Shown here in pieces: positions 1-64,000 of a stretch of DNA of 64,000 nucleotides. Below the pieces are notes generated by a model. The model was not told where the DNA came from, did no database searches, and saw only the letters and a list, made by a program, of their open reading frames with translations. Origin of the DNA: Syntrophomonas sp. Lineage in GTDB: Bacteria; Bacillota; Syntrophomonadia; Syntrophomonadales; Syntrophomonadaceae. The stretch's first letter is position 1, and the number at the start of each line of letters is the position of its first letter. The stretch lies in contig JAENYG010000001.1 in NCBI GenBank assembly GCA_016841875.1, positions 62,001 to 126,000 of the forward strand, written 5' to 3'. The position numbers and the translations under genes are program-made.

Positions 1-544
1 GGACAACAATTCCATCTTCCCTCTTTTCCACAATGTGGACAAAAACATCTGGATCCGCCTGTTTGTGAGGGGGCAGCCCGCGGTCTCCCTTGGGATCGGT
101 CATACCGCCAACCACCATGAAATCATTCTCCTGGACATATTTCATATAGTCGCACATTCGCTCGTGATATTTACTGCCATATTTTTCATCAATTTCATAG
201 CTTACACTGTAAACGGCATTCATAGCATCTAATCCCACGCAGCGCTGGAAGCAGGTTCCAGTTCTTTGTCCAATCGCCCTTAGCAGTTTAACTTTTTTTA
301 CCAGGTCATCATTACTCTGCTGAATGTGCGTAAAGCGGTTGATCTTTTTTCCGGTTAAGTGTGAAGTTGCAGTTCCCAACTCCATATATTCAGGATCAAA
401 TGCCATATCATAGGTAGCGGCAGCCGAATTTATATGGGGACGTATATAGGGGTTGTCTACCATGTTGTCAATCTTTTTCCCCTGAAAATAGATTTGAGTC
501 TTCAATTTTCTAAGGCTTTCAGTGTATTCTGCTCCGGTTTTCAT
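1..544 (-). CDS. abfD: 4-hydroxybutyryl-CoA dehydratase / vinylacetyl-CoA delta-isomerase, N-terminal part (partial)
   Basis: The reading frame runs off the left edge, leaving the first 181 residues. It starts at an ATG (542-544) preceded by an AGGAGTGG ribosome site. The text matches the AbfD family closely: MKTGAEYTESLRKLKTQIY at the N-terminus, then GKKINRFTHIQQS, GTCFQRCVGLDAMNAV and GGMTDPKGDRGLPP. The family is a flavin plus [4Fe-4S] enzyme that converts 4-hydroxybutyryl-CoA to crotonyl-CoA; one cluster cysteine lies in the CFQRC segment. Crotonyl-CoA would feed the hydroxyacyl-CoA dehydrogenase/thiolase enzymes encoded just to the right. The gene has its own sigma-54 promoter and upstream element and is separated from the next operon by a terminator. 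A related isomerase-only role is possible, since catalytic residues further on are out of view. Confidence 0.9.
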   Translation of the reverse strand, partial: MKTGAEYTESLRKLKTQIYFQGKKIDNMVDNPYIRPHINSAAATYDMAFDPEYMELGTATSHLTGKKINRFTHIQQSNDDLVKKVKLLRAIGQRTGTCFQRCVGLDAMNAVYSVSYEIDEKYGSKYHERMCDYMKYVQENDFMVVGGMTDPKGDRGLPPHKQADPDVFVHIVEKREDGIVV

Positions 545-733
545 TCTTACCACTCCTTAAAATTAATTACCTATAAGCAATACCTTCCTTATCTGTGCAG
601 GTAAAGTATCGACTTTATTAACAAGTGCCCAATTCTCCCAGTATTGCTCACCCCCCTAGATAAATGACTACTATGTTGATATAACAATTGAAGGCATATT
701 ATATAATGTGATGGTCACTTTCATTGCTATAAA

Positions 734-749
734 CGCAATAGTCGTGCCA
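734..749 (-). promoter_or_regulatory. sigma-54 (-24/-12) promoter for abfD
   Basis: On the minus strand the sequence is TGGCACGACTATTGCG, with GG and GC separated by 10 bases, an excellent fit to the sigma-54 consensus. It lies 190 bases upstream of the abfD ATG and about 100 bases from a matching enhancer-like dyad at 846-862. Confidence 0.8.
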
Positions 750-845
750 GCAGTAATACCGACTACAAAATGCCTGTTTATTGGGATTTTTTCATTCTAT
801 CCGCCAGTAAAAATAGCAATATTTTTATGTAGCATTAACCAACAC

Positions 846-862
846 TGTTGTCTCTCACTACA
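846..862. promoter_or_regulatory. Upstream activator dyad (TGTTGT-N5-RCWACA), abfD promoter
   Basis: TGTTGTCTCTCACTACA is an imperfect inverted repeat with a 5-base centre. The same element recurs near three other sigma-54 promoters in the window (5383-5417, 7610-7626, 13216-13232), which points to the AcoR-type activator encoded at 5517-7466 as its ligand. Confidence 0.7.
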
Positions 863-886
863 CTTCACTTCGTTTTACCCCAAATA

Positions 887-912
887 AAAAGAGGGCTTTT
901 CAGCCCTCTTTT
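887..912 (-). terminator. Rho-independent terminator of the beta-oxidation operon
   Basis: An 11-bp stem (AAAAGAGGGCT / AGCCCTCTTTT) with a 4-base loop lies 26 bases past the acyl-CoA dehydrogenase stop. On the minus strand it ends in a T-rich run. Confidence 0.8.
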
Positions 913-938
913 AGTCTTTTGTTCCTAGTACCCATTCC

Positions 939-2792
939 TTATTCAAAGAAATAAGATTCTTCCATCTCCAAAAATGCTCTATCGTTTTTCTTAATAGCAT
1001 CGAATTTCCCTGTTACGGCTGGCAGCAGCGTTCCCAGGTAGTATTTGGCCGTGACTATTTTACTCACATAAAAAGCCGCCTTGGGATCATCCTTAATAAC
1101 GGCGTCCTGAGCACTTTTCCCATTTGCAGCTCGTTCCTTAAATATGGTATTGAGCTTCTGATATGCTATTTCCGCCTGCCACAGGAACATCCATCCCAGC
1201 ATAATATCTCCCCATATTTCCAGGTAGATGCCGGCCCAGGACTGAGTCAATGCCACTTCGCCACAGGCATTTTGAGTTTTGATCTGTTGGGTTATTTCCT
1301 CCAAAGTTTTCAGGTATTCAGCCAGGTCATTAGCATAGTGAACCAATTCGCTGATTTCAACCGCTGCCTTGATAGTCTCATTGACTTGAGAAATAACCTG
1401 CTGGTATGCCGCCCCGTTCTTCATATTAATTTTGCGGCCAATCAGATCCAGGCTTTGGATGCCATTAGTTCCTTCATAAATCGAAGTTATTTTACAGTCC
1501 CGGGCAAATTGTTCCACCAAATACTCTGAACAGTACCCGTAGCCTCCCAGAACTTGTATTGCTTTCGTACAGACATCATAGCCTTTATCACTTCCATAAG
1601 CCTTGCAAATGGGAGTCAGTACTTCAAGAATGTCACTCCATTTTTTCTTCTCGTCCTTATCTTCACAAATATGCATATTGTCTAAACAGTTTATAGCATA
1701 GAGTATTAGAGCTCTGATCCCTTCAGTATAGTTCTTCATCCATAATAGGTTCCGTCTCACATCCGCATGCAGAATAATTGGATCCTGTCCAACACCATTC
1801 TTGCCCAAACCCAAACCTTGTTTTCTTTCCCGGGCAAAATTAAGTGCATGCAGATAGGCGGTGCTTCCCTGGGCTAGTCCCTGCATTCCAACCAGCAACC
1901 TCTGTTCATTCATCATATTGAACATAGTTACAATCCCATTTTGTTCACTACCTAGCAGTTCTCCTTTACAGTTCCCATTATCGCCAAATGCTAGAACACA
2001 GGTAGCCGAACCTTTCTGACCCATTTTATGTTCAATACCAGGGCAGAATACATCATTTTCTTCACCCAGGCTGCCATCATCATTTACTATTATTTTAGGA
2101 ACTAGAAAGCAGGATAATCCTTTGGTTCCCTCTGGATCACCTTCAATCCGAGCTAAGACGATGTGAATGATGTTCTCCGTCATGTCGGTTTCCCCACCGG
2201 TGATAAAGATCTTGCTCCCGCTTATGGAATATGTTCCATCCTGGTTCTTTCGAGCTTTGCTTCGAACTGCACCTACATCACTGCCTGCCTGGGCTTCAGT
2301 CAAACACATAGTACCGCCATATCTTCCTTCATACAACGGCAGCATATACTTTCTTTTCTGTTCCTCACTTCCAAAAACCTCAATTACTTTAGCCGCACTA
2401 TGGGTCAGCCCATAATATCCCGAAAGGCACTGGTTAGCAGCGAAAAACATCTGCTTGCAAACATAGTCAATTACATGGGGGAGGTTTTGCCCACCTGCGT
2501 CATAAGACTCCTGGGCACATAAAAAGCCGCCTTCGCAAAACTTCTGAAAGGGTTTATGGTATACTTCCGGTACCCTTACCTGGCCATTGTCCCAGGTACA
2601 TCCTAACTTGTCTCCTGGGTTATTGGCCGGCGCAAAATCGTTAACCGCAAGTTTTTCAGCTGCATTAATAGTCATCTCAAATGTTTCTATCGAGTGGTCA
2701 TTATATCTTTCGTAGTTGCACAACTCTTCTACCTGGAGTTGTTCATATAAAATAAATCGCGCATCCTGTAAATCGCATAGTTTATTAGCCAT
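939..2792 (-). CDS. Acyl-CoA dehydrogenase, long (about 617 aa) form
   Basis: A flavin enzyme that oxidises an acyl-CoA to the 2-enoyl-CoA and passes electrons to ETF. The FAD/substrate segment LTEAQAGSDVGAVRSKA and the C-terminal GGYGYCSEYLVEQFARD and SIYEGTNGIQSLDL segments are diagnostic; the catalytic base is Glu440 of the YEGT motif. At about 617 residues it is far longer than the 380-aa short-chain enzymes and carries the extra helical C-terminal domain seen in the 600-aa group. The ATG at 2792 is preferred over the GTG at 2801 because AGGAG then sits 10 bases upstream. It is last in an operon with thiolase (49 bases upstream) and 3-hydroxyacyl-CoA dehydrogenase. Substrate chain length cannot be read from sequence; short-chain acyl-CoA such as butyryl-CoA is likely from context. 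Confidence 0.93.
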   Translation of the reverse strand: MANKLCDLQDARFILYEQLQVEELCNYERYNDHSIETFEMTINAAEKLAVNDFAPANNPGDKLGCTWDNGQVRVPEVYHKPFQKFCEGGFLCAQESYDAGGQNLPHVIDYVCKQMFFAANQCLSGYYGLTHSAAKVIEVFGSEEQKRKYMLPLYEGRYGGTMCLTEAQAGSDVGAVRSKARKNQDGTYSISGSKIFITGGETDMTENIIHIVLARIEGDPEGTKGLSCFLVPKIIVNDDGSLGEENDVFCPGIEHKMGQKGSATCVLAFGDNGNCKGELLGSEQNGIVTMFNMMNEQRLLVGMQGLAQGSTAYLHALNFARERKQGLGLGKNGVGQDPIILHADVRRNLLWMKNYTEGIRALILYAINCLDNMHICEDKDEKKKWSDILEVLTPICKAYGSDKGYDVCTKAIQVLGGYGYCSEYLVEQFARDCKITSIYEGTNGIQSLDLIGRKINMKNGAAYQQVISQVNETIKAAVEISELVHYANDLAEYLKTLEEITQQIKTQNACGEVALTQSWAGIYLEIWGDIMLGWMFLWQAEIAYQKLNTIFKERAANGKSAQDAVIKDDPKAAFYVSKIVTAKYYLGTLLPAVTGKFDAIKKNDRAFLEMEESYFFE

Positions 2793-2841
2793 TTTGGTCA
2801 CTCTCCTAAAATTCTGCCAATCTTTTGCTTTGATTCAAGTG

Positions 2842-4050
2842 TTAATCAACTTTGATTATGGCCGCGTCCCCTTGGGATAAACCTCCGCAGATGGAGCAAG
2901 CCCCGATTCCGCCGCCCCTTCTCCGCAGTTCGTACATCAGAGTCATCAGTATCCTGGCTCCACTGGCGCCAACCGGGTGACCAATGGCTATGGCCCCACC
3001 GTTCACATTGGTTTTTGCTAATAATTTCTGCCACTTCTGTCCATCAAAATCCGCCAGTATCTTGGTAGATACCAGTGGTACAGCGGCAAAGGCTTCATTG
3101 ATCTCAATTAAATCAACCTGATCTATACTGATTCCGGTTTGTTTTAAAGCCTTTTGGGTAGCATAAGCAGGAACCTTGGCCATTTCCCACGGGGTAGCCG
3201 CCGCACTGGATACGGTTAAAAGCGTAGCTAATGGCTCTAAGCCCAACTTCTCAGCCTTTTCTCTTTTCATGATGATTAAAGCTGCAGCTCCCGCATCCAA
3301 ACCAGGAGCATTTCCAGCAGTTACAGTTGGACTCTCATATATTGTCCCGAGTTTGGCCAGGCCTTCCATGTTAGTGCTGGCTTTGGGAAACTCGTCATTC
3401 TCAAACATAACTGTTTTGCCTCTTCCCATAGGCACTTCAACGGGCATGATTTCATCTTTGAATTTGCCGGCCGCAAAAGCCTGTTGGTATTTCTGCTGGG
3501 AGTCAACCGCCCATTGGTCCTGAATCTCTCTGGTAATATCTAGAGATACTGCTACCTCTCCTGCGTCTTTGGCCAGTGCACTAAACCCATGGTATTGAAT
3601 TGGGTTTAAATGGTCTATCATGATGGGTAAACCCATACCTGTTCCCCAGCGGTGTCCGTTGATTACTACCGGGGTGTTGCTCATATTTTCCGCTCCTACC
3701 GACATAACTCCATCTGCTTCTCCCAGCTTAATGGCACGGAAACCCAGCTGGGCACCGGTTAAGGATGAGCAACAAGCCCGGTCTATAGTCAGCGAAACCA
3801 GATCCTCTCTCAATCCAGCCCTGAGCAGGGCCTGACGGCCGTTAACATTGTACTCCAGGGCGGCTTCCGACTGAATGCACATACCGTAGTACAGCTCATC
3901 TATATCCTCGTCAGTTACTCCAGCACGGGCCAGGGCTTCTTTAATAACCATGGATCCCAGCTCGGTGCTGTGAAACTTTTTCATGATCCCTCCAAATTTG
4001 CTAAAAGGTGTTCTTACAGCACTTACAATCACAATATCGTTACTGGACAT
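2842..4050 (-). CDS. Acetyl-CoA C-acetyltransferase (thiolase)
   Basis: A 402-aa thiolase that cleaves 3-ketoacyl-CoA with CoA, or condenses two acetyl-CoA in reverse. It starts VIVSAVRTPFSKFGG as in the family. The acylated cysteine is Cys93 in DRACCSSLTGAQ, the histidine lies in NVNGGAIAIGHPVGASGAR, and the second cysteine lies in the C-terminal CSICGGLSQGDA. The usual CxGGG motif is here CGGLSQG, a variation shared with some clostridial degradative thiolases. It is the middle gene of the sigma-54-controlled operon, 67 bases after the hydroxyacyl-CoA dehydrogenase. The ATG start follows a GGAGG-type site. Confidence 0.93.
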   Translation of the reverse strand: MSSNDIVIVSAVRTPFSKFGGIMKKFHSTELGSMVIKEALARAGVTDEDIDELYYGMCIQSEAALEYNVNGRQALLRAGLREDLVSLTIDRACCSSLTGAQLGFRAIKLGEADGVMSVGAENMSNTPVVINGHRWGTGMGLPIMIDHLNPIQYHGFSALAKDAGEVAVSLDITREIQDQWAVDSQQKYQQAFAAGKFKDEIMPVEVPMGRGKTVMFENDEFPKASTNMEGLAKLGTIYESPTVTAGNAPGLDAGAAALIIMKREKAEKLGLEPLATLLTVSSAAATPWEMAKVPAYATQKALKQTGISIDQVDLIEINEAFAAVPLVSTKILADFDGQKWQKLLAKTNVNGGAIAIGHPVGASGARILMTLMYELRRRGGGIGACSICGGLSQGDAAIIKVD

Positions 4051-4117
4051 TATCTATTCCTCCCAACTATTATTCCTTCTTTATTTCCATCCATCCTAGA
4101 CTTCCTTCTAAAGCCTA

Positions 4118-4978
4118 CTATTTTTTGTAGTCATAGAATCCCTTACCTGATTTGCGTCCAAAATTATCGGCAGCAAATCTTGCTACCAGGGCTGGGCTGG
4201 GTTTATCCTGGGCCAGGCCGGTCTCCTGGTATCTTGCCATACGCACATCATATTCCAGATCAATACCGACTAGATCCAGCAAGGCAAAGGGACCCATGGG
4301 ATGTCCAAGACCAAAGCGCACAGCATTGTCAATGTCTTCAACCGATGCCACTCCTTGATCCAGCATATAACAGGCTTCCTGGGTAATTGCACTGAATACC
4401 CGGTTGGCTACAAAACCGTATATCTCTTTGTTGACCCGGGTTGGAACTTTCCCTAAGGCGCGGCTTACTTCCATTACGGTCTCTACCGTCTGGTCAGATA
4501 CATGTGGGCCCTGAACCACTTCAACCAGTTTCATTATCAAGGCCGGATTAAAGAAATGCATATTCAGCACCTTGTCGGGCCTTGATGTGGCATCAGCAAT
4601 TTTAGAACTTACTAGATATGAGCTATTGGTAGCCAGTATGGTATGGGGGGGACAAATCTTATCCAACCGGGCAAATAATTCGCGTTTTACCGCCAGTATT
4701 TCGACAATAGCCTCAATAACCAGGTCTGCTCCACATGCGGCACTTTCCAGATCAGAAGTAAAAGTTAAGCGCTTCTTTATGGCATCAGCCTCATTTTCGT
4801 CGATCTTACCCTTCTCCTGATTCTTCTTAATCCAGTCCAGGGCAAAATCTTGAGCTTTTTGCAGGGCCGCCTCGCTAGTATCCGTACAAAAGCTTTCAAA
4901 ACCAGATATTGCCGCTTGAAGGGCTATTTGATGACCCATTAGACCAGCCCCAACTACACAAATAGTTTTTATTTTCAT
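4118..4978 (-). CDS. hbd: 3-hydroxybutyryl/3-hydroxyacyl-CoA dehydrogenase
   Basis: A 286-aa NAD-dependent dehydrogenase that interconverts 3-hydroxyacyl-CoA and 3-ketoacyl-CoA. The Rossmann motif VVGAGLMGHQIA opens the protein. The catalytic-domain signatures MHFFNPALIMKLVEVV and GHPMGPFALLDLVGIDL are present, and the length is that of the single-domain enzyme. It is the first gene of the operon with thiolase and acyl-CoA dehydrogenase. No enoyl-CoA hydratase is encoded in the operon, so that step must be supplied from elsewhere. The symbol follows the clostridial butyrate pathway; the paaH/fadB-type name would serve equally. Confidence 0.93.
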   Translation of the reverse strand: MKIKTICVVGAGLMGHQIALQAAISGFESFCTDTSEAALQKAQDFALDWIKKNQEKGKIDENEADAIKKRLTFTSDLESAACGADLVIEAIVEILAVKRELFARLDKICPPHTILATNSSYLVSSKIADATSRPDKVLNMHFFNPALIMKLVEVVQGPHVSDQTVETVMEVSRALGKVPTRVNKEIYGFVANRVFSAITQEACYMLDQGVASVEDIDNAVRFGLGHPMGPFALLDLVGIDLEYDVRMARYQETGLAQDKPSPALVARFAADNFGRKSGKGFYDYKK

Positions 4979-5244
4979 TTTTATCCCTCCATTATTAAGT
5001 GTTTAACAAAAATATTACTGCTTAGCTTACAGACCATAGTCCATTATTAGTTTTGTGGCTCATTTTTCTAGGACTGGCAGCTTCCTGCTCAGCCATTCTC
5101 ATACCATTGCTTGCAGTTTCCTAACATTAAGCAACCAAGACCGGGATTTGAGAAACTTCTGCCCTCATCACGCTGACTACGGGTTAAAGTTGTATGTTCA
5201 GCTTATTCCCCCCTTCCCTTATAGTTTCCGGTTGCCTATATTGA

Positions 5245-5260
5245 TGCAACATCTATGCCA
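5245..5260 (-). promoter_or_regulatory. sigma-54 promoter of the hbd-thiolase-acyl-CoA dehydrogenase operon
   Basis: The minus strand reads TGGCATAGATGTTGCA with GG-N10-GC spacing. It lies 267 bases upstream of the hbd start, beyond the two regulator terminators, with paired dyad elements 120-160 bases further upstream. Confidence 0.75.
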
Positions 5261-5266
5261 CTTTAA

Positions 5267-5313
5267 AAAACCGGCCCAAATCAAGCTTTTTGCTGCTCAT
5301 CTAGGCCGGTTTT
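5267..5313 (-). terminator. Second terminator downstream of the regulator gene
   Basis: A 10-bp stem (AAAACCGGCC / GGCCGGTTTT) with a 27-base loop is followed on the minus strand by a T run. It sits between the enhancer-like dyads and the -24 box, and would insulate the catabolic operon from regulator read-through. Confidence 0.6.
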
Positions 5314-5337
5314 CTCTTATTATCCATAAGTATAAAA

Positions 5338-5361
5338 AAGCTGCTATTTAAATAGCAGCTT
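5338..5361 (-). terminator. Rho-independent terminator of the AcoR-like regulator
   Basis: A 24-base perfect palindrome (AAGCTGCTATTT and its complement) is followed on the minus strand by TTTTTATA. It lies 155 bases past the regulator stop codon. Confidence 0.7.
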
Positions 5362-5382
5362 GAAATTTATCTTCATTTTTTT

Positions 5383-5417
5383 TGTAGTGTTTTGCTGCAC
5401 TGTTGTTTTCCGCAACA
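5383..5417. promoter_or_regulatory. Tandem upstream activator dyads, beta-oxidation operon
   Basis: Two 17-base elements lie one base apart: TGTAGTGTTTTGCTGCA (5383-5399) and TGTTGTTTTCCGCAACA (5401-5417). Both match the TGTTGT-N5-RCWACA dyad or its complement. They are upstream of the sigma-54 promoter at 5245-5260. Confidence 0.65.
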
Positions 5418-5516
5418 ATTTCCTCTACCTTTACTGTTTTTAACCTTTACCTTAATATTCTTCCTTTTTTCTATATTCATAAATAACTGCCCTTGCACTT
5501 AAATCCTATTAAAATA

Positions 5517-7466
5517 TTAGATATTGTATTTGGCTATTTTATGATACAGGGTTGTCCTGGCAATACCCATTTCGGCAGCGACGCGACTGATATTTCGGTT
5601 ATGGAGTTCCAGCAAATTGCATATCAATTCTCGTTCATAACTTCGGACTGGCAAGTCCAAGCATCTGGATTTGCTCATTAGTATTATCTCTTTTGGCAAA
5701 TGCTCAAACCTTAACACTGGTTCATTGCAAACATTTACTACCCTCTCCAAAACATTCTGCAACTCCCGAACATTTCCGGGCCAGTGGTAGTTGTTGAACA
5801 CCTCCCAGACTTTTTTATCCACTTTTTTTATAGGTTGTTTTTTTAATTTTAAACAAAGAGATTCAATAAAATGCTCTACCAGCAGGGGTATATCGTCTTT
5901 TCTTTCCCTCAATGGAACAACTTTGATAGTAAAAACATTAAGTCGATAGTATAAATCCTGTCTGAATTTCCCCTGGTTGACCTCAGTATTTAAATCTTTA
6001 TTGGTAGCAGCAATAATTCTTGCATCTATAGGTATATTATCATGTCCGCCCAGACGAGTTATGGTCCTGGCTTCAAGCACTCGCAGGAGTGTGGTCTGAA
6101 GTTCCAATGGCATTTCCCCAATTTCATCCAGGAAAATAGTACCATTGTGTGCGATTTCAAATTTACCCAGTTTCCCCCCCCGTTTAGCTCCGGTAAAGGC
6201 TCCGTCAGTATAACCGAACAACTCACTGGCTATCAGTTCTCTCGGTATAGCCCCACAATTGATGGCTACAAAAGGGCCATTCTTACGGATACTGGCATTA
6301 TGAATGGCTTGTGCAAATAAATCTTTCCCGGTCCCGCTTTCCCCCAGGAGTAATACATTAGAATTACTGCCGGCAGATTTAAGAGCCAAATCCACCGTCT
6401 CCAAAAATGTCTCATCCTTACCAATAAGATCCGAAAAAGTCAGGGTCCCTTCAGAGCCGCTCATGCGCTGCACTAATCTCCGTACCCGCGTAATTTCACT
6501 GAATAAGAGCACTGTTCCCTCGCAATTCTCTTCCCCATTAATAGGGCGTGAAGTAACCAGATAGGTATGCTTGCCCTCCCTGGTGTCAATATTTATTTCA
6601 TAATCGGTAACAAAAGTATTATTTACAATAATATCGTAAAGTTCTTTATTATTTTCACTTATTATTTCGTAGAACTGTTTCCCCATATCGTCCTGGTTAA
6701 TATCCAGATAACTGGCCATGATCCTATTGATATGAGTCACTCTGCAATTATTATCAATAGCCATCAGCCCTTCTGAGATTGACTCCATAACTGCATTTTT
6801 ATAGTTATTGGCTGATTCAATCAAATATAAAGCATTTCTAAGCTTTAACTGGGTCTCTATGGCACTCACTGCCGTTACTATCATACCCAAAGTGTGGGTA
6901 TGGACTTTATCTAACGGTCCAGAAATATCCAGCGCTCCAATAATCTTACCTTCTGCATCATGTATTGGGGCTGCCGAACAGCACCAATGGTGAAACATTA
7001 AACAATAATGTTCCCTGCCTCGAACTTGTATTGGTCTACCTAAATACAATGAGGTCCCAATCGAGTTAGTACCAGATGCCGCCTCACTCCAAACTGCGCC
7101 AGGTATGAAGTTGCCCGGTTTACCAGCTTCTTTGATCTCCTCCGATCCTATCAATTCTAATATACATCCCTGTGCATCACACAAAACTACCAGGAAACCA
7201 GCATCGGCCACAAACTTATATAGATTTTCCATTATTGGCAGACTTATATCCAATAATTCATGCAATTTACTTTTATGTTTTACTAATTGCTCTTCATCGT
7301 ATAAAAGCGGTATCTTATGAGGCAAATGATTAACCTCGTTTTCCTTGCACCTCTCCCATGAAGCTAGAATCAACTTCCGCATGCTCCTGCAATCATAGCT
7401 TTCATTATTCATGTATTTTTTCCATAAGTCTTTAAGTTGGTTCTGAGTTAAATTTGTCGTTGTCAT
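5517..7466 (-). CDS. sigma-54-dependent transcriptional activator, AcoR type (GAF-PAS-AAA+-Fis)
   Basis: A 649-aa enhancer-binding protein. An N-terminal GAF-like sensor (about 60-210, with SGTNSIGTSLYLGRPIQVRG as in AcoR/DhaR proteins) is followed by a PAS domain (about 225-325) and an AAA+ domain with Walker A LGESGTGKD. The sigma-54 contact motif GAFTGA is intact at 422-427. A Fis-type helix-turn-helix closes the protein (ISRVAAEMGIARTTLYHKI). There is no receiver domain, so it senses a ligand rather than phosphorylation. The ATG at 7466 is preferred; another ATG at 7481 lies just before a run of nine G with no ribosome site of its own. It lies among four sigma-54 promoters sharing one dyad and probably activates all of them. 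The ligand is unknown. Confidence 0.92.
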   Translation of the reverse strand: MTTTNLTQNQLKDLWKKYMNNESYDCRSMRKLILASWERCKENEVNHLPHKIPLLYDEEQLVKHKSKLHELLDISLPIMENLYKFVADAGFLVVLCDAQGCILELIGSEEIKEAGKPGNFIPGAVWSEAASGTNSIGTSLYLGRPIQVRGREHYCLMFHHWCCSAAPIHDAEGKIIGALDISGPLDKVHTHTLGMIVTAVSAIETQLKLRNALYLIESANNYKNAVMESISEGLMAIDNNCRVTHINRIMASYLDINQDDMGKQFYEIISENNKELYDIIVNNTFVTDYEINIDTREGKHTYLVTSRPINGEENCEGTVLLFSEITRVRRLVQRMSGSEGTLTFSDLIGKDETFLETVDLALKSAGSNSNVLLLGESGTGKDLFAQAIHNASIRKNGPFVAINCGAIPRELIASELFGYTDGAFTGAKRGGKLGKFEIAHNGTIFLDEIGEMPLELQTTLLRVLEARTITRLGGHDNIPIDARIIAATNKDLNTEVNQGKFRQDLYYRLNVFTIKVVPLRERKDDIPLLVEHFIESLCLKLKKQPIKKVDKKVWEVFNNYHWPGNVRELQNVLERVVNVCNEPVLRFEHLPKEIILMSKSRCLDLPVRSYERELICNLLELHNRNISRVAAEMGIARTTLYHKIAKYNI

Positions 7467-7609
7467 TTTTCCCCCCCCCATTTTATAAATTGATCAACTA
7501 CTATGCTTCTTACTAATTACACAAGCAATTCCCATGCCATTTGGAAAAACAGCTATGACTGCTTAATTAACCTTTGTATTAACAATTTTACTGTATTTTT
7601 TCACTACAG

Positions 7610-7626
7610 TGTTGTCTTTTGCTACA
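7610..7626. promoter_or_regulatory. Upstream activator dyad, nfnAB promoter
   Basis: TGTTGTCTTTTGCTACA matches the shared dyad. It lies between the divergent regulator gene and nfnA, about 220 bases upstream of the -24 box, and could also serve regulator autocontrol. Confidence 0.65.
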
Positions 7627-7844
7627 TTTTTCGGCATGTTTTTTAACTCCATGATTGGCATTATTTGCAAGTATTCCTTTTTGCTGCCATTGGCCTCCCA
7701 TGAAATACTGCCTTAATTTGAATATAGTACAGAATATCAAATTGTCTTTTGTATCCAAATATTTAATTCTTGAAATATTATTTTAATATCTATTATATTA
7801 CTGCACAATCTGGCATTACCCTTATAATCACCTGTTTCTATGTC

Positions 7845-7860
7845 TGGCATGCTTATTGCA
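7845..7860 (+). promoter_or_regulatory. sigma-54 promoter of nfnAB
   Basis: TGGCATGCTTATTGCA has GG-N10-GC spacing and lies 163 bases upstream of the nfnA start. Confidence 0.75.
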
Positions 7861-8022
7861 ACACTGCCTGTTATATGAATAACGCAACCGCATTAGTTTT
7901 ACTATTTGATGGAAACAGCATTGGAAGTCTTCTGCTGCACAATAGGAGGGGTTAATGATTTAAGCAGGCATTTATTAAATAGAATCGTTAAGAGGAATTC
8001 ATATATAAGGGAGGTATTTGAC

Positions 8023-8889
8023 TTGTATCAAATCCTGAGAAAGAAAGTACTGGTACCCGACGTGATGATCCTGTTTGAGGTAAAAGCGCCGCTAATTGCC
8101 GCCAGCTGCCAGGCCGGCCAGTTCGTAATGCTGCGCAAAGATGAAGTAGGAGAGCGGATACCACTGACCATTGCCGACTTCGATCGAAAAAACGAGACCA
8201 TTACCGTCATCTTCCAGGTGGTAGGGAAAAGCACGGAATTGATGGCGAAGATGGAAGCAGGAGATTCTCTCCTGGATTTCGCAGGTCCACTGGGACAGCC
8301 TTCCCACATCGAAAAATTTGGCCGGGTAGTTATGATCGGCGGAGGAGTTGGGGTAGCCCCTATTCATCCTATAGCTCGAGAGATGAAGCTGGCAGGCAAC
8401 GAGGTAATCAGCATTTTAGGAGCTCGCAGCCATGACCTTTTGATTTTGGAAGAAGAAATGAATAAAGTCAGTTCTGAAGTCATCGTTACTACTGATGACG
8501 GCTCATATGGTCGTAAAGGTTTGGTTACCGAAGTTTTGGCGGAACTAATGAATGGAGACGATCCAATAGACCTGGTAGTGGCTATAGGTCCCATGATAAT
8601 GATGCAGGCAGTCTGTGAAGCTACCCGGGAAGCCGGTATTTCCACGGTGGTTAGTTTAAACCCGATTATGGTGGACGGCACCGGCATGTGCGGGGCTTGT
8701 CGTATCGAAGTAGGAGCGGATACTAAATTTGCCTGCGTAGACGGGCCTGAATTTGACGGGCATAAAGTTAATTGGAAGCTGGCCCGCCAGCGGTCGCTGA
8801 TGTTTGCCCAGGAAGAAAAGCGAGCCATGCTGGAACACCATAACGAAGGAGATGTATGTGGATGCAGATGCCATCAGCAGATGAACTAA
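8023..8889 (+). CDS. nfnA: NADH-dependent reduced ferredoxin:NADP+ oxidoreductase, alpha (FAD/[2Fe-2S]) subunit
   Basis: A ferredoxin-NADP reductase-like subunit of 288 aa. The TTG at 8023 is chosen because GGGAGG precedes it by 8-9 bases and the product then begins MYQILRKKVLVPDV, as in the family; an upstream in-frame ATG adds 39 unrelated residues. It has a flavin domain (AGQFVMLR, GERIPLTIADF), the nucleotide-binding GGGVGVAPIHP segment, and a C-terminal [2Fe-2S] site GTGMCGACRIEVG...FACVDGPEF. With NfnB it would catalyse electron-bifurcating transhydrogenation between NADPH, NADH and ferredoxin. It overlaps nfnB by 34 bases, indicating translational coupling. The pair was annotated as sulfide dehydrogenase in older literature. 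A sigma-54 promoter lies upstream. Confidence 0.9.
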   Translation: MYQILRKKVLVPDVMILFEVKAPLIAASCQAGQFVMLRKDEVGERIPLTIADFDRKNETITVIFQVVGKSTELMAKMEAGDSLLDFAGPLGQPSHIEKFGRVVMIGGGVGVAPIHPIAREMKLAGNEVISILGARSHDLLILEEEMNKVSSEVIVTTDDGSYGRKGLVTEVLAELMNGDDPIDLVVAIGPMIMMQAVCEATREAGISTVVSLNPIMVDGTGMCGACRIEVGADTKFACVDGPEFDGHKVNWKLARQRSLMFAQEEKRAMLEHHNEGDVCGCRCHQQMN

Positions 8890-10280
8890 AACAAGCCGCT
8901 AAAATTACCGAAAAAAGGCCTATGCCCTCACAAAACGCTCAGGACCGGGTGCAGAATTTTACTGAAGTGGCTCTGGGTTATACCGAAGAGGACGCCCTGT
9001 TGGAAGCCGCCCGCTGTCTTACCTGCAAGAAAGAAGAATGCCGACAGGGCTGTCCAGTAGATATAGATATTTCTGGTTTTATTAAGAAGATCAAAGAACG
9101 GGATTATGTGGGCGCAGCTTTAAAGATCAAGGAAACCAGCAGCCTTCCGGCCATCTGTGGTCGGGTCTGCCCCCAGGAGAGCCAATGCGAACAATACTGC
9201 ATACGCGGCAAGAAGGGTGAACCGGTAGGTATAGGTCGCCTGGAGCGCTTTGTAGCCGATTATGAACGGAATCAGGGAGCAATTAAAATGCCGGAAATAG
9301 CTCCGGCCAACGGCATTAAAGTAGCGGTGATCGGTTCCGGCCCGGCCGGGCTGACCTGTGCCGGCGAACTGGCCAAAATGGGCTACTCAGTTACTATTTT
9401 TGAAGCCCTGCATGTAGCCGGAGGAGTACTGATGTATGGGATTCCAGAATTTCGACTCCCCAAGGACATTGTGCAGGCTGACATCAACTATGTACGCCAG
9501 CTGGGAGTTGACATTCAGACCAACGTAGTAATAGGCCGCACTATGAAAGTAGATGAACTTATGGCTCAGGGTTACCAGGCTGTATTCATCGGCACTGGAG
9601 CTGGACTGCCTAACTTTATGGGCATCCCGGGAGAAAACCTGAACGGAGTATATTCCGCTAACGAATTTTTGACCCGGGTTAATTTAATGAAAGGCTATCG
9701 TTTTCCCGAATATTTAACCCCCATACGCATTGGTAGGCGGGTAGCTATTCTAGGAGCAGGCAACGTGGCTATGGACTCGGCCCGCTGTGCTAAACGCCTG
9801 GGAGCCGAAGAGGTATATATAGTTTACCGCCGGTCAGAAAAAGAGATGCCAGCCCGGGCTGAAGAAGTGGAGCACGCTTACGAAGAAGGAATTCACTTCC
9901 GCCTGCTGACCCAACCGGTTGAAATTAAAGGAGATGTAGAAAACTGGGTCAAAGAACTGATCTGTGTTAAATGCGAGCTGGGTAAACCGGATGAATCCGG
10001 CCGCCGTTCACCTATCAATATCCCTGGTTCAGAATATAGTCTGGCGGTAGATACCGTGGTTGTCGCCATCGGCCAGAGTCCTAATCCGCTCATACAGGCC
10101 ACCACCGAGGGGCTGAAAACCGGCAGACACGGAACTATCGATGCAAACAGTGATGGCCAGACCTCCAGGATCGGTATCTTCGCTGGCGGGGATATAGTTA
10201 CCGGAGCGGCTACGGTAATATTGGCCATGGGTGCAGGACGCAAATCGGCCGGGGCTATAGATAGATACCTGAAGTCATAA
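8856..10280 (+). CDS. nfnB: NADH-dependent reduced ferredoxin:NADP+ oxidoreductase, beta subunit (glutamate synthase small-chain-like)
   Basis: A 474-aa partner of NfnA. The N-terminal ferredoxin-like domain has two cysteine clusters (CLTCKKEECRQGCPVD and CGRVCPQESQCEQYC) for [4Fe-4S] centres. The FAD Rossmann motif VAVIGSGPAGLTCAGELA and the NADPH-binding motif VAILGAGNVAMDSARCA follow. The C-terminal GIFAGGDIVTGAATVILAMG is typical of the GltD/NfnB flavin fold. GAAGGAG lies 4 bases before the ATG at 8856; ATGs at 8862 and 8868 are alternatives. No glutamate synthase large chain is nearby, and the NfnA partner argues for transhydrogenase rather than glutamate synthesis. Co-regulation with beta-oxidation suggests it balances NADH and reduced ferredoxin during fatty-acid oxidation. 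Confidence 0.9.
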   Translation: MWMQMPSADELKQAAKITEKRPMPSQNAQDRVQNFTEVALGYTEEDALLEAARCLTCKKEECRQGCPVDIDISGFIKKIKERDYVGAALKIKETSSLPAICGRVCPQESQCEQYCIRGKKGEPVGIGRLERFVADYERNQGAIKMPEIAPANGIKVAVIGSGPAGLTCAGELAKMGYSVTIFEALHVAGGVLMYGIPEFRLPKDIVQADINYVRQLGVDIQTNVVIGRTMKVDELMAQGYQAVFIGTGAGLPNFMGIPGENLNGVYSANEFLTRVNLMKGYRFPEYLTPIRIGRRVAILGAGNVAMDSARCAKRLGAEEVYIVYRRSEKEMPARAEEVEHAYEEGIHFRLLTQPVEIKGDVENWVKELICVKCELGKPDESGRRSPINIPGSEYSLAVDTVVVAIGQSPNPLIQATTEGLKTGRHGTIDANSDGQTSRIGIFAGGDIVTGAATVILAMGAGRKSAGAIDRYLKS

Positions 10281-10304
10281 TTTTCAAAGGAGGCTATGTA
10301 CTGA

Positions 10305-10415
10305 TTGATCAATTATGTAGCAGTAGATCTTTTATTGATACCAACTATGTTGTTCTCGATTATGGGTATATTATTTGCTTCCAATCTGCCCCTGATGAGA
10401 TGGGTTGACGGATAG
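10305..10415 (+). CDS. Possible 36-aa single-pass membrane microprotein
   Basis: A short open frame from a TTG begins 25 bases after nfnB and encodes a hydrophobic stretch (LLLIPTMLFSIMGILFA) followed by a short polar tail. GGAGG lies 11 bases upstream of the TTG, a long spacing. The composition is membrane-like and the position is in the nfnAB transcription unit. Nothing else supports it, and no family is recognised. Confidence 0.3.
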   Translation: MINYVAVDLLLIPTMLFSIMGILFASNLPLMRWVDG

Positions 10416-10470
10416 ACCGGCAATCAACAAAACCACTGCCTAATTAGCAGTAAGAAAGGAGGTGCACTTA

Positions 10471-10740
10471 ATGCTGGAATTCAAGATAATAATTGATGAT
10501 AATTGGCAGATCACTTTTCTTAATAATTCCAATGAAAAATTTCAGTTAAAACCTGAAAATTATGAGACCTTCATTAATCAAATGATTCACGAAGGTGTTC
10601 TGATACCGGATTTGTCGGTTTCTAATAATAACCTTAATACATATCTTCAAACATGCGAAGAATCTCTCGATAAAAACTTTGTCGACCAAATGATACACGA
10701 TGGTATTCTGATACCAGATTTGTCGGTTTCTGAGTTATAA
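10471..10740 (+). CDS. Hypothetical 89-aa protein with two copies of a 20-residue motif
   Basis: I do not recognise the family. The ATG at 10471 has a perfect AAAGGAGG 8 bases upstream; an in-frame GTG at 10462 overlaps that site. The acidic protein starts LEFKIIIDDNWQITFLNN and then carries two copies of a motif, FINQMIHEGVLIPDLSVS and FVDQMIHDGILIPDLSVS, about 35 residues apart, the second at the very C-terminus. The DNA of the two copies is also similar, so this is an internal duplication. It follows nfnAB on the same strand and is closed by a hairpin. It might be a small regulatory or peptide-type protein; no function is assigned. Confidence 0.7.
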   Translation: MLEFKIIIDDNWQITFLNNSNEKFQLKPENYETFINQMIHEGVLIPDLSVSNNNLNTYLQTCEESLDKNFVDQMIHDGILIPDLSVSEL

Positions 10741-10763
10741 TTTAATGACTAGCAAGAATTATT

Positions 10764-10801
10764 ATCCCGGTTGCTTTACATTTCGTTGAAGCAACCGGGA
10801 T
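10764..10801 (+). terminator. Hairpin terminator after the nfnAB unit
   Basis: A 13-bp perfect stem (ATCCCGGTTGCTT / AAGCAACCGGGAT) with a 12-base loop lies 23 bases past the 89-aa gene. The T run after it is weak. Confidence 0.55.
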
Positions 10802-10873
10802 ATCTATTTGAAATTCAATTAAGTACGCTTATAGTGCATTTGATTATTATTAGTCCGTATTGTGGCCAGGTCT

Positions 10874-11638
10874 TTACCAGGCAGTAAAACCGCCATCCAC
10901 ATACAAGATATGACCAGTCATAAAATTAGATGCCTCTGATGCCAGGAAAATAATGGGCCCGGCAAGTTCTTCAGTTTCTGCCAGCCTACACATAGGGGTG
11001 CGCCTCATAGTATCTGCGAATCTTGGCGCATCAGCCTTCATGGTTGCTATCATTTCAGTATTAACATACGAAGGAGCGATGGCATTGACAGTAATTCCAT
11101 GTTCTACAAACTCAACCGCTAAAGCCTTGGTCATTTGCACTACCCCGCCTTTGCTGGCCACATACGCAGCAATCATAGGTAATGCAATGGCCCCCATGAT
11201 AGAAGAGACATTAATTATTTTTCCTGCCTTCTGTTGCATCATGACCCGTGCTACCGTCCTGGCAACCAGGAAACTTCCGGTAAGATTTACTCCTATTATC
11301 CTATTCCACTCTTCCATTGGTAATTCGGTAGAGGCCATACGTGATCCTACCCCTGCACTGTTGACCAGGACATCAATTCTACCATAACCGGCTACCACCT
11401 CATCAACCATTTTGATCACTTCAGCTTCACTGGTTACATCAACTTGAATAGGAATGGCTTTCCCGCCACCATCATTAATTTCTTTACAGGTTTGGGCAGC
11501 CATTTCCAAACTAATATCAGCAATTATCATAGTAGCCCCAACCTGGGCCATACCCTCGGCCATGGCTTTCCCAATACCACGCCCACCTCCGGTCATAATA
11601 ACAACCTTATCGTCTAATCTCATACTAGGAACCTTCAT
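10874..11638 (-). CDS. Short-chain dehydrogenase/reductase (FabG-like)
   Basis: A 254-aa SDR oxidoreductase using NAD(P). The cofactor motif TGGGRGIG is near residue 17, NSAG follows, the catalytic serine lies in NVSSIMG, and the YVASKGG motif holds the Tyr/Lys pair. The C-terminal HILYVDGGFTAW is typical of classical SDRs. It starts at an ATG with AAAGGGG upstream. It lies 54 bases after the zinc alcohol dehydrogenase and would share its sigma-54 promoter. The substrate is unknown; a 3-hydroxyacyl or hydroxy-acid substrate would fit the island. Confidence 0.88.
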   Translation of the reverse strand: MKVPSMRLDDKVVIMTGGGRGIGKAMAEGMAQVGATMIIADISLEMAAQTCKEINDGGGKAIPIQVDVTSEAEVIKMVDEVVAGYGRIDVLVNSAGVGSRMASTELPMEEWNRIIGVNLTGSFLVARTVARVMMQQKAGKIINVSSIMGAIALPMIAAYVASKGGVVQMTKALAVEFVEHGITVNAIAPSYVNTEMIATMKADAPRFADTMRRTPMCRLAETEELAGPIIFLASEASNFMTGHILYVDGGFTAW

Positions 11639-11692
11639 GCTATTACCCCTTTCATCGTTAAACTTTTTATCTTCCCTTGCTAGTGAATATCG

Positions 11693-12751
11693 CTACATTT
11701 TCAGGACTACTTTTAAAACATTATCCAAACGGTTTTCAAATAGCCTATAAGCTTCCATGACCTGATCAAAGTTAAAAGTGTGAGTGATCAGAAAATGAGT
11801 ATCAATTTTTCCTATTTCGATCAGATTGATCAGTGCACCCATATTTTTCACCTCTACTAGGCCCATCCTTATAGTCAAATTTTTTCGCCAGTATTTATTG
11901 ATAGCAAAATTGGACTCAGCTGTATATACACCTAGCAGCGACACTGTACCTCCAGGCCGTACATAGTTGAATGAATCTTCGAAGCTTTGCCTGCTCCCAA
12001 CCGCATCAATTACTACGTCAGCCCCGCGGCCTGCTGTGGCATCTAAAATAATTGACAGCGGATTATCCGTTTGAATATTGATAGTGCCATCAGCCAGCCC
12101 TTTAGCCTGAGCTACTTGGAGTCGATTAGCATCGGAGTCCAACATGATTATCTGTGCTGCTCCAAACAACCTGGCTCCGATAGCTGTACACATACCGACT
12201 GGACCGGTTCCGATGATAACTACCGTATCCCCCAGCTTGATTTCCCCTTGTTCTGCTCCGAAATAGCCCGTTGATAGAATATCCCCCACAAATAACACAT
12301 CTTCATCAGTAAGACCATTGGGGATTTTTTGCATAATTCTTGGCGCAAAAGGAACCCTTACCAGTTCTGACTGGCACCCATGAGGCAAGCCATCTGCACA
12401 ACGCCCCCCAAAAACGGCGCCATGCAAACACTGTGAATAAATACCTTTTTGACAATAGAAGCACTGTCCACAATTAAAAACACAAGATACTGCTACCCTG
12501 TCTCCAGGGGAATAACCAATAATGGATTCTCCTACCTCTTCGATTACACCCACAAACTCATGCCCAATAATAGTTCCGGGTAACACCCCCATTTCTGTCC
12601 CGTGGTTTTTAATATGGATATCGGAACCACAAATAGTAGAAGTAGTTACCCGTACAAGAGCGTCATCCTGCCGCTGAATTTTACTTTTTGGAACATCCTC
12701 AAGACGCAAATCGCCATTTCCATGAAACACAACTGCTTTCATCTCATTCAT
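11693..12751 (-). CDS. Zinc-dependent medium-chain alcohol dehydrogenase
   Basis: A 352-aa MDR-family NAD(P) alcohol or polyol dehydrogenase. Catalytic zinc ligands are seen in TICGSDIHI and GHEFVGVIEEVG. The structural zinc site is the four-cysteine group NCGQCFYCQKGIYSQC (CX2CX2CX7C). The coenzyme-binding region reads VVIIGTGPVGMCTAIGAR. GGGAGG stands 3 bases before the chosen ATG; an in-frame ATG three codons later, giving MKAVVFHG, is equally plausible. It is the first gene of an operon with the SDR and is preceded by a sigma-54 promoter and dyad. With the 4-hydroxybutyryl-CoA dehydratase gene nearby, a 4-hydroxybutyrate/succinate semialdehyde type reaction is possible but unproven. Confidence 0.9.
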   Translation of the reverse strand: MNEMKAVVFHGNGDLRLEDVPKSKIQRQDDALVRVTTSTICGSDIHIKNHGTEMGVLPGTIIGHEFVGVIEEVGESIIGYSPGDRVAVSCVFNCGQCFYCQKGIYSQCLHGAVFGGRCADGLPHGCQSELVRVPFAPRIMQKIPNGLTDEDVLFVGDILSTGYFGAEQGEIKLGDTVVIIGTGPVGMCTAIGARLFGAAQIIMLDSDANRLQVAQAKGLADGTINIQTDNPLSIILDATAGRGADVVIDAVGSRQSFEDSFNYVRPGGTVSLLGVYTAESNFAINKYWRKNLTIRMGLVEVKNMGALINLIEIGKIDTHFLITHTFNFDQVMEAYRLFENRLDNVLKVVLKM

Positions 12752-13107
12752 CTTCCTCCCTAGGTATTGTTTAAGGTATACCCATTAATACATAATCTTT
12801 TCCTTCTCTTTTGTGCTTTACAAAGACTGCTTTGCTATTTCCCCCTTTCCCTCCTAATTCATATGTCCAGCCAGTACGGCCGATAATCCACTATAGATTT
12901 TCCAGGCCGTTCAAGCAAAGCTTGTCCAATGGACGGTCTTCATGCTAATATTGCCTACTAGCACTTATAATAGGATGATTATACAAGGCGATAAACATTA
13001 CAAAGACTAAGCAGCATTAGAAATGATTCCGAGTGTGGGAACTTCAGTCACAGGTATGTAATCCAGGTATTGCTTTTGAATATCAATAGTTCTTTCCTTT
13101 CTATCTA

Positions 13108-13123
13108 AGCAATACTTGTGCCA
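13108..13123 (-). promoter_or_regulatory. sigma-54 promoter of the alcohol dehydrogenase-SDR operon
   Basis: The minus strand reads TGGCACAAGTATTGCT with GG-N10-GC spacing. It is 357 bases upstream of the alcohol dehydrogenase ATG; I see no convincing gene in the intervening leader. Confidence 0.7.
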
Positions 13124-13215
13124 ACAAGGCTATATTTAACAGATCCCGAAAATTCAGAATGGTAATCATTTAGAGCATATAAGCAGACAACAATTACTGT
13201 AGTCATTCTTGACAC

Positions 13216-13232
13216 TGTTGTCCATCACTACA
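13216..13232. promoter_or_regulatory. Upstream activator dyad, alcohol dehydrogenase operon
   Basis: TGTTGTCCATCACTACA is the same dyad as at the other three sigma-54 promoters, 93 bases from the -24 box. Confidence 0.7.
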
Positions 13233-13332
13233 CTCCAGTTCATTTACAGGCTCGCTAAATTGGTTTTGAACTCCAAATGAAGTCTACTGTTGAAGAAAAC
13301 AAGGAAGGTTCAGTTCGCCTGCTGCTTTATTG

Positions 13333-13510
13333 ATGTCAGCCTCCTCCACGGATGTCCTTACCTGTCCCGCTGAAATACAGGTTGATATATTGTGTAGATT
13401 CCTTAAAGGACTCAACCCGATTGAAATATAACCATCAGGCGGTATCCTGTCGGATCCATTATATGGACTTTCAAAGCCCATTGTTCATTGTTGATGACTA
13501 TTATAGTCAC
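13333..13510 (-). pseudogene. Possible decayed small gene
   Basis: A GTG at 13510 directly after GGAGGA opens a frame reading natural-looking sequence (IIVINNEQWALKVHIMDP, then TGYRLMVIF), which stops after about 32 codons. A neighbouring frame continues with RVESFKESTQYINLYFSG to a stop at 13333. Together they look like one coding sequence broken by a frameshift. A third frame has a 65-aa open run (13284-13481) without a ribosome site. No family is recognised. The rest of 13233-13565 holds nothing else I can support. Confidence 0.3.
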
Positions 13511-13565
13511 TCCTCCTTCGCCTAATAGTTACATAAAAAAGGAACGGAAAGCCGTTCATATAATA

Positions 13566-13620
13566 GAAACAGGGGGGCGTCAGACTGAAGTTGTCACACA
13601 GTCTGACGCCCCCCTGTTTC
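13566..13620. repeat. Long perfect palindrome (REP/MITE-like)
   Basis: A 22-bp perfect stem starts GAAACAGGGGGGCGTCAG and encloses an 11-base loop. It is intergenic and too long and G-rich for an ordinary terminator. It resembles in style the palindromes at 21443-21517 and 30397-30481. Confidence 0.7.
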
Positions 13621-13632
13621 CTGTTCCCAATA

Positions 13633-13809
13633 TCAATTCAAGTCCTGGAGCCGCTCTCTGAGTTTGCATATACCTTCGTAAAGCTCAACTGCTTCACTGC
13701 GCAAGTCCGGGTCTGATAAGTTTAAAAGATAGTCAAAATTACTTTCTGCTTCCAAATCATCCAGCCTGCCAATAACCCTGGCCGCCAGCTGCCTTATAAT
13801 ATCTTCCAC
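13633..13809 (-). CDS. Hypothetical 58-aa helical protein
   Basis: The GTG start at 13809 has GGAGG 6 bases upstream; the longer open frame to 13941 has no ribosome site. The product begins MEDIIRQLAARVIGRLDD and is acidic, leucine-rich and probably all helix, ending in KLRERLQDLN. It lies just downstream of a long palindrome. No family is recognised and no function is proposed. Confidence 0.5.
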   Translation of the reverse strand: MEDIIRQLAARVIGRLDDLEAESNFDYLLNLSDPDLRSEAVELYEGICKLRERLQDLN

Positions 13810-14154
13810 CGTTATCCTCCTTCTACCGGGTTCCTGCCTGGCAAATCCACCAATGAAACCCCTCATCTCTTGTTTCAACCCACCGCTGCAACGAGGCGGG
13901 ATTAGAACCGCCGCCTGTTTTGTTAATAGGAACTCGACCACTTAAAGAAACGGGGGGACATCTTTCGCCTCGTTTTATCTTTTCCCATAATATATGCCGT
14001 TTTCTGTAAATAGATTCTTGCCCGCTAGTAGAAGTGCTATACCTCTTCTACTATGAAAGTATTAATTAGCTCTCTGACTACTGGACAAGCAGCAACTCAG
14101 TTCCAAAAACAAGATTTTTTTCCATAGTGTATGATTATTTGGACAATCAACGTA

Positions 14155-14160
14155 TATAAT
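14155..14160 (+). promoter_or_regulatory. -10 element upstream of the GerMN lipoprotein
   Basis: A perfect TATAAT lies 33 bases before the ATG. No good -35 is visible at 16-18 bases, so this is either a weak vegetative promoter or one read by another sigma factor. Confidence 0.35.
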
Positions 14161-14192
14161 GATAAGAGAAATAGTTGAAAGGAAGGTTAATT

Positions 14193-14747
14193 ATGAAACG
14201 CCAGAAACTTATAGGCCTGTTTTTAAGCGTTCTTTTAATTTTAGGACTTTTTATTAGCGGATGTACTCCAACCGAGAAAACAGGCGATTCGAATAACACC
14301 CAGCCTCCGCCAACGGCTGAGCAGGTAGAGCTGACTCTTTATTTTGCAGAAGAAGGCGCTGCTGGTTTGACCGCCGAACAGCGTGAGGTGGAGATTGAAA
14401 ACCTGGAGGAACTTCCTTCTATGGTGGTAGAGGAATTAATAGTCGGCCCGAAAAACAACAACCTGTATCCTACTATTCCTTCGGAAACCCAGCTTTTATC
14501 ACTGGTAGTAGAAGACGGTACCGCCATGGTTGATTTCTCCCAGGATATAATAAGTAAACACTGGGGAGGAAGTGCCGGCGAGACCATGACCATTATGTCG
14601 CTGGTAGATTCCTTGACCGAGTTAAGCGAGATTGACCGGGTACAAATCCTGGTGGAAGGAGAAAAAATTGATTCGCTCCTGGGCCACTGGGATACCAGTC
14701 AACCACTGGAAAGGGATGAGAGTATTATCTTGCGGCCGCAGTCTTAA
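14193..14747 (+). CDS. GerMN-domain lipoprotein
   Basis: A 184-aa exported lipoprotein with a signal peptide and the lipobox LFISGC (Cys about residue 22). After a Thr/Pro-rich linker comes a GerMN (spore germination/sporulation) domain: VELTLYFAEEG, VVEELIVGPKN, DGTAMVDFSQDI and VDSLTELSEIDRVQILVEG. The ATG at 14193 follows GGAAGG; an upstream TTG is in frame but unlikely. In Bacillus GerM domains act in sporulation and germination at the cell surface. Here it stands alone between two terminator-like hairpins, so its partner is unknown. Confidence 0.85.
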   Translation: MKRQKLIGLFLSVLLILGLFISGCTPTEKTGDSNNTQPPPTAEQVELTLYFAEEGAAGLTAEQREVEIENLEELPSMVVEELIVGPKNNNLYPTIPSETQLLSLVVEDGTAMVDFSQDIISKHWGGSAGETMTIMSLVDSLTELSEIDRVQILVEGEKIDSLLGHWDTSQPLERDESIILRPQS

Positions 14748-14807
14748 AGAGACAGCTAAATAAAACCTCTTTATAGTCTGAATTGAATATTATTAACCAG
14801 GAATATA

Positions 14808-14836
14808 CCGGGACATCACAATAATGTCCCGGTTTT
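14808..14836 (+). terminator. Rho-independent terminator of the GerMN gene
   Basis: CCGGGACAT / ATGTCCCGG stem with a 7-base loop, followed by TTTTAACTTTTTT. Confidence 0.85.
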
Positions 14837-15127
14837 AACTTTTTTATGGCAATATATAGCAATGGCATCCATACCTTTGTTTAAAATTTACATTTAATGG
14901 CTTTTTTGGCAGTATTCACTAATTTATCAAGCACTTCCATTGCCATACCCTTTAACACTCCGCAACATCGGATTTGTCTTGCAATTTAGGGATCATTCTT
15001 CGTAATATTTTACAGCTAATTCATTTTTCTTTGCTTAAACTGGTAGCAAATTACAGATTTTCTGAATACCTTATTGTAGTCATGGTATTAACAAAATCAT
15101 GGCTTATATATGCAAGGAGGTGAAATA
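14837..15127. other. Intergenic region without a recognised gene
   Basis: AT-rich spacer leading to the propeller gene. Apart from the AGGAGG ribosome site at its end I see no gene, repeat or clear promoter. Confidence 0.5.
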
Positions 15128-17641
15128 TTGTTCACTAACAAATTCGAGCCACTACAGGAAGAATCATTATGTAACACAACTATTGCCAATGGAGCAAAAG
15201 ATATTCCAATGAGCTTTATTCCTAATAAGGGCCAGAGTAAAATTCCTTCATTGTATTATAGTCGGGGGGCAAATTCTGCAGTTCATTTTAATAAGGCTGA
15301 AATATTTTTCGCATTTATTAAACCTATTCACCGTCATGCTTCACTGCAACCCCAAACCTGGAGTTCGGAGACAAAAAGCGATTCTACCAGTCAGGATATA
15401 GGTCTGGTGCTATCAATGCGCTTCATTAACGCCAACCCGGGTGTCACAATTCTAGCAGAACAGGAGTGCGCTACCCGAGTTAATTTTTTTTCCGGCCAGG
15501 ATCCCAGCAAATGGTTTACCGGTCTCCCTGTCTATCAGCAGATCAACTACCGTGATCTCTGGCCGGGGATTAATATGACCTTAAAAGGAAGGAAAGGACA
15601 AATAAAATACGAATTCATTGCTAAACCTGGAGCTGACATCAACAATATACGTCTCAGTTATAATGGAGCCGACGATATTATACTGGATGAAAAAGGCAAT
15701 TTGCAGATCCATAGCTGTATTGGCACTATAACCGATTATGCACCTATATGTTATCAGACTATTAATGGAAAGCAGGTAGAATTAACAGGCCAATTCGTTC
15801 TTGAAAAGGCATCCGACAATGAGTATGTTTATGGATTCAGTATTTCTCAGGAGTACGATCCTTCCTATTCCCTGGTTATTGATCCAGGTCTAGACTATTC
15901 TACCTATCTGGGAGGTACTGACAATGATCAGGGACGTACCATCGCAGTAGATAGTACAGGATATGCCTATATCAGCGGTGCAACCTTCTCAGATAATTTT
16001 CCCACTACCCCCGGAGTATTCCAACCAGCTAATGCAGGTGCCTTTGATGCATTTGTAACTAAAATGGATACTTCTGGCAGTACTTTAGTATGGTCAACTT
16101 ATCTCGGCGGGAACGGAGTAGATATGGCTAATGCTATGGTTCTAGACTCAGCCTTAAATGTCATTGTAGGCGGTATGACGACTTCCCCAGATTTTCCAGT
16201 AACAGCAGTTCCTCCTCCACTCGTAAATACCAGCACGTTCTTGACCAAAATTAATTCTACCGGGAATGCATTAATATGGTCATTAGCCTTCGGTGGAGAT
16301 GGCTTTGACTATCTATACAGCCTTGCACTGGATAGTGATGAAGACATCTATGCAGCCGGTGAGACCAGCTCAACCAACCTTCCTGTAACGCCAGGCGCTG
16401 TGCAGCCTACGTTAGGCGGAATGAGTGATGGTTTTGTAATAAAAATAAATAGTGCTGCATCTGCTATTGTTTACTGCACTTATCTGGGCGGCAGCAACGT
16501 GGATGCGTGTAAATCTCTTGCTGTCGATGCTGATAAAAACGCTTATTTGTGTGGGTTTACCTCATCCAATGACTTTCCGGTAACCGCCGGGGCATACCAG
16601 TCAGTATTCGCCGGAGATACCTGTGGTTTTGTTACAAAAATTAATACCGATGCTACATCTTTACTGTATTCAACCTATCTGGGTGGCAGCATTCATGATC
16701 AATCCACTTCAATAACCATTGATTCCAATCGTTTCGCCTATATCTGTGGTTATAGTAATTCTCCTGATTTTCCTACAACCCCAGGAGTTTATCAGGACGT
16801 ACTCCAGGGTTATTTCGATGCAACGGTAACTAAACTGAATCAAAATGGCTCCGATCTGGTCTGGTCAACATTTATCGGCGGCAGTACTGGAGATGACCAG
16901 GGCCTGGGCATTCTTCTTGATGCAAGCAGCAATGTGTACGTTGCCGGATCAACTAATTCTCTAAACTTCCCGGTTACCTTTGATGCTTACCAGAGTTCTT
17001 ATGGTGGTAATACTGATGCCTTTCTTTCAAAACTCAATTCCACTGGTTCATCACTGCTTTATTCAACTTTCCTGGGCGGGCTTAATCAAGATATCGCCCA
17101 AGGCATGGCACTCGACGATCAGGGGAACGTTTATTTAACCGGCGTAACTTTTTCCGAGAATTTCCCAGTAACACCCGGAGCGTTTCAGGATACAATGCCT
17201 GGTTTCATGGGCTTTTCGGACGGTTTTGTTACCAAGTTTGACTTCCAGCCACCACCTTCCGGGGGTGTCTACCGCCTGGTACGCTATGTTATCAATACAA
17301 CGGATGACTTCCCGGATGATGCCCAGCAGTTTGACGCTGACTTCTTCCTGGTGCCTGATGACAGGAAGGTCATTCACGGCACCGTGCGCTTCCCAGATGG
17401 GACTCCCGCACCGGCTGCTGTAGTTAAATTCTTCAAGATGTTAAATCCGACGGATGACCCGGAAACCACCTGCGATCTGGAGTCAATCGGGCACGCTATC
17501 ACCGATGACTGCGGACAGTTCCTCTTAGGGCCATTACCGCCGGATGTAAACGTGATTATTAAAATCTTCTTCCTGCAGAATGCTTCTGCTATGGGTACTC
17601 CGATACCATATATAGGTACTGCAACACCTATTGACCCATAA
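15128..17641 (+). CDS. Seven-bladed SBBP beta-propeller protein with C-terminal carbohydrate-binding-like module
   Basis: An 837-aa protein starting at a TTG (15128) 7 bases after AGGAGG. Residues about 15-250 resemble the domain that precedes SBBP repeats in many bacterial proteins (FIPNKGQ, FFSGQDPSKWFTGLPVYQQI). Residues about 255-700 hold seven repeats of the type STYLGG...DFPVTPGAYQ...DAFVTKIN, enough for one complete propeller. Residues 714-837 form a separate module (VYRLVRYVI, FDADFFLVPD, HAITDDCGQFLLGPLP) that is repeated as the next gene. No signal peptide or membrane segment is visible. Two glycosyltransferase genes follow, so a glycosylated surface or spore-coat protein is a reasonable inference, not shown. 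Confidence 0.8.
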   Translation: MFTNKFEPLQEESLCNTTIANGAKDIPMSFIPNKGQSKIPSLYYSRGANSAVHFNKAEIFFAFIKPIHRHASLQPQTWSSETKSDSTSQDIGLVLSMRFINANPGVTILAEQECATRVNFFSGQDPSKWFTGLPVYQQINYRDLWPGINMTLKGRKGQIKYEFIAKPGADINNIRLSYNGADDIILDEKGNLQIHSCIGTITDYAPICYQTINGKQVELTGQFVLEKASDNEYVYGFSISQEYDPSYSLVIDPGLDYSTYLGGTDNDQGRTIAVDSTGYAYISGATFSDNFPTTPGVFQPANAGAFDAFVTKMDTSGSTLVWSTYLGGNGVDMANAMVLDSALNVIVGGMTTSPDFPVTAVPPPLVNTSTFLTKINSTGNALIWSLAFGGDGFDYLYSLALDSDEDIYAAGETSSTNLPVTPGAVQPTLGGMSDGFVIKINSAASAIVYCTYLGGSNVDACKSLAVDADKNAYLCGFTSSNDFPVTAGAYQSVFAGDTCGFVTKINTDATSLLYSTYLGGSIHDQSTSITIDSNRFAYICGYSNSPDFPTTPGVYQDVLQGYFDATVTKLNQNGSDLVWSTFIGGSTGDDQGLGILLDASSNVYVAGSTNSLNFPVTFDAYQSSYGGNTDAFLSKLNSTGSSLLYSTFLGGLNQDIAQGMALDDQGNVYLTGVTFSENFPVTPGAFQDTMPGFMGFSDGFVTKFDFQPPPSGGVYRLVRYVINTTDDFPDDAQQFDADFFLVPDDRKVIHGTVRFPDGTPAPAAVVKFFKMLNPTDDPETTCDLESIGHAITDDCGQFLLGPLPPDVNVIIKIFFLQNASAMGTPIPYIGTATPIDP

Positions 17642-17784
17642 GTGTTCAATTTATGAAATATGTATATTAAACTCAATAATTACATTATTTCTAGCTAAAA
17701 TATCAAAATTTTTATCTTAATTGGTAACGGACTGTGACGACTCCTCATAGATTAATATCGAATGTTTTTGAAAGGAGGTTTCAT

Positions 17785-18162
17785 ATGGGCTACCGTTTAA
17801 CCCGTTTCGTTGTTAATACTACCAGTGATTTTCCTGATGATGCCCAGCAGTTTGACGCTGACTTCTTCCTGGTCCCTGATGAAAGAAAGGTTATTCATGG
17901 TATCGTCCGCTTCCCGGATGGTACTCCGGTTCCTGCTGCCGTAGTAAAATTCTTTAAGATGCTTGATCCCCTGGATGATCCAACCACTACCTGTGATCTG
18001 GAATCAATCGGGCACGCTATCACCGATGATTGTGGTCAGTTTATCCTAGGGCCATTGCCGGCGGATGTAAATGTAATCATGAAGATATTCTTCCTGCAGA
18101 ATGCTGCTGTAATAGGTACAGCTTCTCCTTATATTGGTACAGCTACTCCGGTTGACCCTTAA
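17785..18162 (+). CDS. Stand-alone 125-aa copy of the propeller's C-terminal module
   Basis: The ATG at 17785 follows AAAGGAGG. The whole protein corresponds to residues 714-837 of the preceding gene, with long stretches identical at protein and DNA level (for example FDADFFLVPD and CDLESIGHAITDD). The central part (FPDGTPVPAAVVKFFKM, then GQFILGPLPADVNV) has the look of a carboxypeptidase-regulatory or transthyretin-like beta-sandwich; this fold is inference. There is no signal peptide. The high similarity implies recent duplication or gene conversion. Confidence 0.75.
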   Translation: MGYRLTRFVVNTTSDFPDDAQQFDADFFLVPDERKVIHGIVRFPDGTPVPAAVVKFFKMLDPLDDPTTTCDLESIGHAITDDCGQFILGPLPADVNVIMKIFFLQNAAVIGTASPYIGTATPVDP

Positions 18163-18170
18163 TATACTAT

Positions 18171-18201
18171 ATAACGGGTATGAATATTTCATACCCGTTA
18201 T
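18171..18201 (+). terminator. Hairpin after the small module gene
   Basis: A 14-bp stem (ATAACGGGTATGAA / TTCATACCCGTTAT) with a 3-base loop lies 8 bases past the stop. The following T run is short. Confidence 0.6.
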
Positions 18202-18357
18202 TTCAGTAGCTTAAATTTCAAAATTTCATATTATACATTTATCTTATACCCTGAGCTGGAAAGGAGGACTCAATCGATCCGTAATGGTCTTAGAACTGGG
18301 GGTGCAGTATTATTGTATCCGCAGTCGGATTGATTGCAGCAGAAGGAAGGAAGTATC

Positions 18358-19242
18358 TTGAAAAACAAAAGAGTAGCTATAATCATACCCTGCAGAAACG
18401 AGAATATAAGACCCAAACAAACGCTTGATTTCATGCTCAGGACAGAAGCACGGGATAAAGCTTCGATCATTGTTATTGATGATGGCTCTAAAGACCAATC
18501 CTGCAGCTTCCTTCGCAAAAACAGTCCTGAATACCGGAATATAACCCTTGTTACAACAGAAGGGATCGGTGCGTCCCATGCACGCAACATGGGAGCAGAT
18601 TCAGCCGGCAAAGCGCAAATACTTGTATTTTGTGATGCTCATATCATCATGCAGAAGGGATGGCTGGATACTCTTCTGGAAACCTTCATCAATCCCGAAG
18701 TAGATGCCGTCTGCCCTGGCATTGGACCTTTTGATCCCCATCGCCGGGTAGGTTATGGGCAGACCTGGGATAGTGACCTGGAAATAAAGTGGTTGGAAAA
18801 TCCATCCCGTATTCAAGAAGTGCCACTGGCACCTGGCGCCTGCTTAGCTGTACGCAAAAGTGTTTTTGAAGCAGTAAATGGATTCGACCAGGGATTCAAT
18901 TCCTGGGGTTATGAAGACGTAGAACTATCATTAAAATTATGGCTGTTTGGCTATAAAATTTTTATTAATCCTTTTGTGAAAATCGGACACTACTTTCGAA
19001 AAATACCTCCTTATGAAGTAAACCCGGTTGATTTCCATTACAATCGCGTACGTCTTGCCGTAAGCCATTTTAATGAAGCAAGAATTACTCGGATTATTGA
19101 GAATTTAGGTAATAAGAGTCATACCGTTCAAACTCTGGCTAAGATCATAGTAAGCGATTCTATGGAACAGCGGAAAAATTATTTCCAACGGCGTATCTAT
19201 GATGATGACTGGTTTTTTTCCAGATTCGATATACCTTTTTAA
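18358..19242 (+). CDS. Family 2 glycosyltransferase
   Basis: A 294-aa GT2 enzyme of the GT-A fold. The TTG at 18358 is chosen (GGAAGG 7 bases before; product MKNKRVAIIIPCRNE). It has the nucleotide-binding VIDDGSKDQS, the metal site VFCDAHIIMQ in place of DXD, and the acceptor motif SWGYEDVELSLKLWLFGY, which resembles the WGGED motif of GalNAc-transferase-like enzymes. No membrane segment is seen. It has a paralogue 400 bases downstream with the same ending (DDWFF). It probably adds a sugar to the neighbouring surface proteins; donor and acceptor are unknown. Confidence 0.85.
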   Translation: MKNKRVAIIIPCRNENIRPKQTLDFMLRTEARDKASIIVIDDGSKDQSCSFLRKNSPEYRNITLVTTEGIGASHARNMGADSAGKAQILVFCDAHIIMQKGWLDTLLETFINPEVDAVCPGIGPFDPHRRVGYGQTWDSDLEIKWLENPSRIQEVPLAPGACLAVRKSVFEAVNGFDQGFNSWGYEDVELSLKLWLFGYKIFINPFVKIGHYFRKIPPYEVNPVDFHYNRVRLAVSHFNEARITRIIENLGNKSHTVQTLAKIIVSDSMEQRKNYFQRRIYDDDWFFSRFDIPF

Positions 19243-19254
19243 GGGAGGGAAACG

Positions 19255-19644
19255 ATGAGCTTATTAGATGAACTTCTTACCTCGGTAAAGAGCAGACTGC
19301 GTACTGCAGATGCTGCTGCCGATGATCCCAAGCCTCTACCTGAAAAAGATGGACCTGCTAATCCGAATACTGATAACTTTAGTGAAATAGAAACTGTTCG
19401 GCAACATCAGCCGGGTCCAGCACCGGCTGTGCTGTCCCCAACCACCACATCCAGTAATTCCGATGAATTAGCAGAGGTGCAGATCACTCAGGTAATTCAA
19501 ACTAGTGAAGGAAAACAGCAAGAAATAGATCCTAATCGCTTCCGGGTTTATAACACAACTAGAAATCAAAGCCTGGATATAGTCATTGGGAGCCAGGCAA
19601 TCAGCCGCTCAATGGCAGGAATCCAGGGAGATGATAATTCTTGA
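19255..19644 (+). CDS. Hypothetical 129-aa low-complexity linker protein
   Basis: An ATG after GGGAGGG, 12 bases from the preceding glycosyltransferase; its stop overlaps the TTG of the next. The N-terminus (SLLDELLTSVKSRLRTADA) is probably helical. The middle is rich in Pro, Ser, Thr, Asp and Asn and probably disordered. The C-terminal 50 residues (QITQVIQTSEGKQQEIDP, then FRVYNTTRNQSLDIVIG) look folded. The Ser/Thr-rich stretch could be a glycosylation target for its two neighbours; that is speculation. No family is recognised. Confidence 0.65.
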   Translation: MSLLDELLTSVKSRLRTADAAADDPKPLPEKDGPANPNTDNFSEIETVRQHQPGPAPAVLSPTTTSSNSDELAEVQITQVIQTSEGKQQEIDPNRFRVYNTTRNQSLDIVIGSQAISRSMAGIQGDDNS

Positions 19645-20525
19645 ATATCAGTAAAAACACAGTTGCATCTCTGATAATAACCTCTAAAAATGAAGGCCAT
19701 AATCTGAAACAGACCATTGAACATATCCAAATAACCAAAACAGATATCCCCTACGAGATTATAGTTGTTGATGATGGCTCCACTGATCATTCTGCTAATT
19801 TTCTGCAGGATGTTTATGATAGTCAAATAAGTCTTATTACTACTAAAGGATTGGGGCCAGCCGCTTCAAGAAATCTGGCGGTAAAATCAGCTAAGGGAGA
19901 TATCCTGGTATTCCTGGATGCTCACATGATACCCTGTAAATACTGGCTGGAAAAACTTATTCGCTGCTTTGAAGACCCTGATGTTACGGTGGTAGCACCT
20001 GTTATTGGTGGATTTAATCCGTCCCATCCTGATGTTTACGGTTTGCTTTTGGATAGCAGGCTGCAGCCACGCTGGGTTACGCGGGCAGTGGAAGAGATCA
20101 GTCCAGTGCCGCTGGTAGGAGCTGCAGGATTAACCATACGTTCTCAAACCTTTAAGGAAATTGAAGGTTTTGATGGCGGGTTCAAAATAATGGGTTTAGA
20201 AGATATAGACCTGTGTATGAGGTTGTGGCTGAGCGGCTACAGAATATACTTAAATCCTGAAGTTCGTATTTTGCATAAGTTCAGGAATAGCAAACCCTAC
20301 CCGGTGCTGTACGAAAATATAGTATATAACTACTTAAGATTAGCATTTAAGTTGTTTAGCGAAGAACGAATCGCCCGTACTATTGAAGCTACCAAGGCAT
20401 CTGCCAATTTTGGCCGGGTTATGGTAGATATCATCGGCAGTGATGTCTGGGAACAGCGGCTGGCCTTGAATAAGAAATGCAAATACAATGATGACTGGTT
20501 TTTCGCATATTTCAACATGGATTGA
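19641..20525 (+). CDS. Family 2 glycosyltransferase (paralogue)
   Basis: A 294-aa GT2 enzyme beginning at a TTG that shares TTGA with the stop of the linker gene, indicating coupled translation. Its motifs parallel those of the first enzyme: IITSKNEGHN, VVDDGSTDHS, VFLDAHMIPC, IMGLEDIDLCMRLWLSGY and the C-terminal DDWFFAYFN. The acceptor-side residues differ (MGLED rather than WGYED), so the two may act in sequence on one glycan or on different acceptors. No signal or membrane segment is visible. Confidence 0.85.
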   Translation: MNISKNTVASLIITSKNEGHNLKQTIEHIQITKTDIPYEIIVVDDGSTDHSANFLQDVYDSQISLITTKGLGPAASRNLAVKSAKGDILVFLDAHMIPCKYWLEKLIRCFEDPDVTVVAPVIGGFNPSHPDVYGLLLDSRLQPRWVTRAVEEISPVPLVGAAGLTIRSQTFKEIEGFDGGFKIMGLEDIDLCMRLWLSGYRIYLNPEVRILHKFRNSKPYPVLYENIVYNYLRLAFKLFSEERIARTIEATKASANFGRVMVDIIGSDVWEQRLALNKKCKYNDDWFFAYFNMD

Positions 20526-20555
20526 TAACAGGAAACAAGGGGGGAATTTTGAAAA

Positions 20556-21437
20556 ATGAAATGTATAGGCATTGATGTAGGGCGAGATTCTGTAAAAGTA
20601 ATAACAGCCAGAAGCAAATTGGAATTCAAAGCTCGGGTAGGTGAATGGAGAGACCGCAAAATAACTTCCGGGGGCAGCTACGAAGTTGAAATAGATGGAG
20701 AAAAGTATTTTATTGCGGATCTGGTGGAGGAAAGCTTTTTTGGCCGACAGATGCTCTTAAGCAGTAAAGTACAGCCTGAAACCAGAGTGTTGTTCTTGTC
20801 AGCCCTGGCCCTATCGATTGAAAACAGTGATAATTTTACAGTTAACACCGGTATACCGATACAGCAGTATACGCCTGAAAATATAAGTGAAATGCTTACC
20901 TTCCTCAGCGGCAACTACCAGGTAAAAATCAATGGGGAATATCGTCAGGTAAATGTTCAAAACATCAATATTGCTGCTGAAGGCGAAGGAGCCTACTGGG
21001 ATTACGTCTTGAATGATGTTGGTGAACTGGTCAATAACCGTAATTTCTCTAAGAAAGATATTGTCAGGGTCATAGATATCGGCTCTAGAACCATAAATTT
21101 CTGCAGCGTGGTGGGGGAAAGACTATTAGACCGTGATTCAGGAACCCTCCCCTATGGCATCCTTGAACTCACCAACGCTATTGATGATGACATGGAGATA
21201 GAAGATATCAAAGAAGAAATGTTTGAAGAATTCACCCGTAGGATAATAGCCGATTTATCCAGAAAGTGGTTGAGCCGCAACCTCAAAAAAAATATTGTTT
21301 TATTAACCGGTGGAGGGGCAATTCTCCTGCAAAAATATCTGCGCCAGTATTTTCCGGTAGTAATAGTAAGCAATGACCCGGTGTTTGCCAATGCCCGTGG
21401 CTTTTACAAATTGTGTGCTTCCAAGCACCAGGTTTAA
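20556..21437 (+). CDS. ParM/Alp-like actin-family ATPase
   Basis: A 293-aa protein of the plasmid-segregation actin fold. The phosphate-1 loop is IGIDVGRDSVKV at the N-terminus, phosphate-2 is RVIDIGSRTINF (about residue 170), and the adenosine motif is LLTGGGAILLQKYL (about residue 249). An internal domain with VNTGIPIQQY is typical of StbA/ParM-like proteins. GGGGGG precedes the ATG. It ends the glycosyltransferase cluster, with only 30 bases between, and no ParR-type adaptor or centromere repeats are seen nearby. It may be a plasmid relic, or a filament serving the surface-protein cluster. Confidence 0.75.
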   Translation: MKCIGIDVGRDSVKVITARSKLEFKARVGEWRDRKITSGGSYEVEIDGEKYFIADLVEESFFGRQMLLSSKVQPETRVLFLSALALSIENSDNFTVNTGIPIQQYTPENISEMLTFLSGNYQVKINGEYRQVNVQNINIAAEGEGAYWDYVLNDVGELVNNRNFSKKDIVRVIDIGSRTINFCSVVGERLLDRDSGTLPYGILELTNAIDDDMEIEDIKEEMFEEFTRRIIADLSRKWLSRNLKKNIVLLTGGGAILLQKYLRQYFPVVIVSNDPVFANARGFYKLCASKHQV

Positions 21438-21442
21438 GAGTA

Positions 21443-21517
21443 TGGTGCCAGGCACTAACTTACTAACTTATTGTCCTTATAGTTAGCAATAAGTTAGTAA
21501 GTTAGTGCCTGGCACCA
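21443..21517. repeat. 31-bp-stem palindrome acting as bidirectional terminator
   Basis: A perfect 31-bp inverted repeat beginning TGGTGCCAGGCACTAACTTA with a 13-base loop separates the convergent actin-like and guaA genes. A T-rich run follows on the plus strand. The GTGCCAGGCAC core is a common intergenic repeat type in Firmicutes (from memory). Confidence 0.75.
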
Positions 21518-21523
21518 CTATTT

Positions 21524-23059
21524 TTATTCCCACTCTATGGTACCGGGGGGTTTACTGGTGATATCATAGGCCACCCGGTTGATCCCGTTAACTTCATTTA
21601 CAATCCTGCGGGCCATAATATCCAGCAGTTCATAAGGCAATCGTGCCCATTCTGCGGTCATGGCGTCATCACTTACTACTGCCCGGATGATTACCGGGTA
21701 AGCATAAGTACGGGCATCACCCATGACCCCTACACTTCTTATTGGGGGCAGTACCGCAAAAGCCTGCCAGATTTCATGCTCCAATCCAGCATTTTTTATT
21801 TCTTCTCTTACAATTGCATCTGCTTCTTTTAAAAGCTCCAATTTTTCTGATGTTACCTCTTCTAAAACTCGAACTCCCAGTCCCGGACCGGGAAAAGGCT
21901 GTCTCCACAGCAAATCATGGGGAATACCTAATTTTTCGCCCATAAGCCTGACCTCATCTTTAAAGAGCAGTCTAAGCGGTTCTATCAGCTTAAAATCCAT
22001 ATCTTCAGGTAAACCGCCCACATTATGATGGCTTTTTATGGTATGGGCGGTACTGGTCCCACTCTCAATGATATCGGGATAAATAGTCCCCTGTACCAGA
22101 TATTCTATATCACCTAGTTTATTTTTTTCTTCTTCAAAAACCCGGATAAATTCTTCCCCAATTATCTTACGTTTCCGCTCTGGATCGTTGACCCCGGCCA
22201 GCTTATTAAGAAACCGTTCCTCTGCATCCACGGCAATAAGATTCATCATCATTTGGTCCCGGAAGGTCTTCACAACCTGTTCTGGTTCATCTTTTCTCAG
22301 CAAACCGTTATCAACAAAGACGCAGACCAGTTGATCTCCCACTGCTTTATGCACCAGGGTTGCGGCAACCGAAGAATCTACCCCGCCGCTTAATGCACAA
22401 AGTATTTTTTTATTGCCTACTTTATGGCGAATCTCTTCCACCGTTTCCCCGATGAAATCACCTAAATCCCATTCACCATTTAAGCCGCAGACATCAAAGA
22501 GGAATTTTTTCAGTATATCCATACCGAACAGGGTGTGTTTTACCTCGGGATGAAACTGAACCCCATAAAGGCCGGCCTCAGCATTGCTGACAGCAGCAAA
22601 AGAGCAGTTATTGGTGCGGGCTGTTCCCTTGAATCCAGGCGGAAGTTTTTCGATAGAATCACCGTGACTCATCCATACCTGCATGTCCATATCTAATCCA
22701 CTAAACAATATATCGTCTGCATCGGTAACTTCCAGCATACTGCGCCCGTACTCTCTAACATGTCCTCCGGTGACACTCCCCCCATAGTGCTGGGTTATTA
22801 ACTGCATACCATAACAGATACCCAACACAGGAACGCCCATTTCAAAAATCCGAGGATCACAGGCAGGTGCGTTTTCTACGTGTACACTCTCCGGCCCACC
22901 GGTTAATATGATACCGCCGGGCTTTTTCTGTACTACCTCTTCATAGCTTATATTGAAGGGAACCATTTCGCTATATACCGATAATTCCCGGACTCGTCTG
23001 GCAATCAACTGATTATATTGACCTCCGAAATCAAGTACTAGTACGAGTTCGTTATTCAT
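21524..23059 (-). CDS. guaA: GMP synthase (glutamine-hydrolysing)
   Basis: A 511-aa enzyme making GMP from XMP, ATP and glutamine. The N-terminal class I amidotransferase has the catalytic Cys in LGICYGMQL and the His/Glu pair in GVQFHPEV. The ATP pyrophosphatase P-loop is [12 protein letters not shown]. The C-terminal dimerisation domain ends [18 protein letters not shown], as in the family. The ATG at 23059, with AGAGGTG before it, gives the conserved [19 protein letters not shown]; the frame is open six codons further. It lies 10 bases after hpt, so the two purine genes form one operon. Confidence 0.97.
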
Positions 23060-23069
23060 TGCTGCACCT

Positions 23070-23612
23070 CTAATCATTGTTATAAACTGATGGTTTTAAA
23101 ATACATACAGCCGGATAGTTGCGATAACGCCCGGAATAATCCAACCCATATCCAACCACAAAATTATCTGGTATGGTATAGCCTATATAATCAGGTATCA
23201 CCGGGCTGCGTCGCCGCGAAGGCTTATCCAGCAGGCAGCATATTTTAACGCTGCTGCATCCTCTTTGTTTCAATATCTTGCTGATATAATTCAGGGTTAA
23301 GCCGGTGTCCACGATATCTTCTATGACCAGTACATTTTTTCCCTCTATGGAAAAATCAAGATCCTTCATGATCCTCACTTCACCAGATGTTTCCGAAGAT
23401 GTCCCATAGCTGGAAACACTCATAAAATCAATTTCCATTGGAATATCGATTTCTCGGATCAAATCGGCCATGAAAACAAAGGCACCTTTTAATATCCCCA
23501 CTACCAGCAGGCTTTCTCCTTCATAATCAGCAGAAATTTTATTCCCCAGTTCCTTCACTTTTTCCCGAATTTCTTCTGCTGTAAATAAAACGTCGACTTC
23601 CTTGAGATTCAA
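23070..23612 (-). CDS. hpt: Hypoxanthine phosphoribosyltransferase
   Basis: A 180-aa purine-salvage enzyme converting hypoxanthine or guanine plus PRPP to IMP or GMP. The PRPP loop [14 protein letters not shown] and the flexible-loop segment [17 protein letters not shown] are clear; [16 protein letters not shown] ends the core. The TTG at 23612, 7 bases after GGGGGGA, gives the usual family length; the longer open frame includes the promoter. It is co-transcribed with guaA from the promoter at 23638-23666. Confidence 0.93.
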
Positions 23613-23637
23613 AAACAATCCCCCCTTATATAAGGAG

Positions 23638-23666
23638 ATTATAACAACTCCTTGCTCATGACGCAA
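23638..23666 (-). promoter_or_regulatory. sigma-A promoter of hpt-guaA
   Basis: On the minus strand a TTGCGT -35 is followed after 17 bases by a perfect TATAAT -10. It lies about 25 bases upstream of the hpt start. Confidence 0.7.
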
Positions 23667-23781
23667 CGAAGCTTCCAAATGTTGGTAAAATGTTTTGACC
23701 GTCCACCCGTTTCCAGGGTATATTTTTAGCTTCTTACTTCAATCTCTTTATATTAAACAGGCTTATAACACACAATAGAAT

Positions 23782-23810
23782 AGCAGGGGCCTGGAATGAA
23801 AGCCCCTGCT
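23782..23810 (-). terminator. Rho-independent terminator of the 237-aa gene
   Basis: AGCAGGGGC / GCCCCTGCT stem with an 11-base loop, 5 bases past the stop codon of the minus-strand gene starting at 24529. Confidence 0.6.
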
Positions 23811-23815
23811 GATTA

Positions 23816-24529
23816 TTACTCCTTCTTTTTGGTAACATCCGGTGCTTCTATATCTATTTTCTTATTCACATCTTTATAAACAACCTCAATCTTCAAAATC
23901 GTCTCAAAAGAATCTTTGTTTTTAGCTTCTACACAGGCTTTTTTCACCAGCCCTTTATTATAGTCAATCCAGAACTGGTACTCGAAATCCTGCCAGAACG
24001 TTTCCAACAATTCGCTTTGAACTCCAGTTTTACATGCAGCCACCAAACACTCCGTACCATCAATCTTTTCAAAACCTATTTTTTCAACTGTGCCCGGTGC
24101 TCTGATTCGGAAGTTGCTCATGGGATTAAGTTCTGATATAAGCAGTTCTTCCGAATTAGTAGTATCACTTTCAATGATCAGCCATTTGTCTGAGAGAGAA
24201 TCGTAATTATAGATGGTACGGTCGATATAAAAGATATCTACAGGTGTGTTAACCATCTCCCCCTTTATATGAGTTTTTCCCTCGCTTTTCTCTCCGTCTA
24301 CCCGACTTATCACCTCCTCCCGTCCTTCAACTGCAAAACCTGATTTCAGGTTATATCTGTATTCAGATATTTTTTCCATATTGGTAAGTGCTTTGCTTAG
24401 TTCCACCTGGGCTTCCAGGCGGGATTTAACATACATATCCCGCAGGGTGTTGAAAGCCAGACCAAAAGCTAACAGCAGAACTACTATCGGTACCATAATC
24501 TTGATCCATTTTTTATTTATTAAACACAC
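23816..24529 (-). CDS. Membrane-anchored extracytoplasmic protein of unknown function
   Basis: A 237-aa protein with one N-terminal membrane segment (IMVPIVVLLLAFGLAFNTL, residues 11-29) and no lipobox cysteine. The rest is a soluble beta-rich domain with repeated lipocalin- or LolA-like phrases (VDIFYIDRTIYNYD, EYQFWIDYNKGLVKKACVEA), as in outer-surface lipid-binding-like proteins of Firmicutes; this fold is inference. The start is uncertain: the GTG at 24529 directly abuts a G-run, and an ATG 11 codons later is possible. It is monocistronic, ending at a terminator. Confidence 0.65.
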   Translation of the reverse strand: MCLINKKWIKIMVPIVVLLLAFGLAFNTLRDMYVKSRLEAQVELSKALTNMEKISEYRYNLKSGFAVEGREEVISRVDGEKSEGKTHIKGEMVNTPVDIFYIDRTIYNYDSLSDKWLIIESDTTNSEELLISELNPMSNFRIRAPGTVEKIGFEKIDGTECLVAACKTGVQSELLETFWQDFEYQFWIDYNKGLVKKACVEAKNKDSFETILKIEVVYKDVNKKIDIEAPDVTKKKE

Positions 24530-24754
24530 CCCCCAAGATCCGTGGACAAAATATTAGAGCCTTACATGTATTACATTTTATTAGGCTGATTTACGAGATA
24601 TGACTGGGCAGTTGGTAGAATATTATTCCAGAATGAATTCATTGTGGGACAGGTTCCACCTTAACTCCAAATAAATCCTATAGTAAATCAATGTAACCCA
24701 GAGTCCATATAAATATTAATTTGCCACCAGACTTGGATAAGAGTAGATTTTATA

Positions 24755-24779
24755 TAGTAGATAATCCGATTATCTACTA
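24755..24779. promoter_or_regulatory. Perfect dyad operator upstream of the MFS gene
   Basis: TAGTAGATAATC and its exact complement are separated by a single C (12-1-12). The dyad lies 28 bases before the MFS start, and TATAGT at its edge could be a -10. A dimeric repressor site is the natural reading; no regulator gene is adjacent. Confidence 0.55.
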
Positions 24780-24806
24780 GGCATACAGTGAAAAGAGGTT
24801 TATTAA

Positions 24807-26096
24807 TTGAATCCTGTCTTTGAAATACATAAACAGATAAGAAAAGATAAACAGATCTGGAAATTCTGTTTTTATGGATTATTAAAAAATCTTAAGTTCT
24901 TTGAACCCTATTTACTCATTTATTTGATAGACATGGGGATGAGCCTATTTGATATTGGTTTGTTGTATGCTATCAGAGAAGTGGTAGTATATCTATTTGA
25001 AGTACCATCGGGTATAATTGCTGATGCTTATGGTAAGAAGCGGGAGTTGATGTTATGCTTTACATTCTATATCATCTCTTTTATTATCTTCTTTTTTTCC
25101 GGCACTCTTTTAATGCTGGCTGGAGCTATGATATTCTTTGGTCTGGGTGAGGCTTTTCGCTCCGGCACTCATAAAGCTATGATACTAACCTATCTGGAGC
25201 AAAAAGGGTGGTTCAATCATAAAACCTTTGTTTACGGCCGTACCCGTTCATTTTCTTTGATCGGTTCTTCTATCTCGGCATTTGTATCGATTGTTTTCGT
25301 ATTAAGCCTGCCTGAATTACGCTGGCTGTTCCTGGTCTGTATCCTCCCTTATATCCTGGATTTCATATTGATAGCCTCATACCCGGACAGCCTGGATGAA
25401 AGGATGGAGAGTACAGTAAGTATGAAAGGGTTCTTCATAACCGGTGTGGATAAGCTTAAAAGCATCCGCGGCAATGCTGTGCTGTGCAGGGTACTCTTAA
25501 GTTCATCTCTGTATGACAGCATCTTTAAGAGCATAAAAGACTATATACAACCGATCATGGTATCCATGGTTTTAACCGCTGGTGCGGTAAGCCTGGGGCA
25601 ATTCAGCCAGGAAGACCGGGTGAACGTTTATCTGGGCATTATTTATGGAGTTTTTTATATCTTTAGTTCTATCGCATCTAAAAATGTTTACCGTTTAAAT
25701 AATCTGGCCACTTCTGGTACTCTTATGTCCGTTTTTTTTGATATTATGGGAGTTACGGCCTTGATACTATATCTGGCTATTACCAGCAGCCTCACCACCC
25801 TGGTGGTGATCATCTTCTTTATCCTCTATGTGGCTAAAGACGCCCGGAGACCGTTATTTCTGGATGTGTGCGCAGATAATATGAACAAAGACGAACGCGC
25901 TACCGCTATGTCTGTGGACAGCATGTTTACCGCTGTTTTCATGGTAATACTGGCTCCCCTTTTCGGTTATGTTGCGGACCAGTTCTCTATCGCGACGCTC
26001 TTCCTGCTGATCGGCATCCTTATACTCGTCTTGAACCGTTTCCTAAATCTGTCATCTTCAGAATACATCGATTATCCCAATGATTATGGGGTCTAA
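24807..26096 (+). CDS. Major facilitator superfamily transporter
   Basis: A 429-aa integral membrane protein with about 12 hydrophobic segments. The MFS loop 2-3 motif appears as VPSGIIADAYGKKREL (about residue 70). A distal ADNMNKDERATAMSVDSM segment resembles the corresponding loop in drug-efflux-like carriers. The start is the TTG at 24807 with AGAGG upstream. It is single, with a perfect dyad overlapping its presumed promoter, so substrate-induced expression is likely. The substrate cannot be inferred. Confidence 0.85.
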   Translation: MNPVFEIHKQIRKDKQIWKFCFYGLLKNLKFFEPYLLIYLIDMGMSLFDIGLLYAIREVVVYLFEVPSGIIADAYGKKRELMLCFTFYIISFIIFFFSGTLLMLAGAMIFFGLGEAFRSGTHKAMILTYLEQKGWFNHKTFVYGRTRSFSLIGSSISAFVSIVFVLSLPELRWLFLVCILPYILDFILIASYPDSLDERMESTVSMKGFFITGVDKLKSIRGNAVLCRVLLSSSLYDSIFKSIKDYIQPIMVSMVLTAGAVSLGQFSQEDRVNVYLGIIYGVFYIFSSIASKNVYRLNNLATSGTLMSVFFDIMGVTALILYLAITSSLTTLVVIIFFILYVAKDARRPLFLDVCADNMNKDERATAMSVDSMFTAVFMVILAPLFGYVADQFSIATLFLLIGILILVLNRFLNLSSSEYIDYPNDYGV

Positions 26097-26157
26097 CGTC
26101 TCTCATGACGGTCTTCTGATACGTTTCAGAGGCCATCCCCGACATTTGAAAGCTTAT

Positions 26158-27045
26158 TTACTCCAGGCATTCTCTCACCCTTAATACCAGCAGCTTAACA
26201 CAAAGACGAATGTTTTCGGGGGTATAAATCATCAGGTCATCCCGGTAGTAACGTTTATACAAGCGGCTTTCGATCTCTGCTGTTTCCAGTCCATCCTCCA
26301 GCATACGCCGAATACATTTAAAAGCCTTTTGGGCCGATTCCAGAGCCCGACGATAGAATAGATGAACTGATATTCCAGTCCATATCTCTCCATGAGGCAG
26401 GGCCAGGATACGGGTAGGATAAGTACTCATCCTCTCTATACTCTCTAAATATATTTCATAGTTCTGAAAGAATATCGGAAAAATAAAATCGTCTCTGATC
26501 TGGTATCCTCCGGCATCAGAAAGACACATCAGCTGTTCCTGTTTGTGATAAACAGCTATAGAGCCCGGGCTGTGCCCCGGCGTCTCCATTACTTTCAGGG
26601 CTGTACCGCGGTCAATTTCAATAACATCGCCATCACCCATATACTCGTCTATTTGGATGGCGTCAACTTGAGGGGAAACTGGTTCATCGTTTATAAGTCC
26701 TCGTTTTTTCAGCACCATAGACATTTTTTCATCCTGTTGGAAAAAATCTTTGATAACTGCAGCTTTGTTAAGTACCCTGGCTGTTTGGGGGGTAGCTGCA
26801 ACGGGTACCTGGGGAAACATTTCTCTTAACCCTGGTATGCCGCAGACATGGTCAAAGTGTTCATGCATAGCTAGTATGCGGTGAATCTCAGGTGGTCTCT
26901 GCAGCTGCTGCCAGTCCTGCCGAAAACTCATAACCCCTCCTGTGACACCGCATTCGATGAGAACTGCCCGTTCCCTTCCCACTATGAAATAATTGAAGTG
27001 CCGGTTACCCATCATCAGGACATTATCTGAAAGCTTTCGTATCAT
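26158..27045 (-). CDS. MBL-fold metallo-hydrolase
   Basis: A 295-aa metallo-beta-lactamase-fold enzyme. The two-metal motif is AMHEHFDHVCG (HXHXDH), with further ligands in ETPGHSPGSIAVY and CLSDAGG and the late His in LPHGEIWTG. It is the third gene of a TetR-thioesterase-hydrolase unit (45 bases after the thioesterase), and a paralogue lies at 28410-29294. The shared N-terminus (LSDNVLMMGNRHFNYFIVG) shows the two are a recent family. A thioester or lactone substrate would fit the neighbours but is not proven. Confidence 0.85.
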   Translation of the reverse strand: MIRKLSDNVLMMGNRHFNYFIVGRERAVLIECGVTGGVMSFRQDWQQLQRPPEIHRILAMHEHFDHVCGIPGLREMFPQVPVAATPQTARVLNKAAVIKDFFQQDEKMSMVLKKRGLINDEPVSPQVDAIQIDEYMGDGDVIEIDRGTALKVMETPGHSPGSIAVYHKQEQLMCLSDAGGYQIRDDFIFPIFFQNYEIYLESIERMSTYPTRILALPHGEIWTGISVHLFYRRALESAQKAFKCIRRMLEDGLETAEIESRLYKRYYRDDLMIYTPENIRLCVKLLVLRVRECLE

Positions 27046-27090
27046 ACGAAATAACTCCTCCCCTGTAAATACATATAGACAACTCTTTAT

Positions 27091-27579
27091 CTAGTCCACC
27101 ATGAATTTGGGTGGTATATCCTGCAGGCTGCTGAATTCAGCAGCCTGTTTAATGGTCTGCATCCCTGGTACTATCATCATTTTCGATACCGCATGGGCCA
27201 GCAAGCGCCCATCGCTATTATATATAGAGGCCTCAGTCAGACTTATAGTACGACCGGCTCTTATCAATTCTCCCCGAATATGCAGCTCACCGTCTTTAGC
27301 TGGTGCCAGCATATTAACACTTAGATCCAGTGAAGTCATGCCGGCATCCTCGTCTACTGAGGCGTAAGCAGCCCAATAAGCAGCTGAATCCAGCATAGAA
27401 GCATAAGCTCCTCCATGAATGCCTCCAAAGGGAGTAAAATGCTTTTCGCTCACCTCAGCGGTCATAATCGAATAACTCTGGCCAATCTCCTGGACTGCTA
27501 TCGACAGCAGCTTAAAATATGGAGCATTATTTAGCATCTGAATAACCCGCGCTACATGCTCTGGATTTAGTCTTCTCAT
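27091..27579 (-). CDS. PaaI-type hotdog thioesterase
   Basis: A 162-aa protein of the hotdog fold. The motif GGIHGGAYASMLDSAAYWAA carries the acidic residue of the PaaI group, and SLDLSVNMLAPAKDGELHIRGE follows as in the family. The ATG at 27579 has AAAGGGGA 7 bases upstream; the longer frame starts without a site. It probably hydrolyses an acyl- or aryl-CoA. It lies between the TetR regulator and a metallo-hydrolase in one transcription unit. Confidence 0.85.
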   Translation of the reverse strand: MRRLNPEHVARVIQMLNNAPYFKLLSIAVQEIGQSYSIMTAEVSEKHFTPFGGIHGGAYASMLDSAAYWAAYASVDEDAGMTSLDLSVNMLAPAKDGELHIRGELIRAGRTISLTEASIYNSDGRLLAHAVSKMMIVPGMQTIKQAAEFSSLQDIPPKFMVD

Positions 27580-27640
27580 AGGCGTCCCCTTTCCCATTTA
27601 TCGCTATTGAACCTGGAATTTTCTGCCTAGATACTTCTGC

Positions 27641-28234
27641 TCATATCAACATGCCTGCTGCCAGGGATTCGTGAAAGGATAAGACTAACTCGGTCATTTC
27701 TTCGGTATCTATTTCATCCAATACGATCCATCTATATACTGCGTATTTGATAGACCCCAGAATAGCATGTGCTACGGGAAGTACTGGCTGATCCTTAAAA
27801 ATACCCTTCTCAATTCCATATCTAATGTTATTAGAGCTGTACCTGATAAAACGCTGATCAAAGCAGTTTAAAAAACTGTCTATCTGAGCACTTATACCTG
27901 CCGACCGGCTGTATATCTCAGCCATTTGCTGATTTTCGATAAATACTTCCAGTACTACTCGTTTACTTTCAATAAAACGTAAAGCGAGGTTCTCCTGGGT
28001 GGTATAAAAATCATTCACCCGTCTGACGATAGTATCCAGGAATTCTGCTAAGAGAGTTTTCAATATCTCCTCCCGGCTTTGGAAGTAACGATAAAAAGTA
28101 CTTGCGCCATAACCGGAAGATTCTATAATATCCCTTACACTGGTGTTGATGTACCCTTTTTCTAAAAACAGCTGCATAGAACAGTCCAGGATACGTTCCC
28201 GCTTGATCTGCATCTTATCATTTTTCCCGGGCAT
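27641..28234 (-). CDS. TetR-family transcriptional regulator
   Basis: A 197-aa repressor. The N-terminal helix-turn-helix reads RERILDCSMQLFLEKGYI with SVRDIIESSGYGASTFYRYF. The C-terminal ligand domain carries no recognisable signature. The ATG at 28234 follows GGAGG by 9 bases. A GGAACG-GT-CGTTCC dyad lies 20 bases before the start, so autorepression of the regulator-thioesterase-hydrolase operon is likely. An acyl-CoA ligand (FadR-like) would fit the enzymes it precedes; this is inference. Confidence 0.9.
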   Translation of the reverse strand: MPGKNDKMQIKRERILDCSMQLFLEKGYINTSVRDIIESSGYGASTFYRYFQSREEILKTLLAEFLDTIVRRVNDFYTTQENLALRFIESKRVVLEVFIENQQMAEIYSRSAGISAQIDSFLNCFDQRFIRYSSNNIRYGIEKGIFKDQPVLPVAHAILGSIKYAVYRWIVLDEIDTEEMTELVLSFHESLAAGMLI

Positions 28235-28253
28235 ATCGCACCGCCTCCAATAC

Positions 28254-28267
28254 GGAACGGTCGTTCC
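28254..28267. promoter_or_regulatory. Candidate TetR operator
   Basis: GGAACGGTCGTTCC has 6-bp perfect arms with a 2-base centre. It is immediately upstream of the tetR-type gene's ribosome site. Confidence 0.6.
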
Positions 28268-28345
28268 TTTTTTAATTATTATATTAATACATTTTTTATA
28301 AAATAACCACATTTTTGCATTGTTCCCATTGCTTGCCCAGGACGC

Positions 28346-28383
28346 AAAAAACCCTGCGAAGATTAAATCAACGCAGGGTTTTT
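28346..28383. terminator. Bidirectional terminator
   Basis: A 12-bp stem (AAAAACCCTGCG / CGCAGGGTTTTT) with T/A runs on both sides. It ends the minus-strand hydrolase at 28410-29294 and separates it from the TetR unit. Confidence 0.8.
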
Positions 28384-28409
28384 ATACTGAACATTATTGG
28401 TATCGTTAT

Positions 28410-29294
28410 CTAGAGTTTTCTTTTAACACTCTCTATTAAGAGAGACATAGCTCCTGTCATCATATCTACCGGGTAATAAGATAATCCATCCTTGATAAAC
28501 CTTTCATAGAGCTCAGCAGCTATTACATTTTCTTCAATACCCTCATCCAATTTATTCTTGATTAGATCAAAACAGCGAACTGCCGCTGCCAGACTTTCAT
28601 TGTAGAATGGTTCTACTTCTTTTCCCACCGGAATATCCCCGTGTGCCACCCCGGCTACCCGGGTTGGGTATGACATCAACTTCTTTATAGTATTCACATA
28701 GAGATCATAATCCTGAAAAAACACCGGTGATATTTGCTTATCAGCGCCTTGAATACCAGCTGCATCTGAAATAAACATTACCTGATCCCGCTCCAGATAG
28801 GCAGATATTGAGCAGATGCTGTGTCCGGGGGCGTCTATAATCTCCAATTTCAGTCCCCCACCCAGTTCTATGGTGTCTCCATCCCCTACAGCTATATCTA
28901 CTGCAATTATTTCAGCTCCTGGTGGTTCCGGTTTTTTGTCCAGCAGACCACTCTTGAGGTAATTATCGCTTACTACCTGGTCATATTCAAACAATCCCTT
29001 TACAAGCCGGTCTTTCCCCAGTAATTTCTGCCCGGTTTTACTGGCCACCACCAGCGCCTCCGGGAACATCCTCTTCAAGGCCGGAATACCGCAGGCATGA
29101 TCGAAATGCGAGTGCAGTGCTATCAAGTATTTTATATCCGGTTTATCCTCCAAGTCTATCCACTGCCGGGCCAGAATCGCTGCCCCGGCGCTGGTCCCGC
29201 ATTCCACTAGGGCCGCTTCTTTTTGTCCAACTACATAATAATTGAAATAGCCATTCCCCAACAACATCACATTTTCCGTAAGCTTTTTCATCAT
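28410..29294 (-). CDS. MBL-fold metallo-hydrolase (paralogue)
   Basis: A 294-aa relative of the hydrolase at 26158-27045. The metal motif is ALHSHFDHACG, with DAPGHSICSISAY, FISDAAG and VAHGDIPVG. The ATG at 29294 follows GGGAGGAGG; the open frame extends 26 codons further without a site. It has its own terminator and lies upstream of the TetR operon. Differences from the paralogue around the third ligand (SICSI for SPGSI) suggest a different substrate. Confidence 0.85.
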   Translation of the reverse strand: MMKKLTENVMLLGNGYFNYYVVGQKEAALVECGTSAGAAILARQWIDLEDKPDIKYLIALHSHFDHACGIPALKRMFPEALVVASKTGQKLLGKDRLVKGLFEYDQVVSDNYLKSGLLDKKPEPPGAEIIAVDIAVGDGDTIELGGGLKLEIIDAPGHSICSISAYLERDQVMFISDAAGIQGADKQISPVFFQDYDLYVNTIKKLMSYPTRVAGVAHGDIPVGKEVEPFYNESLAAAVRCFDLIKNKLDEGIEENVIAAELYERFIKDGLSYYPVDMMTGAMSLLIESVKRKL

Positions 29295-29413
29295 TTTCCT
29301 CCTCCCTCTATGTACACCACATACCAGATCTATGCCTATGGCAAGCAATATCCATCTATACCTAATTACCATATTACTATAATTCCCCTAAAAAAATCAT
29401 TTATTTATTAACA

Positions 29414-29425
29414 TACGGTACCGTA
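29414..29425. promoter_or_regulatory. 12-bp palindrome in divergent intergenic region
   Basis: TACGGTACCGTA is a perfect palindrome between the minus-strand hydrolase and the plus-strand membrane gene. It is a possible operator; its half-site differs from the TetR dyad at 28254-28267. Confidence 0.35.
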
Positions 29426-29529
29426 GGGGCACAGTCTAAATTTAAGCAGCAGATGTTAACTTGATGTATAATAAATCTGTCTTATTGAATGGCATCGATC
29501 TTATACTGCTAAAGAATGGAAGCTGGAAT

Positions 29530-29946
29530 ATGCTAGAAATACTGTCCCGAGGGGCTAAAAAGGGATTAAATTTGACCTGGGAACTAGTTATAAAGATAGT
29601 ACTGCCTGTCTATGTAATTGTCTCCCTGCTTAATTATACGCCAGTCATACCCTGGCTATCGGACTCGCTATCCCCTTTCATGAGTCTTCTGGGATTGCCG
29701 GGAGAAGCGGCCCTGCCACTGGTACTGGGAGCCCTGGTCAGCTTTTACGCTGGGGTGGGAGCAGTAGTGCCTCTGGGCCTCGGCCCCAGAGAACTAACTA
29801 TTGTGGCAGCCATGCTGCTGTTAGCCCATGACCTTCCCGTGGAAGCCGCAGTAAGCAAGAAAAGCGGCAGCAGAATCACTTCGCTTATAATTATTCGTAT
29901 AATAGCAGCTTGTGTCTTCGGAATAGGAATTAATTTTATTTTATAG
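29530..29946 (+). CDS. Nucleoside-recognition (Gate) domain membrane protein, first of pair
   Basis: A 138-aa protein with four hydrophobic segments, including VIKIVLPVYVIVSLLNY and LPLVLGALVSFYAGVGAV. Sequence and size fit the half-length Gate/nucleoside-recognition proteins (SpmA/SpmB and YjiG/YjiH-like pairs). The ATG at 29530 is preferred; an upstream TTG-ATG at 29461 is in frame. It is followed after 12 bases by a second protein of the same type, so the two probably form one carrier or channel. The transported compound is unknown. Confidence 0.7.
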   Translation: MLEILSRGAKKGLNLTWELVIKIVLPVYVIVSLLNYTPVIPWLSDSLSPFMSLLGLPGEAALPLVLGALVSFYAGVGAVVPLGLGPRELTIVAAMLLLAHDLPVEAAVSKKSGSRITSLIIIRIIAACVFGIGINFIL

Positions 29947-29958
29947 TGGAGATAAATA

Positions 29959-30417
29959 ATGACAGCCATTGCTTGGGAAATCTTTAAAAACAGCCTAAAA
30001 CTAGTAGTAGAACTCGGATTCATCATAACTTCGGTGATGATTGCGGTTGAGCTTATGCAGGAATATAAGATTCTGCATCGTTTGACTGGCCTGGCCTCAC
30101 CGATTACCCGGATGCTGAAACTGCCGCAAGCCGGCAACCTGCCTCTGCTGGCCGGCACCTTCATAGGTATAAGTTATGGCGCTGCAGTAATCATCGACTC
30201 GGGACGCAGCGGGTACCTGGATGCGGACGAAATATACCTTATCAACCTATTTTTAGTAATCTGCCACAGCCTGGTGGAAGATACTATTATCTGGATGGCT
30301 CTAGGGGCCTTTATTATTCCGGTTCAAATAGCCCGGCTAATTGCAGCCCTGACCATCTGTTATGCAGCCTCCTGCCTGATTTCCAAACAAATTGTCAATG
30401 GGGACGGTTCTTTTTGA
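29959..30417 (+). CDS. Nucleoside-recognition (Gate) domain membrane protein, second of pair
   Basis: A 152-aa protein with about four membrane segments (LVVELGFIITSVMIAVELM, LPLLAGTFIGISYGAAVI, LINLFLVICHSLVEDTII). The CHSLVEDT segment is characteristic of the family. It pairs with the preceding gene. Its last codons and stop lie inside a GGGGACGGTTC-type palindromic repeat, so the repeat has inserted at, or rewritten, the gene's end. Confidence 0.7.
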   Translation: MTAIAWEIFKNSLKLVVELGFIITSVMIAVELMQEYKILHRLTGLASPITRMLKLPQAGNLPLLAGTFIGISYGAAVIIDSGRSGYLDADEIYLINLFLVICHSLVEDTIIWMALGAFIIPVQIARLIAALTICYAASCLISKQIVNGDGSF

Positions 30418-30481
30418 CAAGTTTTTTCAATTTTTTGTTGTCAAATGGAACCGTCCCCTTCGACAAGAACCGTCTCCATTG
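30397..30481. repeat. Nested GGGGACGGTTC palindrome
   Basis: GGGGACGGTTC (30400-30410) pairs with GAACCGTCCCC (30448-30458), and the wider CAATGGGGACGGTTC pairs with a second GAACCGTCTCCATTG (to 30481). Two overlapping inverted repeats share one left arm. Half of the same element recurs at 41348-41374. Confidence 0.75.
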
Positions 30482-30546
30482 ATACCCGGGAATAATACCA
30501 CTAATTAACAGGTAATGAAATATACTGCTTTAAACAAACTATATCT

Positions 30547-31062
30547 ATGATGAAAAGATTTATTATCTATGGTTTCGTGGGTTGGATATTTGAAATAGTA
30601 TTTACCGGTACCGGTTCCCTGCTGCGGGGCTCGCTGAGCCTGACCGGATACACCTACCTGTGGATGTTTCCCATCTACGGCATGGCGGTATTATTGGAGC
30701 CGGTGCATGACAGAATCAGGTCAGCTCCCTGGCCGATCCGGGGAATCATTTGGGTTTCTTTAATATTCTTTATCGAATATATTAGCGGATGGCTGCTCAG
30801 CAATGTTATAGGCTTCTGCCCCTGGGATTATTCAGGCTTTAGTCCCTATGTGGTGGATGGCTTTATCCGTTTGGATTTTTTCCCCTTCTGGTTCATAGCC
30901 GGTCTTTTATTCGAAAACATTCACGATTTTCTGGATTCCATCAGCATTCGTTATCCATCAACTGCATTATTGAAACCTGATCTCGATTATGATATGGAAA
31001 AACATGGACAAAAAAGAAGCCTTGAAGAGCCAAGGCTAAAAAAAAGGAAAGTTATTGATTAA
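30547..31062 (+). CDS. Membrane protein of the putative ABC-transporter type IV (CmpB) family
   Basis: A 171-aa protein with four hydrophobic segments. YGFVGWIFEIVFTGTG, then FPIYGMAVLLEPVHD and WDYSGFSPYVVDG match the short membrane-protein family called ABC_trans_CmpB. The role of this family is not established and no ATP-binding partner is nearby. The C-terminal tail (KRSLEEPRLKKRK) is strongly basic. The start ATG has no strong ribosome site. Confidence 0.65.
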   Translation: MMKRFIIYGFVGWIFEIVFTGTGSLLRGSLSLTGYTYLWMFPIYGMAVLLEPVHDRIRSAPWPIRGIIWVSLIFFIEYISGWLLSNVIGFCPWDYSGFSPYVVDGFIRLDFFPFWFIAGLLFENIHDFLDSISIRYPSTALLKPDLDYDMEKHGQKRSLEEPRLKKRKVID

Positions 31063-31219
31063 AAGCATCTCATCTCCTGCCTGAGCAGACAGGTATATAA
31101 AATGAGGGACCGACCTGAAAACTCAAATTCTTTCCCTCATCCCCCAGCACCTGTGCCTAACCCCATTATATAACTTAAAGAGCGGCAGATGTCGGGCCAA
31201 ATGCTGGCAAATAATCTGG

Positions 31220-31426
31220 TCAGTGATGGGTCCCTTCGACACCCCCGCAGGTAAAATATCCTAAAATTTCAACATTATCACCGTACTGCTCAAAATGCTG
31301 GCGCCGTTTATTAAAAGCCTTAAAACAGGCAATACCCGGGCATACCTCGGCCACGGTCTCACACCTTACAATCGCAATACGGGTCTTTTCTTTATCATCC
31401 GCGCTTTTTTCGGCAAACTTAATATA
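31220..31426 (-). pseudogene. Truncated CGGC-domain gene
   Basis: A frame bounded by stops at both ends, with no start codon, reads TRIAIVRCETVAEVCPGI, then ACFKAFNKRRQHFEQYG and VEILGYFTCGGVEG. This matches the N-terminal two-thirds of CGGC-domain proteins (putative metal-binding), but the namesake motif is CGGV and the frame stops five codons later. Start and C-terminal half are missing, so it is a relic. The rest of 31063-31578 shows no other gene. Confidence 0.7.
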
Positions 31427-31578
31427 TTAAGAAAAGTCCGTAATTGAGGCACACCTGATTACGTTCTGTTTCATTTACATCTAATGAAAGCGTTATATTT
31501 AAACGATATTATATAAAGTACCACTTGATACATTTACAGGAAAATTTTCATGTTAATACAATACAATGGAGGCTAGAC

Positions 31579-33900
31579 ATGCATACCATTAATACATATT
31601 ACAAAAATCAGCATGGTTTGATACAGTTCGTTAACGACCATAGAGACATACTATTAGACCCAAACAATAAAGCTGTTCTGGTACAAGTTTTTGCCGGTAT
31701 TGCTGATAAAAATTTCCTGATTGCCATATCAAAACAGATTCGCGAGTTGATTCCTCAGGCTCAAATTATTGGCGCAACCACCAATGGAGAGATAATAAAC
31801 GGAGTGGTAAGCGGGTTAACCATCGTGCTTTCATTTTCTGTTTTTCAATACAGTGATGTTCAGGTAGTTTTCATGGACAAGAATGGTGTTACTGACCATG
31901 AGTTGGGTCGATCGATCGCATCCAGGCTAAACCTTGATCAAGCAAAGGTATTGATTCTGTTTGCGACCGGGGTGACAGTAAATGGCACTGAATTGATAAA
32001 AGGGGTTCAATCGGTGAGTGCTTGCTTACCGGTAGCGGGAGGTATTGCAGGAGACAATCTTAACAATAAACAATGTTTTGTATTTGGCAATCAAGACATA
32101 ACGGATTGCGGGGTGGTGGGGGCCCTTCTCAAGGGCCAAGGTTTAACGGTTATCCGGCACAGTCACCTGGGCTGGCAGCCCATAGGCAAAGAAATGACGA
32201 TCACCCGATCTGAAGGTTCAAGGGTATATTCGATTGATCATATACCGGCATATGAGCTTTACCGCCACTACCTGGGAGCCAACGAGGAATTCGATATCCT
32301 TAACGGAATTGAATTTCCGCTGACCATCTGCAAGCATGGCCTTGATATTGGCAGATCACCATTTTACCGATATGATGACGATTCACTGGCTTTTTTTGGT
32401 GATATAGCCCCGGGTGAAAAAGTCCGTTTTAGTTTTGGCCACATTAATTTGATTCTCGAACAAATAGAGTCCCTGCTGCAAACCATCCGTCAACAACCGG
32501 TCGAGAGCATATTTGTATATTCCTGTGTTGCCCGCCGAAGCTTTCTTCAGGAGTCTGCCCAGATCGAAACACTTCCGCTGCAAACTATTGCCCCTACGGC
32601 CGGTTTTTTTACCAGCGGCGAATTCTTTCATGTGGATAACAGCAACCAATTACTTAACAATACCATGACTACCATGACCCTATCCGAACCGGGAAGTATC
32701 AAAAAGAATTCTAAACCTCAACGAAATATAGACATTCATCCTGAACCAGTAAATGCCCAGATTACTACAACAGTAGATAACGTTACCACCAGAAACATAG
32801 GAATACTCAGAGCGCTGACCTGCCTTGTCAACACCGTAACGAGTGAACTAAATGAGAGAACCTCCGAACTGCAGATGGCGAATGAACAATTACAATATAC
32901 CAGTATGCATGATGCGCTTACCGGGCTTTATAACCGTGGCTATTTTGAGCAGCAACTGATTCAGCTAGAAGCCGCTTCACCAGGTATCATCATCTGTGAT
33001 GTAGACGGCCTCAAATTGATTAATGACACTTTTGGGCATAATATGGGGGATGCAATTTTAATTGCATCCGCGAACATCTTAAGATCCACATCTGACCCTG
33101 GAACCGTGGTGGCCAGGATTGGCGGAGATGAGTTTTCAATCCTCTTATCCAATATTTCGCGATCCGATATTGAAAAACATTGCCATAGAGTTCGCAGCGC
33201 AGTTGACCTGTATAACCTGGAAAATCCCGCCGTCCCATTAAGTATATCGATTGGTTTTTCCTGCTCGGAAGACGAGTCAACCAGCATCAGGATGCTTTTT
33301 AAGGATGCCGACGATAAGATGTATCGGGAAAAACTGCACCGCAACCAGAGCACTCACAGCGATCTGGTACAGACTTTAATGAGGACTCTCGAAGCAAGGG
33401 ACATTATTACCGAGGATCACAGCCGGCGTTTACAGGATTTATTGCTTGCCTTTGCCCTGCATAGCGGAATTCCCCAGAGTAGTTGGGCTGATTTAGGCCT
33501 ACTGGCCCATTTTCATGACATCGGCAAAGTCGGTATCTCCGACTATGTTCTATTTAAGCCAGGACTGTTAACCCCGGAAGAAAGAAAAGAAATGCAGAGA
33601 CACTGTGAGATCGGCCACCGTATTGCCCGCTCTTCAGCCGATCTTCAGCCTGTCGCCGGCTGGATTTTGAAACACCATGAGTGGTGGAACGGCCAGGGCT
33701 ATCCCCTGGGTTTGAAGGGAACGGATATTCCCCTCGAATGCAGAATGTTGGCTATTGTAGATGCTTACGATGCAATGATTAACGACCGCCCGTACCGTAA
33801 GGCCATGAGTCACCAAAATGCGGTCGATGAAATAAAGCGCTGTGCCGGTATTCAGTTTGATCCGGATTTAGCGGATTTGTTTATAGGCATGATAGAATAA
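31579..33900 (+). CDS. FIST sensor-GGDEF-HD-GYP protein (cyclic-di-GMP turnover)
   Basis: A 773-aa soluble signalling protein; the ATG at 31579 follows GGAGG by 6 bases. Residues about 25-365 are FIST N and C domains (IGATTNGEIINGVV, VAGGIAGDN, FFTSGEFFHVDN), which bind small ligands. A helical linker leads to a GGDEF domain with an intact RIGGDEFSILL (GGDEF at 515-519), predicted to make c-di-GMP. An HD-GYP domain follows (HFHDIGKVGIS with HD at 646-647; HHEWWNGQGYP with GYP near 706), predicted to degrade it. Both active sites look complete, an unusual single-chain arrangement. The gene is monocistronic. Confidence 0.9.
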   Translation: MHTINTYYKNQHGLIQFVNDHRDILLDPNNKAVLVQVFAGIADKNFLIAISKQIRELIPQAQIIGATTNGEIINGVVSGLTIVLSFSVFQYSDVQVVFMDKNGVTDHELGRSIASRLNLDQAKVLILFATGVTVNGTELIKGVQSVSACLPVAGGIAGDNLNNKQCFVFGNQDITDCGVVGALLKGQGLTVIRHSHLGWQPIGKEMTITRSEGSRVYSIDHIPAYELYRHYLGANEEFDILNGIEFPLTICKHGLDIGRSPFYRYDDDSLAFFGDIAPGEKVRFSFGHINLILEQIESLLQTIRQQPVESIFVYSCVARRSFLQESAQIETLPLQTIAPTAGFFTSGEFFHVDNSNQLLNNTMTTMTLSEPGSIKKNSKPQRNIDIHPEPVNAQITTTVDNVTTRNIGILRALTCLVNTVTSELNERTSELQMANEQLQYTSMHDALTGLYNRGYFEQQLIQLEAASPGIIICDVDGLKLINDTFGHNMGDAILIASANILRSTSDPGTVVARIGGDEFSILLSNISRSDIEKHCHRVRSAVDLYNLENPAVPLSISIGFSCSEDESTSIRMLFKDADDKMYREKLHRNQSTHSDLVQTLMRTLEARDIITEDHSRRLQDLLLAFALHSGIPQSSWADLGLLAHFHDIGKVGISDYVLFKPGLLTPEERKEMQRHCEIGHRIARSSADLQPVAGWILKHHEWWNGQGYPLGLKGTDIPLECRMLAIVDAYDAMINDRPYRKAMSHQNAVDEIKRCAGIQFDPDLADLFIGMIE

Positions 33901-33974
33901 AGCAGACGCTCATAACCACCAATTAATCTAATCATTGTATGGTTTATGGCTATATTTAACCTTAGAATTAGTTA

Positions 33975-34601
33975 TTACCATACAAACCAATACAGTATCA
34001 TACTAACAGGCATAAGCACATAAAGAAATTCTGCAAAAAGCCCTACTTTTTCTATTTTACAGTTAATAAGCATAAGAATCGGGGATACAATGAAGAAGAT
34101 GTAAAAGAATATAATGATATACTCCTGGAAAAAACCCATCATCGTTAATCCAATAAAGAAAAGAGCAGCCGTTCTGGTTGTTGGTGTTCCTATATAGAAT
34201 TCCTTATTTCCTTCCTTTACCAGTCCCACAATATCAAAATAGGCCAATCTCCAAATGCCAGCAACAGCATTTATTATTACGAGGGCAATGGCCATTGGAT
34301 GATTAAAACCAAGAAAAAATGCAATTACAGCCGGCATAAAACTAAATGAAACGGCATCGCAAAGGCTATCCAGCCGGGCTCCAAATTCAGATGTACAGTT
34401 GGTCCACCGGGCGATTTTTCCATCAAATACATCAATTATAGCTACAAATGGATAAAGCCATAATGCCCACTTTATATCGCCCTGGAGCAATAAATAAACG
34501 ATCAAAATATTTAGCACAATGGTTAAGGTCGTCATCAAATTGGCAATATTATAGTACTCTAATGCCGGAATCATTCTGACGAAAATACTTTTATTATTCA
34601 A
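33975..34601 (-). CDS. CDP-alcohol phosphatidyltransferase (phosphatidylserine synthase-like)
   Basis: A 208-aa integral membrane enzyme. The full CDP-alcohol transferase motif DG-X2-AR-X8-G-X3-D-X3-D is visible in DVFDGKIARW and GARLDSLCDA. The SLCDAVSFSFMPAVIAFFL segment resembles PssA more than PgsA. The start is a TTG after GAGGGGTGG. It is last of a four-gene lipid operon with a CdsA-type gene three positions upstream, which would supply its CDP-diacylglycerol. The accepted alcohol (serine, inositol or glycerol phosphate) is not certain. Confidence 0.88.
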   Translation of the reverse strand: MNNKSIFVRMIPALEYYNIANLMTTLTIVLNILIVYLLLQGDIKWALWLYPFVAIIDVFDGKIARWTNCTSEFGARLDSLCDAVSFSFMPAVIAFFLGFNHPMAIALVIINAVAGIWRLAYFDIVGLVKEGNKEFYIGTPTTRTAALFFIGLTMMGFFQEYIIIFFYIFFIVSPILMLINCKIEKVGLFAEFLYVLMPVSMILYWFVW

Positions 34602-34628
34602 TATTATCCACCCCTCATATTATTAAAT

Positions 34629-35855
34629 TCATTTATTTTTTAGCTCTCTCCGATTAAAGTGCAACCAAATAAATATTAAAACTTGCTCGATTAAAAGAGC
34701 GATAATTATTATCATCATAAGAAATGAATAAAAATTAATATTTAGATGTCGAACTATGATTGATAAGACAATACAGATACCATAGCCAAGCAACGAAGAA
34801 ATACTTTGCAGATTATTGAAGACTGTCAACAATTCCGGCCTATTTTTTCGAACTGATGTAATTCCTGCAAATTTACGGGTTGAACTTAAAAATAAACCGT
34901 TTACAAATCCTAATACTGCTAAAATAGCTGCCACAAAGATAAAGCTGTCAAATAATTTGGCCAAAAGCAGCAATGTCATACTAAGTGTTAACAGAATAAT
35001 AGTGCTCTGAAGCCTAGGCCTAAAATTTTTGTATGCAAATGCTTTATCATCTGTATTAAAATCGCTTTCTGAAGAAGACCTTACAATCAATATTCCCAGC
35101 CCAGCTGAAATACTCATTATCATTAGGGATATGCCGCTTTTTACAGCAAAATTAGGAAATGAATAATATTCAGATAAAATATAGACCATCATTGATATAG
35201 CCATGGCTACTATTGCCATAAATAGCGTGGTATAGAATATAAATAATTTTTCTTCTATACTCAGGATTATTTTACCTTTTATCGCTTTCTTATCTATTAC
35301 TATATGCTCGTCAGTTTTCTCCTCTTTTCTAAATATTGGTGTCAGGCTCACTATGGCTATAAATGTTATGACACTCAAAAGCAAAATTATATTTCCGGTA
35401 CTTATTGAAAAAAACAATGGTGCAAGCATAAACGCAAGCATTTGATATGAAAGCATCGATTTTACATGCGTACTTATTTCAATTTGCTCGCTGCTATTAA
35501 TAAAATAATGGTCCAGAAAATTATAAGCGAAGTTGCAGGAAAAACACGCCAGTGCATAAAAGATAATATAAAATATCATACTCTTAGCAATCAAAACTCC
35601 AAAAAAACCTGCAAAATTTAAACAAAGCATTATTTTAATTATATTAATAGGCAAATCCAGATATTTTCCAGACAGCCAGATACCTAAAACATATGCTATA
35701 GAACCTGTTACCAAAATAATTGGAAGTAACAACTCTTTATAGTCAGGATAATAATTTCGCACAAATAATTGGGTAATTATTCCTTGCGTACCTGCTGAAA
35801 AAAAAGTTAGATAAAAATATACACTATTTCTCCGCCAAATTCCTAATATATTCAA
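34629..35855 (-). CDS. MFS-like 12-segment membrane protein in lipid operon
   Basis: A 408-aa protein of about 12 hydrophobic helices. It starts at a TTG that overlaps the cdsA stop (TTGA), so translation is coupled. Weak MFS character is seen in IAYVLGIWLSGKYLDLPI and in the overall 6+6 pattern with a charged central loop (FRKEEKTDEHIVIDKKAIKG). Its position between CDP-lipid enzymes suggests export or flipping of a lipid product, by analogy with lysophospholipid carriers; the sequence alone does not prove this. Confidence 0.7.
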   Translation of the reverse strand: MNILGIWRRNSVYFYLTFFSAGTQGIITQLFVRNYYPDYKELLLPIILVTGSIAYVLGIWLSGKYLDLPINIIKIMLCLNFAGFFGVLIAKSMIFYIIFYALACFSCNFAYNFLDHYFINSSEQIEISTHVKSMLSYQMLAFMLAPLFFSISTGNIILLLSVITFIAIVSLTPIFRKEEKTDEHIVIDKKAIKGKIILSIEEKLFIFYTTLFMAIVAMAISMMVYILSEYYSFPNFAVKSGISLMIMSISAGLGILIVRSSSESDFNTDDKAFAYKNFRPRLQSTIILLTLSMTLLLLAKLFDSFIFVAAILAVLGFVNGLFLSSTRKFAGITSVRKNRPELLTVFNNLQSISSLLGYGICIVLSIIVRHLNINFYSFLMMIIIIALLIEQVLIFIWLHFNRRELKNK

Positions 35856-36721
35856 ATTACACCTTCATATATAAGAAGAATATAAATTGGAGCCAGATAC
35901 AAGATGCTGTCAAAGCGATCCAATATTCCACCGTGCCCGGCGAGTATGTTAGAGAAATCTTTGACTTTAAACTTACGTTTTATAATTGAAAAAACAAGAT
36001 CGCCGGCATTGGAAAAAATAAAAACTGATATAGTCAAAAATATAAATCTTATAAATATCTTATTATCTGCATATACAGGAATTACTGTTTGCAAAAGCAT
36101 TATAGCCAGGATCACTCCTAACATTCCTCCAATATATCCTTCCAAAGTTTTATTGGGACTGATTGGATTAATAAAACTCAATTTGGTTTTCCCCAGCTTC
36201 TGACCGACCAGATAAGAAAATCCGTCATTAAACTGAACCAGGAGGATTATAGCAATAATATGGTTTGTATCCAGATCATAAATTTTGGTAAGTGCTACGG
36301 AACACGGGATGACAATGCTTATAAGAGAACCCCAGGCAATGCAGTTCAGTTTTTTAAAAATGAATTTTGGCCACAATAATAAGAAAGACATAACTAATCC
36401 AAAGGGCAACAGGCAATAGAATAATACACCATATAATTTGATTACCGTAAATAAAGATACACCTGTAATAATCAACAAAACTGTCTCAAATCGATTCATT
36501 TTAGCACATAGTGAAAGTTCATATGAACCTGCTATGGCAATTGTAAGCATAGATAAAATAAAAGCTGCGCGGCCAAGTAATAGTATGAAACACATAAGGT
36601 TTATCAGCACAATAAGAGTTAAGCACCGCTTGGTCAGTTCGCTGCGCCGGGTTATTAACGAAGCCCCCAATGCAACCATTGTAATCACCATAGCTATAAT
36701 GTAGAAAGCTTTTAAAGCCAT
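35852..36721 (-). CDS. cdsA: Phosphatidate cytidylyltransferase
   Basis: A 289-aa membrane enzyme that makes CDP-diacylglycerol from phosphatidate and CTP. The signature near the C-terminus is complete: SNAGDLVFSIIKRKFKVKD, then GHGGILDRFDSILYLAP. About eight hydrophobic segments precede it. The ATG follows GAGG, 13 bases from the fusion enzyme upstream. It links the acyltransferase upstream and the CDP-alcohol transferase downstream into one phospholipid pathway. The DNA here is more AT-rich than the preceding region. Confidence 0.9.
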   Translation of the reverse strand: MALKAFYIIAMVITMVALGASLITRRSELTKRCLTLIVLINLMCFILLLGRAAFILSMLTIAIAGSYELSLCAKMNRFETVLLIITGVSLFTVIKLYGVLFYCLLPFGLVMSFLLLWPKFIFKKLNCIAWGSLISIVIPCSVALTKIYDLDTNHIIAIILLVQFNDGFSYLVGQKLGKTKLSFINPISPNKTLEGYIGGMLGVILAIMLLQTVIPVYADNKIFIRFIFLTISVFIFSNAGDLVFSIIKRKFKVKDFSNILAGHGGILDRFDSILYLAPIYILLIYEGVI

Positions 36722-36734
36722 AAACCAACCTCTT

Positions 36735-39308
36735 TTATAAATTTACTACCCGTTTTTTAAGTTCACCGGTTAAATAGTCCAGGTTCTCACTTTCAGGAAG
36801 TAAAGGCTTATCAAAGGATATCGTCAGTCTATACCTCTTGATGCTGCCCGGGTTAATATTTAACAATCTGGGAAAGAATCTGTCTTTGGGGAAGACCTCA
36901 TATCCCCCTCCGATTCGAACCGGAACTATTGGAACCTTGCTCTGTATAGACAACTTGGAAGCCCCGTTCTTAAATTCTCCGATTACACCGTCATTGGTTC
37001 TTGTGCCTTCCGGGTGCACCAGCAAAATCGAGCCCTTCTCAAGCTGCTCCAGACAAATTCTGTAAGCAGGACCGGTATTGCCATACCGATCTACTGGTAT
37101 ACCACCTGCAACTCTAATCATTATTCTTCCGAAAGGATTATCTAAATGTTCCTTTTTAGCCATACAGCAGAACTTGTGAAAGTGTCCCCGGGGAAGATGC
37201 ATCAGAATCCATAAACCATCGAAATGAGTTTGATGGTTGGGGCAAAGTATATAACCGCCCTCAGCAGGCAGGTTATCTATACCCTTAATTTCATAATTAT
37301 AAAAGAGTTTTGAAAAAAGGCTTACGCAGCTAAAAATACTCTTTTCAAAAACGCCCTTGCGGTGAGGGAATTCGCTGATCTTTTCTTTAGCCCTGTAAGT
37401 TGATACTTCATCCAGTAAACCTGCTATTTCACCAACAGTTATGTTTGGTTTTAAAAGATCGAGGACATCTTTGCCGGTTTCCTTTTCGATGATCAAACAG
37501 AGCTCAGTAGCGCTCAGGGAATCAAAGCCAAGATCTTCAAAAAGTCTGGAGTTTTCAAAAATGGTGTTTCCGCTGAAGTTTAATCTGGAGACTATTCCAA
37601 ATACCAGGTCGAAAGTATCTGCATGATTTTCATAGCCTGGGGAAAGATCATTTATATCTGATGGGCTATTTGGAATGGGATTAGACTTTAAAACCATATT
37701 TTTAAGGAGATAGCGTTTAGGCTTTTGCAGGGATGTCTTGGGGATTTCATTCACAAAATGTATTCTGGAAATCCTCATATACGGCGGGAGTGAAGAACTG
37801 ATGTTTAGAATTGCAGCTTCAAGTTCTCTATTTACTGCATCACATGTTTCGTCTTTTACTATAAATGCATGAATTTCATCGAATGAATTATTATTTTTGT
37901 TAATACCGCATACTACAAATTCCGATACGCCTTCAAGAACTTCGTAATGTTTTTCTATATCGTATGGTGCTGCTTTTTTCCCGGTAGCTAAAATGATATT
38001 TTCTTTTGACCTGCCGGTAACTATAAGGTCTCCCGCCTGGTCCAAATATCCGGTATCACCGGTAAGAAACCAATCATCATTGATAAAAGCGGCTTGGGTA
38101 GCCTTTTCGTCCCTGAAGTAACCTTTCATTATAGCCGGGGTTTTGGTAATTACTTCTCCTATCCCGTTTTCATCTGGATCTTTGATTGAAATATATATAT
38201 CCTGCAAAGGCTTACCATTGGTTTTTAAAGCATAGTACTCAAAATGACCGGTAGCCACAGGTGCATTGGTTTCGGTCGTCCCATAAACATTGAAAAGATT
38301 GAAACCTAAAGCAAAATAAAAAAACGAGGTGCTATAATCCAGTGGAGTGCCCGCAGACATAAACCCTTTTATCTTCCCCCCAAAAATATTATGCACAGTT
38401 CTGAATAGATATTGCCCGAGATTGATTCCTGACTTAAGTCTTACAAATAAACAAGCTGCCATCATAGTACTAACGATTTTGGAAGTGAATTCACCTTTTG
38501 CATCGATAGTATCTGTGATCTTACTTTTAAACAGATCAAATACCCTTGGGACACAGCAAAATGAGGTCGGTTTAAATTCAGCAAAGGCCTTGAGCAGGTT
38601 GTCGTTGGCAATCGATTCAAGAAAACACACTGATGCTCCAGCTAGCAGAGGAACCATCATATTGGCGATAAAACCATAGATATGAAAAATAGGGACTACT
38701 GCCAGCAATCTGTCATTTTCGTTCATATAAAAAGTCTCGATATTCTTTATCGTCATGAACAATATACCTTCATGACGATGCATAACACCCTTGGTTGAAC
38801 TTGTGGTGCCCGAAGAATAGAGGATCGCGACTATTTCCTGATCAGGGTCTGACGTAGGGGGATAGTCTTTGGACAGTGCATTCATATCACCCTTAAAAGC
38901 AGCACATTGGTTGAAGATATCAAATGTAGGCACACAGAAGTTTTCTGACTCCGAAAAGATCTGTCTTACTTTGGGAGACATCATTATTCCTCTGACATCT
39001 GATGCCTCGACCAGTTCTATCAGATCTGAACCTGCCAATGCAGGATCGATTAAAACTGCTGTGCAGTCAATGGATATTATTGATAAGAAAGAAATAACAT
39101 ATTCAGGGGAGTTTTCAGCTATTATGGCTACCCTGTCTCCCTTTTTTATACCTGCCTCAATTAATCTCAGGGAGTACCTTCTAGTTGTTTCCATAAGCTG
39201 TTCATATGTATAGCTGCGATATTTCCCGTTATCCAGTCTTATTGTTAATGCGGGATGATTCTCGTATTTTATGGCTATTTCCTTAATTAAGCAAAAAATA
39301 TTCATCAT
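36735..39308 (-). CDS. AMP-forming acyl ligase-acyl carrier-PlsC acyltransferase fusion
   Basis: An 857-aa three-part enzyme. Residues 1-520 form an AMP-dependent ligase (ILYSSGTTSSTKGVMHRHEG at 162-181, YGTTETNAP, WFLTGDTGYLDQAGDLIVTG). Residues about 560-635 form a carrier domain with the phosphopantetheine site DLGFDSLSATEL (Ser597). Residues about 650-857 form a PlsC/LPLAT acyltransferase with the HX4D motif NHQTHFDGLW (His692, Asp697) and VHPEGTRTND. The chain would activate a fatty acid, load it on its own carrier and transfer it to a lysolipid. It resembles E. coli Aas but with a built-in carrier. First gene of the lipid operon; ATG after GAAGGAA. Confidence 0.9.
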   Translation of the reverse strand: MMNIFCLIKEIAIKYENHPALTIRLDNGKYRSYTYEQLMETTRRYSLRLIEAGIKKGDRVAIIAENSPEYVISFLSIISIDCTAVLIDPALAGSDLIELVEASDVRGIMMSPKVRQIFSESENFCVPTFDIFNQCAAFKGDMNALSKDYPPTSDPDQEIVAILYSSGTTSSTKGVMHRHEGILFMTIKNIETFYMNENDRLLAVVPIFHIYGFIANMMVPLLAGASVCFLESIANDNLLKAFAEFKPTSFCCVPRVFDLFKSKITDTIDAKGEFTSKIVSTMMAACLFVRLKSGINLGQYLFRTVHNIFGGKIKGFMSAGTPLDYSTSFFYFALGFNLFNVYGTTETNAPVATGHFEYYALKTNGKPLQDIYISIKDPDENGIGEVITKTPAIMKGYFRDEKATQAAFINDDWFLTGDTGYLDQAGDLIVTGRSKENIILATGKKAAPYDIEKHYEVLEGVSEFVVCGINKNNNSFDEIHAFIVKDETCDAVNRELEAAILNISSSLPPYMRISRIHFVNEIPKTSLQKPKRYLLKNMVLKSNPIPNSPSDINDLSPGYENHADTFDLVFGIVSRLNFSGNTIFENSRLFEDLGFDSLSATELCLIIEKETGKDVLDLLKPNITVGEIAGLLDEVSTYRAKEKISEFPHRKGVFEKSIFSCVSLFSKLFYNYEIKGIDNLPAEGGYILCPNHQTHFDGLWILMHLPRGHFHKFCCMAKKEHLDNPFGRIMIRVAGGIPVDRYGNTGPAYRICLEQLEKGSILLVHPEGTRTNDGVIGEFKNGASKLSIQSKVPIVPVRIGGGYEVFPKDRFFPRLLNINPGSIKRYRLTISFDKPLLPESENLDYLTGELKKRVVNL

Positions 39309-39521
39309 TTGGTTCCTTCAAATACTCCCTTGCCATAGTTAAGATGTCAATGCATGTAAATATTAACATAAAGTATGAATCATAAATATATAATTTGTTT
39401 AACATTATTTATAGATGTATTATCCTTCAGCGTTATTTTCACTTCTACACATTTATTATCGCCTAAATCTTATCATCTCTTTAACTTACGACAAAGGAGG
39501 ACTTCTCAGTGGCAGTAAAGA

Positions 39522-39555
39522 AAATGCGACAGATTGAGAACTATCTGTCGCATTT
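39522..39555 (-). terminator. Hairpin terminator of the clostripain relic
   Basis: A 13-bp stem (AAATGCGACAGAT / ATCTGTCGCATTT) with an 8-base loop and, on the minus strand, TTTTCTTT after it. The rest of 39309-39586 shows no convincing gene. Confidence 0.6.
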
Positions 39556-39586
39556 CTTAGCTGAAACATGTTGTATTTTTTACCTT

Positions 39587-40108
39587 CTAGCACTGGTAGC
39601 CATTTAGACCACCATCGGCTTCATTCGATGTATCATACCAGGCATCCAACATTTCAAACCAGTTCCCTACCTGATTGGTTTCCGGGTCTTGATTATCCTG
39701 ACACCATTTTAAACATCCATACTCAAACCCTTCTCCGAACTCATCAACAGTATCAATGGAGTTATACCACCATAGATAAGCCCAGTGGCAGTTTCCCTCA
39801 TAAATCCTATCTCCATCCGGGAAAAAGATGCTCAAGCCATTCCGACCTTCAGTAAAGCCTGTATAATAAGAGCCTCCATAAGAATAAATAACCATGTCAT
39901 CAACGGCAGTCATAATCTCATCCGCTTTAGTACGGGTCGTTTCATCGAAATTATCGGTGCTACCGCTTATCTTCTCACACAGGTCATAGATATCAAACTG
40001 CGGTATAATCAACCAATCAGCCTCATCTGATTCATCGAAATACTCCATGGTGCATACAGCCTCCTCAAAACCTCTAATAGCTTCAACATCATTCTTTTTA
40101 TTCTTATA
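39587..40108 (-). pseudogene. C-terminal fragment of a clostripain-family (C11) cysteine peptidase
   Basis: The frame reads KNDVEAIRGFEEAV, DLCEKISGSTDNFDE, NGLSIFFPDGD and WFEMLDAWYD up to GLNGYQC, the typical C-terminal end of Firmicute C11 peptidases. The catalytic His/Cys part is absent and the frame opens from a stop at 40109. An internal ATG at 40048 gives 153 aa but would lack the active site. It is therefore a relic, or the remains of a chimera with the next fragment. Confidence 0.7.
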
Positions 40109-40326
40109 TTAACATTGGCATTCTCTATTTCTCCTGTACCGCTGACTACTGCAGATGCATTGACATTAAGTGTATCAGCATGTGGTTCACTGCTCAGTAC
40201 TAAACATACACCTTCACTGTCCAGATTCAGTGTTTCAAAGGTTCCATCCAGTTCTACGACTGCCTTTTCGGGAATGCTCACTATCACCTCGGTAAAGCCG
40301 TCTCCCTTTATTTCTATTTCCTGAAG
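40009..40326 (-). pseudogene. Fragment of an S-layer-type beta-strand repeat protein
   Basis: A frame open from a stop at 40327 reads IEIKGDGFTEVIVSIPEKA, VELDGTFETLNLDSEGV and LNVNASAVVSGTGEIENANV, then runs into unrelated text where it overlaps the peptidase frame. The phrases are those of right-handed beta-strand stretches in surface proteins. It is truncated at the 5' end and out of frame with the peptidase fragment. Two surface-protein pieces were probably joined and then decayed. 40327-40647 shows nothing further. Confidence 0.5.
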
Positions 40327-40647
40327 TTATTATACATATTGCTACAATAAACCAATAAAACCCTTTATCAGTGAAGTAAAAATCACCATTCCATAAGATT
40401 GCAAAAGTCGAAGTAATGCTTTAAATGGACAGACCAATACCAACAATTCCAAAAGCGAGACTATTTGCACGAAGTTATCTTCTAAAAGTCATCATTTAAC
40501 ATCTGAGCAGGGACAGCCTTTACTGCCTGGTCCAGTACATCATGAGCCAGCGGACGTTTTTCGAATTTATTTCAAAAGCAGTTTTTATTATGATAATATT
40601 ATGTTTAAGAAATTAGTAAAAATTACAGGAAAGAAGGAGCATCAAAA

Positions 40648-41331
40648 TTGAGTAAGTATCAAGCTTACAAAGAATCAGTTTTACAATATAGCCAGCGTCT
40701 ATCGCAGAAAGGCTACACCGTTGGCACTGGCGGCAATATATCCATGCTGATCGAAGGGGAAAATGCTGTAGCAATAACTCCAACCAGTATGGACTACTTT
40801 GGTATTCACGTCGATGACATCTGCATAGTTGACTTTGAAATGAATGTCTTGGAGGGAAAATTTAAGCCTTCCCTTGAAACCGAAATGCATATAGAAGTTT
40901 ATAAACACCGGCGTGATGTTAATGCCATCATTCATACGCATCAAGTATATGCCAGCATATACGCTTTGATCAATGAACCAATTCCGGCTCTTTTTGATGA
41001 AGTAACCATAAATACGGGACATATGATTGATATCATTCCTTATGCCTTATCAGGCAGTCATCAGTTATCGCAGAACTTAGTATCCCTATTAAATAACCGC
41101 TGTAACTGTTATGTTATTCAAAACCACGGAGCACTGAGCCTGGGAATATCAATTGAAAACGCCTATCGTAATGTAGAGCTTTTTGAAAAGATTTCTCGCA
41201 CCTATTATTATGCTCTTACAAGTGGTCGTCCGGTCACCAAACTGTCCGATTCAGTTGTTGACCGTTTATGTAAAATACTCTATGAAAAACAGGACCAGGA
41301 AATAGCCCGCAAAAAAGCTAGCCAACCTTAA
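40648..41331 (+). CDS. Class II aldolase/adducin family protein (fuculose-phosphate aldolase-like)
   Basis: A 227-aa zinc enzyme of the FucA/AraD type. It has TVGTGGNISML near the N-terminus, the metal-binding pair in IIHTHQVYASIYA (HXH), the third His in IQNHGALSLG, and the catalytic Glu region in SLETEMHIEVYKH. The start is a TTG with AAGGAG upstream. It likely cleaves a phosphorylated deoxy-sugar to dihydroxyacetone phosphate and an aldehyde; decarboxylase or epimerase members share the fold. It stands alone with no kinase or isomerase alongside. Confidence 0.85.
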   Translation: MSKYQAYKESVLQYSQRLSQKGYTVGTGGNISMLIEGENAVAITPTSMDYFGIHVDDICIVDFEMNVLEGKFKPSLETEMHIEVYKHRRDVNAIIHTHQVYASIYALINEPIPALFDEVTINTGHMIDIIPYALSGSHQLSQNLVSLLNNRCNCYVIQNHGALSLGISIENAYRNVELFEKISRTYYYALTSGRPVTKLSDSVVDRLCKILYEKQDQEIARKKASQP

Positions 41332-41347
41332 TACGTTCTTCGGTGTA

Positions 41348-41374
41348 CGACAGGGGACGGTTCTTGATTTGTCG
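41348..41374. repeat. Half copy of the GGGGACGGTTC element
   Basis: CGACA-GGGGACGGTTCTTGATT-TGTCG: the left-arm core of the 30397-30481 palindrome, here flanked by its own short CGACA/TGTCG inverted repeat. Confidence 0.6.
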
Positions 41375-41407
41375 CATTATAAACTCTGATGTGATCAGAA
41401 AATAATA

Positions 41408-41433
41408 AAGCTGTGGGATAATTCCCACAGCTT
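41408..41433. terminator. Hairpin between the aldolase and the decayed small gene
   Basis: An 11-bp stem (AAGCTGTGGGA / TCCCACAGCTT) with a 4-base loop, followed on the plus strand by ACATTTTTTAC. It corresponds in position to the terminator at 45817-45837 of the intact copy. Confidence 0.65.
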
Positions 41434-41449
41434 ACATTTTTTACTTTGG

Positions 41450-41600
41450 GGTCTGGAGGCGGGACCTTACTTAATCAATACCATGCTGGTTAATCCGGCA
41501 AATTGATGATTGCTCATACTGTTCAATATGTCATAGTTGTAATTACTGAAGCTCTTCAAGTAATCTTTTAAGCCCCTTTTCCTCCGGTGATCAGAGGACT
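41450..41600 (-). pseudogene. Decayed second copy of the 59-aa gene
   Basis: About 150 bases match 45850-46008 at DNA level. Read on the minus strand it gives EEKGLKRLLEELQ, stop, LQL, stop, HIEQYEQSS against EEKRLKRKLKELQYLQLWHIEQYEQSS in the intact gene. There is a one-base deletion near the start and the original stop codon is lost. The N-terminal third is missing. Confidence 0.75.
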
Positions 41601-41660
41601 TCAAAGCCCCCTTTTTTATTCGTCGCTAGCTTAAAAGGCTATAGCCTCATATGCCCTCAC

Positions 41661-42125
41661 TTAAAATCCCGTGAAAACCTCCACTATCTTGTCTCTCTGG
41701 GGATGATCGTCAATAGGAAGATCGGACGTACCCATCAGGGCGAATTCTCCGTTCCGCCAGTTGGGCTCATAGGTTTTTATGTCGGTTCCCGTCTCGTCAA
41801 TATTATCCAGATAATTCTGGGCAACGCCGTTCAGATTGGCCAGGTCGAATTCCATTACTATGACCGGGTTTCCGTCAATCTTAATCTGATAGCCGTTAAC
41901 AGCGTAGTACATATTCATTGCCACATTCTTGGTGCCCGTATCCGGCATCTTTTCAACGGTCAGCCCTGCATCCTCCCAGGCAGTGATGAGCTGATCGATC
42001 CTCCCGGCAGACTCTTCCTGGGCCGGGTTTTCCGGTGCAGCGGTTGGCTCGGTAGTGTCTCCGCAGCCTGTAAACAATAGCCCCAACATCAACATGCTAA
42101 TAATAATACATCCCCATTTTTTCAT
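41661..42125 (-). CDS. Lipoprotein of unknown function
   Basis: A 154-aa exported protein. The signal peptide ends in the lipobox LLFTGC (Cys about residue 21). A Pro/Glu-rich linker precedes a small soluble domain (IDQLITAWEDAGLTVEKM, MYYAVNGYQIKIDGNPVIVM, NGEFALMGTSDLP), possibly an alpha/beta sandwich. The ATG at 42125 has AAGGAG 8 bases upstream. It lies 50 bases after the large zinc-ribbon protein, so the two are probably co-transcribed and both sit at the membrane. No family is recognised. Confidence 0.75.
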   Translation of the reverse strand: MKKWGCIIISMLMLGLLFTGCGDTTEPTAAPENPAQEESAGRIDQLITAWEDAGLTVEKMPDTGTKNVAMNMYYAVNGYQIKIDGNPVIVMEFDLANLNGVAQNYLDNIDETGTDIKTYEPNWRNGEFALMGTSDLPIDDHPQRDKIVEVFTGF

Positions 42126-42174
42126 AACCCATTCTCCTTCCAAGTATTTTCCCCAGCCGTTTATGCTTCAACTC

Positions 42175-45100
42175 TTACTCCCTGGCGAAGGTAACTGTGT
42201 CACCACCTCCCAATGAAAGTTCACCACTCTCAGTGATATATACATCCAATTGCTCCAGGCTAAATACCAGCAGATCCTGCTTATCCTGGTAGTCTTTCAT
42301 TTTATCACCGCTGTTCAGTTCCAGGTCGTACTTCCTTTCTCCTGAAGAAGTGTAGTCCCCTGTATAGGTCCAGGAGCCATAGGAATTGGAGATGGTCAGA
42401 CTAAAGGTTCCGCTCCCGCAGCTCAGGAAAAACTGGTCACCAGTGGCTGTGATAGGCTCCCGACCGCCTCCGCCGCCCCAACTTCTCTCGATGCCCCGCC
42501 ATTTCCCTTCAATTCCCGATGAAGCTGGCTCTTTCTTCTTAACCTCTGCAACTGTATATCTACCGGCAGCGGTTCCCAGAATGCTTTCCTTGCCATCTAC
42601 AGTTTCATAGACGTTAACCGTAACCTCAAAAGTCATGGGTTTGCTAAAGTCCAGCTTGATCTGGCCTACTGAGGATTTCATCTTTTCCTTAAGCAGACCT
42701 TTGGGTGAGGTCTGCAGTCCCCAGTCGTAGCGGGTCACCTGAGTATCAGCGGGAACGCCCTCAACAGCAAGTACGATACTGCCATTTTCCTCCAGGGTTC
42801 CAGACTGCACAGCCAGACTGAGGTTCAAGTCCTTATCTTCGGGTTCGGGAGACATATAGACATGGACCAGTTCCCCATCCTGAAAGATTTCAACTTTGGC
42901 AGAAATCTGAGCCGGGGGCAGCGCTGAGTCTTTGAACATAGGCGGATCAACTGAGAAAGGTTTCCCATTTTCTATTTTGTCGATCGCACGAATAAATTCA
43001 TTGGAATCGTTAAGAGTGACCCGGCCTGTGAACGGAGGATCACCGGTCTGCAAGTTCGGCAGGGTAACTGTGAACTGCAGCTGGTCGTCAAAAGACAGGG
43101 TGGTATTCCTGGCTTTTCCCGCTATTTCGGCCTGGTTATCCCAAACCACCTTTGTGACCATGCATTTAACCGTATTGGGATCGTTCATCTGCGAGAAACT
43201 CTGAAAAAGGGCAGCCAGCATAAAGCTCTCCCCTTCCCGGAAGGGCACCAGTGCCTCCTTAAGGCCTGAGTCCCCGCGATTCACATAGCCTACAGGCTTG
43301 ATTTCCTGATCCAGTCGATCATCTGGTGCAATACCCGGCAATTTGTAAACATCTCCCGCCAGCTTCCGGTTGGACATATTTATCCACACCGACCGCAGGG
43401 AGGCCGTTGGATCCTGGGGCAGGGATTTATCATTAATCTGCATGCGATAGATCCCGACCCCATAGGTTTTAATAGGCTGCCCTTTGCCCAGCCGCAGGCT
43501 TACATACTCTCTAAAACCTGTCACCGCTGCCGTTCCTGCATCATTGCCGTCCACAGGAAATGCCGGCATGGCAGCCTGGGTCACAATATCCCGCCAGAAC
43601 TCCCCGTACAGGCTTGAGGCTGAAGTCCCCAACTGCTGGTGGACATACGAGTCCAGTGCTGTGTTAACACTGGAAGACATGCTATAGTCTCTCAGCACGG
43701 TATCCCACATCTGCCTGAACCCGCTGGCACGACTTCCGAAATTCTGGTTTCGTTCGGTAACTATGTAGTCAATAAAGGCGGACATAGCATATTCCTGTCC
43801 ATTAATCTTTCCAGAGAAGGCATAATACGGGGAAGTAGCTTCAATACCGCTGTGCAGAACACCGATTCCTTTCTGGGTACCGATGAACAACGACGCGTAT
43901 TCAGCAGTGGCCTCAATATACCACTTGTTATTAGCCTGATATCGAGTCACCTGGGGATCCTTTTCCAGCTTCGCCCCTTTCTCCTTAAACCCGTTGGCCA
44001 TATACAGCATCTTCAAGCCGAGCTGATGGTACTGGACAGCGTGGAAAAGTTCGTGGGCACAAGTAGCCGCCAAATCTCCGCCCGGGTAAGTGGAAGGCAT
44101 CGAGACACTGCCGCTGAGCACGCTATAATTAGCGCCTGACGCATTGTAACGGGGGTCAATGAAAACCTTCAACCGGGCATCCTCGTAGCTTTCCTCAGTT
44201 TCGATCAGACGGGATCCGAAGTAGGTGCTTCGTGGTTCCAAAAAAGATTCGAAAAATCCCTTTTCTTTGATCTGTATCCGGGTTATGTAATTATAATTAG
44301 GAACTCCGTCATCTCCAAAGAGGTTCCGGTATTCCCCATAGGCCGAATCATAGGCGGCAGCAGCGGCCATTGCCTTATCCCGGATGCTGTTGTCATTTTT
44401 GAAATCAGACACCCGGTAGAACACAATGACGTGTTCTCCGCCAATCCCGACAAATTCCTCAATCAGAGCATCATTGGTCAGGACATATGCCTCTTCCGCC
44501 AGCTCTACCACTGTATTGACTGCCGATTTACCGGCATTATATGTGTCGTTGACTATCTCTTTTCCGCTTTGAATGCCTGAATCTATCTTTTGCCCTATCT
44601 TCTTCTTGATATGAGTGGTGAAGCGCTGCCAGCCGCTGAAATGTGTGGTTTTAACATATAACCGGCCGTCTTCCGGGTTATACGCCGTATCTGCCAGAAC
44701 CCAAACTCCCAGCTCATTGTCAAAATAGCGCATCCCAGTGCTGTCCGCCTCTTCTTCGGAAACAGTGATCCCGAAAAATACCGGTCCTTCAAAAAACAGG
44801 TGATTGCCCGAGGCATCTGTCACCTCATACTCTTCCTCCACCGTGTCAAAAGGGCTTGTTTCCTCTACCGGCACGTCATACCTGGATATCACAATTTCCC
44901 GTGACTCCGCCAGGCTTCCCGGAGGAATGAGAATTTTTACATCGGCTGCTTCAATAACTGATTCGATTCCCGGTTCCGCCATACCCCGAGCTATTTCCTG
45001 CAGCTGGCGTTCCTTAAATTCGCTCTGGGCAGTGAGTTTTTTTACGGCCGGCGGATTGTAGACTGTTACCGCCTTTTTGCCTTTGCTGACACCTTCCGGC

Positions 45101-45606
45101 AGGCACAGAGTGATCTCTGCCTCACCCCAGGAAAGGATGCTGGCTTCCAGACCATCAACCTCCACCTTGCTTGCCTCCGGATCAAAGAGGCCAAAGCCCT
45201 GACCCCGAATGGTGATGGCCCGGCCGGAATAAAACTCCCCGGTGATTTCATGGATTGCTGGTTCCACCTGGCCTTGCACAAGCTCAGAATCGGTTCTGAA
45301 TTGTTCAAGCAGTTTCGGGACTCCAACGTAAGATCCCATAATCAATACCATAACAGCTACCACTGCTGCGGCCACTTTCATTACCCGCTTTCCCGGTCTT
45401 TGCCCAGGAACGCTACTGATTTCAGCTTCCTTGGCAGTAATAGCCACCCCGCAGCCTATACAGAATTTAGCACCATCATGATTCTGACTTCCGCAATGCC
45501 TGCACACCGGTCCCGCAGGGGGCACTTGCAGCAAACTGCTGCCGCACGCCGTACAAAAGTTCTTACTATCATCATTCATGCTGCCGCACTGATGACACTC
45601 TTTCAT
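42175..45606 (-). CDS. Zinc-ribbon, membrane-anchored protein with IPT-like domain and HEXXH peptidase motif
   Basis: An 1143-aa protein. Two N-terminal zinc ribbons (CHQCG...CTACG and CRHCG...CIGCG, residues 4-53) precede one membrane helix (VMKVAAAVVAVMVLIMGSYV, about 75-95). An IPT/TIG-like domain follows (ITIRGQGFGLFDPEASKVEV). The large outer part has the zinc-peptidase motif CAHELFHAVQYH (HELFH at 518-522) with a downstream EATAEYAS (565-572) that could hold the third ligand. Beta-rich repeats complete the C-terminus. The ribbons would be cytoplasmic and the peptidase external. Substrate unknown. It starts at ATG 45606. Confidence 0.75.
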   Translation of the reverse strand: MKECHQCGSMNDDSKNFCTACGSSLLQVPPAGPVCRHCGSQNHDGAKFCIGCGVAITAKEAEISSVPGQRPGKRVMKVAAAVVAVMVLIMGSYVGVPKLLEQFRTDSELVQGQVEPAIHEITGEFYSGRAITIRGQGFGLFDPEASKVEVDGLEASILSWGEAEITLCLPEGVSKGKKAVTVYNPPAVKKLTAQSEFKERQLQEIARGMAEPGIESVIEAADVKILIPPGSLAESREIVISRYDVPVEETSPFDTVEEEYEVTDASGNHLFFEGPVFFGITVSEEEADSTGMRYFDNELGVWVLADTAYNPEDGRLYVKTTHFSGWQRFTTHIKKKIGQKIDSGIQSGKEIVNDTYNAGKSAVNTVVELAEEAYVLTNDALIEEFVGIGGEHVIVFYRVSDFKNDNSIRDKAMAAAAAYDSAYGEYRNLFGDDGVPNYNYITRIQIKEKGFFESFLEPRSTYFGSRLIETEESYEDARLKVFIDPRYNASGANYSVLSGSVSMPSTYPGGDLAATCAHELFHAVQYHQLGLKMLYMANGFKEKGAKLEKDPQVTRYQANNKWYIEATAEYASLFIGTQKGIGVLHSGIEATSPYYAFSGKINGQEYAMSAFIDYIVTERNQNFGSRASGFRQMWDTVLRDYSMSSSVNTALDSYVHQQLGTSASSLYGEFWRDIVTQAAMPAFPVDGNDAGTAAVTGFREYVSLRLGKGQPIKTYGVGIYRMQINDKSLPQDPTASLRSVWINMSNRKLAGDVYKLPGIAPDDRLDQEIKPVGYVNRGDSGLKEALVPFREGESFMLAALFQSFSQMNDPNTVKCMVTKVVWDNQAEIAGKARNTTLSFDDQLQFTVTLPNLQTGDPPFTGRVTLNDSNEFIRAIDKIENGKPFSVDPPMFKDSALPPAQISAKVEIFQDGELVHVYMSPEPEDKDLNLSLAVQSGTLEENGSIVLAVEGVPADTQVTRYDWGLQTSPKGLLKEKMKSSVGQIKLDFSKPMTFEVTVNVYETVDGKESILGTAAGRYTVAEVKKKEPASSGIEGKWRGIERSWGGGGGREPITATGDQFFLSCGSGTFSLTISNSYGSWTYTGDYTSSGERKYDLELNSGDKMKDYQDKQDLLVFSLEQLDVYITESGELSLGGGDTVTFARE

Positions 45607-45816
45607 GATTCCTCTCCCCTTTTAAGCAATTGATTACCCCAATGGCGATTTTCCGGTTTCAGCAGACCCCAATCAATTTTACACATAATGGGTATGTATG
45701 ATAAATAAGTGGTATCTTGCTTCAATTTCTTCATTAGTATATCACTGGTTAACAGCAAGCACCAATAAATACCAAAGGTTCTTGACTTGCATGTGCATTT
45801 ACTCAGAAAACACAAA

Positions 45817-45837
45817 ACCGCAGATCATCTCTGCGGT
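45817..45837 (-). terminator. Terminator of the 59-aa gene
   Basis: ACCGCAGA / TCTGCGGT stem with a 5-base loop and TTTTG on the minus strand. Confidence 0.6.
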
Positions 45838-45900
45838 CAGTTTTTATCATGGTGTCGGAGGCGGGACTTTACTTAATCAGTACCACGCAGGCTAATACGG

Positions 45901-46080
45901 CTAATTTGATGATTGCTCATACTGTTCAATATGCCACAGCTGCAAATACTGCAGCTCCTTCAGTTTTCTTTTGAGCCTCTTTTCCTCCCGGGGATCTGAG
46001 GCTTTTTCGATTTGCTGTTTCAGTGCCTGGATCCCTTCCAGGGTTTTCTCGATGGCTTCCTGCAGTTCTAAGTGGTTCAT
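45901..46080 (-). CDS. Small helical 59-aa protein
   Basis: The ATG at 46080 has GAGGTG 5 bases upstream. The product (MNHLELQEAIEKTLEGIQAL ... LQLWHIEQYEQSSN) is highly charged and almost certainly a single long helix or coiled coil (EKASDPREEKRLKRKLKELQ). A decayed copy lies at 41450-41600, and that copy's pattern of frame damage supports this frame as the once-coding one. It lies directly beside the repeat array and AbiF unit but on the opposite strand. Function unknown. Confidence 0.65.
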   Translation of the reverse strand: MNHLELQEAIEKTLEGIQALKQQIEKASDPREEKRLKRKLKELQYLQLWHIEQYEQSSN

Positions 46081-46116
46081 TTTTTCACCTCAGAGTTATT
46101 TTACTAAAATCCAGGG

Positions 46117-46186
46117 TTAAATTTGGTTAAATTTAGTTACATTTGCTTAAATTTGGTTATATTTGTGCATTTTTGCTTATATTTAT
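46117..46186. repeat. Seven-unit direct repeat with exact 10-bp period
   Basis: Successive units are TTAAATTTGG, TTAAATTTAG, TTACATTTGC, TTAAATTTGG, TTATATTTGT, GCATTTTTGC and TTATATTTAT. The period equals about one helical turn. It lies between the divergent 59-aa gene and the promoter of the AbiF unit, and could be a binding array for a regulator or intrinsically curved DNA. Confidence 0.75.
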
Positions 46187-46220
46187 ATACAAAGCTTTAA
46201 TTTAAGTTAAGTTTTGTTAT

Positions 46221-46249
46221 TAGACATTTACTTTGGTAATTCATATACT
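46221..46249 (+). promoter_or_regulatory. sigma-A promoter of the RNA-AbiF unit
   Basis: TAGACA, 17 bases, TATACT. Transcription would begin near 46256, at the foot of the structured RNA. Confidence 0.65.
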
Positions 46250-46256
46250 ATAAATA

Positions 46257-46320
46257 ACAGAACCCGCCACACCTCTCCCGGTACTTGTTACTGGTGACGT
46301 GACCCAAGGCGGGACGTTTT
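46257..46320 (+). ncRNA. Structured RNA upstream of abiF (abiF-motif type)
   Basis: CCCGCC (46263-46268) pairs with GGCGGG (46308-46313) to close a structure holding an inner hairpin, CCGGTA-CTTGT-TACTGG, and a GGTGACGTGACCC tract. A T-rich run follows the closing stem, as in an intrinsic terminator, 15-20 bases before the abiF start. A conserved RNA motif is known upstream of abiF-type genes (recalled from Rfam-type descriptions, not checked here). It could be the RNA antitoxin or regulator of the following protein. Confidence 0.65.
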
Positions 46321-46335
46321 ATTTATGGGTGGTTT

Positions 46336-47208
46336 ATGAGCAAAAAATTAAAGCCTCCACTTTCCGTTGAAGCGCAGGTGGAGTTACTAAAAGATAGAGG
46401 TTTAATAATTGAAGATGATGCATGCGCTATTGAAGTTCTTAGTAAGGTTAATTACTATAGACTAAGTGCTTATTCCCTAGGGTTAAGACACAATGACGTC
46501 TTTCATGAAGGCACCACATTTAATCAAATACACCAAATCTATCAATTTGATGCAAAGATCAGACATTTGTTATTGGCCGCTATTGAATCAATCGAAATAA
46601 AGTTTCGTACGAAGATAGCACATTACCTTGCCATGGAGCATGGAGTTATGTCACATCTCGATGAGAAGTTGTTTTTTAAAGCTGACTACCATAGGGAACT
46701 AATTGAGGAATTTGAAACAGAAAAAGAAAGGCAAAAGGATGCTGCATTTGTGAAGCATCATAACGAAGTCTATGGTGGCAATATGCCAATCTGGGCTGCC
46801 ATCGAACTATTTTCTTTCGGTATGCTTTCAAAGTTATACAGAAACCTCAAAATAGATTACCAAAGGAATTTTGTTCGCACATATTTACACAAAAATAAAT
46901 ATTATAACGACTATCTGGTAAGTTGGTTTAGGTGTTTGGTTGAGATACGAAATATTTGCGCTCATTATGGTCGTATTTACAATAGGATCCTAACCAGTAA
47001 ACCAAAGATATACCCACAATATGAAAGTTTATCCAACAGAAGAATTTTCCCAATGTTAATAGTGATTATCAATTTAATTGATGACCATACTGAAAGTACG
47101 ACCTTTATTACAAATATTGCAGCTCTTATTGCCGAATATCCTGTTATTAATTTAGAATTTATTGGTTTTCCTCCCAACTGGGAGGAAATACTTAAGAAGT
47201 CCAGATGA
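46336..47208 (+). CDS. Abi_2 family protein (AbiD/AbiF type abortive-infection factor)
   Basis: A 290-aa protein of the Abi_2 family. It starts KLKPPLSVEAQVELLKDRGL with the family's YYRLSAYSLGLR segment. The HEPN-like catalytic motif RNICAHYGRIYNR has Arg205 and His210 (RX4H), as in HEPN ribonucleases. It is downstream of a promoter and small structured RNA, and immediately outside the prophage lysis genes. By family knowledge, members block phage propagation and are linked to non-coding RNAs; an RNA-restrained toxic RNase is the working model here, and it is inference. The DNA is AT-rich compared with neighbours, suggesting transfer. Confidence 0.88.
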   Translation: MSKKLKPPLSVEAQVELLKDRGLIIEDDACAIEVLSKVNYYRLSAYSLGLRHNDVFHEGTTFNQIHQIYQFDAKIRHLLLAAIESIEIKFRTKIAHYLAMEHGVMSHLDEKLFFKADYHRELIEEFETEKERQKDAAFVKHHNEVYGGNMPIWAAIELFSFGMLSKLYRNLKIDYQRNFVRTYLHKNKYYNDYLVSWFRCLVEIRNICAHYGRIYNRILTSKPKIYPQYESLSNRRIFPMLIVIINLIDDHTESTTFITNIAALIAEYPVINLEFIGFPPNWEEILKKSR

Positions 47209-47478
47209 AAAACTAACTGAGGCCTTTTCCTGTTATTCTATTACTTAGCTTTACAATATGATACCGACTATATTAAAAGTTTACTACCTTCGTTAAAAGG
47301 CTCCTACCGCTTAACTCGCATCACTACTCCCTTGCACCTTTATTTGGCCTTAGGGTACTGACCTTGTCAGCCAGTTGCACACTTTATTAAGGATTAGAAA
47401 CTATAATATAGTCGGATACAACAATATATGTTAATTATATTAATTTATTACTCAAAACCCTACCAGCTTTCGCCCCGG
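47209..47478. other. Boundary region between abiF and prophage
   Basis: 270 AT-rich bases with no gene, hairpin or tRNA that I can see. The left prophage attachment site may lie here or to the left; no duplicated core can be identified, because the other prophage end is outside the window. Confidence 0.4.
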
Positions 47479-47769
47479 TCAACCATCCTCCTCTAGAGTT
47501 TCATCAATAGATTGTTTATCGCCCTGCCCCAAATCATATACCCCACAAGCTGCAGCTCCCAGAAGAACTCCTATCGCCACACCGGCCAGGATCGGCTGCC
47601 CGTTCTCTATGGATATGCCGACTCCCGTACTAATACCCACAGCCAGGGAAACTGCCGGCGCCCATTTAGTAGGTAACCCAGTCTTTTTAGCCACACCGAC
47701 AATGGAAGTCACTACCGCCAGGGCTGGTAGGCCGTATAAAGCATATTGAGTTAAATCCACATAAATCAC
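47479..47769 (-). CDS. Small phage membrane protein, putative holin
   Basis: A 96-aa protein with two or three hydrophobic segments (LYGLPALAVVTSIVGVAKK, WAPAVSLAVGISTGVGI, ILAGVAIGVLLGAAACGVY) and an acidic tail. Size, topology and position as last gene after the amidase fit a holin or holin-like partner. It follows the amidase with one base between. A second holin-family gene lies upstream of the amidase, so this one might act as a regulator or antiholin. Confidence 0.6.
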   Translation of the reverse strand: MIYVDLTQYALYGLPALAVVTSIVGVAKKTGLPTKWAPAVSLAVGISTGVGISIENGQPILAGVAIGVLLGAAACGVYDLGQGDKQSIDETLEEDG

Positions 47770-47770
47770 C

Positions 47771-48424
47771 CTACCTCTCTATAATTACCGTCTTGGCCGT
47801 TCCATCCCAGGTAACACCCATACCAATATCTCGCAACACTACAGCCGGAATATAAGTGGTATCCTTACCATCAACATTCAAGATAACTGACTTATCGATG
47901 GCCTTCCCTTCCATTACAACGTTTACATCCGGCAGATTAACCTGCGTATCAAGTTTAAGTTTTGCAAGCATATCTTTCTCCTCCAATCGTGCTCTCAGCT
48001 CAAGCCAGGGGAACCTCGCTCCCGGGCAAGCGGTCGCCATTACATCTTTATGTCCAATAACCTTAAGATTGCCGTATCTGCTGCGCAGGTCTTTGATCAG
48101 CTCTACCAGTGACTTCATCTGTGCAACTGTTGGTATCGAAGTTTGAAAATTCCCAGCTAGGACTATTCCTATACTGTCCCCGTTACCGGAAGGGCCTGAA
48201 TGAGATCCGATTGAATTTTCCGGCCGGCCTCGTTCAATCATGCCGTTGCTCCGTATAACATAGTGGTACCCAATACCCAGCCAGCCCTGGTTTAGATGCC
48301 ACTGGTGGATGGTTGCTGCTGACACATCTGCACTGGCACTATGGTGTATGATAATCCGGTTAGTACGACTTCGCCGTGTTGGTGTTCTCTTAAATTGGAG
48401 ATTGGTTTCCACTATCGCCAGCAC
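47771..48424 (-). CDS. Phage endolysin: N-acetylmuramoyl-L-alanine amidase with copper-amine-oxidase-like domain
   Basis: A 217-aa lysis enzyme. The Amidase_2/PGRP domain has IIIHHSASADVSAATIHQWH, GIGYHYVIRSNG and GHKDVMATACPG, giving the His, His, Cys zinc ligands and the catalytic Lys/His region. The C-terminal 50 residues (VVMEGKAIDKSVILNVDG and YIPAVVLRDIGMGVTWDG) match the small copper-amine-oxidase N-terminal-like domain often used for wall attachment. The GTG at 48424 has GGAGG 8 bases before it; the start region overlaps the upstream holin gene. It cuts the amide bond between muramic acid and the peptide. Confidence 0.85.
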   Translation of the reverse strand: MLAIVETNLQFKRTPTRRSRTNRIIIHHSASADVSAATIHQWHLNQGWLGIGYHYVIRSNGMIERGRPENSIGSHSGPSGNGDSIGIVLAGNFQTSIPTVAQMKSLVELIKDLRSRYGNLKVIGHKDVMATACPGARFPWLELRARLEEKDMLAKLKLDTQVNLPDVNVVMEGKAIDKSVILNVDGKDTTYIPAVVLRDIGMGVTWDGTAKTVIIER

Positions 48425-48908
48425 TAGCTTCACCTCCATCCTCAACGATCTGCTCCAGCTTCCGTTTTGAGAACCGCTTTAGCCAAGAGAATTCCTCAAC
48501 CCCAGCTTCAATAAAGTTCTCGCAAACACTCTCAAGTTCTACAAAGAAGAATATGCCATATATAACCGAACTGGCCACATAGGCATATTCGTAAGGGAAC
48601 CTGGTGATTTGAGCAGCGAAAATGCACATTATGAAGTAGGCGGGGATTTTTAACCTGGCTCCAGACAATGCTTTGTCACTCTGAATGTGGCCCTCTTTAA
48701 TAGCCAGGATGAAACCACCGTGGTTTACGCTTTCTGTGATCAGCCTGGATATTAGGTCGCAAGCTACGGCTATCCACAGAGCATAAAATGCTGCCCCTGG
48801 ATCCCCGATCAGATAAGCAAGTGTGGCCATAAAAATACCCCCCAGCCAGGCTAAGGGGTTCATCAGAGCATTTGTTAACATTTCACCAAAAGTTATTAAT
48901 ACATGCAT
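48390..48908 (-). CDS. Phage holin, phage_holin_4 type
   Basis: A 172-aa membrane protein with about four hydrophobic segments: MNPLAWLGGIFMATLAYLIG, FYALWIAVACDLISRLI, RLKIPAYFIMCIFAAQI and YVASSVIYGIFFFVELES. This is the pattern of the toxin-secretion/phage-lysis holin family. The ATG at 48908 follows GGGAGGAGG. The tail is charged. It would form membrane lesions releasing the amidase, whose start overlaps its 3' end. A terminator lies just upstream, so the lysis genes may have separate transcription. Confidence 0.85.
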   Translation of the reverse strand: MHVLITFGEMLTNALMNPLAWLGGIFMATLAYLIGDPGAAFYALWIAVACDLISRLITESVNHGGFILAIKEGHIQSDKALSGARLKIPAYFIMCIFAAQITRFPYEYAYVASSVIYGIFFFVELESVCENFIEAGVEEFSWLKRFSKRKLEQIVEDGGEASAGDSGNQSPI

Positions 48909-48925
48909 TACCAATCCTCCTCCCA

Positions 48926-48948
48926 AATAAAAAAGAGCCTGCCGGCTC
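48926..48948 (-). terminator. Terminator between tail-tip and lysis genes
   Basis: GAGCC-TGCC-GGCTC hairpin followed on the minus strand by TTTTTTATTT. Confidence 0.65.
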
Positions 48949-48967
48949 ATTTCCCATCACTCTCGCC

Positions 48968-49285
48968 TTACTGGCGATATTCAAAAACGCTGTATGTGAC
49001 TTTCACTTTGGCTGTCTGGCCTTCTACCTGGTAGCTGAATATTACAAAGAAGCTTCCAGCCTCAGCCCCAGCAGGTATTAAAGCATATATGAAGGCTTCA
49101 CTCGAATCTAATATTACGCTTGCTTCCTGCGGTGTTGTATCTACTTCTGTTCCATCTGCCTTAAACCTCTGATATGTTGGACTGCTTAAAACAATATCCT
49201 GACCATCGTTTCTCCGGATAGTTGCGCCCTGCTCTCGAATTTCACCCAGGAACATATTTTTGCCGGCAATTACGTCAACATTCAA
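48968..49285 (-). CDS. Hypothetical phage tail-region protein (105 aa)
   Basis: A small beta-rich protein with no recognised family (GKNMFLGEIREQGATIRRND, FIYALIPAGAEAGSFFVIFS). It has the alternating strand pattern of baseplate or tip accessory proteins and ends AKVKVTYSVFEYRQ. It is last of the tail-tip genes before the terminator, 6 bases after the preceding gene. Confidence 0.6.
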   Translation of the reverse strand: MNVDVIAGKNMFLGEIREQGATIRRNDGQDIVLSSPTYQRFKADGTEVDTTPQEASVILDSSEAFIYALIPAGAEAGSFFVIFSYQVEGQTAKVKVTYSVFEYRQ

Positions 49286-49291
49286 ACAGCA

Positions 49292-49795
49292 TCACTCCTT
49301 CGCCTGCGACTTAAACCAGTCGGGTATTCCTTGTACCATCAACAACCGATTACTTTCTGACATATCTAGTAACCCGGGCATCCTTAGAACATCAACAAGT
49401 GACTTCATGGCAGTGACATCAAGTAAGCTTGGCAACGGAGCAACTATGAGACTATAAATTAGTGGTGATACATTTCTAATATCGATTACTGCACTTGCCA
49501 AAGAAGATAAATTGTGAACATTGTCCTTTAATCTCGCATAAATAGTTGCCAAGCCAAATGGGTACCCAAGAAAATTTAATGCACCATAAAATCTATTGTT
49601 TTCTGGTTGGTATAGAAAAGTTAAGTCATGCCTGGTACCGTTACTGTCAACAATATAAATCTCCTGATACTCAGCAATTGGCTCACTTCCGTTAATATAA
49701 ATCCCTGATCGCATTCCCGGAATCACAGTAGCGGGAGCATCAATAGTAACATCTGGCGGGGTAGTGTCTAAAGTAAGAATATAATAGCTACTCAT
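49292..49795 (-). CDS. Tail-tip accessory protein with LTLDTTPP N-terminus
   Basis: A 167-aa protein; the ATG at 49795 follows GGGGTGG by 5 bases and overlaps the stop of the upstream gene. It begins MSSYYILTLDTTPPDVTIDA, then an Ig-like strand pattern (SGIYINGSEPIAEYQEIYIV), then a helical Leu/Met-rich end (SLLDVTAMKSLVDVLRMPG). The first 15 residues are nearly the same as those of the gene at 52279-52959, pointing to a shared attachment segment. Role inferred as part of the host-contact apparatus. Confidence 0.6.
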   Translation of the reverse strand: MSSYYILTLDTTPPDVTIDAPATVIPGMRSGIYINGSEPIAEYQEIYIVDSNGTRHDLTFLYQPENNRFYGALNFLGYPFGLATIYARLKDNVHNLSSLASAVIDIRNVSPLIYSLIVAPLPSLLDVTAMKSLVDVLRMPGLLDMSESNRLLMVQGIPDWFKSQAKE

Positions 49796-52265
49796 CTGAC
49801 CACCCCGCAGCATTTTCTCCATATACTGTAATGGTATAATCCTTATCTCCTGAGGTTAATTCTTCATCATCAATCACAAATTGAATATCAGTGTTAGCAG
49901 TTTCTGTGGTACCCGAACCTACAGTAATTCCAGTGGTATGTCCTGTACCATCAGCTTTTGCTATCCAATTGATTAAATCCGTGTCTGATTGAAAAGTAAC
50001 CGTACATTGATCTTTTCCTGAAACAGAAGATATTTCTGTAGTTGTACAATTAGTAATTGTTATTGTAGGTTTATTTTCACTGACAACAGTGTATGTTACT
50101 CTTACCTGGATATGGTCTATATATACAGTAGTAGAAGTAAAACCACTGTTATATCCACGTATATACACGGTAAAAGCATCATCTAGTAGGTCATCCCGAG
50201 TCCATGATTTAGCCACAGTGTGGTCATGAGTAATTATCGTATCTGAAGTAGGTTCACTGGTATCATCTATTCTACTACCAATGCCTGAACCATCTACATA
50301 GCATTGAGTTCCAAAAGATATATTGCCTGCGGTAGTACTACATTTATATTCAACCAATATCTCTACTTTATCTATGGTTGCACCTTCGGGAATTTCATCA
50401 TCAAAGCCAAAACCGCCCCAACGCCCTGTCACAGACCCATACCAGTTCAGGCTTTTGCTAGCATAGGAATTATCTGAAGAATATGCATTTGCTGGATTAC
50501 TCCAACTGTTAGATGTATAGCTCGAAGGACTCAGCGTAACCTCAAAAGTAGATTGTTGTACGAAATTAGCCATCAAAGTTCTGTTAGAAGTGCCCAAAGT
50601 AAAATTATATGAAGCGTTCGCACTTACTTCTGTACCGCTCTCTGTCCAATTTACAAAAACATATCCTGAATTAGCAGAGGCTTCTACTGTTACAGAATCT
50701 CCTTCATAATAAGTACCTCCACCTGAGACACTACCACCAGCAGATGGGCTTGCTGAAACTGAAACAGAATGTTGAGGGCATACTTCAAAATTAGCTGTAT
50801 AGTTGACATCAGCTTCAGGCATTGTAAATTCATAATCTGCTTGAGTGCTTACCTCTGAATCTCCATCATCATCGTCTGTCCAATTAACAAAAAGATAGCC
50901 AGTATTTGCCGAAGCAGATATATTTACTGTAGTACCGTTATAATAGCTTCCATCCCCAGATACAGTGCCATAACTTGAAGGGTCTGCTGTCAAAGATACA
51001 GTATATTGGGTTCCTGCTATATAAGTAATTTCAATTAAAGGATCTCTAGAGGTTCCAGTATATTCAGAAAAATATACAGTAAACTCACCATATTCGTTAC
51101 TTTGTTGAGTAAGTCCTAATAAAGTAGTTCCCGAATCATCTATCTCACTTATTCCACTAGAATTAAGCGAAAAACTATTATAACCAGCGGCAGGACTGTT
51201 AGTAGATGCAAAAACAGTAGAACCAAAAGCACCCCATGATGAAGCATTAGCAGTTAAAGGTACACTTCCTGTATAACCAACTATCTGAATAGTATCATCG
51301 AAATACTCATAAATATTTGAAAAATATAATTTTAGAGTAGCAGAACTTACAATAGTACCATCAGGTAATCCAGAAGTATCGAACGGAAATAAACATTTAT
51401 TTTCATCCGAACCATCAGAACCAATTATTTTAGAATTTGAAGTATTATCAACTGCGTAAAAATAAGTATAAGTAATAGTACCATCACTTGTAGATGCATA
51501 GTATGAAACATCTGTATCAACCGTAACAGGCCAATTATCAAAGGGAACTATTTCTTCATTAACAATCATAGTTTCCGGAACTACAACTTGTTCTGTTAAT
51601 ACAATATTTTCCCCTAAATCATCTATTGACAGTGTTCTATTAACTTCAACAATATTGCCTTGACTATCCCAGGCCAATCCTGGCGGCAGCATAGAATTTA
51701 TAAAAGCAGCTTCTTTAAGGGTTAATACTTCACCATCTATTAATTTCGATATAATTGATGCCATAGCAAGTTCAGTGCCATCTTCTTGAATAAGAATCTG
51801 GGGAACCATGCTATCTATGCTAAAAGAAAATGAAGTAGGAGCATTAACTGATTTTAATACTTTGAATATACCAAACCTGTGAGGTTTTGGTTCCATGTAA
51901 ACATCGCAGTCAGTAAGAATATTTGACCAGGTAATGCGTTCTACTCCATTATTACTAGACTTAACTGCTTCTATATTAGATACATCTACACCCATCATAG
52001 AAATGTTTACAGACTCATCAGCATCTTCTCTGGCATTGAAAGTATATCCTATACCATCTTCATTTCGAGTAAGGATATACATAGACTGGATATTGTCAAT
52101 ATCCGATAAATCAATATCCAGCCATTCTTCGTCAGTATTTCTACCTGATTCTTTATAATGTATGGCCTTGCCCTGGACACCTGCTACCAGTGTTCTGGTG
52201 CCATCACCATTATCAAAGATTTTACTACATTCTGTTCTTTTGCTTATTATTTCGTTGGTAGCCAT
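49788..52265 (-). CDS. Large adhesin-like tail-tip protein with bacterial repeat domains
   Basis: An 825-aa protein. The N-terminal third (TRTLVAGVQGKAIHYKESG and on) resembles phage or wall-associated fibre bases. Residues about 260-420 look like a DNRLRE-type beta-sandwich (FDTSGLPDGTIVSSATLKLY). Two tandem divergent InlB-type repeats follow (VSLTADPSSYGTVSGDGSYY...NTGYLFVNWT and VSVSASPSAGGSVSGGGTYY...NSGYVFVNWT). A discoidin-like segment and a C-terminal Ig-like domain (ITVYGENAAGWSDE) close the chain. It is probably a receptor-binding or adhesion protein at the phage tip. ATG after AGGAGG. Confidence 0.7.
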   Translation of the reverse strand: MATNEIISKRTECSKIFDNGDGTRTLVAGVQGKAIHYKESGRNTDEEWLDIDLSDIDNIQSMYILTRNEDGIGYTFNAREDADESVNISMMGVDVSNIEAVKSSNNGVERITWSNILTDCDVYMEPKPHRFGIFKVLKSVNAPTSFSFSIDSMVPQILIQEDGTELAMASIISKLIDGEVLTLKEAAFINSMLPPGLAWDSQGNIVEVNRTLSIDDLGENIVLTEQVVVPETMIVNEEIVPFDNWPVTVDTDVSYYASTSDGTITYTYFYAVDNTSNSKIIGSDGSDENKCLFPFDTSGLPDGTIVSSATLKLYFSNIYEYFDDTIQIVGYTGSVPLTANASSWGAFGSTVFASTNSPAAGYNSFSLNSSGISEIDDSGTTLLGLTQQSNEYGEFTVYFSEYTGTSRDPLIEITYIAGTQYTVSLTADPSSYGTVSGDGSYYNGTTVNISASANTGYLFVNWTDDDDGDSEVSTQADYEFTMPEADVNYTANFEVCPQHSVSVSASPSAGGSVSGGGTYYEGDSVTVEASANSGYVFVNWTESGTEVSANASYNFTLGTSNRTLMANFVQQSTFEVTLSPSSYTSNSWSNPANAYSSDNSYASKSLNWYGSVTGRWGGFGFDDEIPEGATIDKVEILVEYKCSTTAGNISFGTQCYVDGSGIGSRIDDTSEPTSDTIITHDHTVAKSWTRDDLLDDAFTVYIRGYNSGFTSTTVYIDHIQVRVTYTVVSENKPTITITNCTTTEISSVSGKDQCTVTFQSDTDLINWIAKADGTGHTTGITVGSGTTETANTDIQFVIDDEELTSGDKDYTITVYGENAAGWSDE

Positions 52266-52278
52266 TCAAACTACCTCC

Positions 52279-52959
52279 TTAAGCACTCCATTGTCCTGAT
52301 TTGTCTTTAACGAATACTTTAACAACTTTATCTCCGTCGCCAGCACTAGCAGTTTCTAAATCTGTTCCGTTTATCTTAGTAGAAATATTTGTTGTAGCAG
52401 GATAATCTCCAGCAGAACCACTAGTATTAGTAGAGCCTGCAGTGGTTGGTATTAAAGTACCAGCATCGTGTGAAGATCCTGTAGCGGGTACCGCTTTTAT
52501 CTTATATTCATCGAATATACAATCAACCTGCCATGTGAAAGTGCTTTCATTTTTACCTGTTATTTTAGATATTAATGTAGCGTCTGGTGTTCCCACTGTT
52601 ACTACGGGTAAAGTAGTATCTAATGTTATACTGTCCGATGCCTGTGATGACACATTCCAAACAGAGTCTCTTATTTTTAAATATATAGTCTTACTTCCGT
52701 CACCAGAAGATAATTTAATCTGCTGTGTAGTGCCATAAGCTATCCAGGAAGAATTGCCCTCGGTATCCTGTATATTAGCATTTTCAGTTGTATCTACATC
52801 ACCCCATATTAACATTTGATAATTCGCAGTATTACCGTCACTACAACCTATTGTCGCATCAATTAATTGTTGAGTGGCGTATGTAGCTCCACCCTCAAGA
52901 GATATTGAAGGATTCGCAGGGGCAGTAGTATCTAAGGTTAATGTAAAATATGCAGGCAC
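52279..52959 (-). CDS. Tail-tip Ig-like protein with LTLDTTAP N-terminus
   Basis: A 226-aa protein beginning MPAYFTLTLDTTAPANPSI, followed by two beta-rich halves with Ig-like phrases (KTIYLKIRDSVWNVSSQA, then DSITLDTTLPVVTVG). The C-terminal half (ISKITGKNESTFTWQVD ... KVVKVFVKDKSGQWSA) parallels the C-terminal domain of the 825-aa protein. It is a modular tail-tip component located right after the Tal protein and probably attached to it. Confidence 0.65.
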   Translation of the reverse strand: MPAYFTLTLDTTAPANPSISLEGGATYATQQLIDATIGCSDGNTANYQMLIWGDVDTTENANIQDTEGNSSWIAYGTTQQIKLSSGDGSKTIYLKIRDSVWNVSSQASDSITLDTTLPVVTVGTPDATLISKITGKNESTFTWQVDCIFDEYKIKAVPATGSSHDAGTLIPTTAGSTNTSGSAGDYPATTNISTKINGTDLETASAGDGDKVVKVFVKDKSGQWSA

Positions 52960-53043
52960 ATTAATTCACTCCTCTCGAAATAATAAAAACCTGCCAGTTA
53001 AGGCAGATTCCGATACCTTTTATAAACGTTCTTAGTTACGGAC

Positions 53044-56000
53044 TTAATTCTTCGCCTCATCCAACCTCCTTCCAGCATATCCTTTACGTATTCCGGAAAG
53101 TTTCCAGGCAAATTTACCATCTACAGAGCTGCCGGCCGAGGCCTTTACAACAAAGAAATCTCTACTTATTTCCTCAACATAGACTGACGTATTAACATAT
53201 GAAGTAAGCTGGATAAGCCATGGCGTATGGATAGTATCAGGCTCAACACACTCCAGGAAGACTGGATCGAGCCAGACAATACATTCACCATTACTCAATT
53301 CTCCTATTGCCTCATCAATATATCTATGTTCCGGTGATTCTCTAACCACCAGTGCCCTTCTGCCATAATGTTCGGTCTCTTCAATATTGTTTTTAGAATT
53401 TGCAGTTAAGTCTCCTCGTACCACTACATCACCATTAAGCTGTATCGGCATACTTGATGAAGACGAACTCAGCATAACTCCATACCCTGATTCAGAAGAA
53501 AGCGCTAGGTAGGTATCACCTTCAAGACCAAGAACACGAATTGCCCCTATCATTGTCCCATCGTCATAGATCTCGATTTGGCCGCCGCCAGGCACAGCAC
53601 CTATCATTAGTTGTTTTTGGGAAACCTCATCAACTTCAGCCCATACAGTAAGCGTATTAGAAGAACCAAGTTCAATATATGTTTTTGAATCTTCATTACC
53701 GGTTCTAATGGTAGTACCATATACTGCACCCTGATGAATTTTCAGTCCGTATTCCCCGGGTGCATACTGACCGCCGTGAACTCTCAGGTTACCCGAATTA
53801 TCATAGATACGAAGACCACCTTCTACAGGCGGTGCGTTCAGAGTTAGTTCGCCATTATTTGCCCATAATCCATGCCTCCTGACAGTTGGCTGCAGAGTAT
53901 TTTCCAAGCTCATCTTATAGGTAATATAACTATCCATGGGCCACGATTTACCAGTGCTAAACAAGCTTAAAATTGAAGCATCTGACCGGGCTATAGAAGA
54001 AATCGAAAAGTCTGAGATTATACCATTAGCTTGATTGGTCTCATTGGCCTGGCAGCCCAAGTACATATTTTCAGGCATTGAACCTGCCGGTTCAGTGTAT
54101 GCCTTATCGCCACTGGCCGATTTCACTCCATTTATTAAGAACGATAGATTGGTTCCATCACATTTGCAGACGAAATCATAAGACATTCCAATCTCCAATA
54201 CCGGATCACTTGCATGATATGTATGAACTACTGTACCAGCCGACTTAGTTTGTAGAACTGGCCGGCCATCGCCATAAATATAACAAATATACTGATTGTC
54301 ATCGTCAATATGAACATGCCACAAAACCTTTATATTCCCATTATTCGGCTTATCCACAGGCTCATAAACAAAGTGTATCGTCCAGACATTCTTGTTTAAA
54401 ACATCCTCTGTAGGAATGCTTAAGGTTTCAATTCCCCTGGTACCAGCTACCGGCACGGTATTATATGCCTTATTCTCAAGTTGTAATGCATCACAATAGA
54501 AAATCTGGTTTTGTACGTCCTGATTCAGCATAATCCGAACATAGGCCTGATCAGCATCCTCCCGGATGGTCCGGGTCACGGTAATCTTCTGCCACACTCC
54601 TTTTTCTGTTGGCGTGCTTCCGGTGCTACTCAGATAACCCGTGGAGTTGTGATCTGTAATCCAGAGCGATAGCTTTGATAAATCAATTGTGGAATCTACA
54701 GGCACAAAAACCAGACAGGAAAAAGTATATGTCCCACCCGCAACCAGGCCGTTCAGATCGGCACTTCCCATTCGATAGTATCTGTAAGACTGTCCTGTGT
54801 CGGCCGATGTAGTTAGACGCATGAGACCGTCGACCTGTGCTCCAGACATGTAAGCAACTGCATTATAATCATCAAGTTTAGGCAATGCAGAAGTCACAAA
54901 TGGATCAGTGATACTATTGACCGTACCTTCTTCCATCATTAGCCCCGATTTAACCTCACATACTTGGGCCCCCAGAAAACGACAGGGTGTAGAAGCATTA
55001 TTTAGGAATCCTACTCCTCCCCCAGATAAGGCAGTGTCTCCAGCTGTAAAAAGCTTCACGTCATTAAACCATATCTCCAATATAGAACCCCGCACAGCCA
55101 GCTTGATAGTTCGGGCTGTGCCACGAGGCCAGGAGGGGGATGCATAACCCAGTTCCGTAAAAGTACCACCTACTCGCTTGAGTAGCTGGAGCTTTTTTGT
55201 ATCTGCGCCGCTGTCATCACGTAATGCGAGCAGATAATAGTTATTGATATCCTGATAGCATACGATAATACCGCCATCATGAGCTTGATCACAAGTAACC
55301 TCGAACTCACAATTAGGTATGAGTAAATCATTTTTTATTAGAGTTGCTTGTGTCCCTCCGCTTCCGCTCAGTACTCCACCAGCGATTGCCCAAGTGCCAG
55401 CCGTATCGCCCCCAGCCGTATACTCCTGGAGATCATCGGTATCAAAGGTGTCTTTCCAGAATGGAGCCGGGTTGCATGTGTATTCATAACGAGGAGAATG
55501 AAGAAATACTGTTGCTCCATTCTGTAAATTGGCCAGGGATGGACGCGTAAATGCCGCCACTTTATCACCAAGGCTCTCATAGTGGCCTAGGTGACACATT
55601 AGCGAACCATCATTGCTATATGCTCTTAACCCGTCGCCTGTGATTTTGAAATAATAGTTCTCACCCAGAATATTTACCAGGTATGTTAGAAGTTGACCAG
55701 ATGCAATCTTATTGGCTGTAAGTTCAGATATTTTGGCATTAGTAACAGCCAGGTCCTCAATGTGAGCTGTCTTGATTGCAGCATCAGCAATAAAGAGCGA
55801 ACCAATAAATTCTCTTGCTGCTGAGGAATTCCAGACCAGATCGTGTATTCCGCTATTATTAACAGCAACATAAAACTGCCCGTCACTCAGATCGGGTAGC
55901 TCATCACCTGCTGTATAACTATTAGAAGTACCATCCCAGTAAATATACTTTTGTGAAGTGTTCCCGGCATTAATCACATATTCGGTACCACTGTAATAAA

Positions 56001-57309
56001 GCTTATGCTGATTCCACGATATTTTTCCCGCTTCCGGATTATTATCTGTCCACTCGTCACCAAGTAGTATTATAGTCTTTGTATTAAGCTTGCTGGCATC
56101 TATAGCAGCTACAGCTATCTTCTGGGTAATCAAACTCTGATCAACCAGGTTATACCCTGAAATCTGACCCCGGCTTGTTTTAATTGAGTTTATGAACTTG
56201 GCAGTCTGCTTGCTTTCAGAAATCATTGATTCTATCTTCTCAATGGCGTCCCCGATCTCCAAGTCACTTTGCCAGGGCTGAAACACATTGTAGCAGTACC
56301 GGATAATTCTAACCTGGGCTTCAACATTTAATTCCTCATCAATCAAATCAACCATATGTCCCAGGCTATAATCTTCATGTTGATACCCAGCAAGCGTTCT
56401 TAGATCAACTTGTGAGATTTGATAGTTATGACGCGGCTGACATATTTTTGCCAGGTATTCCTCAGACTTATCTTTTAATTCCTGGACATCTGATATATCA
56501 GGATTAAGCCAGGTACCGACAAGCACTTCATCCGTATAGGAATAGTTCTCTATGTACTTATTCCCACCATTTACAGTACTGATATCCAGGTCATCTTCAC
56601 CAAACGGGTATAGTTTGGTCACAATGTCATAGTCATCTTTTCGTGTGACGTTCTTTAAGTTCTTGGCATAGCGCACTTGATACCCGGTATAAGGCAACCA
56701 GGTTGTTTCATCCCGTAGTGATACTGTATAGTTAAGCGAATCCCATACAAGATACCCACCCCAAGTTGCCTGGATTTTATTGATATTAGACAATACACTT
56801 TCTTTGTCAGTCTCAAGATCGTGGGTACCTATAACATCTACAGTTCCAACCGACCAGCCACTTCCTTCAAGAACATATGCTAGTGCTGATTTGGCGCTAC
56901 CTGCATCACAACCCGAGTAAGGATCTCCACCTGATACGATGGTAACGCTAAGTTCAGGTGGCTCGGGCAGTTGGGGATCATTTGAAACTGTTACATATTT
57001 CTTCCCCAGCAGTACCCATGATTCATGAGTAGTAATCTTTCCCCATTTCTTTTTGCCATCACGCTGGACTTCAATTGCATCTGGATTTAAAATAGCAAAT
57101 TCTTTTCCACCTGCGTAGATTCTGTATAAATTATTAATGTACTGCCATTTAGTCGAATCCATCGGCAGTGATAATTCTAATATACATTTGCTATTCAATT
57201 CATTGTCAATCCAACAATCCTTCAGCCCATCAGCTTCAGGAGAAAGAACGGCTGCCAGAGCTCCAGCTGCAGTCTTAACTTCTATGTATTGTGGAATTGT
57301 TAAAGGCAT
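53044..57309 (-). CDS. Phage tail protein Tal / fibre with carbohydrate-binding and LamG-like domains
   Basis: A 1421-aa tail-associated protein. The first 380 residues fit the siphovirus Tal/prophage endopeptidase-tail hub type (CWIDNELNSKCILELSLPMD, EFAILNPDAIEVQRDGKKKW, DYSLGHMVDLIDEELNVEAQ). The middle has a LamG/concanavalin-like beta-sandwich (VTCDQAHDGGIIVCYQDINN). A CBM-type domain follows (YTFSCLVFVPVDSTIDLSKL) and a further LamG-like domain (YDFVCKCDGTNLSFLINGV). The C-terminus is a collar-like segment. It would form the baseplate hub and contact cell-surface glycans. ATG after GGAGATGAGG. Confidence 0.75.
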   Translation of the reverse strand: MPLTIPQYIEVKTAAGALAAVLSPEADGLKDCWIDNELNSKCILELSLPMDSTKWQYINNLYRIYAGGKEFAILNPDAIEVQRDGKKKWGKITTHESWVLLGKKYVTVSNDPQLPEPPELSVTIVSGGDPYSGCDAGSAKSALAYVLEGSGWSVGTVDVIGTHDLETDKESVLSNINKIQATWGGYLVWDSLNYTVSLRDETTWLPYTGYQVRYAKNLKNVTRKDDYDIVTKLYPFGEDDLDISTVNGGNKYIENYSYTDEVLVGTWLNPDISDVQELKDKSEEYLAKICQPRHNYQISQVDLRTLAGYQHEDYSLGHMVDLIDEELNVEAQVRIIRYCYNVFQPWQSDLEIGDAIEKIESMISESKQTAKFINSIKTSRGQISGYNLVDQSLITQKIAVAAIDASKLNTKTIILLGDEWTDNNPEAGKISWNQHKLYYSGTEYVINAGNTSQKYIYWDGTSNSYTAGDELPDLSDGQFYVAVNNSGIHDLVWNSSAAREFIGSLFIADAAIKTAHIEDLAVTNAKISELTANKIASGQLLTYLVNILGENYYFKITGDGLRAYSNDGSLMCHLGHYESLGDKVAAFTRPSLANLQNGATVFLHSPRYEYTCNPAPFWKDTFDTDDLQEYTAGGDTAGTWAIAGGVLSGSGGTQATLIKNDLLIPNCEFEVTCDQAHDGGIIVCYQDINNYYLLALRDDSGADTKKLQLLKRVGGTFTELGYASPSWPRGTARTIKLAVRGSILEIWFNDVKLFTAGDTALSGGGVGFLNNASTPCRFLGAQVCEVKSGLMMEEGTVNSITDPFVTSALPKLDDYNAVAYMSGAQVDGLMRLTTSADTGQSYRYYRMGSADLNGLVAGGTYTFSCLVFVPVDSTIDLSKLSLWITDHNSTGYLSSTGSTPTEKGVWQKITVTRTIREDADQAYVRIMLNQDVQNQIFYCDALQLENKAYNTVPVAGTRGIETLSIPTEDVLNKNVWTIHFVYEPVDKPNNGNIKVLWHVHIDDDNQYICYIYGDGRPVLQTKSAGTVVHTYHASDPVLEIGMSYDFVCKCDGTNLSFLINGVKSASGDKAYTEPAGSMPENMYLGCQANETNQANGIISDFSISSIARSDASILSLFSTGKSWPMDSYITYKMSLENTLQPTVRRHGLWANNGELTLNAPPVEGGLRIYDNSGNLRVHGGQYAPGEYGLKIHQGAVYGTTIRTGNEDSKTYIELGSSNTLTVWAEVDEVSQKQLMIGAVPGGGQIEIYDDGTMIGAIRVLGLEGDTYLALSSESGYGVMLSSSSSSMPIQLNGDVVVRGDLTANSKNNIEETEHYGRRALVVRESPEHRYIDEAIGELSNGECIVWLDPVFLECVEPDTIHTPWLIQLTSYVNTSVYVEEISRDFFVVKASAGSSVDGKFAWKLSGIRKGYAGRRLDEAKN

Positions 57310-57323
57310 CGTTCCTCATCTCC

Positions 57324-58046
57324 TTATAACCAGCGATTGTACCAGGTTATTGTTGTAGTTCCTGCAGCTGCAGCAGTTATAGAATTGTTACCAACAGCCA
57401 ACTTCGGGAATACTCCGTTGAAATTAGCTAGAGCATTGTCATCGTTAAGATTAGCTATCATTTTGTCTGTATCGATAATCAGTGCCTGGCCGGCAGGCAC
57501 TTCCCCTGTATAAGTCATTGTATAACTGCCAACCACAACACTAGGGTCTGTAACGGGCCCCTGGATTGTCACTATAAATGCCGTTTCAATATTGCCGTTG
57601 TTCACAGCAGTTCCGCTGCCTATTAGAGAACTCTGAGCAACTGCCCTGATATATGGACTCATCATCTGAAAAGCCAGCAAGAATTCAAGATATTCCCGCT
57701 CTCGGCTGATATTTATTGCGTCTGCAAGCTCCACAACATATACTTTTCCTGGTTCATCCGCAAAACTCAGGTTCTGTTCACCCTGTAAAGGATTCAATTG
57801 GGCAGCGAGCTGGCGTATTACTATTGCACGGTAATTGGGGTCTGCGGAATTGGTTGATACCCGTCTTCCCACCAACATTCTTATCACTCGCGGCTGCAGA
57901 TCACAACCAAAACTATACTCCCCAGCTCGGCCTGGTATATGTTCCGTATATTTCTTTAACTGAGGTATCAAATCATACCTGTTATCACTAATAACTTTTA
58001 CTCCTAGAGGCTGAAGATAACCATTTTCGTCTACAGTTAAAGACAT
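57324..58046 (-). CDS. Distal tail protein (Dit)
   Basis: A 240-aa siphovirus tail family protein between tape measure and Tal, the standard position. VDENGYLQPLGVKVISDNRY and HIPGRAGEYSFGCDLQPRVI match the Dit N-terminal belt domain. The C-terminal galectin-like half ends NSITAAAAGTTTITWYNRW, a common Dit ending. The ATG at 58046 is chosen; a TTG one codon upstream directly abuts the tape-measure stop. Confidence 0.8.
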   Translation of the reverse strand: MSLTVDENGYLQPLGVKVISDNRYDLIPQLKKYTEHIPGRAGEYSFGCDLQPRVIRMLVGRRVSTNSADPNYRAIVIRQLAAQLNPLQGEQNLSFADEPGKVYVVELADAINISREREYLEFLLAFQMMSPYIRAVAQSSLIGSGTAVNNGNIETAFIVTIQGPVTDPSVVVGSYTMTYTGEVPAGQALIIDTDKMIANLNDDNALANFNGVFPKLAVGNNSITAAAAGTTTITWYNRWL

Positions 58047-58049
58047 CAA

Positions 58050-61000
58050 TTACACCCCCCGGGATGTGCTTAAAGCCATAATTTCTTTCCTTAGTTCATC
58101 TCCTATACGTCTAATGTCCATATCACTGGATATCACTAGTTCTTCTGGAGCCATAACTGGACCATAGAAGTTGATTGTAATACCTGACCCAGCTCCATAT
58201 TGAGGCGCGACCCCAGTTCCCATGCGCATTGTATCAAGCAGGTCAATCGAGTACGCGCTGCTTAATGCCTCATAAACTGCTTCGTTCATCATGGGTTGGA
58301 ACTTCGATAACGGTAGTGCTACTTCTGATTCACCCGCTTCTGCAATCCACGATAGGGCCGGAGACGTAAACAAGCCGCCAGTGGCGGCTCTATAAATATT
58401 GACTGAATCGCTCTGAGGCACATATTCAACTTCATATCCCAGAGATTCAGCAACTTGCCTGATACCAACATAGGTAGTGCCATTATCATTAAGACCAGGG
58501 GTAAACCATTGACCTCCTATTTCCACCCTTCCAGTCGCCTGATCCCATGACACCGATTCACCTAATATTGCTGCAAGGGACCGGGATTGCATATAATAGC
58601 TGCCGCCAATATTTTTTACCTGGCTCGGTGCAATTGTTGCTATGAGCTGTCTGGTAGATTCCGGCAAGGATGCAGGCATATAATCATTTGGATCGTAAGA
58701 GCTATAAGAACCACTGGAACTATAATAAGTATCGGCCTGCTGTCTTATATTATCTATCATGCTTTGCACAGTACTAAAATCTCCAGATTCAAGACCTCTT
58801 ATCAGCGCATCTATTAACTTTTCGCCAGTTTCCATCCACTCCGGGCTGGTCGCTGCCATTGCAGCTATTGTGTCCAATATCCCATCTTCAGCTATATCTC
58901 TAGCTTTCTGATAATGGTCTTCAAGTAGGTTGCGCTCCTCTTCCGCTTCTTCTTCAACCTCTTCCAGTTTCTCCTGCAATGCATCTCGGCGGTCATCTCT
59001 TGCCCACTCCTGCTGTTTAATTTCCCACTCTCTTTTTTCTTCTGCTATCTGCTCATCAAGATCAGCAATAGCTTCCTGGTGCTCTTTTCCAGTACGCAGC
59101 TCATGGTACTGGCGCTCTTCATGCAATTCAGCCAGACGTTCATTATGTTGCCGTTCGGCCTCTTCCCGGTCTGTTGTTTTTCCCTCTGCATCCAGGGTAT
59201 CTATATCAGCTTGAATAGACCTGATACTGGCCTTCGTTCTTCTATCTATTGCATCCAAGCTATCCTGATACTCTTCATCAAGTTCATCCAGATAGCTGTA
59301 TAGCTGAGATCTTCTCAGACTATATAGCTGTTCTTCGATTTCCCATTTCTGTGAATTACTCCAGCTGTATGCATCCCTTAATTTTTGCAAATATTCAATT
59401 TGCTGTTCAGTGCTCATCCTGGCCATATTAACTTCATGCCTCATGAGGTCCATGGCTCTCTGGTAGCCATCGTTGTATCTCTGTTCTTCAAACTGTTCAA
59501 GCTCTTCTTCAACTTGCAATCTTTGCCGTTCCAAGTTCCAAAATTCCTGTTCGGCACTGGCTACGCTGTTGGCTAGCCGGCTCATCTCTTCCTGGAGAGC
59601 GCGTGCATCATCAGGATCAGTAGCTGCTTCATACTGTTCTTTTAGCATTGCATAGGCTTCAGCTTCAGCTTCAGCCTGCTCTTTAATCTTTGTCTGCTGA
59701 ATGCTTATCACTGAAAGTTGCTGCTGCCTGGTCCAGAGTAACTCCATCACTTGTTCTGTGGTGGCTCCACCTGCTTCCATAAGCTCAGTTAAATATTGTT
59801 CCTTGGCACCAAGTAAAGCTACGGAATTAGCTGCTGCTTCAACCGCTGCCTGATAAGGAGTTAGCGCATCAGTAACAGTCTGAATAGCTTGACTGGTTAA
59901 ATCAGTGGTGGCGTTACTGCCGCCACCTGATGGAGCATTATTGGCGGTATTAGTGGTCTTAGTGCTTTTCGACCATGCTCCCGTTTTGGTATACTCCTTA
60001 AGCTCATTTGACCTGGTATCCGTACCAGTTGCTATAGACTGGTACACATCTACAGCTTGCTTGTATTCAAGAATTTGTAAATCGATATCGCTCAATTGTT
60101 CATCATAATCTTTGAGTTTGCCTAAAACATAATCAGAATCTCCCATTTCCCCTGCTAATGGATTGTTGAAGGTGCGTCCAAATATGGTTATATCCCCTAC
60201 ATCACTAGCATTGATTTCAAGCTGTTTTTGCCATTTCTGATATTCTTCTTCAAGGCCTTTCCTCTGTTCTTCTAATTGGGGCAGCTCAACCATTGCCATA
60301 CTTGATTTGCGCTGATAGTAATCCACTATTTCTGCTTTCATATTCGCAATTTTTACCCGGGCTTGTTCAGCTAATTCCCCAGTATTGTAAATCGCATCAC
60401 CATATTCGTTAAAGCCCTGTATCGCTTCGGGCATTATCCCAGTAAGCTCTTCTGTAATGGCCTTTAATTGTTGCTCTTCGGCTTCTGTTTTATCAATTTT
60501 GTCGGTAAGTTTCCCATATTCGCTTACAAGCTCCGGTAACTTACGCACTTGATTTTCAAGAGTGTTTATTCTTTCTTGCTCTGCCCTCTTTGCCTGTTCA
60601 ACAGATCCTTTATATGCAATGGTTGCACCTGTCAGTGCCACTACTGCGGCTACGGCTATACCAATCGGACCTGCTGCTACTGATACAGTTACTCCCATTG
60701 CTGCTGCAGCAGTCGTGACAGCATTTATGGCTGTTACGGTAGCCCCCAGGGCAACTACCAACCCACTTCCTCCAATCAAGAAAGCAACATACTGTTTTCC
60801 TTCTTCACTTAACGAATTAAAGCCCAAGGTCAAAGTCTGAAGCGCATCAACAACCATATATACCGCAGGAGCGAATTCGTCTCCCAGCTCGATTTTAGCC
60901 GTTTCCACTGCACCTGCAAGCTCGGTTATGGCTCCCTTAAGATTCTCCTGCATGGTATTTGCAAGTTCATCAGCTGCGCCGGTGCTATTTGTAAGCTCAT

Positions 61001-61964
61001 CAGTATAGTCTCTTAATGCATCAGGACCCGCATCAATCAGAGCAGCAAACCCTGCGGCTGCTTCAGTTCCAGCTATTTGAGCAGCAATCTGTGTTTTTTG
61101 AGCTGCAGTATAACCCTCTGTGGACTGTGTGATCTGTTCAAGAACATCAGCCAGGGGCAATAAATTGCCGTTCATATCCATTACTTCAACATTCAGGGCT
61201 TCTAATGCTTTTGCAGCTTCTGCTGGTGGATCCACCAAGCGAGTGATCATAGCCCTAAGCTGAGTACCAGCCATTTCACCCTGTATACCAACATTGCCAA
61301 GCTCCCCAGCGGCCGCAGCCATTTCTTCAAGAGATAATCCTGCTGAATTGGCAATAGGTGCAACGTATTTCATGGTGTAACCCAGTTTTTCTAAGGTAGT
61401 GTTACTGGAGGTAAATGTTTTAGCCAGAACATCAACCACGTGACCAGTATCTTCCGCAGCTATCCCGAACCCAGAAAGAATATTAGAAGTAATATCTGAT
61501 GCGGTCCCCAAATCAACAGCTCCAGCTGCAGCAATTGATAGCATCCCAGGCATAGTAGAAAGGATCTCGTCAACTTCGTATCCAGCCATAGCCAGATAAC
61601 TCATGCCTTCCGCGGCCTGGCTTGCTGAGAAGACAGTTGCAGCTCCCAGTTGCACTGCCTTGGTCTGAAGGGAATCAAAACCTTTACCCACAGCTCCTGA
61701 TATCGCCTTGACTTTAGACATAGAGACTTCAAAGTCCATTGAAGTCCCTATTACATTACTCAACCCGCGTTGGAATGCATAAAGCGCCCCCAGGCTGCCA
61801 ATGGTCTGAAAAAACAAAGACACCGACTTGTTCATCTTGTCGGCGCCCTGAGCTGTTTGCTGTTGTTCTGTATTGGTTCTTCGTAATTCACTTTGAAATT
61901 TATTGAAAGCCTGGCTGAATTCATCAAAAGCTTTGATGTCAGTCTGGATTACTGAATTTGACAT
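58050..61964 (-). CDS. Phage tail tape measure protein (TP901 family)
   Basis: A 1304-aa protein that sets tail length. The TP901 core lies about 70-420 (SMDFEVSMSKVKAISGAVG, AAEGMSYLAMAGYEVDEIL, LEEMAAAAGELGNVGIQGEM), followed by a hydrophobic stretch (GGSGLVVALGATVTAINAVT) and long coiled coils. About residues 930-1060 are extremely Glu/Arg-rich. Near the C-terminus a copper-amine-oxidase-like domain is embedded (YYMQSRSLAAILGESVSWDQ, TTYVGIRQVAESLGYEVEYV), the same type as in the phage amidase. By the usual relation of length to tail, about 190-200 nm is expected. Confidence 0.88.
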   Translation of the reverse strand: MSNSVIQTDIKAFDEFSQAFNKFQSELRRTNTEQQQTAQGADKMNKSVSLFFQTIGSLGALYAFQRGLSNVIGTSMDFEVSMSKVKAISGAVGKGFDSLQTKAVQLGAATVFSASQAAEGMSYLAMAGYEVDEILSTMPGMLSIAAAGAVDLGTASDITSNILSGFGIAAEDTGHVVDVLAKTFTSSNTTLEKLGYTMKYVAPIANSAGLSLEEMAAAAGELGNVGIQGEMAGTQLRAMITRLVDPPAEAAKALEALNVEVMDMNGNLLPLADVLEQITQSTEGYTAAQKTQIAAQIAGTEAAAGFAALIDAGPDALRDYTDELTNSTGAADELANTMQENLKGAITELAGAVETAKIELGDEFAPAVYMVVDALQTLTLGFNSLSEEGKQYVAFLIGGSGLVVALGATVTAINAVTTAAAAMGVTVSVAAGPIGIAVAAVVALTGATIAYKGSVEQAKRAEQERINTLENQVRKLPELVSEYGKLTDKIDKTEAEEQQLKAITEELTGIMPEAIQGFNEYGDAIYNTGELAEQARVKIANMKAEIVDYYQRKSSMAMVELPQLEEQRKGLEEEYQKWQKQLEINASDVGDITIFGRTFNNPLAGEMGDSDYVLGKLKDYDEQLSDIDLQILEYKQAVDVYQSIATGTDTRSNELKEYTKTGAWSKSTKTTNTANNAPSGGGSNATTDLTSQAIQTVTDALTPYQAAVEAAANSVALLGAKEQYLTELMEAGGATTEQVMELLWTRQQQLSVISIQQTKIKEQAEAEAEAYAMLKEQYEAATDPDDARALQEEMSRLANSVASAEQEFWNLERQRLQVEEELEQFEEQRYNDGYQRAMDLMRHEVNMARMSTEQQIEYLQKLRDAYSWSNSQKWEIEEQLYSLRRSQLYSYLDELDEEYQDSLDAIDRRTKASIRSIQADIDTLDAEGKTTDREEAERQHNERLAELHEERQYHELRTGKEHQEAIADLDEQIAEEKREWEIKQQEWARDDRRDALQEKLEEVEEEAEEERNLLEDHYQKARDIAEDGILDTIAAMAATSPEWMETGEKLIDALIRGLESGDFSTVQSMIDNIRQQADTYYSSSGSYSSYDPNDYMPASLPESTRQLIATIAPSQVKNIGGSYYMQSRSLAAILGESVSWDQATGRVEIGGQWFTPGLNDNGTTYVGIRQVAESLGYEVEYVPQSDSVNIYRAATGGLFTSPALSWIAEAGESEVALPLSKFQPMMNEAVYEALSSAYSIDLLDTMRMGTGVAPQYGAGSGITINFYGPVMAPEELVISSDMDIRRIGDELRKEIMALSTSRGV

Positions 61965-61976
61965 TTTCTCACACCC

Positions 61977-62318
61977 CTACCTCTTGACAGTGAACCCCTG
62001 GCTGCAGTTCTTATATGGGTTATCAGCAATGTCAGGGTTATCCTGGTATTCCTTAGCCCATTCCCTAAACTTGCTATAATTCTGTAATATCTCTTCTTTG
62101 GGCGGTTCGTGGCCACGTATAGTTAAAGAGGAAAATAAGTTGGTATATTCCTTCGTAACAGACACTAACCTTTTTTGATCCGCGGTCCACTCCGAAGAGT
62201 TACCCGGGAATATATTGTTTTCTCCCGCTGCCCTATATGTTTCAATCCATTCTCTATTCCGGAAGATTATTGGGACGAAAAAACTGGGGATACATACCCT
62301 CCTTAAACTGCTTCCACT
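61977..62318 (-). CDS. Tail assembly chaperone, frameshifted C-terminal extension (gpT-like)
   Basis: A frame without its own good start runs from a stop at 62319-62321 to 61977, just before the tape measure gene. It reads RNREWIETYRAAGENNIFPG, then NSSEWTADQKRLVSVTKEYT and ends NPYKNCSQGFTVKR, good coding text. Its frame is +1 (or -2) to the upstream chaperone gene, which ends inside it at 62254. The arrangement equals gpG/gpGT, where ribosomes shift to make a longer fusion. A GTG at 62165 could start a 62-aa product, but lacks a ribosome site. Confidence 0.6.
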   Translation of the reverse strand, partial: SGSSLRRVCIPSFFVPIIFRNREWIETYRAAGENNIFPGNSSEWTADQKRLVSVTKEYTNLFSSLTIRGHEPPKEEILQNYSKFREWAKEYQDNPDIADNPYKNCSQGFTVKR

Positions 62319-62982
62319 TCAGGTAGAGCTGCACTAGGCCATTTTTATTTATATCACCCAGCCCCTGAATCTCTTCCTGGCTTTTGAAATATGGAATCTG
62401 GATATCATCCTCAGATCTAGCGCACAAAAGTATCTCTATTTCCATTTGGTGTTTTCTTGCAAAATGCTCTGCAGTATTCACTTTCAAATGTTCTTCTAGT
62501 GCCTGCACCTGTTTTGCCTGATCGATAACCTTTTGTTCATCTTCGGTAAAGTAGTTCTGCAGATATTCAATAATCTCCCGACCTCGAGCTTGAATTTCCT
62601 TTTGACGCTCTGTTTTTTCTTCCTGGGGTAAAAGGGCAACTTCCTCATCAGTCAGTTCATCATAAGATCCAGTTAAGTGATCCGGAATTTCTTTATAAAA
62701 ATGCTTCATCAAATCCCGTGATTTCTTCAGCACCCCTACATCTAATCCGTTATCATCACAGATCTTTTTTAGGGCTGTTGGCAGTAATGCTTCGGAGAAA
62801 TAGCCGCCCTCATTAAGCAGTTCCTTGAGTTTAGAAGAATAAGCCCGGCTCGATTTACCACGCTCCTTCAGACCCATTTTTATAAACACCAGACCGGTTA
62901 ATCCAGATATTTCAGGCTTAAAAAATCCAGAGGCGACCTGATCAAGCCGCCTCTCCACCATATCCTTGGTTAATTCAGACAT
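62254..62982 (-). CDS. Tail assembly chaperone (gpG-like)
   Basis: A 242-aa acidic, mostly helical protein between the tail tube protein and the tape measure, the standard position for the chaperone that binds the tape measure. It opens MSELTKDMVERRLDQVASGF and ends KQFKEGMYPQFFRPNNLPE. No cofactor or catalytic motif is seen. The last 20 codons overlap an open +1 frame and contain TTTTTT and CCC runs, so a fraction of product is probably extended by a frameshift. The family call rests on gene order. Confidence 0.65.
   Translation of the reverse strand: MSELTKDMVERRLDQVASGFFKPEISGLTGLVFIKMGLKERGKSSRAYSSKLKELLNEGGYFSEALLPTALKKICDDNGLDVGVLKKSRDLMKHFYKEIPDHLTGSYDELTDEEVALLPQEEKTERQKEIQARGREIIEYLQNYFTEDEQKVIDQAKQVQALEEHLKVNTAEHFARKHQMEIEILLCARSEDDIQIPYFKSQEEIQGLGDINKNGLVQLYLKWKQFKEGMYPQFFRPNNLPE
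62278..62283 (-). other. Candidate frameshift site in chaperone overlap
   Basis: A TTTTTT run followed by C (codons CAG TTT TTT CGT CCC) lies within the 22-codon window in which both frames are open. Slippage from TTT to TTC would move ribosomes +1 into the extension; CCC-A a few bases on is an alternative. Confidence 0.4.
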
Positions 62983-62998
62983 ACGTTACCCAGCCCCC

Positions 62999-63769
62999 TT
63001 ATGTAAGGTAGACTACAAGAGCTTTGTCACCTTCAGCTAGGCCATTGTCTGCATGCAGCGTTACTGCACTGTCAGTTTCCGAGTAATAGCCGGCTGCAGC
63101 TGTATCCGCAAGTTCAAGTTTTAAGTTCGTTCCAGCGCTATCATATCTAAGAATTAAAAGCGCATACCTGGTATCCCCGTTTTCATCTGTCCAGCCATAT
63201 GGTGTCTCACTAGTAGGATAACTCAGTGCTGTTACAGGAGTCGCCGCGCCATCCACTACATGAAATCTAATTTTCTTGCCACCAAAGTCACGTCCAAAGA
63301 TACCCTGAAAACTGAACCGTTTTGCTTCAGCAGAAATCTTTTTCGGTACTCCATCAACTTTGCACTGCTCACAGAAATGCGCTACAAGAGCAGCTCCATC
63401 GTCAGTCGTAACGTTTGCCAACACGTAAAACTCATATAAGTTGTTATAGTTGGCATTAACATAGCTGGCTAAGGCAATCCGATTAATTGCTGCAAGAACA
63501 GCTTTTTCTCCATCAGTGCCTTCAACATCAAAGTTACCTTTTATTCCTCCATACTCATCCGTGATGCCAACAGGTTTATTACGCCCAAACTGCCCTTTAC
63601 CTCTCACTTGCACATCAAGCTGATGATCATACCCAAATGCGGTGATCCCCGGTATAGCATTAGCCTTTATAGCAGCGTCAACAGCAGCAGTGTTGGTAAA
63701 AGTGCCGGCCATTATTCCAGCACTGGAGATGATAAGCATCTCGGCATTTCGATTCTGTTCAAATGTCAT
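62999..63769 (-). CDS. Putative major tail (tube) protein
   Basis: A 256-aa protein rich in beta strands (GYDHQLDVQVRGKGQFG, GVPKKISAEAKRFSFQGIFG, KIRFHVVDGAATPVTALSY). Its place directly before the chaperone is that of the major tail protein. The C-terminal part (TRYALLILRYDSAGTNLKLE) may be an added Ig-like domain on the outside of the tube. Its ATG overlaps the stop of the zinc-ribbon gene by one base (TAATG). The call rests on order and size; no specific motif is recognised. Confidence 0.65.
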   Translation of the reverse strand: MTFEQNRNAEMLIISSAGIMAGTFTNTAAVDAAIKANAIPGITAFGYDHQLDVQVRGKGQFGRNKPVGITDEYGGIKGNFDVEGTDGEKAVLAAINRIALASYVNANYNNLYEFYVLANVTTDDGAALVAHFCEQCKVDGVPKKISAEAKRFSFQGIFGRDFGGKKIRFHVVDGAATPVTALSYPTSETPYGWTDENGDTRYALLILRYDSAGTNLKLELADTAAAGYYSETDSAVTLHADNGLAEGDKALVVYLT

Positions 63770-63924
63770 TATTCATCATCCTCCTCTTTCTTTAATTTAG
63801 GTCGTATTTTTGTTATTTGTCCGCATGCCGGACACTTCACTTCCACTTCACGCCACGGTCTCTTTGAAAAAACAAAATCGTGCTTCCCGCAGGAGCACGA
63901 AATCTTCAATGTTCCGTTCATCAT
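63769..63924 (-). CDS. Small zinc-ribbon phage protein
   Basis: About 51 aa with two CXC/CXXC knuckles: ISCSCGKHDFVF and VKCPACGQITKIRP, a zinc ribbon. The tail is acidic (KLKKEEDDE). Three successive ATGs (63927, 63924, 63921) follow AGGGGAG; the middle or last has better spacing. It is translationally linked to the tail tube gene. Similar small ribbons occur among phage head-tail genes; its role is unknown. Confidence 0.65.
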   Translation of the reverse strand: MMNGTLKISCSCGKHDFVFSKRPWREVEVKCPACGQITKIRPKLKKEEDDE

Positions 63925-63937
63925 CATCTCTCCCCTA

Positions 63938-64000
63938 TTACACTGGGCTCCACCAATGCACATGGTAAGTCAAAAATATGCTCTTGTTTGCAGGGTCATT
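63938..64000 (-). CDS. C-terminal end of an upstream phage gene (partial)
   Basis: Twenty codons entering from the right edge, ending SIFLTYHVHWWSPV and a TAA at 63938-63940. By order this is probably a head-tail joining or tail terminator protein; too little is visible to assign it. Confidence 0.5.
   Translation of the reverse strand, partial: NDPANKSIFLTYHVHWWSPV

What the first reader, a model, noticed from the sequence alone, without database searches (positions are those of the whole stretch)
46221..47208. AbiF-type protein with a compact structured RNA: candidate RNA-controlled HEPN toxin
Promoter, a roughly 60-nt RNA closed by CCCGCC/GGCGGG with inner hairpin and GGTGACGTGACCC tract, a terminator-like run, then an Abi_2 protein with RX4H (Arg205, His210). 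Abi_2/AbiF proteins are known to accompany non-coding RNAs and have been discussed as relatives of the Cas13 lineage; I recall this and have not checked it. Placement against the prophage lysis module fits a phage-carried defence.
Basis: partly seen in the sequence, partly recalled or inferred. Interest (0 to 1): 0.85.

Follow-up and report, generated by a model that had tools for sequence, protein, structure and literature searches.

The report
Prophage AbiF toxin with antitoxin RNA
A dormant virus in this bacterium carries a self-poisoning RNA-cutting protein together with the small folded RNA that most likely keeps it switched off, a known kind of defence; relatives of that RNA turn up alone in many other phages, where they may act as antidotes.

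Summary
Window 46336-47208 encodes an intact Abi_2/AbiF protein (Pfam E 6e-48; AlphaFold model matches the PbAbiF-RNA complex 8VZ6, Z 25.8, 2.2 A over 281 residues) with an invariant RNICAH motif (R205, H210). The upstream RNA (about 46256-46324) is not hit by Rfam's abiF model, yet it is an abiF-type RNA. A covariance model built without the window's RNA or its closest relative finds it as the only match in the window (E 5.6e-12) and in the whole genome. Across homologues 8 of 11 base pairs show compensatory changes. The closing stem runs straight into a U-run, so the RNA probably doubles as the terminator upstream of abiF. Best reading: a prophage-borne type III toxin-antitoxin system of the AbiF-RNA kind, described in C. 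difficile and Prevotellaceae; a new member of a known kind. Neither RNA nor activity was measured here.

Unexpected result: abiF RNAs occur without abiF in many phage genomes, including lytic Bacillus and Enterococcus phages. Their stems are kept by compensatory changes, while the promoter and terminator are often lost. They may be RNA decoys against AbiF. That is untested, and is the more interesting lead.

The parts
46221..46249 (+). Promoter of the RNA-abiF unit: TAGACA, 17 bp, TATACT; predicted start about A46256
   Evidence: 10 of 12 consensus bases; the -10 box lies at the position most often seen in homologues (19 nt before the stem in 50 of 92 loci; 75 of 92 match TATAAT at 5 or more of 6, against 13% of random stretches)
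46256..46324 (+). abiF-type antitoxin RNA (AbiFr/RCd22-like), about 60-70 nt, including the U-run; not detected by Rfam RF03085
   Evidence: held-out covariance model R1: 46255-46323, 60 bits, E 5.6e-12, sole match in window and genome; MFE gives the conserved fold, with the two inner U-C/G-A pairs slipped by 2 nt
46263..46268 (+). 5' arm of closing stem CCCGCC
   Evidence: pairs with 46308-46313; all six homologous pairs show double changes in the wider set
46270..46272 (+). inner stem 5' arm CAC (pairs with GTG 46299-46301); exchanged with CGC/GCG and AGC/GCT in homologues
46273..46277 (+). conserved CUCUC segment after the inner stem
   Evidence: alignment A3/A4
46278..46294 (+). lineage-variable apical hairpin CCGGTA-CTTGT-TACTGG, an insertion relative to the Rfam consensus
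   Evidence: loop lengths 10-37 nt in homologues; 32 of 33 loops of 16 nt or more fold into a hairpin of -2 kcal/mol or better
46302..46307 (+). single-stranded linker ACCCAA (consensus NACCA/NCCCA), candidate toxin-contacting segment
   Evidence: conserved in A3/A4; role inferred
46308..46324 (+). 3' arm GGCGGG plus ACGTTTTATTT: probable intrinsic terminator/attenuator made of the RNA's own closing stem
   Evidence: U-rich tract directly after the stem in homologues: mean 8.4 T in 14 nt against 4.0 in random stretches
46336..47208 (+). abiF: Abi_2 family HEPN RNase toxin, 290 aa, catalytic motif R205-N-I-C-A-H210 (codons 46948-46950 and 46963-46965)
   Evidence: PF07751 E 6e-48; PADLOC AbiD 322 bits; PDB 8VZ6; R205/N206/C208/A209/H210 invariant in 36 homologues
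47479..48950 (-). prophage lysis module (holin, amidase, second holin) convergent with abiF: context, not part of the unit

Best explanation
A prophage-carried type III toxin-antitoxin / abortive-infection module of the AbiF-AbiFr kind. One promoter makes an RNA that folds into the abiF structure; most transcription probably stops at the RNA's own closing stem and U-run, giving an excess of about 60-nt RNA, and occasional read-through makes abiF mRNA. AbiF dimerises through its HEPN fold into an RNase with R205 and H210 at the interface; each subunit is held inactive by binding the folded RNA. When the RNA falls short or is displaced, for example as an invading phage shuts down host transcription, free AbiF cleaves RNA and stops growth. 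Shown here: gene, fold family, motif conservation, RNA, covariation, linkage, promoter and U-run. Inferred from characterised relatives: toxicity, neutralisation, trigger and phage protection.
For: Protein: PF07751 E 6e-48; 41% identical to AbiF of C. difficile phage phiC2, whose phi027 homologue is toxic, needs R202/H207 and is neutralised by RNA RCd22 in cis and trans (PMC12373285); AlphaFold model pLDDT 95.9 matches 8VZ6, PbAbiF dimer bound to ncRNA, Z 25.8; RNxCAH invariant in 36 homologues. RNA: held-out CM E 5.6e-12, sole hit in 64 kb and in the 3.97-Mb genome; RNA found in 92 of 102 Abi_2 loci, 22 of which trained the model; 100% of cells paired against 28-44% when the partners are slid, 8 of 11 pairs with double changes; in the wider set 9 of 11 pairs and 183 double-change cells against 40 shuffled. 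Conserved -10 position and U-run.
Against: No expression, toxicity or phage-challenge data for this locus. Rfam's abiF model misses the RNA. The RNA is only moderately more stable than shuffles. C. difficile RCd22 has two motifs and a separate terminator, so regulation may differ. The candidate Shine-Dalgarno GGGTGG lies only 3 nt before the ATG. Even for C. difficile AbiF, phage protection has not been demonstrated (PMC12373285).
Confidence: 0.85

Rival explanations
1. Same RNA-protein pair, but its selected role is prophage maintenance (addiction) rather than exclusion of other phages: cells that lose the prophage lose the short-lived RNA first and are poisoned by leftover AbiF.
For: Prophage location beside the lysis module; the C. 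difficile authors raise the same possibility.
Against: Plasmid AbiF/AbiD systems give phage resistance in lactococci (cited in PMC12373285), and solo abiF RNAs in lytic phages suggest that phages meet AbiF as a threat. The roles are not exclusive.
Confidence: 0.3
2. The RNA is only a cis-acting leader/attenuator controlling abiF transcription and does not bind the protein.
For: Closing stem plus U-run looks like an intrinsic terminator; position 22 nt upstream of the start codon; cis effect shown for RCd22.
Against: The core sequence (CUCU, YRC/GYR triple, NACCA) is conserved far beyond what a terminator needs; relatives bind their protein (PMC12373285; PDB 8VZ6); many phage copies keep the fold but lack promoter and U-run.
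Confidence: 0.07
3. The RNA is a guide that directs AbiF to complementary transcripts, a Cas13-like programmable system.
For: Structural relation of the HEPN fold to Cas13d/b and the proposed Cas13 ancestry (PMC12165695).
Against: The variable part is a self-paired hairpin, not a free spacer; in most homologues the loop is only 11 nt; reviews state that AbiF has no RNA-targeting specificity.
Confidence: 0.03
4. The module is a decayed, non-functional remnant.
For: Several related genomes have an abiF RNA without an intact abiF.
Against: Here the ORF is intact, the catalytic residues are present and every RNA helix pairs.
Confidence: 0.05

Closest known systems
AbiF_Cd-RCd22 of C. difficile prophages phi027/phiC2 (PMC12373285)
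   Same: Abi_2 protein 41% identical, HEPN RNxCAH motif, abiF-type RNA directly upstream, shared 'ACAG' 5' leader, prophage lysis-module neighbourhood
   Different: RCd22 has two abiF motifs and a separate terminator; here there is one motif whose closing stem runs into the U-run, an inner CAC/GUG stem instead of AGC/GCU and an added apical hairpin; abiF sits at the outer end of the lysis module on the opposite strand, not inside it
PbAbiF-AbiFr of a Prevotellaceae bacterium (PDB 8VZ6; cited in PMC12373285 and PMC12737573)
   Same: same fold over the whole length (Z 25.8, 28% identity), HEPN dimer with one RNA per subunit
   Different: sequence-divergent protein; its RNA was not compared directly here
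Rfam RF03085 abiF RNA
   Same: 6-bp closing stem, 1-nt bulge, 3-bp inner stem, CUCU, short 3' linker
   Different: Rfam's model does not detect the window RNA, and found only 11 of 41 loci tested where the model built here found 39 (against 58)
Cas13 (type VI CRISPR effectors)
   Same: distant HEPN fold similarity (Cas13d Z 8.7, Cas13b Z 6.6)
   Different: no CRISPR array, no guide, single-HEPN homodimer
ToxIN and other classical type III TA systems
   Same: RNA antitoxin encoded directly upstream of an RNase toxin behind a terminator
   Different: unrelated toxin fold and unrelated RNA fold (from general knowledge; not tested here)

Membership tests
AbiD/AbiF (Abi_2) proteins | Abi_2 domain above curated cut-off | tested here: met
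   164 bits against cut-off 25.6, full-length match; PADLOC AbiD 322 bits
AbiD/AbiF (Abi_2) proteins | HEPN RNase motif R-x4-H | tested here: met
   R205-NICA-H210, invariant in 36 homologues
AbiD/AbiF (Abi_2) proteins | fold of the solved AbiF structure | tested here: met
   8VZ6 Z 25.8, 2.2 A, 281 residues
abiF RNA (RF03085) | score above the Rfam gathering threshold | tested here: not met
   no match at gathering or at E up to 10; the window RNA is therefore not filed as an RF03085 member as Rfam defines it
abiF-type RNA in the wider sense (structural homologue) | shared fold and core sequence with covariation in Abi_2-linked loci | tested here: met
   held-out model E 5.6e-12; covariation
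Type III toxin-antitoxin | RNA gene directly upstream of the toxin, shared promoter, terminator between them | tested here: met
   promoter 46221-46249, RNA, U-run, abiF; by sequence only
Type III toxin-antitoxin | protein toxic alone, RNA neutralises it by direct binding | not testable with these tools
   shown for the 41%-identical C. difficile relative (PMC12373285)
Abortive-infection system | protects a population from phage | not testable with these tools
   needs phage challenge
CRISPR-Cas13 | CRISPR array/guide and two HEPN domains in one chain | tested here: not met
   single HEPN domain in a 290-aa protein; the upstream element is one self-paired RNA, not an array

The most novel reading that the evidence does not exclude
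Phages widely carry abiF RNAs without the toxin as RNA decoys that bind host AbiF and keep it inactive during infection: an RNA-based anti-AbiF strategy, parallel to RNA anti-CRISPRs and to the ToxI mimicry of one phage. Support: of 70 viral contigs with the abiF RNA core and enough flank, 64 have no AbiF downstream; 24 whole records, including phages phiNIT1, SBSphiJ2 and phiSHEF4, contain no Abi_2 gene at all and 23 of them score with the RNA model; closing-stem arms, which were not part of the search pattern, pair at 5.45 of 6 positions against 3.33 when partners are swapped; solo copies keep the fold but have mostly lost the -10 box and U-run typical of abiF loci (19 of 98 against 69 of 86, and 35 of 98 against 80 of 86); many lie in phage tRNA clusters.
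Probability: 0.5. Interest if true: 0.85.

Novelty: new member of a known kind. Interest (0 to 1): 0.55.

Why it matters
The window adds a prophage example of a toxin-RNA pair believed to resemble the ancestor of Cas13, and shows that a public RNA model misses most such RNAs near this protein branch (11 of 41 loci found, against 39 of 41 with the model built here). The follow-up matters more: if the solitary abiF RNAs of phages neutralise AbiF, RNA mimicry becomes a general counter-defence against type III toxin-antitoxin systems, and phages already used in laboratory work (SBSphiJ, phiNIT1 relatives) would resist AbiF for a reason that can be tested by deleting about 55 nucleotides.

Tried and rejected
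Rfam at gathering and at E up to 10 gave no abiF match in the window. Folding the 81-nt leader gave no excess stability; only the trimmed RNA shows the fold. A first MAFFT alignment (A2) misregistered sequences with a 5-nt linker and was replaced by A3. Single-sequence scans for close protein relatives in viral and genome contigs found none; an alignment query was needed. blastn of the window RNA itself in phage records: no match. An attachment-site repeat flanking the prophage was looked for; only a 15-bp candidate inside an ORF was found, not pursued. The pattern for the CAC/GTG class is loose, so chance matches are expected (16 of 59 solo and 5 of 12 short-flank matches lack the closing stem); it is used only as support. 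A guide-RNA reading was rejected because the variable segment is self-paired. No paper in the library was found that proposes phage abiF RNAs as decoys; one annotates an abiF sRNA in cyanophage S-CREM1 without explaining it. Absence from this library is not proof of novelty, and the full text of Zilberzwige-Tal et al. was not available.

Full report
OBSERVATION. The sequence was read directly. A sigma-70-type promoter (TAGACA, 17 bp, TATACT; 46221-46249) precedes a short stretch with CCCGCC at 46263-46268 and GGCGGG at 46308-46313, followed by ACGTTTTATTT and, 22 nt after the stem, by the ATG of a 290-aa ORF (46336-47208). The ORF matches Pfam Abi_2 over its full profile (E 6e-48) and PADLOC AbiD (322 bits). 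Arg205 and His210 form RNICAH.

PROTEIN. The closest named relative is AbiF of C. difficile phage phiC2 (41%); the phi027 homologue has been shown to be toxic, dependent on R202/H207, and neutralised by an upstream RNA (PMC12373285). An alignment of 36 homologues keeps R205, N206, C208, A209 and H210 invariant. An AlphaFold2 model (pLDDT 95.9) matches PDB 8VZ6, a PbAbiF dimer with its ncRNA, at Z 25.8 over 281 residues. Weaker matches to Cas13d (Z 8.7) and Cas13b (Z 6.6) fit the reported Cas13 relation (PMC12165695), although Z values of that size are common for helical proteins.

RNA. Rfam finds nothing in the window. In the phiC2 relative it does find abiF RNA, and the printed consensus (CCCGCC-A-AGC-CUCUCA...GCU-CAAAUC-GGCGGG) has the same architecture as the window: CCCGCC-A-CAC-CUCUC-[hairpin]-GTG-ACCCAA-GGCGGG. 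Upstream regions of homologues show the same element. A descriptor fixed after the first loci scores 22 or more in 92 of 103 upstream regions, against 1 of 103 reverse complements and 1 of 515 shuffles; the window scores 28.5 against a maximum of 21.5 in 300 of its own shuffles. A covariance model R1 built from 22 homologous RNAs, without the window and without its 64%-identical relative L003, finds the window RNA at 46255-46323 with E 5.6e-12 as the only match in 64 kb and in the whole genome. R1 finds the RNA in 89 of 99 Abi_2 loci and in 3 more of a further 3 (one of them weak, E 0.049); 22 of these loci were in the training set.

COVARIATION. On A3 (sequence-aligned by MAFFT; rows chosen with the descriptor, which requires pairing, so the percentage paired is biased upward) 8 of 11 pairs have changes on both sides; sliding partners by 1-3 columns drops paired cells from 100% to 28-44%. 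On the model-fitted set A4 there are 183 double-change cells against 40 in shuffles. The inner triple occurs as CGC/GCG (61), CAC/GTG (23), AGC/GCT (7) and GGC/GTT (1). The window belongs to the CAC/GTG class with an apical hairpin; of 33 loops of 16 nt or more, 32 fold into a hairpin.

TRANSCRIPTION UNIT. In 75 of 92 loci a TATAAT-like box (5 or more of 6) lies just upstream, and in 50 of 92 the best match starts exactly 19 nt before the stem, as in the window. After the closing stem the next 14 nt hold on average 8.4 T against 4.0 in random stretches. I infer that the closing stem and U-run together form the terminator, so that most transcripts are antitoxin RNA and read-through gives abiF mRNA, as mapped experimentally in C. 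difficile, where the terminator is a separate hairpin.

CONTEXT. The gene lies next to a holin-amidase-holin module at the end of a siphophage-type late operon (tail fibre, Tal, Dit, tape measure), with portal, terminase, replication and repressor genes further on, so it is prophage-borne.

UNEXPECTED RESULT. R1 over 398 genomes of the phylum gives 29 matches in 27 genomes; 14 of the 29 have no Abi_2 homology downstream. One (L131, same family as this genome) carries a near copy of the window RNA. A consensus RNA matches 44 phage records, mainly Bacillus (31) and Enterococcus (9) phages, nearly always where no gene is annotated; no Bacillus phage was among the Abi_2-encoding phage records. An exact 23-nt core pattern in viral contigs gave 80 loci: 6 with AbiF directly downstream, 64 without and with at least 700 nt of flank, 10 too short to tell. 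The closing-stem arms were not in the pattern; over 51 distinct arm pairs (42 distinct 5' arms) they pair at 5.45 of 6 positions, against a mean of 3.33 and a maximum of 3.73 in 2000 partner swaps. For the window's CAC/GTG class, 43 solo and 8 AbiF-linked loci with an intact stem were found (looser pattern). Whole-record searches of 24 phage or viral records found no Abi_2, while R1 scored in 23. On plasmids, by contrast, many of the records carrying the RNA (Cytobacillus, Metabacillus, Exiguobacterium and others) also encode an Abi family protein next to it. Solo viral RNAs have mostly lost the abiF-type -10 box and the U-run, and many sit in tRNA clusters, so they are not simply decayed abiF loci.

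INTERPRETATION OF THE SOLO RNAS. The pattern (fold kept, own promoter and terminator lost, toxin absent, phage genomes) is what an RNA decoy against AbiF would look like. Precedents are solitary CRISPR repeats acting as RNA anti-CRISPRs (PMC10651486), an RNA inhibitor of Cas13 mentioned in a review, and ToxI mimicry by one phage (cited in PMC10651486). I give it about even odds; an unknown other function of the RNA, or protection of prophage-free cells, is not excluded.

VERDICT. The window locus is a well-supported new member of the AbiF-RNA type III toxin-antitoxin kind with an Rfam-invisible RNA. The system is known; the solitary phage RNAs are the part worth testing.

Noticed in passing
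L138-L217, L258-L260, L261-L340 (viral contigs and phage records): Solitary abiF RNAs without any Abi_2 gene, stems kept by compensatory change, often in tRNA clusters; includes lytic Bacillus (phiNIT1, SBSphiJ) and Enterococcus (phiSHEF4) phages.
   Followed up: partly
L131:1501-1570 (-): Near copy of the window RNA, without abiF, about 10 nt downstream of a recombinase-like ORF in a genome of the same family.
   Followed up: partly
L031:2283-2336 and 2400-2464; L088:47-305; L094:611-665, 2294-2351, 2417-2471: Two or three abiF RNA copies at or near one abiF gene; in L031 one CGC/GCG and one CAC/GTG copy, each with its own -10-like box.
   Followed up: no
L004 (reverse complement), L020, L024, upstream of the Abi_2 ORF: Abi_2 homologues without the usual RNA have promoter, a short RNA that might form a pseudoknot (drawn by eye, untested) and a separate terminator: possibly another antitoxin RNA class.
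   Followed up: no
L108:6675-12825: The far end of the same prophage region carries two DNA methyltransferase genes and a restriction-helicase-like gene.
   Followed up: partly
L135:1368-1475 (-): abiF RNA followed by only a short remnant of the Abi_2 N-terminus: a truncated or decayed locus.
   Followed up: no
window:45891-46080 (-): Small ORF of 59 aa (MNHLELQEAIEK..., coiled-coil-like) between the abiF promoter and the host-side genes.
   Followed up: no
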